Shown piece after piece: positions 1 through 33,531 of a stretch of DNA of 33,531 bases. Every line of letters begins with the position of its first letter. Within the stretch, counting starts at the first letter, position 1. This DNA comes from an uncultured Lachnospiraceae bacterium (GTDB lineage Bacteria > Bacillota > Clostridia > Lachnospirales > Lachnospiraceae): assembly GCA_902783965.1 (NCBI GenBank), contig CACZSY010000178.1:1-33531 (forward strand). Reading direction: 5' to 3'. The notes beneath the pieces were generated by a model that was not told where the DNA came from, did no database searches, and saw only the letters and a program-made list of their open reading frames with translations. Made by a program: the position numbers and the translations under genes.

Positions 1-9
1 CCTCACTTT

Positions 10-86
10 GTTTCGGTGTTTCTTTGAATTGATCGCGTCAAGCGTCACGCGAACCGGACTGCAAAGATTTCTTCGAAATCTTCGCA
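10..86 (-). repeat. Dispersed structured element, copy 1 of 2
   Basis: This stretch matches the reverse complement of 28795-28870 over most of its length, and the left end may continue outside the window. Two stems are visible. One is AAGATTTC (64-71), loop TTC, GAAATCTT (75-82). The other is TCGCGT (33-38) with ACGCGA (47-52). In the other copy the second stem reads TCGCGC/GCGCGA, so one base pair changed on both sides and pairing is kept. That is what a selected hairpin or structured RNA would show. Strand is given so that this copy and the plus-oriented copy agree. Confidence 0.7.
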
Positions 87-231
87 TAGGTCTCTTGGCG
101 CTATCTTTTCGCTTCGTAAAGATGTGTTAATTTTAACATTTCCAAAGGAGATATGTCAAGGAGTTGACAGCTTTCGTCAGGACAAGTCAAGACAAGGAAA
201 GCCGGAATCTAATCTGTCCGCCTGCACCCGG

Positions 232-306
232 GGGCAGATTGTCCGAAAACCCAGTCTGAAAACGGCTATAGACCGTAGAAAATCAAGGTTTTCGGACAGT
301 CTGCCC
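232..306. repeat. 20-bp inverted repeat with 35-nt loop
   Basis: GGGCAGATTGTCCGAAAACC at 232-251 pairs with 287-306. Nineteen of 20 positions are Watson-Crick and one would be a G-U wobble in RNA. The loop (252-286) holds a small secondary stem ACGG/CCGT. It could be a miniature inverted-repeat element or a strong hairpin at the 3' end of the transcript ending near 386. No target-site duplication is evident. Confidence 0.65.
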
Positions 307-385
307 AAACACACCTTAACTCAATTGCAAGTGGCAATCCCCGACTGCGTCCATTTCTCCCGCAGTTCGCAGACACACTTTAATC

Positions 386-1045
386 CTATGCAATCTTCTC
401 TCTTCCTTCACTGGTTATGTATTCAATACTATCCCAGTCACTGCCAATACTCAGTCCGCCTCCGCCTTCAATCTCATAATTTACCTGAATACTGTTGACA
501 CCAACAAGACAGTCATAATAAGGATGTCTTAGTCTTAAGTATTTTTTTACTGATTCGATAGTATATCCTTCTTTAATTTTCTGTTTGATGACATTTACAT
601 CATTCATTGTTAATTTATCTGAAGGATCAGCTTCTCCTATAGCTGCCATCCTTCTGTATGGATAACGCAGCCAATCACCGCCACCGCAAGCCTCTTTTTC
701 TTCTTTTATTACATTTTCCAATGCTTCTGTCTGTTCTTTTGAAAGATTCTTGTATCCTACATATTGTGCTGTAAATTCCTGTAATTCTCTCTCTTGATCA
801 TTTAATGATTCATAAATTTTTTTTGATGATTCTTTGTCATAACTGTATTTTAGTGACACTTCATCAAGTTTATCCCAATCTATATCGGAATTTTCTTGAG
901 ACCAAGATGCTTCGTTATTATCGGAATTTCTATCTTTTTCAATTATATTATCGGAATTTCTATCTTTTTCAATTATAATAAAAGATATCACACCGATCAG
1001 TAAAACTGCTGTTGCTATAATTGTTAATGTTATTTTATTTCTCAT
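386..1045 (-). CDS. Exported or membrane-anchored protein, paralogue of the 1430-2107 product
   Basis: Function not recognised. The 219-residue protein starts with a hydrophobic segment (about residues 5-22: KITLTIIATAVLLIGVISF), followed by a charged linker and a soluble domain, so it should face outside the membrane. The ATG at 1045 is chosen because AAGGAGG sits 8-14 nt upstream; an in-frame ATG further upstream would cover that site. The soluble domain shares a pattern with the neighbour at 1430-2107: KIYE.L.D.ER, YVGYK.LS..Q, V..E.. and MAAIG/MVAIG, ending near YPDC/YYDC. The pair are therefore diverged duplicates. Residues after the anchor contain a 10-residue tandem duplication (IIEKDRNSDN twice). 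Little else can be said. Confidence 0.75.
   Translation of the reverse strand: MRNKITLTIIATAVLLIGVISFIIIEKDRNSDNIIEKDRNSDNNEASWSQENSDIDWDKLDEVSLKYSYDKESSKKIYESLNDQERELQEFTAQYVGYKNLSKEQTEALENVIKEEKEACGGGDWLRYPYRRMAAIGEADPSDKLTMNDVNVIKQKIKEGYTIESVKKYLRLRHPYYDCLVGVNSIQVNYEIEGGGGLSIGSDWDSIEYITSEGREKIA
916..977. repeat. In-frame 30-nt tandem duplication in the exported protein gene
   Basis: Two copies of a 30-nt unit plus 2 nt, identical throughout, encode IIEKDRNSDN twice just after the membrane anchor. Identity of the copies suggests a recent slippage event. It lengthens the linker without changing frame. Confidence 0.9.
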
Positions 1046-1060
1046 AAATAGTTCCTCCTT

Positions 1061-1087
1061 TATTGAGAGCCACGGCATTAATATTTC
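1061..1087 (-). repeat. 27-nt repeat in a gene leader, copy 1 of 2
   Basis: These 27 nt are identical to 5562-5588. On the minus strand the copy lies just upstream of the ribosome site of the gene starting at 1045, as the other copy lies just upstream of potB. The palindromic arm seen in the second copy (5591-5606) is missing or decayed here, so this copy alone cannot form the hairpin. Confidence 0.85.
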
Positions 1088-1110
1088 CCTTCACAGCGGA
1101 AGATTGTATC

Positions 1111-1413
1111 TTATGGTTGAACTTCTACTGAAACTACCGGAAAACTATTATCCTCATTCACAAATGCGGCAACAACTGAAGCCTTTATAGTATCAAACAT
1201 AATCTTGTCTTCTTCTGATATCTCACCATCTGTAAGTTCGGATTTGCTTTCGGATTCTTTTTGCTCTTCATCTTTCGGTTTATCAACATTTGTCTCAGCA
1301 TTTGATCCTTTTTTCTCCGAACCGTTATCATTGCTTTCTTCTTTAACGCCGCAACCAGCAAATATTGCTGCTGACATAATACATAAAATTATTATTGTTG
1401 TTATTTTTTTCAT
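1111..1413 (-). CDS. Small putative lipoprotein, possibly truncated
   Basis: A 100-residue protein beginning MKKITTIIILCIMSAAIFAGC. This is a basic n-region, a hydrophobic core and the lipobox IFAGC, so lipidation at Cys21 and surface retention are likely. A charged Ser/Glu/Lys-rich linker follows, then a short EEDKIMFDTIKASVVAAF segment. The start at 1413 has AAAGGAGA 9 nt upstream; the longer in-frame extension has no ribosome site. It lies 16 nt after the stop of the 1430-2107 gene and is probably in the same operon. The protein stops about 30 residues into what looks like a folded domain. The downstream DNA carries a dispersed repeat, so 3' truncation is possible. No function assigned. 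Confidence 0.7.
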   Translation of the reverse strand: MKKITTIIILCIMSAAIFAGCGVKEESNDNGSEKKGSNAETNVDKPKDEEQKESESKSELTDGEISEEDKIMFDTIKASVVAAFVNEDNSFPVVSVEVQP

Positions 1414-1429
1414 GATAATTCTCCTTTTC

Positions 1430-2107
1430 TTAGAAATCATTTTGTTTATACATAATTCTATTAATGGACTCTGCGTCAATAAAATCATAATAGTCTATCA
1501 GAACTTCACCAAGCGGGGACAGTCTCCGCATAAGAACCATTCTATTACTGTTTATATGATAAGAACCTAAATATATGTAAAGCGTCGTTCCACCCGGTTT
1601 ACCATCCAGCCAATATTCAAAAGTCCCAAAATTGTTACCATAAGAACAATCAGGATATTTTTGCTTTTTTTCAAGACCATCCATTATTTCAGACCAGTTT
1701 TCAGCTCTCCGGCAAAGATCTGCAATATAAAAAATATCATCATATGTTAAATGTTCATCTTCGCTTGTTTTACCGATAGCAACCATTGATTTGAATGGAT
1801 AGAAACAATAATTCTTTTGTTCTTCTTCAACCACATACTTTAATACTCTTGACTGCTGTCTGGATAGTTTCTTATAACCTACATAAAAACTGATATGAGA
1901 CTGTATACTCCTTTCTTCGTCACTGAGTTCTTCGTAAATCTTCTCTGATTTTTGTTGGTCATAATCATCAATGTTGTAAATACCATACCAAATGCTTTTA
2001 TCATCTTTAGAAGTATCTTCATTTGGATTTATGGAAATAAAAGCAAAATATGACATTCCCAATAAGAAAGTGCATAATACTAATAGAAAAAATATTTTCT
2101 TTTCCAT
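1430..2107 (-). CDS. Exported or membrane-anchored protein, paralogue of the 386-1045 product
   Basis: A 225-residue protein of unknown function. Residues 2-22 (EKKIFFLLVLCTFLLGMSYFA) form a signal anchor; the rest is soluble and acidic. The ATG at 2107 is supported by GGAGTGA upstream; a 53-residue in-frame extension lacks a ribosome site and looks non-coding. Shared features with the 386-1045 product are KIYEELSDEERS, YVGYKKLSRQQ, MVAIG and a YPDC motif at similar spacing. It is first in a three-gene run with the lipoprotein and its paralogue, which suggests duplication around the lipoprotein gene. Confidence 0.75.
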   Translation of the reverse strand: MEKKIFFLLVLCTFLLGMSYFAFISINPNEDTSKDDKSIWYGIYNIDDYDQQKSEKIYEELSDEERSIQSHISFYVGYKKLSRQQSRVLKYVVEEEQKNYCFYPFKSMVAIGKTSEDEHLTYDDIFYIADLCRRAENWSEIMDGLEKKQKYPDCSYGNNFGTFEYWLDGKPGGTTLYIYLGSYHINSNRMVLMRRLSPLGEVLIDYYDFIDAESINRIMYKQNDF

Positions 2108-2303
2108 ACTGCTCACTCCTCGTATTATTATATAAGCAACTTTCTTTGAAACCTTTGAAATCTCTGGTTGCTCCGTCTTCATCAATATATTAGCATATTT
2201 AAGCTCATTTTTGTTAACGATTGCGTAATTGGTCGGTTTTTGTGCGTAATTGGTCATTTTTCCCACGGAGTGTTTTTTCTATCATAAATCTCTGGATTCA
2301 TGA

Positions 2304-2355
2304 TATTAAAAACGGCTCTGCCCGCCGCATCTTTGATACGACGGACAGAACCGTT
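2304..2355 (-). terminator. Rho-independent terminator of the pot operon
   Basis: On the minus strand a stem formed by AACGGTTCTGTCCG and CGGGCAGAGCCGTT (2311-2355, two G-U pairs) is followed directly by TTTTTAAT. It sits about 40 nt past the potD stop. Confidence 0.85.
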
Positions 2356-2392
2356 CATGATTCTTTTATAACTCTTCTTCTGTAGCTTTTTT

Positions 2393-3958
2393 CTATAACT
2401 TATTCTTTTTTCTCTCAGCCAGTATAAGTATCACCACTAATCCCATCACTCCGCCGACGGCGTAAGCATATGCCGGTATGTCTTTTATGTTAAAGCAGCG
2501 CACGTTTATCCACATCTGATTGATGTTTCTTGTTGCTTCTTCATCAAAATATTCCATTATCGCCGACCTGCCTATGACTTCCATCGGAGGATACTGGCTG
2601 TAAAGCTGCCTGTACTGTTCCGATGCCGGATATTCTATGATATAGTCCTCATCGTCCGCGTCGCCCGAAAAGAAATATCCGAGCGGATATTCTGCAGTTT
2701 CCTCTTCATCTTCTTCGGCTTCGTAATTGTACCTTGCGTAATCGATCATCGTATCATCGCCTTCTTCTCCCGCGATGACCGAAGTGTATCCGATATAGTA
2801 CATATTCCTTACCGCGTTGTCGGAACGGGATATGAAATTGACAAAGCTTTCCGCGGCGTGCTGTTTATCCTTGTCACCGTCTATGCCCTTTTTAAGCATG
2901 CACCAGCCGTCAAACCAGAGGTTCGTACACTCCGCAGGCACCTGGAATCTTAACTCAACGCCCAGTTCATCAGCCTGATCCATGGCATAAACCGCGTCTC
3001 CCGACCACTGATAATTAGCCACTATCTTGCCGCTTACCATATCTGCTTTTCCGCTGTCCGTCTCAAATGAATAAAGGTTATCCATCAGATCCTGCAGGGA
3101 TTCCTGCACCTCATCTATGGTCTTCTTGCTCGTATCGTTCATGACTTCGGCAAGCTTTTTACCGTAATCCTTATCATTTACAAAGCTTTCCGAAAGGAGC
3201 TTATCTCCTTTTATCATGCTGAGTATCGCAAAATAACTGTCTCTTACGTTATCTTTCAGGGTGAGTCTTCTCTTGAATTTCTCATTAGTCAGCATTGAGA
3301 TAGAAGCGGCTTCTTCATCGGTCACGTATTCGGGATTGTAAAGCATTCCCGTAACGCCCCACATGTAACCGGCTGCGTATTTGCTCCATGGCTCGCCGCC
3401 GATCTCATTGGTCTCAAATACATTTTTTATATAAGGCGACACGCCTCTGGTATAAAAATTGTTTTCATCTTCCTCATTGAAAAAGTCTTTTGAAAACGCT
3501 ACCAGCTCGCCTTCCTGCATGAGTTTCATTATCATATAATCCGAAGGGCAGACAAGGTCGTACACGTCTCCGAGCGTAAGCTGGTTATAAAGGTCTTCGT
3601 TGGTTCCGAAGCACGAATACTCGACCCTGACTTTTTTGCCGTAAGTCTCTTCATACCACTGCTCGAAGTCATTGATCATGGCGTTCTCGCCTAAGATGGT
3701 TTTGCCGTTGTCAAGCTCTATCGCTTCTTCCTCGCTCCAGTCTCCGAGGTCGATATATTCTTCCCAGTTGCAGACTCTTAAGACTATCTCGTCTTTCTTC
3801 TTTTCCGCCGCATAAGCCGGCTGCGCAAAAAAGCCCGTGCCGGTTCTGTCTTGTCCCTCCGCGTCTGTCGCCCGCGGATCGCTCATGCAGGGAACAAATG
3901 AACCGACGGCAAATATTCCGGCAAGGAGCAGGCTTAATCTTTTAGAAATCTTTTTCAT
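2393..3958 (-). CDS. potD: Spermidine/putrescine-binding protein PotD, membrane-anchored
   Basis: Substrate-binding subunit of a polyamine ABC transporter. The 521 residues contain an N-terminal signal (about 1-50, ending AYA-A), a bacterial solute-binding domain of the PotD/PotF family starting at LRVCNWEEYID, with NLWFDGWCMLKK near the ligand-binding region, and a C-terminal hydrophobic helix (about 497-514, AYAVGGVMGLVVILILA) followed by basic residues. PotD proteins are normally about 350 residues and either free or lipidated. This one lacks a convincing lipobox (SFVPC does not fit) and appears to be tethered by its C-terminal helix. The start overlaps the potC stop by 17 nt, with GGAGGAAGGAG upstream. 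It is last in the potABCD order and followed by a terminator. Substrate choice between putrescine and spermidine cannot be read from the sequence. Confidence 0.92.
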   Translation of the reverse strand: MKKISKRLSLLLAGIFAVGSFVPCMSDPRATDAEGQDRTGTGFFAQPAYAAEKKKDEIVLRVCNWEEYIDLGDWSEEEAIELDNGKTILGENAMINDFEQWYEETYGKKVRVEYSCFGTNEDLYNQLTLGDVYDLVCPSDYMIMKLMQEGELVAFSKDFFNEEDENNFYTRGVSPYIKNVFETNEIGGEPWSKYAAGYMWGVTGMLYNPEYVTDEEAASISMLTNEKFKRRLTLKDNVRDSYFAILSMIKGDKLLSESFVNDKDYGKKLAEVMNDTSKKTIDEVQESLQDLMDNLYSFETDSGKADMVSGKIVANYQWSGDAVYAMDQADELGVELRFQVPAECTNLWFDGWCMLKKGIDGDKDKQHAAESFVNFISRSDNAVRNMYYIGYTSVIAGEEGDDTMIDYARYNYEAEEDEEETAEYPLGYFFSGDADDEDYIIEYPASEQYRQLYSQYPPMEVIGRSAIMEYFDEEATRNINQMWINVRCFNIKDIPAYAYAVGGVMGLVVILILAERKKNKL

Positions 3959-4745
3959 TTTCTTTACCGCTCCTTCCTCCGATATTCATTATTACCACCG
4001 CGATCACAACGATCACGAAAATGATGGTGGACAGCGCCCACAGCGCCGTCTTGATATCGGTCTGCGAACCCTTGGTCGCGTTTACAACATAGGTGCTTAT
4101 GGTGTCAAATGTCGCAGGCTTCGTATAACTTGTTATGAAATAATCGTCAAGCGACAGCGTTACCGCAAGTGCAAATCCTGAGATTATTCCCGGCGCTATC
4201 TGCGGAAGCACTATTTTTTTCAGCGCTACGGACGGCGAGGCTCCAAGGTCGAGAGCCGCTTCGTAAAGACTTGAATCCATCTGCTTAAGTCTCGGCACCA
4301 CCGACAGATATACGAACGGCGCGCACAGGACGATATGTCCTATAACCAGTGGAAAGAAGGACTCTTTCTCCATTCCGAAGACAGCGATAAGAAGTATGCA
4401 TACGGAAAAACCTGTCACTACATCGGCATTTACGACCGGTACCTGATTGAGCATGTTCATTCCGGTCTCAACGTATTTCTTTGAATAGAATGCGCCGAGC
4501 GCGCCCAGCGTACCGAGTATCGTCGCGATCACCGCGCATCCGAAAGCGAGCACGAGCGTTCCCTTTATCATATCCATCAGTTCTTCGCTGTGGATAAGAG
4601 TGCTGTAATTTTTCATGGAAAATCCCGGTATTGCTCCTATCTGGGTGGCTTCCGTAAAGCTGTAAAACGCAAGAAGTATTATCGGCGCATAGACTAATAT
4701 CAGCGCTAAGATGACAAATGCCGTTCCCGATATTTTTTTGATCAA
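3942..4745 (-). CDS. potC: Spermidine/putrescine ABC permease PotC
   Basis: Inner-membrane permease of the polyamine transporter, 267 residues and about six membrane helices. The EAA loop that docks on the ATPase is visible as YEAALDLGASPSVALKKI. The first helix begins at residue 8 (AFVILALILVYAPIILLAFYS), as in PotC/PotI. Its ATG overlaps the potB stop by 4 nt (ATGA), indicating translational coupling. The 3' end overlaps potD by 17 nt. It should pair with PotB as a heterodimer on a PotA dimer. Confidence 0.93.
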   Translation of the reverse strand: MIKKISGTAFVILALILVYAPIILLAFYSFTEATQIGAIPGFSMKNYSTLIHSEELMDMIKGTLVLAFGCAVIATILGTLGALGAFYSKKYVETGMNMLNQVPVVNADVVTGFSVCILLIAVFGMEKESFFPLVIGHIVLCAPFVYLSVVPRLKQMDSSLYEAALDLGASPSVALKKIVLPQIAPGIISGFALAVTLSLDDYFITSYTKPATFDTISTYVVNATKGSQTDIKTALWALSTIIFVIVVIAVVIMNIGGRSGKENEKDF

Positions 4746-5542
4746 AGCAACGCGCCTCCCTTCCTGTCTTTTTCATCTTCCTCAAATCTTCCCGATATAA
4801 GGGTAAACGCGAGTATGATAACGAGCAGTACGAGCGCTATCATCGATCCGCCGTGCCAGTCGTAAGCTGAAAAATAGCTTCCGATAAGGCTTCCCATGAT
4901 ATAGGTTGAATTGTAGAGCATATCAAGCACTACATAGTTGGTCATGGACGGCAGGAATACCATCATCACGCCGCTCACTATTCCCGGAAAAGAGAGCGGC
5001 AGCGTTACCTTAAGGAAGGTCTGGAACTCGCCCGCCCCAAGATCTCTTGAAGCTTCTTCAAGCGACCTGTCCAGATTGATGAGCGTCGTATACATCGGAA
5101 GTATCATAAACGGCAGAAAATCGTAGGTCATGCCGATTATGGTATTTAAAAAAGGATGGAAGGCAAGGTTGCCCTCTATTACTGTAAGTATCTCCTTAAG
5201 CGCGGTTATCCTCAACGTGAAATTGATCCACATCGGCATAACGAACATAAGGACTATGGTGTATTTTTTCTTCATTTTGCTTCTGGCAAGTATGTATGCC
5301 AGAGGATAGCCTATGAGCAGGCAGACTAAGGTGGTTACCACCGCAATGCTGATACTGTACACAAGTGTTCCGATGGTGTTAGGGCTTGTGAAAAACGCTT
5401 TAAGGTTGGCGAGTGAAACAGCGCCCGAAGCATCGGTAAATGCGTAGTGTATTATAACGATCAGCGGAGCAAGCACAAAGCAGATAAGAAATACCGCATA
5501 CGGAATGCCCAGCTGTTTCCTGTTAAGGTGAAATGCTTTCAT
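4742..5542 (-). CDS. potB: Spermidine/putrescine ABC permease PotB
   Basis: Second permease of the transporter, 266 residues, six predicted helices, and an EAA loop at EEASRDLGAGEFQTFLKV. The first cytoplasmic residues (MKAFHLNRKQLGIPY) are basic as expected. GGAAAGGAAAG lies about 4 nt before the ATG at 5542. Upstream, between it and potA, are two hairpins (5570-5606 and 5611-5645). These may uncouple expression of the ATPase from the permeases and binding protein. Confidence 0.93.
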   Translation of the reverse strand: MKAFHLNRKQLGIPYAVFLICFVLAPLIVIIHYAFTDASGAVSLANLKAFFTSPNTIGTLVYSISIAVVTTLVCLLIGYPLAYILARSKMKKKYTIVLMFVMPMWINFTLRITALKEILTVIEGNLAFHPFLNTIIGMTYDFLPFMILPMYTTLINLDRSLEEASRDLGAGEFQTFLKVTLPLSFPGIVSGVMMVFLPSMTNYVVLDMLYNSTYIMGSLIGSYFSAYDWHGGSMIALVLLVIILAFTLISGRFEEDEKDRKGGALL

Positions 5543-5561
5543 TTACTTTCCTTTCCGAATG

Positions 5562-5606
5562 TATTGAGAGCCACGGCATTAATATTTCGCTTCGCGAAGC
5601 CGTGGC
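5562..5606 (-). repeat. 27-nt leader repeat copy 2, extended into a hairpin
   Basis: 5562-5588 is identical to 1061-1087. Here it continues into a palindrome: GCCACGGC (5570-5577) pairs with GCCGTGGC (5599-5606), with TTCGC/GCGAA nested inside (5586-5590, 5594-5598). It sits 20 nt upstream of the potB start, so on the transcript it is a stem just before the ribosome site. Confidence 0.85.
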
Positions 5607-5610
5607 CTGC

Positions 5611-5645
5611 GTAGTGTAAAGTTTTCATAGAAAACTTTACACTAC
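5611..5645. repeat. Perfect 16-bp hairpin with 3-nt loop between potA and potB
   Basis: GTAGTGTAAAGTTTTC (5611-5626), loop ATA, then the exact reverse complement (5630-5645). It lies within the pot operon, 24 nt past the potA stop. No T-run follows on the minus strand, so it is not a standard terminator; mRNA stabilisation, processing or a mobile palindromic element are alternatives. Confidence 0.92.
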
Positions 5646-5669
5646 CATACTTTCTATCCCGAAGATGGA

Positions 5670-7100
5670 TTATTTCTTGAGCGAGTACTTGATGCACTCA
5701 GGCGGTATTATGAGACCGATATGGTCATCCATATTCCAAAGGTCTTCGTCATTTACCACCAGATCTATCTCATGATCGTCGACTCTTACGACATAACTGT
5801 AATGATCGCCCTTATATATAAGGTTGATGATCCTTCCCGTAAGCAGTCCTTCATCAAGATTATCCGTCATCTCGATATCGGAATGGGTAATTGAAATTAT
5901 TATCTTTATCTTTGATACATCTATCTCCTCAGAGTGGGCATTATAAAGAACTCCGTCTTTAAATACGGCTCCCGGGATTATTTCCGTCAGGTCGGCCTTA
6001 AGCTCGCCGTCAAGGAAATCGAGGCTGTAATCGCTGTTTACCGCAGACTCTATCTTGTTGATCGTATGCTCCGCTATCATGCAGTGAATGTTGTCAGGTT
6101 CCACGATAAGACCTACCTCTTCGCCCGGCTCCGACCTCTTGGTGGTCTGGATCACTATCTCATTTTTACCGGAAAGAACCGTTATCTCATAGTGCATGCC
6201 CTTAAACATCGCAGAATCCACTGTTCCGGTTATCAGTCCCTTTGACGGTTCGGTGATGATCACGTCCTCAGGTCTTACGACAACGTCAACCATTGTTCCG
6301 TTCTCTATATCGTCAACACATACGAATTCATGACCGCAGAAACGGACCTTCCTATCGCCTGTCATTACGCCGTTGAACATATTGCTGTCACCGATGAAGT
6401 CAGCGACAAATGCGTTCTTAGGCTCGTTGTATATATCCTCCGGAGTTCCGGTCTGCTGGATCTTTCCTTCATTCATGACTACTATCTTGTCCGACATGGT
6501 AAGCGCTTCTTCCTGGTCGTGGGTAACATAGATAAATGTTATCCCAAGCTTGTCATGCATGCTCTTAAGCTCCAACTGCATTTCTTTTCTCATCTTAAGG
6601 TCAAGCGCGCCGAGCGGCTCGTCCAGAAGAAGAATCTCCGGCTCATTTACAATGGCTCTCGCGATCGCGATCCTCTGCTGCTGTCCTCCCGAAAGAGTCT
6701 GTATCTTACGTTTTTCAAAGCCTTCGAGGTCAACTATCTCCAAAGCTTTCTTTACTTTTTTCCTGATCTCATCCTTTGGAAGCTTTTTAAGCTTCAGTCC
6801 AAATGCTATATTGTCGATAACATTCAGATGCGGAAAGAGCGCGTAGCGCTGGAATACAGTATTGATAGGACGTTTGTTCGGCGGCAGCTTGCTGATGTCC
6901 TTTCCGTTCAGAAGTATCTCGCCCTCCGTCGGCGTGTCAAAGCCTGCTATCATTCTTAACGTTGTTGTCTTTCCGCAGCCCGAAGGTCCCAGAAAAGTAA
7001 CGAATGATCCCTTTTCCACTTCAAGATTAAAATCCTTGACCGCCTCAAAGCCGTCCTTAAAAGTCTTTGTGATGTTCTTTAATTCGATGATGTTGCCCAT
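5670..7100 (-). CDS. potA: Spermidine/putrescine ABC ATPase PotA with extended C-terminus
   Basis: ATPase that powers polyamine uptake. Walker A is GPSGCGKT (38-45), Q-loop near QRYALFP, signature LSGGQQQR (136-143), Walker B ILLLDE (156-161) and the switch histidine in YVTHDQEEA. After the ATPase domain comes a TOBE-type domain (VVVRPEDVII to IVEPDNIHCM). A second, similar beta-domain runs to the end (LLTGRIINLIYKGDHYSYVV to GLIIPPECIKY). This makes 476 residues, about 100 more than typical PotA. The start is the ATG at 7100 with GGAGAG close upstream; a TTG four codons earlier lies inside that site and is rejected. First gene of potABCD. The C-terminal domains may give regulation by substrate or by an internal polyamine signal, but that is inference. 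Confidence 0.94.
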   Translation of the reverse strand: MGNIIELKNITKTFKDGFEAVKDFNLEVEKGSFVTFLGPSGCGKTTTLRMIAGFDTPTEGEILLNGKDISKLPPNKRPINTVFQRYALFPHLNVIDNIAFGLKLKKLPKDEIRKKVKKALEIVDLEGFEKRKIQTLSGGQQQRIAIARAIVNEPEILLLDEPLGALDLKMRKEMQLELKSMHDKLGITFIYVTHDQEEALTMSDKIVVMNEGKIQQTGTPEDIYNEPKNAFVADFIGDSNMFNGVMTGDRKVRFCGHEFVCVDDIENGTMVDVVVRPEDVIITEPSKGLITGTVDSAMFKGMHYEITVLSGKNEIVIQTTKRSEPGEEVGLIVEPDNIHCMIAEHTINKIESAVNSDYSLDFLDGELKADLTEIIPGAVFKDGVLYNAHSEEIDVSKIKIIISITHSDIEMTDNLDEGLLTGRIINLIYKGDHYSYVVRVDDHEIDLVVNDEDLWNMDDHIGLIIPPECIKYSLKK

Positions 7101-7183
7101 TTCACTCTCCAATCCCGGTGTGTCCGATTTATTGTTTTACATTTATCCTTAAATATATTATCTATATCTTACCTTTTTCCCTG

Positions 7184-7510
7184 TTACTTTTTCCCGACCT
7201 GTTTTGCATTCTTTTTATCCGCTGCCTTATCAAGTCTTGTATTTCTTACATACAGCAGCATATCGATCGTTATCTCGATGATATTTAAGATATAAAATGC
7301 CCATGCGAGAAAGAACAGCCATTCCTGATCATGGTTCGCGTTGAACATTATTATCTTTCTCGCGATCCCGAATACATATCCTATCCATATAAAGAACTCG
7401 AAGAAAAGGCTCTTGCCCTTCGCCGTCCTTGAAACGTAGGATTTTCTGATTGAGATCGGCCATGATAATCCAAAACACAGGATCATGAGCGCTTCCAGTA
7501 GATCTGTCAT
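7184..7510 (-). CDS. Small three-helix membrane protein, PQ-loop/SemiSWEET-like in outline
   Basis: A 108-residue protein with three hydrophobic helices and a charged C-terminal tail (KAADKKNAKQVGKK). The first helix runs into LSWPISIRKSYVSRTAKGKS, which is reminiscent of the P-x-x-(x)-K pattern of half-SWEET or PQ-loop proteins. The resemblance is weak and the signature proline-glutamine is absent. AAGGAG lies 8 nt before the ATG. It lies between the flavoprotein gene (stop 7668) and potA (start 7100, 83 nt downstream). It may be read into pot, or be a separate small unit. Function unknown. Confidence 0.75.
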   Translation of the reverse strand: MTDLLEALMILCFGLSWPISIRKSYVSRTAKGKSLFFEFFIWIGYVFGIARKIIMFNANHDQEWLFFLAWAFYILNIIEITIDMLLYVRNTRLDKAADKKNAKQVGKK

Positions 7511-7565
7511 TTTTAAATCTCCTTTTTGTTTCTTTTAAATTCCCTTTATCTATTATTTGTTTCCA

Positions 7566-7601
7566 TGCGTGTCATTTCAAGATTTCTCGGTTTCACACGC
7601 A
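7566..7601. repeat. Single relative of the 53-nt repeat family at 32451
   Basis: TGCGTGT (7566-7572) and ACACGCA (7595-7601) form an imperfect hairpin. The order GTGTCA, spacer, GGTTTCACACGCAC matches the repeat units at 32451-32609. The rest of the 157-nt gap between 7510 and 7668 holds further GCGTGT and GCGCGCAC fragments and no gene. Confidence 0.6.
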
Positions 7602-7667
7602 CCCTTTCGGCTTTTCCGTGCGTGTATTCCGCACTTTCGCGTTTCATGCGCGCACCCTTTTGACTCC

Positions 7668-9284
7668 TCACACCTCTATCATCTCATCGGCTTCTCTTCT
7701 GTAGTCCGGCAGAAGCAGCGGTGATACCGTTCCGGTCTTAAGCCCTTCTTTTTCCAGCTCCTTTGCATAATCCGCAAGATGTGAAAGCGTCAGCTTTGAA
7801 AGCTTCATATCAGCCGCCCTCTTTGCCGCGGCTTTTCCGGCGCTTCTTCCAAATACTATAATGTCTAAGAGCGAGTTTCCCATAAGACGGTTCCTTCCGT
7901 GGATACCGCCGACCGCCTCTCCCGCGACGAGCAGGTTGTCGATGGCTTTGGTAAATCCGTCGCTTCCTATCTCAAGTCCGCCGTTCTGGTAATGAAGCGT
8001 AGGATAAACTAAAATAGGCTCTTTTCTGATATCTATATCATAATTCATGTACATACGAAGCATCGCAGGTATTCTCTTTTCTATCGTGCCCTCGCCGTGA
8101 ATCATCTCTATCATCGGCGTATCGAGCCATACTCCGCTGCCGGTTATGGTATCGACTCCGAGCCCCCTCTCGCCGCATTCCCTGATAATGCCGGCTGCCG
8201 CGACATCCCTTGTTTCAAGAGGATGTATAAATGCTTCTCCGTTCGTATTTACAAGCATCGCGCCGAGGGAACGAACCTTTTCTGTAACCAGCGCGCCGAG
8301 TATCTGAGGTGGATAAACGGCTCCTGTCGGGTGGTACTGTATCGTATCCTGATAAAGCAGGGACGCTCCGGCTCTGTATCCCATGATAAGCCCGTCAGCA
8401 GTCGCTCCGTAATGATTCGAGGTCGGAAATCCCTGATAATGCATCCTGCCCGCGCCGCCCGTGGCGATGACAACGCACTTTGCTTTCGCGGTGATCAGCT
8501 GTCCTGTCTCCATATTTACAAGAACCGCTCCCGCCGCGTGTCCGTCTTCGTCCTTTATGATCTCAACAGCCGAGGTAAATTCCATTACCGGTATCTTTCT
8601 GTTGGCTACCTCGTCACGCAGGGTACGCATTATCTCAGCGCCCGAATAATCCTTGCAGGCGTGCATTCTCTTTCTCGAAGTTCCGCCCCCGTGCGTGGTT
8701 ATCATATTGCCTTCGGCGTCCTTGTCAAACATGACTCCGAGTCTGTTCAGCCACGCTATCGCGTCCGGAGCTTCCATGACAAGCTTTCTTAAAAGCTGCG
8801 GTCTTGCCGCAAAATGTCCGCCTCCGAAGGCGTCTATGTAATGCTGCACCGGAGAATCTCCCGGTTTGTCGGCAGCCTGTATGCCGCCCTCCGCCATCAT
8901 GGTATTGGCGTCTCCTATACGCAGCTTTGTGACGATCACGACTTTTGCTCCCGCTTCGTCCGCTTCTATCGCCGCCGAAGCTCCAGCTCCGCCGCCGCCT
9001 ATGATAAGGACGTCCGTCTCAACCGAAGGATTGTCAAGGTCAACTTTTTTCCCGAGTATCCTTGAATTGGAATGAAGGAGTCTTACAAGCTCCTTCGGAG
9101 CTCTTTCGCCTTTATTGGCGCCTACCATTATCGTATCAAAAGCTTCGCTTCTGTAATCGGGATGATAGTTTTTCAAAAGCTCATCTTTCGCATCGGCGCT
9201 CATCCTCGCCGGTTCCGCTTCAAGACGCGCCTGTCTGGTATCCTCTACCCTGCGTACCGATTCCATCATCTGTGGTGTATACAT
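7668..9284 (-). CDS. Soluble fumarate reductase/succinate dehydrogenase-family flavoprotein
   Basis: FAD-binding oxidoreductase subunit, 538 residues. After an 89-residue N-terminal extension the Rossmann motif DVLIIGGGGAGASAA (91-105) starts. AEGGIQAA, HGGGTSRKRMHACKD, the substrate-site block QYHPTGAVYPPQILGALVTE and RNRLMGNSLLDIIVFGR follow, all in the order of FrdA/SdhA/aspartate oxidase. The histidine that carries covalent FAD in membrane SdhA/FrdA is absent at its usual place (DANTMMAEGG), so FAD is probably non-covalent, as in TfrA or NadB. No membrane anchor or quinone subunit is nearby. It lies 13 nt after the iron-sulfur subunit gene, last of the hdr-flx array. Fumarate is the first guess for substrate; another enoate or the reverse (succinate oxidation) is possible. 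Confidence 0.85.
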   Translation of the reverse strand: MYTPQMMESVRRVEDTRQARLEAEPARMSADAKDELLKNYHPDYRSEAFDTIMVGANKGERAPKELVRLLHSNSRILGKKVDLDNPSVETDVLIIGGGGAGASAAIEADEAGAKVVIVTKLRIGDANTMMAEGGIQAADKPGDSPVQHYIDAFGGGHFAARPQLLRKLVMEAPDAIAWLNRLGVMFDKDAEGNMITTHGGGTSRKRMHACKDYSGAEIMRTLRDEVANRKIPVMEFTSAVEIIKDEDGHAAGAVLVNMETGQLITAKAKCVVIATGGAGRMHYQGFPTSNHYGATADGLIMGYRAGASLLYQDTIQYHPTGAVYPPQILGALVTEKVRSLGAMLVNTNGEAFIHPLETRDVAAAGIIRECGERGLGVDTITGSGVWLDTPMIEMIHGEGTIEKRIPAMLRMYMNYDIDIRKEPILVYPTLHYQNGGLEIGSDGFTKAIDNLLVAGEAVGGIHGRNRLMGNSLLDIIVFGRSAGKAAAKRAADMKLSKLTLSHLADYAKELEKEGLKTGTVSPLLLPDYRREADEMIEV

Positions 9285-9297
9285 TTCGCGCGCCTCC

Positions 9298-9972
9298 TTA
9301 CTTTTCTATATCTCTGTTATTGTAAAGTTCCTGCATCTCTTCTATGGACTTTCCCATCACCTGTTCGATGAGCTCATCATATTCTCCGTGATTGATCTCT
9401 TCTATCCGGTCTTTGAGATGCCCGGACTCTTTTGCTATATATCTTGCCGTAAGCCTTCGCGCCAGAAGTCCTACGTTCGCGTGCGAGATGCCCGCAGGAC
9501 ATCTTGAAGAACAGCTGTTGCAGCCCACGCAGTCAAATGATTCCTTCGCACAGCGTTCAAAGTCGCCTCTTTGCGCATACGCAATATACTGCATGACGTT
9601 AAGCCCCTGCGTACACGCTTTCGTGCAGGCGTTGCAGCCGATGCAGCTGTATATTTCAGGATAAAGCTCCATCATGACCTGAGCGTCCGGCCGAAGCTCC
9701 TCAAGACTGTAATCTCTCTTATCGGTCGGAAAGAAAGGAAGGCTTGCCACATACATTCCGTCCTGAACCTGTGTCTGACATGCCAGACAGGTCTTAAGCT
9801 CATTTTTCCCCTTGATCCTGTAAATGGTCGCGCAGGCTCCGCAGAAACCGTGACGGCAGCCGCAGCCGCGCTTAAGCCTGTAACCCGCATATTCAAATGC
9901 TGTCATGATAGTCAGATCCGAGGGAACCTGATATTCCTTTCCGTAGAGAAAGACCGTTACCATTTCTTTCAT
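9298..9972 (-). CDS. Fumarate reductase-like iron-sulfur subunit (2Fe-2S plus two 4Fe-4S)
   Basis: Electron-transfer partner of the flavoprotein, 224 residues. A plant-type 2Fe-2S domain is marked by C37, C39, C44, C47 and C62 (GCGCRHGFCGAC...TCLAC). Two 4Fe-4S motifs follow: C110-x2-C113-x2-C116-x3-C120 and C148-x2-C151-x2-C154-x3-C158-P. Classical SdhB/FrdB instead carries 2Fe-2S, 4Fe-4S and 3Fe-4S. The last cluster here has all four cysteines, as in soluble TfrB/HdrC-like relatives that do not reduce quinone. It is 13 nt downstream of flxA and 13 nt upstream of the flavoprotein gene, so all three are co-transcribed. Confidence 0.87.
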   Translation of the reverse strand: MKEMVTVFLYGKEYQVPSDLTIMTAFEYAGYRLKRGCGCRHGFCGACATIYRIKGKNELKTCLACQTQVQDGMYVASLPFFPTDKRDYSLEELRPDAQVMMELYPEIYSCIGCNACTKACTQGLNVMQYIAYAQRGDFERCAKESFDCVGCNSCSSRCPAGISHANVGLLARRLTARYIAKESGHLKDRIEEINHGEYDELIEQVMGKSIEEMQELYNNRDIEK

Positions 9973-9985
9973 ACTTTAATCCTTT

Positions 9986-10819
9986 CTAGAATTCATCAGG
10001 AAGTTCGTCTATCTGCGTGAATTTAAATACCGGTCCGTCCTTGCACACATATTTTGAACCGATGTTGCATCTTCCGCATTTACCCACTCCGCATTTCATG
10101 CGAAGCTCCAGAGTAGTATATATCCGTTCCTTGGAAAATCCAAGCTCCAGAAGTCCCGCGAGCACAAATTTTATCATTATCGGCGGTCCGCAGAGAAGTA
10201 CGGTGGCCGCGGCGTTCAGATTCAGTTCTTTTACATATGAAGGAACGAAACCCACGTGGCCGTTCCAGCCGTCCTGAGGTCTGTCGATGGTAAGATAGAC
10301 ATTTGTCCTTTCACGCTTTGCCCATTCTTCCGTTATCTCCTGATACCTTACAAGGTCATCCATGGATCGCGAACCGTAGACTATATCCACATTTCCGTAA
10401 TCCGCCCTGTTGTCCGCCACATAATTTATCACCGAACGAAGCGGCGCAAGTCCGATACCGCCGGCGATAAATATAAGGTCTTTTCCTTTCAGTTCGCTTT
10501 CCACAGGAAAATGATTTCCGTAAGGACCTCTTACCGTCACCATGTCGCCCACCGAAAGTCCATGCAGACAGTTCGTGAGCTCACCGCATCTTTTGATGCT
10601 GAACTCCTGATATTCTTTATTCGTCGGGGAAGAAGTTATCGAAAACATCGCCTCTCCGACTCCCGGAACGCAGAGCATCGCGCATTGTCCCGGCATATGT
10701 TCAAATAATTTCCCGCCTTCCGGCGCATTTATCCTGAAAGTCTTCACATCAGGCGTCTCTTCGGTTATCGCCGTTATCACGCCCGGCAGGGGGATCAGGG
10801 TATCGCTGCATTTACACAT
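9986..10819 (-). CDS. flxA: FlxA-like NAD(P)H:FAD oxidoreductase subunit
   Basis: Electron-input subunit, 277 residues, of the ferredoxin-NADP reductase fold (PyrK, AsrB and hydrogenase-gamma relatives). The FAD-binding beta-barrel comes first (PGQCAMLCVPGVGEAMFSITSSP). The nucleotide-binding motif is AGGIGLAPLRS (119-129). A C-terminal 2Fe-2S site uses C243, C248, C251 and C259 (MKCGVGKCGRCNIG...C). It overlaps flxB by 8 nt. In Desulfovibrio-type FlxABCD-HdrABC, FlxA takes electrons from NADH; the same role is inferred here. NADH versus NADPH preference cannot be read with confidence. Confidence 0.85.
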   Translation of the reverse strand: MCKCSDTLIPLPGVITAITEETPDVKTFRINAPEGGKLFEHMPGQCAMLCVPGVGEAMFSITSSPTNKEYQEFSIKRCGELTNCLHGLSVGDMVTVRGPYGNHFPVESELKGKDLIFIAGGIGLAPLRSVINYVADNRADYGNVDIVYGSRSMDDLVRYQEITEEWAKRERTNVYLTIDRPQDGWNGHVGFVPSYVKELNLNAAATVLLCGPPIMIKFVLAGLLELGFSKERIYTTLELRMKCGVGKCGRCNIGSKYVCKDGPVFKFTQIDELPDEF

Positions 10820-11981
10820 TTTCCTTCCCCTCCTTTTCGAAAGCTTTGATAACCTTTACTATATTAAGCGATTGCGGGCATTTGTCAATACATCTTCCGC
10901 AGCCTGTGCAGGAAAATATTCCATCGTTATTCTGCGGATAGTATACCAGCTTATGCATAAATCTCTGACGGAACCTCTGCATCTGGCTCGTTCTCGGATT
11001 GCCGTGCGCCATGAGGGTGAAATCCGAATACATACACGAATCCCAGCAGCGGTATCTTCTGACGCTGTCTCCGTCATCATGATCTTTTATGTCATAGCAC
11101 TGGCAGGTCGGACAGACAAATGTACATGTGCCGCAGGCAAGGCACGGCTTATACAGCTTCTCCCACAGAGGCGAATCAAATCTGTCCTTCGGCGTCTCAG
11201 TTCCCCAGCCCTTAAGAGACAGACTCATCAAAGGAAGCTTTTCGGTTATCCTCCTGATACTTTCCTTGTGCGCGCGAAGCTTTTCCATATCATCTGCATC
11301 AGCTGTTTTTTCTGTGCCGTCTTTTGAAACCGATTGTTCTTTGTCGTCTTCCAGAGCTGTTTTTTCTGTGCCGTCTTTTGAAACTGTTTCTACTGTGTCT
11401 CTCATTATGCAATTGTCGGCAAGTGTTTCCGATATCAACACTTCCGATATCATCTCAAGAAACGCTTTTCCTTTTTCGTTATTGGCTTCGATAAACAACC
11501 CGTCACCGACAACGCACGCTGTCGCGTCCCCGCCCGGTTCGGTGCAGTCTACACCGAACGCCTTGCAGAAACAGCTTTCCCAAGGCGTATTGCAGACCAT
11601 GCCGATAACGATCCCGTTCTCTCTCCTCGCTTTATAAAAACCGTCGACAGGGTCGCTTAAAAATACCCTGTCCAGTACTTCAAGCCCTCTGATATCGCAG
11701 CCCTTCATTCCAAATACCGCGAACGGTCTGTCCATCAGTTTCGCCGGCGTGACGGAAAGATTTTTAAGATCCTTACTGCAGGAATAAAGCGTCTCGCTTT
11801 GAGGGAAAAACGCGTCCTTTGCCGACTTGACTGTCTTTAATGCGTCAAGCCTGACCCTGACGCCGCTTTCATATATGCCGAAATTCACCTGTCCGTTATT
11901 CTCGACAGGGAGTATCAGATCCATCTTTGACGCGATCGCGTCCATAAGCTCATTGATCCTGTCGGTGCTTATCTTTAACAT
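10812..11981 (-). CDS. flxB: FlxB-like 4Fe-4S electron-transfer subunit (AsrA-type)
   Basis: Cytoplasmic electron carrier, 389 residues, with two ferredoxin-type sites near the C-terminus: C279-x2-C282-x2-C285-x3-C289 and C357-x2-C360-x2-C363-x3-C367. Extra cysteines (CQC at 292-294, C311, C315) could bind a further centre. The N-terminal part (GMKGCDIRGLEVLDRVF, GMVCNTPWESCFCKAFG) is typical of AsrA and hydrogenase-beta-like proteins. Residues about 195-235 are a low-complexity insertion holding SKDGTEKTA twice. The gene overlaps both neighbours (7 and 8 nt). It is expected to link FlxA to the MvhD-FlxC protein and HdrA. Confidence 0.83.
   Translation of the reverse strand: MLKISTDRINELMDAIASKMDLILPVENNGQVNFGIYESGVRVRLDALKTVKSAKDAFFPQSETLYSCSKDLKNLSVTPAKLMDRPFAVFGMKGCDIRGLEVLDRVFLSDPVDGFYKARRENGIVIGMVCNTPWESCFCKAFGVDCTEPGGDATACVVGDGLFIEANNEKGKAFLEMISEVLISETLADNCIMRDTVETVSKDGTEKTALEDDKEQSVSKDGTEKTADADDMEKLRAHKESIRRITEKLPLMSLSLKGWGTETPKDRFDSPLWEKLYKPCLACGTCTFVCPTCQCYDIKDHDDGDSVRRYRCWDSCMYSDFTLMAHGNPRTSQMQRFRQRFMHKLVYYPQNNDGIFSCTGCGRCIDKCPQSLNIVKVIKAFEKEGKENV
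11301..11384. repeat. 30-nt direct repeat inside flxB
   Basis: 11301-11330 and 11355-11384 are nearly identical and 54 nt apart. They encode the two SKDGTEKTA copies in a charged, probably disordered insertion. The frame is kept. Confidence 0.85.
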
Positions 11982-13669
11982 CCTTTACTCCTTTCGGTCA
12001 CTACAGACGGTTCCGCATCCTGCATTGTAAATCTGGTAAGAGGACTCACGCTTCCCGCCTCGTATCCTGCGCAGTACTCTCCGTAAAGCTCATTAATATC
12101 CTTTATAAATTTGCGGTTGAAAAGATGAAGCGGAATGTTCTGAGGACATACCCTGCTGCACTCGCCGCAGTCGGTGCATCTTCCGGCTACATGGAAGGCT
12201 CTTATAATATGGAACATCTTCTCTTCGAAAGGCTCCGAATTGGCTTTCGCCGCTTCATCAAACTGGTTGCCGTCAAATACACACTTGATGCAGCTGCAGG
12301 CCGGACATACATTCCGGCAGGCGTTGCACCTGATGCATCTTGAAAGTTCATTGCTGAAATATTCAAATCTTTCTTTCGCGGAAAGCTTCTCTATCCTTTC
12401 AACTTCCGCGAAGCGTTGATCTTTACCGGAATTCTCCCGGCCCGCCGCTGCGTTGCTGACCGTGCTGTCCGGCGCTGCGCTGCCGCAGGCTTTACCTGTT
12501 CCCGCGCATATCGTCGTATCGCGGCTTTCCCCGATAAGCTCGTCAAAGATCCTGTGCTCCTTGCCCTTGCATACGCCGCATCTTTCAAGCATCGCGCTGT
12601 TTCGTTCTATTTCCCTGTCACCATAGACCGTCTTTATCTTAATGCGGTCATCTGTAACTTCTATCCCGTTCTCTTCGATTCCTGTCACGCCCTGCGCGCG
12701 GATTCCCGAAATGCTCAGTTTTCCGCAGCATCCGACGCCTATTATGTAGGTCTTTTCCCTTACTACCCTGTGCTCGGTCATAAGCTGGTTAAAGCTGTAT
12801 GTGTCGCACGGCTTCAACACAACCGCTGTCACACCGTCAAGTCCTGCCGCCTCGATCATATATTTGCTTAAATTCGCCCCGCAGAAATCATTATAGACAA
12901 ATGCGCCAAGCTCATCTTTATTCTCAAAAAACGCCGGCTCCGGATCGTAATCCGTCTCGCCTTTCTTCCAACCGAGGACTCTTGCCGCCTTACCGCTCTC
13001 AAGCAGCTGCGCGAGTCTTATTTTCAGTGACTCTTCCGTCTTCGCGGTCTGCGATCCGCATTCCGGTTCATACTGACCCGCTTCCGGATCCCCTGTCACC
13101 ACAGACATCTGATTTCCGTTTTCCTCTTTTTCGGATACTTTCGATCCTTCGCCTGTCCATGACGCATCTGTCACGACCGCGCCGACCAGTCTGTGAGTCT
13201 CTCTTTTTTCCGTATTTATGGTAAATGCCGTCTGCTGCGATCCGGTCTTTCTTAAGTTGCTCAGTCTTACATTTTCTCCGAGGGAGCAGATCTTTTCAAC
13301 AAACTCGTTCATCGTCTGTGAAAATTTGGCGCCCTCTGCCGCCGATACCCATTCAACCCTGCATCTTCCATTTTCCACTCCGATAAAATCGAGCATGGAA
13401 AAGAGCAGCGTCATTCTTCTTCTGGCATAGAAATTACCGGTTGAATAATGGCAGTCTCCCGGATGGCAGCCGCACATGATCACTCCGTCGGCTCCCTTTT
13501 CAAACGCCCTTAATATGAACATCGGATTAACTCTGCATGAACACGGCACTCTTATTATCTTGACATCCGCAGGGTATGAAAGCCTGCTGCTTCCGGCAAG
13601 GTCGGCTCCCGCGTAGCTGCACCAGTTGCAGCAGAAAGCCACGATCTTTGGTCTGAATCCTATCTGCAT
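11975..13669 (-). CDS. MvhD (FlxD)-FlxC fusion protein
   Basis: A 564-residue fusion. Residues 1-135 are an MvhD/FlxD 2Fe-2S domain (FCCNWCSYAGAD at 12-23, PCSC at 42-45, CGCHPGDCHY at 66-75), which normally docks Hdr complexes to their electron donor. About 75 low-complexity residues follow. Residues from about 210 on are an FlxC/F420-hydrogenase-beta-like module with KPCDTYSF, GVGCCGK and CGVCKGKEHRIF. It then carries two ferredoxin sites, CIRCNACRNVCPAC and CTDCGECSRVCPQ. In known flx loci the two parts are separate genes. It overlaps hdrA by 10 nt and flxB by 7 nt. Role: bridge from FlxAB to HdrA. Confidence 0.85.
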   Translation of the reverse strand: MQIGFRPKIVAFCCNWCSYAGADLAGSSRLSYPADVKIIRVPCSCRVNPMFILRAFEKGADGVIMCGCHPGDCHYSTGNFYARRRMTLLFSMLDFIGVENGRCRVEWVSAAEGAKFSQTMNEFVEKICSLGENVRLSNLRKTGSQQTAFTINTEKRETHRLVGAVVTDASWTGEGSKVSEKEENGNQMSVVTGDPEAGQYEPECGSQTAKTEESLKIRLAQLLESGKAARVLGWKKGETDYDPEPAFFENKDELGAFVYNDFCGANLSKYMIEAAGLDGVTAVVLKPCDTYSFNQLMTEHRVVREKTYIIGVGCCGKLSISGIRAQGVTGIEENGIEVTDDRIKIKTVYGDREIERNSAMLERCGVCKGKEHRIFDELIGESRDTTICAGTGKACGSAAPDSTVSNAAAGRENSGKDQRFAEVERIEKLSAKERFEYFSNELSRCIRCNACRNVCPACSCIKCVFDGNQFDEAAKANSEPFEEKMFHIIRAFHVAGRCTDCGECSRVCPQNIPLHLFNRKFIKDINELYGEYCAGYEAGSVSPLTRFTMQDAEPSVVTERSKGC

Positions 13670-15648
13670 ACAGCATCCACCTCCGCGATTATCTGTCTGT
13701 TTGAAAATCCGCTAAGATCCATCGCTCCCGAAGGACAGGCTACCGTACATGCTCCGCAGCCCTGGCACAGAGCCGCGTTTACGACCGCAACTCTTCTTTC
13801 CTTCTTAACTCCGTGATCGTTAACGATTTTGGTCTCATAGGAGATCGCCCCGTAAGGGCAAACCTTTTCGCAGGTCGAACATCCGTTGCACATCAGCTCA
13901 TCTGAATGCGCGGTGCACGGATTTGATTTAAGCCTGTCCTTTGATAAGAGCCCTATTACCTTGGCCGCCGCGCTGCCTGCCATAGCAACCGTCTCAGGAA
14001 TGTCCCTCGGTCCCTGACATACTCCCGAAAGGAAAATGCCCGCCGTCGGCGATTCCACCGGACGAAGCTTGGCGTGCGCTTCGGTGAGGAAATTATTGTT
14101 GTCTATGCTTGCCGTAAGCATTGTGGCTATCTTTCTCGCATCTTTATTCGGTTCGATGGCCGCCGCGAGCACTACCATATCCGCAGGTATTATCACATGT
14201 CTTGCGTCAATGATATCCGAACCTACCACGATAAGCTTGCCGCTGCTTTCCGGCAGGACTTTTCCGACCTGTCCTTTGATATAATGCACATTGTAATCTT
14301 CGACCGCCCTTCTGTAGAATTCATCGAAGTTCTTTCCCGGCGTTCTTATATCTATATAAAATACCGTAACATTCGTGTCCGGATATTTATCCCTGATAAG
14401 CATTGCCTGTTTCGCGGTATACATACAGCAGATCTTCGAACAGTAACTCTTGCCCCTCTCATCCGCGCATCTGCTTCCCACGCACTGGATAAATACTATC
14501 TCTTTCGGCGCTTTTCCGTCTGAAAGCCTCTCAAGATGACCTCCCGTCGGACCCGCCGCGTTCATTATCCTTTCCAGTTCCAAAGAAGTGATCACATCCT
14601 TGGACTTGCTGTAGGCATACTCATCATATTTATCAAGATTTATCACATCAAAGCCTGTCGCGACCACGATGGCTCCGTATTCAACCGTGATCATCTCGTC
14701 TTCCTGTTCGTAATCTATGGCGTTCGCCTGACATACCTTTGAACAGACTCCGCATTTTCCCGTCTGAAATTTGATGCAGTTTTCCCTGTCTATGACCGGT
14801 ACATTCGGTATCGCCTGCGCAAACGGCGTATATATCGCGCTCCTGTTGTTAAGCCCCCTGTTAAATTCGGAAGGCGCTTTCTTCGACGGACATTTTTCCT
14901 GGCACACGCCGCAGCCGGTACATTTATCCGCCCTGACGCTTCTTGCCTTCTTTCTTATGTCGACTTTGAAATTTCCAACAAAGCCCGATACCTTTTCCAC
15001 CTCGCTGTAGGTGTAAAGAGTGATATTTTCATCGGAAGCCGCTTCCACCATCTTCGGAGTAAGTATGCAGGCGGAGCAGTCCAGTGTAGGGAACGTCTTG
15101 TCAAGCTGCGACATTCTTCCTCCGATACTCGGAGTCTTTTCAACTATATCAACCTTGAAACCGGCTGCTGAGATATCCAGCGCCGTCTGTATGCCGGCGA
15201 TACCTCCGCCGATGACCAGGGCACGTTTCGTAACCCCGCTCTCACCTGCCGTAAGCGGAGTGTTAAGACAAACTTTGGCAACCGCCGCGCGCATGAGGAT
15301 AACGGCTTTCTCCGTTGCCTCTTCCCTGTCTTTATGTATCCACGAGCACTGCTCCCTTATATTGGCGATCTCCACCATATAAGGATTGAGTCCCGCGCGC
15401 TGAGCCGCGTTCCTGAAGGTCGTCTCATGCATTCTCGGAGAACATGAACAGACAACTATTCCGGTCAATTTGTATTCTTTTATCGCATCTATGATCAAAG
15501 TCTGTCCTGTCTGGGAGCACATATACTGGTAATCTTTGGAAAAGACCACGCCCTGCTCCGCAGCAGCCATCTCAGCCACCTTCGCCACATCAATGGTACC
15601 GGCTATATTGGTTCCGCAATGACAGACAAATACACCTATCCTTGGCAT
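13660..15648 (-). CDS. hdrA: Heterodisulfide reductase subunit A, flavin-based bifurcation subunit
   Basis: Central flavoprotein, 662 residues. The N-terminal HdrA domain has VCHCGTNIAG (8-17) and CSCSPRMHETTFRNA. FAD binding is at VIGGGIAGIQTAL (145-157). The conserved cluster site is TLDCSACILTPKM (188-200), with cysteine rather than selenocysteine. An inserted ferredoxin domain has C243-x2-C246-x2-C249-x3-C253 and a second CGVCSKVC site. Two C-terminal ferredoxin sites are CNGCSTCEKVCP and CQGCGACTVACP. HdrA of this class splits an electron pair from a mid-potential donor, sending one electron to ferredoxin and the other to a higher-potential acceptor. It is 3 nt past hdrC and overlaps the next gene. 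All expected metal ligands appear intact. Confidence 0.93.
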   Translation of the reverse strand: MPRIGVFVCHCGTNIAGTIDVAKVAEMAAAEQGVVFSKDYQYMCSQTGQTLIIDAIKEYKLTGIVVCSCSPRMHETTFRNAAQRAGLNPYMVEIANIREQCSWIHKDREEATEKAVILMRAAVAKVCLNTPLTAGESGVTKRALVIGGGIAGIQTALDISAAGFKVDIVEKTPSIGGRMSQLDKTFPTLDCSACILTPKMVEAASDENITLYTYSEVEKVSGFVGNFKVDIRKKARSVRADKCTGCGVCQEKCPSKKAPSEFNRGLNNRSAIYTPFAQAIPNVPVIDRENCIKFQTGKCGVCSKVCQANAIDYEQEDEMITVEYGAIVVATGFDVINLDKYDEYAYSKSKDVITSLELERIMNAAGPTGGHLERLSDGKAPKEIVFIQCVGSRCADERGKSYCSKICCMYTAKQAMLIRDKYPDTNVTVFYIDIRTPGKNFDEFYRRAVEDYNVHYIKGQVGKVLPESSGKLIVVGSDIIDARHVIIPADMVVLAAAIEPNKDARKIATMLTASIDNNNFLTEAHAKLRPVESPTAGIFLSGVCQGPRDIPETVAMAGSAAAKVIGLLSKDRLKSNPCTAHSDELMCNGCSTCEKVCPYGAISYETKIVNDHGVKKERRVAVVNAALCQGCGACTVACPSGAMDLSGFSNRQIIAEVDAVCR

Positions 15649-15651
15649 ATC

Positions 15652-16041
15652 CTACCTCCTGTTTCTTCTGAAAGCGCTCACCAGCAGCTGCTGCGGCACT
15701 TCCTGTGTAATAAGCTGCCTTATCTCCTCAGTCGTCATTCCTTCGGCGCCCCTCTGTCTTATGACAGTCTGCCTTACTGCGTCGATAAGCTTTCCCGGCT
15801 GCACGTTTCTCGGACATCTTTCAACACAGGCAAAACAGCCGAGGCATTTATATAAAGACTCCGACAACATAAGAGATTCAAGATCTCCTCTTTCTATATA
15901 AGAGACAAACTGATGCGGCTTGATATCCATCTCATCGTAGGCCATGCAGGAAGCCGTGCATTTTCCGCACTTCATGCACCTTAACGGGTTCACGCCGCTG
16001 ATCTCTTTAATTATATTGATCGTTTCAATGTTAGAACTCAT
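15652..16041 (-). CDS. hdrC: Heterodisulfide reductase subunit C
   Basis: A 129-residue two-cluster ferredoxin: C22-x2-C25-x2-C28-x3-C32 and C66-x2-C69-x2-C72-x3-C76-P, the usual HdrC layout. It carries electrons between HdrA and HdrB. The ATG at 16041 is preferred because AGAGGTG lies about 6 nt upstream; a GTG three codons earlier would overlap that site. Only 3 nt separate its stop from the hdrA start. The 95-nt gap to hdrB holds a short direct repeat. Confidence 0.9.
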   Translation of the reverse strand: MSSNIETINIIKEISGVNPLRCMKCGKCTASCMAYDEMDIKPHQFVSYIERGDLESLMLSESLYKCLGCFACVERCPRNVQPGKLIDAVRQTVIRQRGAEGMTTEEIRQLITQEVPQQLLVSAFRRNRR

Positions 16042-16060
16042 TCTTTTCACCTCTGTTTAT

Positions 16061-16116
16061 GTCGGATTGACGGTCTGTATTTGCTGCTTCTGTGTACGTC
16101 GGATGACGGTCTGTAT
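16061..16116. repeat. Short direct repeat between hdrB and hdrC
   Basis: GTCGGATTGACGGTCTGTAT (16061-16080) recurs with one base missing at 16098-16116. It occupies most of the hdrB-hdrC gap. No promoter or terminator is evident, so the operon probably reads through. Confidence 0.75.
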
Positions 16117-16136
16117 CCCTGACCTCAGCTATCCTC

Positions 16137-16991
16137 TCAGATCTCCAATCCGAGTGCATCTGCAAGGATCCTTGTAAAATAAATGACCGGAATCTCAATT
16201 TCCTTTTCCTGTTTCAGATTATACATACAAAGCGGACATGCGGTGATGATCTTCTCCGCTCCGAAACCCGCTGCGCTGTCTTTGATCTCCCAACTGAGTC
16301 TTAATGCATGATCTTTATTCTTTATGGAAGTATAGGCTCCGCAGCACTCATTTCTATAAGGATAATATACAGGTTTTCCGCCTATGGCTTCAATGAAATC
16401 TTCCATTATGGAAGGATTTTCCGGATCGTCGAACGCCATCTGCGCTGAAGGTCTAAGCAGCAGGCAGCCGTAATACGGAGCTGTCTTAACATCTTTTACC
16501 GGCTCTGTCTTAACCTTTTGAGCCGTTCCGTCCGCAGGATCTTCCTGGTCTTTAGCTTTTCTGGCTGTCTGCGCTTTTTCTACTGCTTCTTTTATCTTGT
16601 CAAATCCAACTTCATCTCTTAAAAATTCCAGATAATGAATAACCTTCGCCTCGCCTCTGTACGGTATTTCGTTATTCATATAATTGTTGATCCTGTCGCA
16701 CTCCGGACCGCCTTCACGCATCATAAGGTTAACCCTCTTTAATACATGATGGCAGGCGGAACATACGGTAACAAGCGCCTGACCCTTCTGTGCTGCTTCC
16801 ATGAGCGCGCGCACGCTTGCAAGCTTTGTGGCAAGCTCGTCCTTCTGCATGGTGTAAACGCCGCCGCAGCACTGCCACTCCTCAATCTCTTCAAGCTCAC
16901 AGCCCAAAGCCTTCGCGCTTTCCCTCGCGCATATGTCAAGCTCTTTCGCTTTATATTTAAGGGTACATCCCGGAAAATAACTGTATTTCAT
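16137..16991 (-). CDS. hdrB: Heterodisulfide reductase subunit B with two CCG domains
   Basis: Catalytic heterodisulfide-type subunit, 284 residues. Both CCG domains are complete: C9, C41-C42-G43, C77-x2-C80, and C176, C216-C217-G218, C252-x2-C255. These bind the two non-cubane 4Fe-4S clusters in the methanogen enzyme. So the disulfide-cleaving arm should be functional, not vestigial. Between the domains (about 138-170) is a lysine/aspartate-rich insertion. The gene starts the array, about 42 nt after the promoter at 17034-17062. Its natural disulfide is unknown: no DsrC, and no coenzyme M or B pathway is expected here. It may instead pass electrons to the fumarate reductase-like pair. Confidence 0.92.
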   Translation of the reverse strand: MKYSYFPGCTLKYKAKELDICARESAKALGCELEEIEEWQCCGGVYTMQKDELATKLASVRALMEAAQKGQALVTVCSACHHVLKRVNLMMREGGPECDRINNYMNNEIPYRGEAKVIHYLEFLRDEVGFDKIKEAVEKAQTARKAKDQEDPADGTAQKVKTEPVKDVKTAPYYGCLLLRPSAQMAFDDPENPSIMEDFIEAIGGKPVYYPYRNECCGAYTSIKNKDHALRLSWEIKDSAAGFGAEKIITACPLCMYNLKQEKEIEIPVIYFTRILADALGLEI

Positions 16992-17033
16992 AATAAACTC
17001 TCTTCTACTGCTTTTGTTATGTGCTATCTTTCA

Positions 17034-17062
17034 ATCATAGCACAATTGCTACCCCGCAACAA
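17034..17062 (-). promoter_or_regulatory. Sigma-A promoter of the hdr-flx array
   Basis: On the minus strand TTGTTG (17057-17062), 17-nt spacer, TATGAT (17034-17039). Transcription would start near 17027, giving a leader of roughly 35 nt before hdrB. Confidence 0.75.
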
Positions 17063-17114
17063 TATATATTTTTTTCAAATGTTTTTTACATATATATTTT
17101 TTTCAAATGTTTTT
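17062..17114. repeat. 28-nt direct repeat just upstream of the hdr promoter
   Basis: 25 identical nt at 17062-17086 and 17090-17114; on the minus strand each ends AAACATTTGAAAAAAATATA. It abuts the -35 box. A/T tracts here could act as an UP element or as a double activator or repressor site. Confidence 0.85.
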
Positions 17115-17216
17115 GAGGGACTGTAAATATATTTCCCCTGTCCGTCCCGTGTATCTATCTGAGCCTGCCCGCCAAAAGACAGCCGGGATACTTCCCCGAT
17201 CCGCTCCGCGCACATA

Positions 17217-17278
17217 GAAAAACCGGCAGTTCCGATACCCTATGGTTCTTTACCCCCATAGATTACCGAACCTGCCGG
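17217..17278 (-). terminator. Terminator of the phosphoglucomutase gene
   Basis: A long stem on the minus strand, CCGGCAG(G)TTC.GTA with TA.CGGAACTGCCGG (17223-17278) and an inner CTATGG/CCATAG, is followed by TTTTTCTATG. It lies 49 nt past the stop. Confidence 0.88.
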
Positions 17279-17326
17279 ATGATTTCAAGCCCCGCCTGCG
17301 AGACTTGAACTGTTATCCCTGCCTTC

Positions 17327-19066
17327 TTATTTGAGAAGCGGATCTATAACGCTCATAACGTCTTCCGCGAACTTTGCAGATACTTTATCAGCATCTTCAA
17401 CAGAAGTACCAACTACACCGAAATATATCTTGATCTTCGGCTCTGTTCCCGAAGGTCTGATACATGCCCATGCGTTATCCGAAAGATCATAGTATAAAAC
17501 ATTTGACTTCGGAAGACCTGTTGATGTAACTTCTCCTGTCCTGTAGTTCTCTATCTTATCGCTCACATAATCTCTCTTCGCGATAACTTCATAATTTCCG
17601 AACTTCTCTATCTTCATGTTCCTTAATGAATCCATGACGAACCTGATCTTCTCAAGTCCTTCGATTCCGCTTAAGGTTATCGACTTGACATCATCTTTAT
17701 AATAACCGTATCTTTCATACATCTCAACAAGAGCGTCCCAGAGCGTCATGTTCTTACTCTTGTAATAAGCCGCCGCTTCGCACAGAGCCATTGTTGCCAC
17801 TATGGCATCTTTATCTCTTGCATGGGTTCCGATCAGGCATCCGTAGCTTTCTTCGAATCCGAAAAGATAGGTTCCCTTTCCCGACTCCTCAAATCCGAGG
17901 ATCTTCTGTCCGATATACTTAAAGCCCGTAAGCACCTCGATAAGCTCTACTCCGTAATAATTCGCGATCGCATCAACCATGTTGGTGGTTACGATGGTCT
18001 TGATGAGAGCTCCGTCCTCAGGAAGCTTTCCGTCCCTTGCCTTCATCTGGCTGATCTCATAATCCGCGAGAAGACTGCCGCTCATATTTCCCGTAAGCAC
18101 CTTATATTCTCCGCTTGCAGTATCCTTTACATACACGCCGAGACGATCCGCGTCAGGATCTGTGGCAAGGATAAGATCGGCGTCCTTCTCCTCGGCAAGC
18201 TTTAACGCGAGTTCAAATGCTTTTGCCGACTCAGGGTTCGGATAACCCACTGTCGGGAAGTTGCCGTCAGGAAGCTCCTGCTCCGGAACAACAAATACAT
18301 TCTTAAATCCTATCTCCGCCAGCACTCTTCTTGCAGGTATATTGCCCGTTCCGTGAAGCGGTGTGTAGACGATCTTTATCTGATCGGCAAATTTATCAAT
18401 GCTGTCCTGATGTATTACCAGCTTCTTAAGCTCAGCGATATAAGCGTCATCAACTTCCTTACCGATGCTTATATAAAGACCAGCCTTAACAGCCTCAGCC
18501 TTATCCATTGTCTTAACATCGGCATAGTCCGTAACAGCCTTAACCTCAGCCATGATATTTACATCATGAGGCGGCGTGATCTGCGCTCCGTCCTCCCAGT
18601 AAACCTTATATCCGTTATACTCTGCCGGATTGTGGCTTGCGGTAACATTGATCCCGGCTGTCGCCTTAAAATATCTTACGGCAAATGAAAGTTCAGGAGT
18701 AGGTCTTAACGACTCAAAAACATAAGCCTTGATCCCGTTGGCATTCAGACAAAGCGCCGCTTCATCCGCGAATTCCGGAGACATTCTTCTTGAGTCAAAC
18801 GCTATCGCAACTCCCTTGTCCTGATTTCCTACTTTAATAATGTAGTTGGCAAGTCCCTGTGTTGCCTTTCTTACCGTATATACATTCATTCTGTTGGTGC
18901 CGGCACCGATTATTCCTCTGAGTCCGGCCGTACCGAATTCAAGATCCCTATAGAATCTTTCCTTTATCTCTTTATCATCATTCTCAATCGCTTTAAGCTC
19001 TGACTTTGTAGCCTCGTCAAAGTAAGGATCAGCGAGCCACTGCTCATATATTTCTCTATATTCCAT
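17327..19066 (-). CDS. pgcA: Alpha-phosphoglucomutase (phosphohexomutase family)
   Basis: Interconverts glucose 1-phosphate and glucose 6-phosphate (and probably mannose phosphates) in the cytoplasm. The 579-residue length matches the PgcA type. The phosphoserine loop is TASHNPAEYNG with Ser144, the metal loop is DPDADR (303-308), the sugar-binding loop is GFEESYG, and the phosphate-binding loop is RPSGTEPKIKIY near the C-terminus. AAAGGATAAT precedes the ATG. It has its own promoter and terminator. It lies beside the pullulanase gene, consistent with use of glucose 1-phosphate from alpha-glucan breakdown. The symbol is by family resemblance. Confidence 0.92.
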   Translation of the reverse strand: MEYREIYEQWLADPYFDEATKSELKAIENDDKEIKERFYRDLEFGTAGLRGIIGAGTNRMNVYTVRKATQGLANYIIKVGNQDKGVAIAFDSRRMSPEFADEAALCLNANGIKAYVFESLRPTPELSFAVRYFKATAGINVTASHNPAEYNGYKVYWEDGAQITPPHDVNIMAEVKAVTDYADVKTMDKAEAVKAGLYISIGKEVDDAYIAELKKLVIHQDSIDKFADQIKIVYTPLHGTGNIPARRVLAEIGFKNVFVVPEQELPDGNFPTVGYPNPESAKAFELALKLAEEKDADLILATDPDADRLGVYVKDTASGEYKVLTGNMSGSLLADYEISQMKARDGKLPEDGALIKTIVTTNMVDAIANYYGVELIEVLTGFKYIGQKILGFEESGKGTYLFGFEESYGCLIGTHARDKDAIVATMALCEAAAYYKSKNMTLWDALVEMYERYGYYKDDVKSITLSGIEGLEKIRFVMDSLRNMKIEKFGNYEVIAKRDYVSDKIENYRTGEVTSTGLPKSNVLYYDLSDNAWACIRPSGTEPKIKIYFGVVGTSVEDADKVSAKFAEDVMSVIDPLLK

Positions 19067-19142
19067 ATTATTATCCTTTCAGAAATGATTTACCTATTAA
19101 AAGTGATTCATCTTATCAGATATTTATATCTGTTATCTGCGA

Positions 19143-19171
19143 AATATACTACAATTTTTCAGCTCTGTCAA
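19143..19171 (-). promoter_or_regulatory. Sigma-A promoter of the phosphoglucomutase gene
   Basis: TTGACA (19166-19171), 17-nt spacer, TATATT (19143-19148) on the minus strand, about 75 nt before the ATG. Confidence 0.85.
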
Positions 19172-19180
19172 GTGTTGGGT

Positions 19181-19262
19181 GCCCGGCGGTCAGCGTCAGC
19201 TGACACTTTCCTTACGCCGGGCGTGTGCATAAACAGGAGGGGAAATCATACCCCCCTCCTGC
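19181..19262 (-). terminator. Double hairpin downstream of the pullulanase gene
   Basis: CAGGAGGGG pairs with CCCCTCCTG (19234-19242, 19253-19261), followed on the minus strand by TTTATG. A second stem GCCCGGCG/CGCCGGGC (19181-19188, 19215-19222) encloses the palindrome GTCAGCTGAC. The first is a likely terminator with a short T-run; the second may be a repeat element. Confidence 0.65.
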
Positions 19263-19280
19263 CCGGTTAAAACAGTTTAT

Positions 19281-22064
19281 TTAATTGCTTACCTTTTTCT
19301 TGATAAATACTACTGCGATAACGCCGATCACAACGATGAAGAATATCTTTAATCCGTTTCCGCCTTCCTCATCCTCTGACGTTGTACTGCTTGATGTTGA
19401 TGAAGTGCTGCTTGATGAAGGATTTGAAGCAGGTGTTTTTGCACCTTTAACAAAATCACTCTCAAGTTTCTCAGGAGCAAGCTTACCCTTTACGAATACA
19501 TATGCTGAAAGCGGAGTAAGCGATACTTCACCGGAAGCTTTTCCAAGAGAAGTTGTGCCTGCTTTTTCACCATTTACAAGGATATCCCACTCTCCTTCAG
19601 GAAGTGTTACTTTATATTCTTCTGAAAGCGGGTTGTATGCTACAAATATCTCATCTGATACTTCGTTCGGAGCGCCCTTGATAGAGTATGTTATAACACC
19701 CTTCTGAATATCATCAGGATATGTAAGGTACTTATTAACATCATCAGCTGTAGTCATTCTGAATCCTGCATGAGCTTTTCTTAAAGCTATAAGTCCTTTA
19801 TAGTACTCATAAACCTGAGGATATTTCTCAAGTCTTGTGTAATCGATCGCGTTTACCGAATCCGGTGACGCATAGCTGTTCTCATCAAACTTTACAAAAT
19901 TTCCGTCATTGTCATATCTTGACTTTGTACGAAGAAGCTCTTCTCCGGCAAGTGTAAACGGAATACCCTGTGCTGTCATATAAATCGCTGCCGCCATGAG
20001 ATTCTGCTTGATCTTTACATCTTCCGGATCATCTGCATTGGAGGTGTTGATCACATCCCATAATGTATTGTTATCATGACATGCCGCATAGTTAACGCAC
20101 TGTGTAGGATTCGGTGCCCAATCCTGATTACCAAGAACGCCTTTAAGTACAGGACTTCTCTTTCCTATATTACCGTTAGCGTAACCTTTTTCCTTTGCAT
20201 TGAATACGCTTCCCTTGATACCGTCTCTGATATCGTCAGAGAAAGCGGCGATGTTATTGAGAAGCTTTGTGTCAGCCTTAAGCGAACCCTTTACGCCTTC
20301 TTTTGTCCACTTAGGAGCTGATGCCCACCAGCCTTCTCCGTAGAGAACAATAGTAGGATCGATCTTATCAACTGCTGCTCTTATGGCATTCATTGTATCA
20401 ACATCAAGGATTGCCATAAGGTCGAATCTGAATCCATCAAGATGATATTCTTCAGCCCAGTAAACAACCGAATCAACGATGAACTTTCTGACCATTGATC
20501 TCTCTGTTGCTACATCGTTACCGCAGCCTGAAGCATTTGAATTCGGTCTGAAGAAATAATTCGGTACAAGTTTGTTGAAGCAGTAAGATGATGACTGTGT
20601 ATGGTTATAAACCACATCCATTACCACTCCGATATTTTCATTATGAAGTGCCTGTACCATCTGCTTGTATTCTTTAACTCTTACTTCTCCGTGATACGGA
20701 TCTGTTGAGTAAGAACCTTCTGGTGCGTTATAGTTCTTAGGATCATATCCCCAGTTGTATTTTCCTTCTGAAGCAGTCTCATCAATTGAACCGAAATCGT
20801 AAGAAGGAAGAATATGTACTGCGTTAACTCCCAAATCTACCAGATGGTCGATACCTGTAGGAGTTCCGTTCGGAGTCTTTGTTCCTTTGTCTGTAAATGC
20901 AAGATATTTTCCTACATGTTCTGCCGGTATTCCCGAATCTGCATGGCTTGAAAAATCTCTTATATGAAGCTCGTAAATAAACAGGTTAACAGGTGTTGAA
21001 ACTGTACACCTTGTATCCTGCGCCCAACCTGCCGGTGATGCAGCTTCAAGGTCGATAACCATTCCTCTGTCACCGTTAACACCTACTGTTCTGGCATATG
21101 GATCCACTACATTTTTAGCCTTGTTTCCATTAGGGAAGAGTGCGGTATATGTATAATACTTTCCGTTAAGATCTCCGCTCTTTTCCACAGACCATACACC
21201 TTTTTCACCAAGTGTCATGCTGATCTGCTCAACGTTCTCGCCCTCTGTCTTTTCACCGTTATCATACAGGTTCAGGGTCATCTCACTGGCGGTAGGAGCC
21301 CAAACCTTGAAAACAGTCTTGTCCTTCGCGTAATTTGCGCCAAGATCATTTCCATCATAAGTATACTTGTCCTCAAATGCCTTGGTTGAGTAGAAATCCG
21401 GCATTTTAACGGCAATCGCTTCCATGCCGTTATATGAGATCATATAAGTCATCAGCGGATCAAGCGCGTTCTTAAGCTTGATGCTTACAACACTGCCGTC
21501 AACAGACGCGCTGTCGATCTCAACTTTGTTATCTCCGCATTTGATCTCATACTTTCCGTTCGGATCATCAGGAGCCTTTGACATCTCTGCCTTTACTACC
21601 TGATAGTCTTCGCCGTCAATGTAAGCTTTGATGATCTTGTCATCCATCTTCACATCGTCGCCAAATACGGTGTCAAACTTGGCCTCACCCGTCTTAAGAT
21701 AAACATTGATCGTTCCCTCAGTCGCACCGCCAATTTCAACAAAACGGTCGTCGCCTGTGTCCTTCTCCGACCAGTCAGGCTTTCTTACAAGGAATCCAAC
21801 TTTCTGTGTTGACGGAGCTACCTTATATGAAAGCTCCATTCCTTTATCGCCTTCCTTTGTGAAAGCATTTGCTGTTCCCTCGCCGGTATCTTCCCAGATC
21901 CACATATCCCAATCGGCATAAGCGCCGTCAGAACGCAGATAATGGAAAATGATGGTAACGCCGTCTGCTGCCTTTGCAGTCAGTGTTCCAACTGAAGCAA
22001 ACATAGCCGTCAATACAAGAACAAATGACAGAATAATACTTGTAATACTTCTTACTCTTTTCAT
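19281..22064 (-). CDS. Secreted, membrane-anchored type I pullulanase (GH13)
   Basis: Cleaves alpha-1,6 bonds of pullulan and branched starch outside the cell. The 927 residues run: signal peptide (1-33, ending AKAA-D), a CBM41-like starch-binding module (about 35-125), a connecting beta-domain, CBM48 (about 245-340, VFKVWAPTASEMTLNLYD), and the GH13 barrel. The type I pullulanase signature YNWGYDP is at 436-442, the nucleophile is D548 in DGFRFD, the acid/base is E577 in LYGEGW, and HDN is at 663-665. After the C-terminal beta domain come a Ser/Thr-rich linker and a hydrophobic helix (about 902-920, LKIFFIVVIGVIAVVF) with KKK behind it. This anchors the enzyme to the membrane without an LPxTG motif. 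AGGAGG lies 6 nt before the ATG. Confidence 0.95.
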   Translation of the reverse strand: MKRVRSITSIILSFVLVLTAMFASVGTLTAKAADGVTIIFHYLRSDGAYADWDMWIWEDTGEGTANAFTKEGDKGMELSYKVAPSTQKVGFLVRKPDWSEKDTGDDRFVEIGGATEGTINVYLKTGEAKFDTVFGDDVKMDDKIIKAYIDGEDYQVVKAEMSKAPDDPNGKYEIKCGDNKVEIDSASVDGSVVSIKLKNALDPLMTYMISYNGMEAIAVKMPDFYSTKAFEDKYTYDGNDLGANYAKDKTVFKVWAPTASEMTLNLYDNGEKTEGENVEQISMTLGEKGVWSVEKSGDLNGKYYTYTALFPNGNKAKNVVDPYARTVGVNGDRGMVIDLEAASPAGWAQDTRCTVSTPVNLFIYELHIRDFSSHADSGIPAEHVGKYLAFTDKGTKTPNGTPTGIDHLVDLGVNAVHILPSYDFGSIDETASEGKYNWGYDPKNYNAPEGSYSTDPYHGEVRVKEYKQMVQALHNENIGVVMDVVYNHTQSSSYCFNKLVPNYFFRPNSNASGCGNDVATERSMVRKFIVDSVVYWAEEYHLDGFRFDLMAILDVDTMNAIRAAVDKIDPTIVLYGEGWWASAPKWTKEGVKGSLKADTKLLNNIAAFSDDIRDGIKGSVFNAKEKGYANGNIGKRSPVLKGVLGNQDWAPNPTQCVNYAACHDNNTLWDVINTSNADDPEDVKIKQNLMAAAIYMTAQGIPFTLAGEELLRTKSRYDNDGNFVKFDENSYASPDSVNAIDYTRLEKYPQVYEYYKGLIALRKAHAGFRMTTADDVNKYLTYPDDIQKGVITYSIKGAPNEVSDEIFVAYNPLSEEYKVTLPEGEWDILVNGEKAGTTSLGKASGEVSLTPLSAYVFVKGKLAPEKLESDFVKGAKTPASNPSSSSTSSTSSSTTSEDEEGGNGLKIFFIVVIGVIAVVFIKKKVSN

Positions 22065-22102
22065 TGCATCCTCCTAATACATTAAAATTTTTACTAAATT
22101 AT

Positions 22103-22131
22103 ATTATAACATATCCCTTTATCCAATTAAA
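22103..22131 (-). promoter_or_regulatory. Extended -10 promoter of the pullulanase gene
   Basis: TGTTATAAT on the minus strand (-10 at 22103-22108 with upstream TG) about 40 nt before the ATG. The -35 hexamer TTTAAT (22126-22131) is weak, with 17-nt spacing. Confidence 0.6.
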
Positions 22132-22141
22132 GAGAGAGTTT

Positions 22142-22174
22142 AAAAAAAGCCCCCGGAGTTTAACTTCCGGGAGC
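22142..22174 (-). terminator. Terminator of the rpsF-ssb-rpsR operon
   Basis: GCTCCCGGAA and CTCCGGGGGC form a stem (22149-22174) followed on the minus strand by TTTTTTT. It lies about 43 nt after the rpsR stop. A-runs on the other side could make it work in both directions. Confidence 0.9.
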
Positions 22175-22216
22175 TTTTTTGATCTATGCTCTTTGATCCA
22201 AAACTATGATCTATAA

Positions 22217-22489
22217 CTACTCAACTGTATATGGCATAATAGCGATATGTCTTGCTCTCTTAACCGCAACAGTGAGCGCTCTCTGATGCTTTGCGCAGTT
22301 TCCGGTAATTCTTCTAGGAAGGATCTTACCTCTCTCTGACACATATCTCTTTAACTTGTTAGCATCTTTATAATCAATTACAGCTGCATCTGAATCAGAA
22401 CAAAAAACGCATACTTTCTTTCTTCTGCGGGTAGCTGACGGTCTTCTCTTCATCTGTCCGTCGCCCTTGTCATTCTTATTATATGGCAT
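22217..22489 (-). CDS. rpsR: Small-subunit ribosomal protein S18
   Basis: A 90-residue S18 of the 30S platform, which pairs with S6. The family core is complete: [29 protein letters not shown] and [21 protein letters not shown]. The start at 22489 is chosen because AGGAGG (22498-22503) lies 8 nt upstream. The ATG at 22495 leaves only 2 nt. Last gene of rpsF-ssb-rpsR. Confidence 0.97.
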
Positions 22490-22523
22490 CTTCATTACCT
22501 CCTATAAATTTTGTGTCTGCTTT

Positions 22524-23024
22524 CTAGTTAAACGGCAATTCTTCTTCAAGTCCCGTAGGAATGTTCATAAAGCCTGCAGGCGCTTCCTTCGCCGGAGCAT
22601 TGTTGTAATCATTGTATCCGCCGTTTCCCGAACCGCTGTTTCCGTTGCTATAACCGCCGTTTCCGCCGTTATAACCGCCGTTGTCCGAACCGCCGGCAGC
22701 ATTTTTGCTCTCCGCAAATTCCACATTCTCCGCAACAACATCGGTAGTATATACCTTATTTCCATCCTTGTTGGTATAACTTCCGGTCTGTATCCTTCCT
22801 GAAAGGGCTATCTTGGTTCCCTGCTTAAGATACTTTTCCGCAAACTCTGCCGTCTTTCCAAAAGCAACACAGCTGATAAAATCTGTTGAATTCTCGTCTT
22901 TCTTTCTGCTGTATGCTCTGTCAACCGCCAGCGTAAATCTGGCAACTGCCATAGAATTCTCGCCTTGTGAATATCTCACATCCGGGTTACGTGTCAAACG
23001 ACCCATTAAAACTACATTGTTCAT
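22524..23024 (-). CDS. ssb: Single-stranded DNA-binding protein
   Basis: Binds and protects single-stranded DNA in replication and repair. The OB-fold occupies about residues 1-105 (MNNVVLMGRLTRNPDVRY, FISCVAFGKTAEFAEKYL). A Gly/Asn/Ser-rich linker (NGGYNGGNGGYSNGNSG) follows, then an acidic tail GLEEELPFN. The tail keeps the partner-binding LPF but carries one extra asparagine at the end. 166 residues, normal for Firmicutes. It lies 17 nt after rpsF in the classical rpsF-ssb-rpsR order, which identifies it as the housekeeping SSB. Confidence 0.96.
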   Translation of the reverse strand: MNNVVLMGRLTRNPDVRYSQGENSMAVARFTLAVDRAYSRKKDENSTDFISCVAFGKTAEFAEKYLKQGTKIALSGRIQTGSYTNKDGNKVYTTDVVAENVEFAESKNAAGGSDNGGYNGGNGGYSNGNSGSGNGGYNDYNNAPAKEAPAGFMNIPTGLEEELPFN

Positions 23025-23041
23025 CCAGGAACTCCTCCTTT

Positions 23042-23329
23042 TTAAGACTCCCTGTTAATGCATAAGAATCTGATGACATTCTCCTTGATACGAACTCTTG
23101 ATTCGATCTCAATCGGAGCTGTTGGCTCAGCATCGAACTGAATAAAGTAATAGTAGCCTTCTGACATCTTCTGGATATCGTAAGCCAACTTCTTCTTACC
23201 CCAGTCAGCAACATCTGTGATGGTACCGCCGAATCTGGTAATGAGTGCCTTTACCTCTTCTACTGTAGCAGTTCTTGCTTCATCTTCGATTTTCGCACTA
23301 ACAACTAAAGCTAACTCGTACTTGTTCAT
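23042..23329 (-). CDS. rpsF: Small-subunit ribosomal protein S6
   Basis: A 95-residue S6 that forms a heterodimer with S18. MNKYELALVVSAKIEDE, a GGTITDVADWGKKKLAYDI segment and YYYFIQFDAEP are typical. The ATG at 23329 has AAGGAGG about 11 nt upstream; an in-frame GTG lies inside that ribosome site and is rejected. The leader may carry the S6:S18 feedback site known for this operon: CTCTTAACAGAG and CCTT/AAGG stems are visible at about 23350-23385, but the pattern is not diagnostic. Confidence 0.96.
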   Translation of the reverse strand: MNKYELALVVSAKIEDEARTATVEEVKALITRFGGTITDVADWGKKKLAYDIQKMSEGYYYFIQFDAEPTAPIEIESRVRIKENVIRFLCINRES

Positions 23330-23409
23330 AGTTGTCTGCACCTCCTTCTGGTCTTTTGGCCCTTAAACTCTGTTAAGAGCAAGGATTTTTTTGCGTCTCA
23401 CAATTCAGA

Positions 23410-23438
23410 ATCATAACACATTTTTTCAGCAGATGCAA
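23410..23438 (-). promoter_or_regulatory. Sigma-A promoter of rpsF-ssb-rpsR
   Basis: TTGCAT (23433-23438), 17-nt spacer, TATGAT (23410-23415) on the minus strand, about 80 nt before rpsF. Confidence 0.8.
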
Positions 23439-23450
23439 GGACTTTTTTGT

Positions 23451-23510
23451 GGCACTTCTACATCAGGGCTTTTTCTGGCACTTCTACATCAGGGCTTTTT
23501 TCTGGCACTT
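23451..23510. repeat. 26-27 nt tandem repeat between divergent genes
   Basis: Units start at GGCAC 23451, 23477 and 23504, reading GGCACTTCTACATCAGGGCT followed by a T-run; the third is partial and diverged. It lies just upstream of the rpsF promoter -35 box. Confidence 0.85.
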
Positions 23511-23557
23511 TTACGTCTAGTATTTTCTTTTACCCCTTTTCATTACACGAACAGATA

Positions 23558-23566
23558 TGGTACAAT
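23558..23566 (+). promoter_or_regulatory. Candidate extended -10 for the plus-strand membrane protein
   Basis: TGGTACAAT, an extended -10 (TG at 23558, TACAAT 23561-23566) about 36 nt before the start codon. No good -35. Confidence 0.45.
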
Positions 23567-23601
23567 TATTCTAACAAAAATTCTCCCAAGGAGGCATAAT
23601 C

Positions 23602-24039
23602 TTGAAAATAACATTACTTATATTAAGAATTCTAGAAACAATACTTCAGGTCATGATAATCCCATGTTGTATTATCGGGGACTGGGCAGATAAATACTAT
23701 GGATCATGTGGCATCGAATTTCAGAACCTGGGTTTTCTTGATGCAGCAGAAATTTTCGACAAGAGCTATCTTGCCACTATACTTGTTATATCATTTGCAG
23801 TGCTGATCATTATCATGATCTGGACAAAAGCAAAGAGATTCGCCTTTATACCGGCACTTCTTCAGGTGATCATCCTGATCAAAACAATAACCGACTTTGT
23901 AGAACTCAGTTCACATGATAAAGGACACATAAAAGATTTCGGCTACTGCCACTCCGGAATGATAATAACAGCGTTTGTTATATGCATTCTTATATCCATG
24001 GTCAGCAAAAAGAAATCTTCCACAAAAAAAGAAAAATAA
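23602..24039 (+). CDS. Small multi-helix membrane protein of unknown function
   Basis: A 145-residue protein with three or four hydrophobic helices (about 4-25, 56-75, 81-96 and 118-136) and a lysine-rich tail. The start is TTG at 23602, supported by AAGGAGG 7 nt upstream and no better alternative. Cysteines at 22, 23 and 36 and a CHSG near the last helix are visible, but no known motif was recognised. It has its own terminator and stands alone on the plus strand between the rpsF operon and hemolysin III. Confidence 0.75.
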   Translation: MKITLLILRILETILQVMIIPCCIIGDWADKYYGSCGIEFQNLGFLDAAEIFDKSYLATILVISFAVLIIIMIWTKAKRFAFIPALLQVIILIKTITDFVELSSHDKGHIKDFGYCHSGMIITAFVICILISMVSKKKSSTKKEK

Positions 24040-24062
24040 GTGCATAAAAAGTGCATACGACA

Positions 24063-24095
24063 GGGCAGCAGGTATTTACCCGCTGCCCGTTTTTA
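24063..24095 (+). terminator. Terminator of the plus-strand membrane protein gene
   Basis: GGGCAGC (24063-24069) pairs with GCTGCCC (24082-24088), with GGTA/TACC inside, followed by GTTTTTACG. It lies 24 nt after the stop codon. Confidence 0.9.
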
Positions 24096-24118
24096 CGTTA
24101 ATATCCGGCTTTCATTTC

Positions 24119-24188
24119 TAATATACTTCCGTCTCAATTACAGCCTTGCCTCTAATTAATATACTTCCGTCTCAATTACAGCCTTGCC
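24119..24188. repeat. 32-nt direct duplication across the hemolysin III stop
   Basis: 24119-24150 and 24157-24188 are identical. The second copy encodes the last residues and stop of the hemolysin III gene. The first lies just downstream as a free duplicate. Confidence 0.9.
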
Positions 24189-24841
24189 ACAAATGAATAC
24201 ATCAGTATGAAGTGACACAGGCTGCCGCCGAGGCAGAACAGATGGAATATCTCATGTGATCCGAAATTTTTATGCTTGTTGTTGAATATCGGCAGTTTTA
24301 AAGCATATATTACGCCGCCTATCGTATATATCAGACCGCCTGCAAGCAGCCATCCGAAGGCATCCGCGCTCAACGCATTAAAAATACTTCCAAAAGCAAG
24401 AACACAGGTCCAGCCCATCACTATATATATAATAGAAGAAAGCCATTTAGGACATGTCACAAAAAAGGCAGTGAAGAAAATTCCCAATAATGCCATACTC
24501 CATATAAGGATCAGCATTCCGATACCCTTCTGCTTTCCGAGAACCACAAGGCAGATAGGCGTATATGAACCGGCTATCAGTATATAGATGCTCATGTGGT
24601 CAAATTTCTTAAGTCTTAGATTCACTTTCTTATTTATGTCAAAAGTGTGATAGACCGTACTTGCCGTATATAAGACAAACATACTTGCTATAAATACCGC
24701 CAATGAAATGACAGTTGTCATTTCATGGGTATATGACGCTCTGATCAACAGCGGAGCTGCTAATATCAAAGCCATTGCGCTTCCTATAAAATGTGTGATG
24801 GCGCTTCCCGGATCTTTTATCCTGAATCCTCTGACTGACAT
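24176..24841 (-). CDS. Hemolysin III family (PAQR-type) membrane protein
   Basis: A seven-helix integral membrane protein of the HlyIII/YqfA (TrhA) family, 221 residues. Conserved features are DPGSAITHFIGS near the N-terminus, TASTVYHTF, FDHMSIYILIAGSYTP, and the late HEIFHLFCLGGSLCHF, whose histidines are the metal-site type of PAQR proteins. Despite the name, bacterial members are linked to membrane lipid and energy homeostasis and not clearly to toxicity. AAGGAGGG precedes the ATG at 24841. It is a single-gene unit. Its 3' end is duplicated downstream. Confidence 0.92.
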   Translation of the reverse strand: MSVRGFRIKDPGSAITHFIGSAMALILAAPLLIRASYTHEMTTVISLAVFIASMFVLYTASTVYHTFDINKKVNLRLKKFDHMSIYILIAGSYTPICLVVLGKQKGIGMLILIWSMALLGIFFTAFFVTCPKWLSSIIYIVMGWTCVLAFGSIFNALSADAFGWLLAGGLIYTIGGVIYALKLPIFNNKHKNFGSHEIFHLFCLGGSLCHFILMYSFVARL

Positions 24842-24878
24842 AGTTAATCCCTCCTTTTATAATATGCGGTGCCCACCT

Positions 24879-24906
24879 GCCTCAGCCGGGCGCCGGCCCG
24901 GTCGGC
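24879..24906. repeat. GC-rich palindrome upstream of hemolysin III
   Basis: CCGGGC (24886-24891) pairs with GCCCGG (24896-24901), with TGCC/GGCA outside. It is a GC island in an AT-rich gap. The remaining gap to 25078 is AT-rich and shows no gene. Confidence 0.55.
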
Positions 24907-25077
24907 ATGATGCGAATTAAGTCTTAGACATAATCTTCCGTTTTCACAATTCATTATTATTATATCTGCTTTTTACGGTTTTATTCATTCTGTGATGTAG
25001 TTTTCATTACTATGTTGTGAGCTAATAATAACATCTTATCAAGGTAATTGCAACCCTTTTTTTATTTTTTAACACGA

Positions 25078-25187
25078 TTTTCCCTCGCTGCCCCCTGTGA
25101 ATACGTTTTCCCTCGCTATCCCTGTGTATATTTTTTCCCTCGCTGCCCCTGTGAATACGTTTTCCCTCGCTGCCCCTGTGCATATGA
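25078..25187. repeat. Four-copy 27-28 nt tandem repeat
   Basis: Units begin at CCCTCGCT in 25082, 25110, 25137 and 25164 (periods 28, 27, 27). The typical unit is TTTTCCCTCGCTGCCCCTGT followed by GAATACG. Copies differ by a few bases. It lies just beyond the terminator of the DUF134-NifX gene. Confidence 0.92.
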
Positions 25188-25211
25188 AAAGGGCGGTGTA
25201 TTCCACCGCCC
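25187..25211 (-). terminator. Terminator of the DUF134-NifX gene
   Basis: GGGCGGTG (25191-25198) pairs with CACCGCCC (25204-25211). On the minus strand TTTTCATATG follows. It lies about 42 nt past the stop. Confidence 0.88.
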
Positions 25212-25252
25212 TAATATCATTCTGTTTAGTTATTTTCATGCCGGATATCAGC

Positions 25253-26032
25253 TTAGTTGCTCCTGCAGCCCTCGCCGTGTCCGCATTCATGTTCTTTCTC
25301 ATGTTCGCCGCAAGCATGCCCGCCGCAGCCTTCTTTATTTCCTTCATCAGTGCCGCAGGCATGTTCGTGACCATGATGATCGCAATTTGCCTCACCGCTG
25401 TAATCAAGCCTGCCCTCAAGCAGAGCAGCTACAGCCGCATCGGCATTTCCGGTAACCTGTCCGTAAAGCCTGATCCCCGCATGTGCAAGAGCATTTACCG
25501 CTCCCATCCCGATACCGCCGCAGATGAGTGCATCAACTCCGGCTACTTTTAACAATCCTGCCAGAGCACCATGTCCGTTTCCATCAGTATCCATGATCTG
25601 CTCTGCCACGATCTTTCCGTCTTCAACATCATAAAGTTTAAACTGCTCTGTATGACCAAAATGCTGGAATATCTCTCCGTTCTCATAAGTTACTGCAATT
25701 CTCATTACTCCGCTTCCCTTCTCATTAACATCTGCAATTAATTCTTCATCTAGTCTGTAACTCCCGCCGAAAATGCGAAGCGGACGTCCTTCGACCAGCA
25801 TCGCCGACAACTTGTTTCTGGCGTTATTGTAAATATCCGTGACGGTTGTCCTCGCCACATCCATCTTCTGACTGCACTGTTCCTGTGTCATTCCTTCGTA
25901 ATCTATAAGACGTATCGTCTCAAATTCATCTATAGTAAGAACAATTTCATCTGCACACTCTCCCTCCGGAGAAGTAAATGTCCAGTAGTCCGGAAAGCAT
26001 GCGATTCTTCTGCATCTCTGTTTTCTCGGCAT
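25253..26032 (-). CDS. DUF134 HTH - NifX/NifB-type domain protein with His/Cys-rich tail
   Basis: A 259-residue fusion. Residues 1-95 are a DUF134 DNA-binding domain (MPRKQRCRRI, TIDEFETIRLIDYEGMTQEQ, helix-turn-helix about 48-70). Residues about 112-212 are a dinitrogenase Fe-Mo cofactor-like domain (MRIAVTYENGEIFQHFGHTE, ALICGGIGMGAVNAL). The tail from about 217 has many histidines and cysteines (CDHHGHEHACG, CGGHACGEHEKEHECGHGEG), a likely metal-binding region. Role inferred: a metal- or Fe-S-responsive regulator. No nitrogenase genes are present. GGGAGAG lies 10 nt before the ATG. A leader of about 310 nt and palindromic operator candidates lie upstream. Confidence 0.9.
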   Translation of the reverse strand: MPRKQRCRRIACFPDYWTFTSPEGECADEIVLTIDEFETIRLIDYEGMTQEQCSQKMDVARTTVTDIYNNARNKLSAMLVEGRPLRIFGGSYRLDEELIADVNEKGSGVMRIAVTYENGEIFQHFGHTEQFKLYDVEDGKIVAEQIMDTDGNGHGALAGLLKVAGVDALICGGIGMGAVNALAHAGIRLYGQVTGNADAAVAALLEGRLDYSGEANCDHHGHEHACGTDEGNKEGCGGHACGEHEKEHECGHGEGCRSN

Positions 26033-26356
26033 ATTTTATAATCTCTCCCTATCATCATTTGATCCGCTGACTCCCTAAGCGCTGACCACCCTTACATGAC
26101 GACTGTAAATCTTACCGGATTCCCTGTTATTATAAGATTCCGGACAAGTGCTCTGATCATTATTTTTCGCCTGACTGCTGATCTGTCACTCAGTTAGACC
26201 GCAATTCATGTCTCACATCTCGAGACTGAGACTTAGCGCCGGATTCAAGGTGCAAAACGTTCGATGGACGTTTGTCCAACACCGACCGAAACGGAGTGCT
26301 GTTGCCCCGTCTACGCTTCGCCAAGAGGCGGAGGTCATCTCTATCCGAAATGTATC
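26033..26356 (-). other. Long leader of the DUF134-NifX gene, possibly structured
   Basis: No gene is seen. If the promoter at 26372-26403 is used, this is a 5' leader of about 320 nt. On the minus strand several stems can be drawn. AATCTTA/TAAGATT encloses CAGGGAATCCGG (about 26113-26145). GTCTCA/TGAGAC encloses TCTCGAGA (about 26205-26235). CAACA/TGTTG lies at about 26277-26305. No known riboswitch core was recognised. Confidence 0.4.
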
Positions 26357-26403
26357 CGACATATGTCAGTTATTATAGTACTCTTATTTCTGACTTATGT
26401 CAA
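26357..26403 (-). promoter_or_regulatory. Promoter candidate flanked by two TGAC.TATGTCA palindromes
   Basis: CGACATATGTCA (26357-26368) and TGACTTATGTCA (26391-26402) flank TATAAT (minus strand, 26372-26377). TTGACA (26398-26403) overlaps the second palindrome, but spacing to TATAAT is 20 nt, longer than ideal. The layout suits a repressor, or an activator that corrects the spacing. The likely target is the DUF134-NifX gene. Confidence 0.55.
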
Positions 26404-26435
26404 TATTATTTTATGTAATCTTATGAAAAAAATTT

Positions 26436-26582
26436 TGTTCTATCGAGCCTGCTCGCCCGCGCCGGGGTGCGCCCGGCGTCAGCCGGGAATCTTCCCTGCG
26501 AACCCCGTGTTCTATCGAGCCTGCTCGCCTGCGCCGGGGTGCGCCCGGCGTCAGCCGGGAATCTTCCCTGCGCACCCCGTGT
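26436..26582. repeat. 72-nt tandem duplication with GC-rich hairpins
   Basis: Two copies (from 26436 and 26508) differ by only a few bases. Each contains CGCCGGG/CCCGGCG and ends ACCCCGTGT. It is far more GC-rich than the flanking AT-rich DNA. Similar CCCGGCG/CGCCGGGC elements lie at 19181-19222 and 24886-24901. Confidence 0.9.
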
Positions 26583-26598
26583 GCATGATAAGAAACAC

Positions 26599-26631
26599 AA
26601 CAGCCGGCATTTTTGACATACGCCGGCTGTT
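26599..26631. repeat. 10-bp perfect hairpin AACAGCCGGC
   Basis: AACAGCCGGC (26599-26608) and GCCGGCTGTT (26622-26631) enclose ATTTTTGACATAC, which holds a TGACATA half-site of the nearby palindromes. It could be a terminator or part of the regulatory block. Confidence 0.7.
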
Positions 26632-26659
26632 ATTCTACTTTATTTGTGACTTATGTCAA
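26632..26659 (-). promoter_or_regulatory. Second promoter with a TGACTTATGTCA operator
   Basis: TTGACA (26654-26659), 16-nt spacer, TAGAAT (26632-26637) on the minus strand. The palindrome TGACTTATGTCA at 26647-26658 covers the -35 box. It points toward the repeat block and the DUF134-NifX gene. The 26660-26730 gap holds nothing else recognised. Confidence 0.5.
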
Positions 26660-26730
26660 TAATGTTCCCTGTAAAATAATAATGCTATTTAATTTCTGAA
26701 TTTAAGCAACTATCGTTTTATGATGCCCGA

Positions 26731-27024
26731 TCAGCCCGGAAGTCCGTCCGACTGCCTGATCATATCTTCAACAACAATATCGTAGATCTCTCCGATCGAA
26801 TTGCAGTATTCAAGCAGCTTCCACGGTTCATTAGTGTGGAAATGAACCTTTATCAGGTCTTCGTCTCCCGCCGCAATAAGCGAATTACCTTCTATATGAG
26901 TAGTGATATAATCAGCAATAACATCTTCATCCAGATCTTCATCCCTTCTGTCGATCAGAAGCTGTGTGTCATAACGATACGCAAACTGATCATCTTCGGC
27001 ATCAATGCTGTTAACTGGTTCCAT
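26731..27024 (-). CDS. Stand-alone FakA/DAK C-terminal-like domain protein
   Basis: A 97-residue acidic protein resembling the C-terminal part of FakA/YloV (fatty acid kinase, DAK2-DegV-like), with YRYDTQLLID, IAAGDEDLIKVHFHTNEPW and EYCNSIGEIYDIVVEDM. The kinase (DhaL-like) part and DegV partner are absent, so it cannot act as a kinase by itself. Short proteins of this sort are often named kinase to dihydroxyacetone kinase in Clostridia. GGAGG lies 9 nt before the ATG and a TATAAT promoter lies upstream, so it looks like a real gene and not a fragment. Confidence 0.75.
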   Translation of the reverse strand: MEPVNSIDAEDDQFAYRYDTQLLIDRRDEDLDEDVIADYITTHIEGNSLIAAGDEDLIKVHFHTNEPWKLLEYCNSIGEIYDIVVEDMIRQSDGLPG

Positions 27025-27079
27025 AAAATAAATCCTCCATTTATTATAATTGTGATAGTGGAAATAATTTTCTATCTAA

Positions 27080-27108
27080 ATTATAACATATTTTCTCTTC
27101 AATGAAAA
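27080..27108 (-). promoter_or_regulatory. Extended -10 promoter of the FakA-C-like gene
   Basis: TTTTCA (27103-27108), 17-nt spacer, TATAAT (27080-27085) with TG one base before it, on the minus strand. Confidence 0.65.
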
Positions 27109-27125
27109 GGTAGTTCTTTATCCTC

Positions 27126-27154
27126 TTGACACAGTAAGTTTTCATGATTAAGAT
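27126..27154 (+). promoter_or_regulatory. Sigma-A promoter of the antiporter gene
   Basis: TTGACA (27126-27131), 17-nt spacer, TAAGAT (27149-27154). Divergent from the promoter at 27080-27108. Confidence 0.8.
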
Positions 27155-27196
27155 AGTAATCTGTAGCATAAATAATTTTTCGAAAGAAGGCTTAGA

Positions 27197-28384
27197 ATGA
27201 ATTCCATAGATATATTTAAAGATCTGGCAATAATTATAGTTGCCGCAAAATTTCTCGGACTTTTGGCAAGAAAGCTGAATGCTCCGCAGGTTGTCGGCGA
27301 GATAGTGGCCGGGCTGCTCATCGGTCCGAGCGTATTGGGACTGGTCAGCCAGAGCGACTTTCTTATACAGATGGCCGAGATCGGAGTTATCCTCCTAATG
27401 TTCATGGCAGGACTTGAGACTGATTTCAGGGAACTGCTCGCAACGGGAAAGAACGCTTTTCTTATTGCATGCGCGGGTGTTTTCGTGCCGTTGGGCTTCG
27501 GATATCTCCTGTACTCATTTTTCTACGGATTTGCGCCGACCGGCAGCGAGGATTTTTATAAAGCAGTTTTTATAGGAACAATAATGACCGCTACCTCTGT
27601 CAGCATTACCGTCCAGACTCTCCGGGAATTGGGATTCCTTAAAGGTCGCGTCGGCACAACCATACTGAGCGCCGCCATCATAGACGATGTTATAGGAATA
27701 ATCGTACTGACATTTGTCATCGGATTTAAAAATCCCGATTCAAAGCCTTCCAAGGTAGTCTTAAGCACGGTATTATTTTTTATTTTCTGTATCGGCGTCG
27801 GCTACATAGCTTATCATATTTTTAAATGGGCGGATAAAAGATGGGAGCACAAGAGGCGTATCCCCGTACTCGGTCTTGCTCTCTGCCTTACAATGGCATA
27901 CGTTGCCGAAAAATATTTCGGCATCGCCGACATTACCGGAGCATATGTGGCGGGGCTTATCCTTTGCAACGTCCGCGACGCGGATTATATAGCTGAAAAA
28001 ATGGACATCAATTCTTATATGCTCTTCGGTCCCGTATTTTTCGCAAGTATCGGGCTAAAGACAAGCATTGACAGCTTTTCTCTTGGGATGCTGAAATTTA
28101 CAATAGGATTTGTGCTCGCGGCGCTGCTTGGAAAGATAATCGGCTGCTATCTCATGAGCCGGCTCTGCCGCTTTAAAAGAGAAGAAAGCATAAAGATCGG
28201 CATCGGAATGATGACAAGAGGTGAAGTCGCCCTGATCGTTTCACAGAAAGGACTGTCGGTCGGGCTGCTCACTCCCAATTATTTTACTCCGGTCATCGTC
28301 CTCATCATGGTGTCCTCAATAATGACGCCTATACTTTTAAAGATAATGTATACCAAATATCCCGAAGCCGCCACAGCAAAGTAA
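27197..28384 (+). CDS. CPA2-family cation/proton antiporter
   Basis: Integral membrane Na+(K+)/H+ antiporter, 395 residues and about 12 helices. Features are the N-terminal GEIVAGLLIGPSVLG (34-48), the unwound-helix motif TATSVSITVQTL (131-142) and the ion-binding pair D163-D164 in AAIIDDVIG. Two adjacent aspartates are typical of electrogenic Na+/H+ exchangers such as NapA. The protein ends after the membrane domain; there is no RCK/TrkA nucleotide-binding domain as in KefB/KefC. GAAGG precedes the ATG. It is a monocistronic plus-strand gene. Role inferred: pH and Na+ homeostasis. Confidence 0.93.
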   Translation: MNSIDIFKDLAIIIVAAKFLGLLARKLNAPQVVGEIVAGLLIGPSVLGLVSQSDFLIQMAEIGVILLMFMAGLETDFRELLATGKNAFLIACAGVFVPLGFGYLLYSFFYGFAPTGSEDFYKAVFIGTIMTATSVSITVQTLRELGFLKGRVGTTILSAAIIDDVIGIIVLTFVIGFKNPDSKPSKVVLSTVLFFIFCIGVGYIAYHIFKWADKRWEHKRRIPVLGLALCLTMAYVAEKYFGIADITGAYVAGLILCNVRDADYIAEKMDINSYMLFGPVFFASIGLKTSIDSFSLGMLKFTIGFVLAALLGKIIGCYLMSRLCRFKREESIKIGIGMMTRGEVALIVSQKGLSVGLLTPNYFTPVIVLIMVSSIMTPILLKIMYTKYPEAATAK

Positions 28385-28414
28385 CCCTGAGCCGGTTCCG
28401 GCGCTTCATTAAAA

Positions 28415-28462
28415 CAGCAGCTCCCTGTCATTAACTTTAATGTTAAACGGCCGGGAGCTGTT
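28415..28462 (+). terminator. Probable terminator of the antiporter gene
   Basis: AGCTCCC (28419-28425) pairs with GGGAGCT (28453-28459), with TTAAC/GTTAA inside. The T-run is poor (TTCCTATTGTTT). Confidence 0.55.
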
Positions 28463-28794
28463 CCTATTGTTTGATCTATGTCATCAGACGTCATTTTCAC
28501 TCCCCGGCCGCTAAAATGACGCGGTCATCATACTCACGAGAACAGATAAGGGACTAAATATTTATCAAGAATGAAATGCCGGCTGTTATTATCTACCGTC
28601 CCGAAAGCATTGTTGATCCCTGATATAAATGATATACAATCCGCAAAAGCAATACGGCTCCTTTATATCCAAGGCTTCCGGTCGGAGTATGTAGCCTTTG
28701 ACATTTCCGACATCCGATGAGTTTTTTCTTCTGAAATGTGTCACTAAGCACCGATCCTATCTATTATTTTGAATTCAGAAATTTCTTCATATAT

Positions 28795-28885
28795 TGCGAA
28801 GATTTCGAAGAAATCTTTGCAGTCGGTTCGCGCGACGCATGGCGCGATAGAATCAAAGAAACATTGAGCGAAGCGAAATGTTTCT
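28795..28885 (+). repeat. Dispersed structured element, copy 2 of 2
   Basis: Three stems in a row: AAGATTTC-GAA-GAAATCTT (28799-28817), TCGCGC/GCGCGA (28828-28833, 28842-28847) and AGAAACATT/AATGTTTCT (28857-28865, 28877-28885). The first two match copy 1 (10-86, opposite orientation), with a compensated pair in the second. Confidence 0.75.
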
Positions 28886-29018
28886 ACTATTTCCGGTTTT
28901 TCGGGATTCAAAAACTCCCTTTACTTATTCCGGAAATGCTGTTGAAAAATTTTCTCGAACACCCTTGACGCCCTTGCCGTCTTCAACGGCGGGCGGCAGA
29001 CCCTTCCTGAGTAAAATT

Positions 29019-29041
29019 CAAGAACGCCATCGGCGTTCTTG
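29019..29041. repeat. Perfect 10-bp hairpin, loop ATC
   Basis: CAAGAACGCC, loop ATC, GGCGTTCTTG. It shows the same architecture (perfect stem, 3-nt loop) as 64-82 and 5611-5645. Confidence 0.85.
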
Positions 29042-29177
29042 CCGCGCCGCGCCCGGCGCTGATAAGCGCCTTCCACTGAGCGCGGCTGCGATCCGCTTTA
29101 AGATCAAAATACTTCGCAATAGGACCGGGCTTAATGCACTGTGATAATATATTATATTTCCCTATGGCAAAAATGTG

Positions 29178-30188
29178 TCAGTCCAAAAGATACATCGGAT
29201 TAACAGCCTCGCCGTTTTCCTTTACCATGAAATAAAGGTTGGTTCCTTCTTTTTCATAATAGCCTGACGCGGCAGACACTTTGGCAAATGCCTCGCCTCT
29301 TTTTACCTTATCTCCCTGGTTGACCTTAATATCCTCAAGTTCTCCATATACCACTTCAAAACCGTTACCGATATTAACTGTCACAGAATTGCCTCTTTCC
29401 CTGTCGCTTTCAACCTTTGTCACAATTCCGTCAGCAGCCGCAAGAACCGGTTCCGACTCCTCGGCTCCTATGAGGATCTTGTCACTCGCCCTAAACTGCC
29501 CCAAGGTTTCATAATAAACAACGCTTTCCGTGGAAAATGTCATTATCACATTTCCCGATACAGGCCATGAAAGACCGTCTTCCTCCTTAAAATTTGGAAG
29601 ATTCACACTGGTCTGCGTTGAACCGTCTTTCTTCTTGCTTCCATCTGAGGACTTGTCATTCTTACCGGACTTGTTATTTTTTCCGGTCTTATCATTTTTC
29701 CCCGATGCATCGGAAGTCCCCGTTTTATCGTTTTTATCCGACTTGTCACCTTGTCCCGACTTGTCCGTTGCCTTATCCGGATCAGCGGAAGTCTTAACAT
29801 CAGAAGGCTCGTCCTTGCCGTCTTTGTCCCCGTTCGTCACGGACACCGGTTCGCTTCCCTTCTGAGTTGTATCTGACTTGCCGGAAGGATCTGCAGCGAT
29901 CACCTGCTGGCTTTTATCATCTGTTCCGGCCTGCCGGCTTTTATCATCTGCTCCCGCCTGCTGGCTTTTATCATCTGCTCCTGCTTGAGCGGCTGTCTTG
30001 TCATCGGTATCCGCCTTTGCGAGCTGCTCCCTTATCTCTTTAACGGAACTCTGATCTTCAACGCTGCTCTCCCGCTTGTATTCCGTTCCTTCCCTCTCGG
30101 TATTGATACCATATGCAGTAAGGGCAACAACAGCCAGCGCGACAACGACAGATATGCTGCTGATATAAAAATTATTTGATCTCATCAT
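29178..30188 (-). CDS. spoIIQ: SpoIIQ-like degenerate LytM (M23) protein
   Basis: A 336-residue membrane protein: short cytoplasmic start, one helix (about 9-28), a long low-complexity linker (30-195) with DDKSQQAG and GKNDKTGK repeats, and a LytM/M23 domain (205-336; PVSGNVIMTFS, VLAAADGIVTKV, GDKVKRGEAFAKV, GTNLYFMVKENGEAVNPMYLL). The zinc ligands of active M23 peptidases are missing: no HxxxD near SDKILIGA, and LYF replaces LHF. This matches a pseudoenzyme such as Bacillus SpoIIQ, the forespore half of the SpoIIQ-SpoIIIAH channel. The start is the ATG at 30188, with AAGGTGGGGAG upstream; a GTG 14 codons earlier has no site. The sigma-F-like promoter supports the call. SpoIIQ identity is likely but not proven. 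Confidence 0.65.
   Translation of the reverse strand: MMRSNNFYISSISVVVALAVVALTAYGINTEREGTEYKRESSVEDQSSVKEIREQLAKADTDDKTAAQAGADDKSQQAGADDKSRQAGTDDKSQQVIAADPSGKSDTTQKGSEPVSVTNGDKDGKDEPSDVKTSADPDKATDKSGQGDKSDKNDKTGTSDASGKNDKTGKNNKSGKNDKSSDGSKKKDGSTQTSVNLPNFKEEDGLSWPVSGNVIMTFSTESVVYYETLGQFRASDKILIGAEESEPVLAAADGIVTKVESDRERGNSVTVNIGNGFEVVYGELEDIKVNQGDKVKRGEAFAKVSAASGYYEKEGTNLYFMVKENGEAVNPMYLLD
29901..29981. repeat. In-frame 27-nt repeats in the SpoIIQ-like linker
   Basis: Three 9-residue units DDKSQQAGA, DDKSRQAGT and DDKSQQV (residues 71-96). They extend the periplasm-side linker between membrane helix and LytM domain. Confidence 0.85.
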
Positions 30189-30218
30189 TCTCCCCACCTT
30201 TTTGGATTTTCTTCTATA

Positions 30219-30247
30219 TAATTTACCCACAATATAAAGTTCTATAC
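30219..30247 (-). promoter_or_regulatory. Sigma-F-like promoter of the SpoIIQ-like gene
   Basis: GTATA (30243-30247), 15-nt spacer, GGTAAATTA (30219-30227) on the minus strand. This fits the Bacillus sigma-F pattern GYATA-N15-GGHRARHTX. The start of transcription would be about 20 nt before the ATG. Confidence 0.65.
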
Positions 30248-30249
30248 AT

Positions 30250-30281
30250 AAAAAAAGGAAGGAGACCTAAATCTCCTTTCC
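30250..30281 (-). terminator. Terminator of the two-component operon
   Basis: GGAAAGGAGA and TCTCCTTCC form a stem (30257-30281) overlapping the last codons of the kinase gene, followed by TTTTTTT on the minus strand. It separates the kinase from the SpoIIQ-like gene. Confidence 0.9.
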
Positions 30282-31625
30282 GTATTTAATTGTAAATGTT
30301 GTCCCGTTTCCATCCGAATCAACGCTTATCTGTCCGTTATCTTCGTTAATGATCGCTTTTGCCAGGGAAAGCCCTATTCCCACGCTGTCTGAAGATGAAT
30401 TCTCTCCTTTATAAAAACGTTCAAAAATATGTGGCAGATCTTTGGCAGAAATCCCGCTGCCGTTATCCGCTATTCTGATCATTGAATAAACCTTATTCTG
30501 TTCACAATCAATCCTGATCTTTCCACCCTCATCGGAATGCTCCAGACAATTCTTTATAATATTGGTGATCGCTTCCTTCTGCCAGTGCGGATCACACATG
30601 ATGATCACCGGCTCCGGTTCTGAGATCTCGATCTTCACATTCTTAAGGTCGCAGAGCGCAGAAACATTTTTAACCGCGTCTGCTATTATTTCTCCCACAT
30701 CTGTCAGCTCCTTGCTGTAGCTTATCGTATTGGTGTCAAATTTTGAAAGCTTCAACAAAGACTGAACAAGAAATGTTATATTAAGTATTTCTCTTTTTAT
30801 ATTTCTTATAAACATCTCCCTTGTATCGTTGTCCATCTCCGGATCATCGATCATATTGTCAAGCATCACCAAAATTCCGGTCAGCGGCGTCTTAAGCTGA
30901 TGGGAAATGTCTTCAAGCGACCTTTTCAGTTTTCGCTTAGCCGAATCGGAATTATCGGCCGCCTCACGCAGCGTGATCGTCGTCTTATAAATCTCATGTC
31001 TAAGGATTGACAGCTCGTCCTCTGTGACCGAATCGATCCCAAGCTCATAATTTCTTTTGTTGATCTGCTGAATAATATTGGTGATCTCAGCAATATCCTT
31101 CGAATTATCCCTGTCAAATTTAAGAAATATCAGAATGATCATAAGTAATGCCGCCATTATCACGGCTTCATTGATCAACAAATATTTAAAATGTTCTCTC
31201 TCATTTTCAACGATCACCGAATCCTTGGAAATGTCTATCCCATATTTTTCAAGCAGTTTAATCGCCTTTTCGATGCTTTGAGTATTATCTCCGCCGTCGG
31301 CCGGCTTTGCTGTTTCTGCTTCGGTTTCGGCGTCGCCGTCGGCCGACTTTGTTGTTCCTGCTTCGGTTTCGGCATCGCCGTCGGCCGGCTTTGTTGTTCC
31401 TGCTTCGGTTTCGGCGTCGCCGTTCAACAGCTTTATGATCTCTTCTTCGGTCACTTCCGGATATTTCTCCTGTACAACTGCAATGAGCAGTACAAGCTTT
31501 TTATTATAATTCTCAGTATATCTGCGGTATTCAAAAACATTTAAAAATATACTGCCCGCCAGGAGAGCCACCGCCAAAGCCGCCATAAGAACGATATATT
31601 TTTTCAACCTGATTTTATTGTTCAT
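30267..31625 (-). CDS. Sensor histidine kinase with repeat-containing extracellular domain
   Basis: Membrane sensor kinase, 452 residues. Helix 1 is about 10-30, an extracellular domain spans about 31-149, and helix 2 is about 150-169. A short coiled linker follows, then the dimerisation domain with phospho-acceptor H242 in LEDISHQLKTPL. The ATP-binding domain has the N-box NIIKNCLEHS, DNGSGIS, FERFYKG and GIGLSLA. The outer domain contains three 14-residue repeats DGDAETEAGTTKPA (about 69-112). Its start overlaps the response regulator stop by 11 nt, so the two are translated together. Its position near an FtsX-type permease suggests a cell-envelope or antimicrobial-peptide stimulus; that is inference. 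Confidence 0.95.
   Translation of the reverse strand: MNNKIRLKKYIVLMAALAVALLAGSIFLNVFEYRRYTENYNKKLVLLIAVVQEKYPEVTEEEIIKLLNGDAETEAGTTKPADGDAETEAGTTKSADGDAETEAETAKPADGGDNTQSIEKAIKLLEKYGIDISKDSVIVENEREHFKYLLINEAVIMAALLMIILIFLKFDRDNSKDIAEITNIIQQINKRNYELGIDSVTEDELSILRHEIYKTTITLREAADNSDSAKRKLKRSLEDISHQLKTPLTGILVMLDNMIDDPEMDNDTREMFIRNIKREILNITFLVQSLLKLSKFDTNTISYSKELTDVGEIIADAVKNVSALCDLKNVKIEISEPEPVIIMCDPHWQKEAITNIIKNCLEHSDEGGKIRIDCEQNKVYSMIRIADNGSGISAKDLPHIFERFYKGENSSSDSVGIGLSLAKAIINEDNGQISVDSDGNGTTFTIKYGKEI
31296..31421. repeat. Three-copy 42-nt repeat in the kinase sensor domain
   Basis: Encodes DGDAETEAGTTKPA three times with small changes. High identity suggests a length-variable repeat in the extracellular region. 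Confidence 0.9.
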
Positions 31626-32271
31626 CGATCCTGTATCCCATGCCTTTTACTGTTACAATAATATCCGAACCTATCTTATCTCTTATCCGGTTCATATATA
31701 CTGTAACCGTGTGATCGTCAACATCGTTACCCGTCCACTCCCAGATCCTGTCAAGAAGAATATTTCTTGTGATAACTTTGTTAATATTAGAAAATAAAAG
31801 ACCTGTTATCTTGAGTTCAAGAGGGGTGAGTTCAATTTTTCTGCCATCGGTACACAATTCCTGTTTGTCCATATTGAATGCCACATTTTTGACACATACT
31901 ATTCTCTCCTGCTTAGAGCGCATAAGTATCTTGGCAACTCTTGCAAGAAGCTCCTTAGTACTGAACGGCTTTGTAACATAGTCCTCCGCTCCGATCTCAA
32001 GCCCTTTAACAATATCGTCCTCATCATCTCTTGCTGTTAGAAATATCGCCGGAATATTACGCGGTTTGATCTCTTTCTTATAAAAATCAAATCCGTTCCC
32101 ATCAGGCAAGGCAACATCGATCACTGCAAGCGCGATATCCGAATGCTGCCCCAAAAGCCGCACTGCCTGTCTGATATCTGCCGCCGGAAACGGTTCGTAT
32201 TCTTTCTTTTTAAAAGAATAAACAAGTCCCGCAGCTATTGATTCATTGTCTTCGAGAAGTAAGATCTTCAT
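31615..32271 (-). CDS. OmpR/PhoB-family response regulator
   Basis: DNA-binding response regulator, 218 residues. The receiver domain (1-115) has the acidic pocket LLLEDNE, phospho-acceptor D52 in VIDVALPDGNG, the switch threonine in FLTARDDEDD, and K101 in YVTKPFS. The winged-helix output domain (about 125-218) has ELTPLELKITGLL, DDHTVTVYMNRIRDKI and VKGMGYRI. GGAG lies 10 nt before the ATG. It is the first gene of the pair with the kinase. Upstream is an 11-nt direct-repeat array, the spacing that this regulator family recognises, so autoregulation is plausible. Confidence 0.95.
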   Translation of the reverse strand: MKILLLEDNESIAAGLVYSFKKKEYEPFPAADIRQAVRLLGQHSDIALAVIDVALPDGNGFDFYKKEIKPRNIPAIFLTARDDEDDIVKGLEIGAEDYVTKPFSTKELLARVAKILMRSKQERIVCVKNVAFNMDKQELCTDGRKIELTPLELKITGLLFSNINKVITRNILLDRIWEWTGNDVDDHTVTVYMNRIRDKIGSDIIVTVKGMGYRIDEQ

Positions 32272-32336
32272 TATGTTTCCACTCCGTTTTCGTTTTTCGT
32301 TAGTTTCTTTTAAGGGTTCAATATGATTTCCGTGTA

Positions 32337-32391
32337 ATTTCCCTATGATTTCCCTATGATTTCCCTATGATTTCCCTATGATTTCCCTATA
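32337..32391. repeat. 11-nt tandem direct repeats upstream of the response regulator
   Basis: Five units of TCATAGGGAAA on the minus strand (plus TTTCCCTATGA), 32337-32391. Diverged units continue in or near phase on both sides: TTACACGGAAA and TCATATTGAAC toward the gene, and CTATAGG-, TATATAGGAAA- and CCATAGCGGAAA-like units up to about 32432. Confidence 0.9.
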
Positions 32392-32450
32392 GCTTCTATG
32401 TGTTTCCTATATATTTCCGCTATGGTTTCCGTGGACAGCCTCGTGACAGT

Positions 32451-32609
32451 ACGTGTCAAACCCCATTTTCCCAGTTTCACACGCACTACTTCGCTGGATC
32501 TCTACGTGTCAAATCCCATTTCCCCAGTTTCACACGCACTACTTCGCCTGATCTCTACGTGTCAAATTACGTTTTCCCAATTTCACACGCATTCACGCAC
32601 CGCTTCACG
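32451..32609. repeat. Three-copy 53-nt tandem repeat
   Basis: Units start at ACGTGTCAAA in 32451, 32504 and 32557; the third diverges after CACACGCA. Each unit contains CGTGTCAAAC and GTTTCACACG, which can pair with one C-C mismatch. A single relative sits at 7566-7601. The rest of the 32272-32674 gap shows no gene. Confidence 0.92.
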
Positions 32610-32624
32610 CTCTCGCAATCCTCC

Positions 32625-32653
32625 CCACGAGGGAAAGCAAGCTTTCCCCGTGG
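32625..32653. repeat. 13-bp hairpin after the permease gene
   Basis: CCACG-A-GGGAAAGC, loop AA, GCTTTCCC-CGTGG, with a single bulge. It lies 22 nt past the permease stop. There is no T-run on the minus strand, so terminator function is uncertain. Confidence 0.8.
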
Positions 32654-32674
32654 TGTGACTTTATGACCGCTGAA

Positions 32675-33531
32675 TCATATATTTTCATTTCTGATCGTTT
32701 CTATTGTATTCAGGGTCTTGATCCTTCCCATCGAATACAGCATGATCACGTATATCAGCAAGAATACTGCGCCCGCTGCCATGAGCATTGCCGCTCCCGG
32801 CAGTGTGAAGGTAAATCCGATATCCGCCATCATTTTCTTATAGATGATAAACGATAGGATTATGCTTATCGGGATTCCCCAGAGCAGAGATTTAACTCCC
32901 ATGAATACGCTCTCAAGCCATATCATATGATTGAATTCCCTGTTTGTCATGCCCACCGAACGCAACATCGCAAATTCCTGCTTTCTCAGCTCCATATTGG
33001 TGGTAATGGTATTGAAAATGTTGGTAACGCCTATAAGCGAGATTACTATAATAAATCCGTACAGAAAAATACATATCAGCTTTACAAGGTTATCCATCTG
33101 GCGGTACTCTTCATCGTTGTTTGTGATATTGCATTCAACATCGGAAAACAGGGTTTCTATCTCATCCTGCAGCTTATCCGCTTCACTGCTTTTGTATACA
33201 ACGTTGATATGTCCGTATTTTTTCCAATCAGTCATCTCAACTATTTCGTCAAACATTTCATCCCTGACGATCAGTGTCGGATAATTCCAGCCCTTAAGAC
33301 CAAACGGAGCAGTGTTCGTAACCTTTGCGATCTTGATATCTTTCTTTTCTTCTTTTATAACTGATCCGTCTTCTCCGCTGTATTCCCTCAGGTTTCCGTT
33401 TATTATATCTCCGTCTTCAAAACTGAACATCCTGATATATCTGCTTTCGATCGTTCCATCTTCATTATACTTTTCCTGCTTAAACCAGTCAAACAGTATA
33501 CCTTTGTCTTTCGTGTCCTCATAATCAAGCC
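32675..33531 (-). CDS. FtsX-family ABC transporter permease, C-terminal part (cut by window end)
   Basis: The open frame runs through the window edge without a stop, so the N-terminus is missing. An internal ATG at 33430 is not a credible start, since coding sequence (LDYEDTKDKGILFDWFKQ) continues upstream. About 285 residues are visible: an extracellular MacB-like segment, then three C-terminal helices typical of FtsX/MacB/BceB permeases. These include LICIFLYGFIIVISLIGVTN, the cytoplasmic loop NMELRKQEFAMLRSVGMT, and the final YSMGRIKTLNTIETIRNENI. Such permeases expel or sense peptides and lipids with a partner ATPase, which would lie outside the window. It is 403 nt upstream of the response regulator and reads the same way, so it is a possible output or partner. 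Confidence 0.9.
   Translation of the reverse strand, partial: LDYEDTKDKGILFDWFKQEKYNEDGTIESRYIRMFSFEDGDIINGNLREYSGEDGSVIKEEKKDIKIAKVTNTAPFGLKGWNYPTLIVRDEMFDEIVEMTDWKKYGHINVVYKSSEADKLQDEIETLFSDVECNITNNDEEYRQMDNLVKLICIFLYGFIIVISLIGVTNIFNTITTNMELRKQEFAMLRSVGMTNREFNHMIWLESVFMGVKSLLWGIPISIILSFIIYKKMMADIGFTFTLPGAAMLMAAGAVFLLIYVIMLYSMGRIKTLNTIETIRNENI

Follow-up and report, generated by a model that had tools for sequence, protein, structure and literature searches.

The analyzed window of 33,531 nucleotides is contig C178 of the draft genome of an uncultured Lachnospiraceae bacterium, which comprises 2.31 Mb in 292 contigs and is 91% complete with a contamination estimate of 0.7%. Two copies of a palindromic repeat were identified in this window. 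Copy 1 (C178a) is located at 1..90 on the forward strand, and copy 2 (C178b) at 28791..28888 on the reverse strand, where it forms a complete unit of three hairpins (116 bits, model positions 1-98). The inverted match of the two sites, which had been described in a sequence-only reading of this DNA, was recovered in the genome search between 17-86 (+) and 28795-28863 (-) with 90% identity (E 3.5e-20). It includes a 30-nt core (57-86 / 28795-28824) that is 100% complementary.

Hairpin 1 of copy 2 lies at 28858..28884 (-) and is built from GAAACATT and AATGTTTC, with a C-G to T-A change compared to other copies and the motif GTAG at its foot (28884-28887, -). Hairpin 2 was found at 33..52 (+) in copy 1, where TCGCGT (33-38) pairs with ACGCGA (47-52), and at 28828..28847 (-) in copy 2, where the stem reads TCGCGC / GCGCGA. 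The stem swap between the copies is therefore present as described, and the corresponding pair of the alignment (51-91) is CG in 13 copies and UA in 4. Hairpin 3 is located at 60..86 (+) in copy 1 (TGCAAAGATTTC-TTC-GAAATCTTCGCA) and at 28795..28821 (-) in copy 2; it contains one conserved A.C, which is G.U on the other strand. A third stem had been attributed to copy 2 only, but this is an effect of truncation. Copy 1 lost its 5′ end at the contig end and retains hairpin 1 without its 5′ arm. Contig C9 starts, on the other strand, with a sequence identical to the first 75 nt of copy 1, and it is this contig that holds the missing arm GTAGAAACACC. Based on this identity and the position of copy 1 at the contig end, three hairpins can be assigned to both window copies, and the ends of the two contigs (copies C178a and C9) probably represent one physical copy.

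The repeat unit has a length of approximately 98 nt, as in the complete copy 2, and thus exceeds the segment delimited before. Its three hairpins follow each other in the order hairpin 1, hairpin 2 and hairpin 3, starting with the (ATA)GTAG-footed hairpin 1 and a T-rich linker, followed by hairpin 2, a GAACCGACTG linker, hairpin 3 and CGCAATA. The consensus reads (ATA)GTAGAAACACTTCGCTTTGCTCAGTGTTTC for hairpin 1, TTTGATTTAA, TCGCGC-CAAACGTC-GCGCGA for hairpin 2, ACCGAC, the hairpin 3 sequence given above and ATAG, and the ends of the repeat are TAGTAGAAACAC and CTTCGCAATA.

A search of the whole genome for further copies, which the sequence-only reading had proposed, was performed with sequence and covariance-model searches and revealed about 20-25 copies, either whole or partial, at about 17-20 places. 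Model R1 gave 23 matches at E 0.1 or better and model R2 gave 30 at E 1 or better, several of the latter being weak or overlapping known copies on the other strand. Head-to-tail tandem copies were found on three contigs (C217, C192, C12), and four copies are partial or recombined (C39, C17, C261, C233). In C5, other hairpins stand in place of hairpin 3. Furthermore, an optional extra hairpin (about GTCACAACTGCTTCGCAGTTATGAC) is located within the hairpin-2 loop of C192i, C12i, C195, and C5. In a pattern search allowing up to three mismatches, the internal hairpin GTCRYAACTGCTTCGCAGTTRTGAC was detected at four places in the genome, all of them hairpin-2 loops, and nowhere else.

The 292-contig draft, in which several contigs end in the repeat, would fit an assembly or binning artefact with a repeat common to contaminating contigs. 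However, two diverged copies are present on the window contig itself, intact copies are found in the interior of contigs as long as 33 kb and the contamination estimate is only 0.7%, so that this explanation is extremely improbable.

The covariation test suggested in the sequence-only reading was carried out on an alignment of 17 copies with 25 stem pairs and 500 shuffles. Standard pairs occupy 96.9% of the pair cells, compared to a mean of 90.8% after shuffling of the 17 copies, and none of the 500 shuffles was as high. Two-sided changes were found at 10 of the 25 pairs (shuffled mean 3.5), and the covariation score of 0.149 (shuffled 0.061) was likewise reached by 0/500 shuffles. When the partners were slid by 1-3 columns, the paired cells fell to 32-50%, a comparison which somewhat favors the structure used, as it was drawn from one aligned copy. 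Relative to copy C192ii, the changed cells comprise 20 two-sided Watson-Crick changes against 7 mismatches and eight wobble-type cells (4 GU and 4 AC), so that unpaired stem changes, named before as the observation that would speak against conserved hairpins, are in the minority. These cells are not independent, since two changes are common to C153, C9, C178a, and C75 and two others to C92 and C195, whereas C40, an old diverged copy, by itself gives four two-sided changes. For hairpin 3 alone, which could be compared in 20 copies, 6 of 12 pairs show two-sided changes. The stem AAGATTTC/GAAATCTT, which had been regarded as unchanged, varies on both sides in other copies: it reads CGATTGC/GCAATCG in C92, C195, and C233, the same with one T.G in C261, and GAGAATG/CATTCTC in C40. 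Taken together, the doubly changed pairs and the scores not reached by any shuffle strongly support selection on the hairpins or their biased maintenance.

The strands of the element differ in their folding. At position 4 of hairpin 3, the model strand has A.C in 18 copies and A-T in two, while the opposite strand has G.U or A-U and is thus paired in 20/20 copies. Folding as RNA is stronger on the opposite strand (-37.8 vs. -28.5 kcal/mol), and the folding z of copy 2 is -3.1 on the element strand and -5.0 on the opposite strand. Outside this one hairpin-3 position, wobble is equal on both strands (4 GU vs. 4 AC cells). The strand-symmetric wobble is compatible with a constraint at the DNA level, whereas opposite-strand folding together with the G.U/A-U position could mean an RNA function from the opposite strand.

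A structured non-coding RNA or cis-acting leader element encoded on that strand and being multi-copy by chance would account for the strong pair covariation, the lower folding energy (z about -2.6 to -5.1) and the hairpin-3 position paired in every copy. The location of C136, C92, C5, C9, and C40 just upstream of a ribosome-binding site also agrees with it. The genomic context, for which open reading frames (ORFs) were called by a script rather than a gene finder, speaks against this. All copies with resolved flanks lie between genes, the remainder being unresolved or at contig ends, and relative to the ORFs 3 copies are arranged in sense, 6 in antisense, 2 between convergent and 3 between divergent ORFs. 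These mixed arrangements, convergent ends included, argue against a cis-acting leader or terminator of one orientation. The array in C12 runs into the tail of the upstream ORF. In the surroundings of copy 2, promoter-like sites (3 vs. 1.6 shuffled) and terminator-like sites (3 vs. 0.9 shuffled) were barely above the shuffles, and none of these terminator-like sites is built from hairpins of the element. In addition, the window and seven other loci gave no Rfam match above the gathering score, and the copies are partly tandem, partial or recombined.

Window positions 29016-29097, about 130 nt away from copy 2, belong to another palindromic repeat family. It has 15 matches in the same genome and 21 in G011, which belongs to another genus of the bacterial family, and one segment of the repeat was scored as a terminator-like hairpin.

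Outside its own genome, 60 relatives were searched and gave no DNA match and no convincing covariance-model match, the best one being a sub-threshold hit in G005 (E 0.03). Plasmid and phage records contained no match to the repeat, and viral contigs no exact match to its core. Four places with the core in contigs of GTDB genomes were rejected as chance matches, as the repeat is not found around them, and the same applies to single matches of a 13-mer core in four further genomes among 299 genomes of the family. An empty-site comparison with the only genome of the same genus, whose completeness is 58%, showed no synteny at the window locus. The repeat is apparently restricted to one lineage. 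The G005 locus (L050, G005:C58:5381-5517) carries a different hairpin-rich sequence of another genus with a AAGAATTTC-TTC-GAAATTCTT-like stem. It stays below the threshold of the model (E 0.03-0.06) and is possibly a similar type of repeat.

Owing to the mixed orientation, the tandem and truncated copies and the distribution in a single genome, the non-coding RNA is disfavored and considered improbable. The element is multi-copy, intergenic and hairpin-forming, like dispersed intergenic palindromic repeats in general. Since it lies between genes in all arrangements, in both orientations and in tandem, without an Rfam match or a promoter or terminator signal tied to it, a palindromic DNA repeat of REP/BOX/MITE-like type is most likely, rather than a regulatory RNA. 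Of the three possibilities raised in the sequence-only reading, the mobile palindromic unit fits best, the non-coding RNA is disfavored as stated, and the term REP-like holds only by analogy. Overall, a lineage-specific, non-autonomous and modular palindromic DNA repeat is the probable nature of the element.

Its dispersal suggests mobility. In C153, the 7 bases TGGTTTA are present on both sides of the copy. Such a target duplication was found in C153 only, and none of fixed length or position was detected over seven copies. Direct repeats in the flanks of these seven copies nevertheless exceed those of re-paired flanks (33 vs. 26.2 letters, p 0.007), with varying length and position. The terminal inverted similarity is weak, with 12/24 end positions at the best of seven offsets. 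The transposase search covered the Y1 family (PF01797) and found no transposase with matching ends; in the 91% complete draft it gave a single match, without copies of the repeat beside it. This gene (L048 1465-1878, G000:C79:4651-5064) lies near a contig end and encodes an IS200/IS605-type TnpA of 137 aa. As a REP-associated tyrosine transposase (RAYT) it was rejected by its size and its context.

A REP-type repeat moved by a RAYT, which would recognize the GTAG-footed hairpin, agrees with the GTAG that C153, C9, C192ii, C178b, and C5 have at the hairpin 1 foot. However, the motif is altered in C217i, C217ii, C75, C136, C192i, and C12ii, and only about half of the copies having a 5′ end retain it. 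The conserved irregular pair within hairpin 3 can be compared to the bulge that some REP hairpins require for cleavage (PMC8266576), but a unit of three hairpins and about 98 nt contrasts with the 20-40 nt of REPs (PMC3733652), and the only Y1 gene of the 91% complete genome is the IS200-type one. This explanation is considered highly unlikely. REPs share with the repeat the extragenic palindromes, the complementary stem changes, which are already known among REP subfamilies, and GTAG at one hairpin foot in part of the copies; they differ in that GTAG is not fixed here and no RAYT was found (PMC3733652). Because no RAYT was found and the unit is larger, the likeness to REPs is an analogy only. 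The survey of GTAG repeats lists Proteobacteria, Cyanobacteria, Chloroflexi, and PVC (PMC3733652), and many other families of stem-loop repeats have been described (PMC2267715).

By architecture, and as an analogy, the repeat resembles the BOX elements of Streptococcus pneumoniae, which are regarded as parasitic elements and are intergenic, dispersed, strongly folded and modular, with outer modules and optional inner ones (PMC3049150). For both, no mobilizer has been assigned. In contrast to BOX, the repeat has fewer copies and carries its optional module in the loop of the middle hairpin, once per unit. With miniature inverted-repeat elements (MITEs) like RUP and the Correia elements it shares a length of about 100 nt without an ORF, strong folding and a frequent TA at the borders, but it has weak terminal inverted repeats (12/24), no consistent target duplication and no assigned partner insertion sequence. 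It is thus neither a demonstrated member of the REP/RAYT system, as the hairpin foot, unit size and transposase differ, nor a proven MITE.

For the palindromic DNA repeat favored here, a protein acting in trans, a candidate transposase, would recognize and copy the element as folded single-stranded or cruciform DNA, and the hairpins would thereby be kept. Alternatively, arm-templated repair might maintain the complementarity of the arms. Another reading, which seems rather unlikely, is a new modular element of which only one strand is recognized, in the form of folded single-stranded DNA or RNA, and which is moved by a candidate enzyme; nested hairpins would be exchanged as modules and the fixed G.U wobble of hairpin 3 would mark the recognized strand.

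A copy of the DNA repeat located within a transcribed leader or tail would form RNA hairpins and may tune the adjacent genes. Such tuning has been proposed for REP, ERIC, and BOX repeats.

The repeat probably represents a new small, folded repeat family in which two-sided stem changes are unusually clear inside one genome. It is a good case for asking whether folding of the DNA or a function of the RNA keeps such repeats palindromic, and pair covariation among copies of the same genome is by itself no proof of a non-coding RNA.

Finally, four direct tandem repeats unrelated to this family were observed in the window, at 32450-32608 (unit of 53 nt), 26436-26579 (72 nt), 32317-32404 (11 nt), and 916-975 (30 nt).
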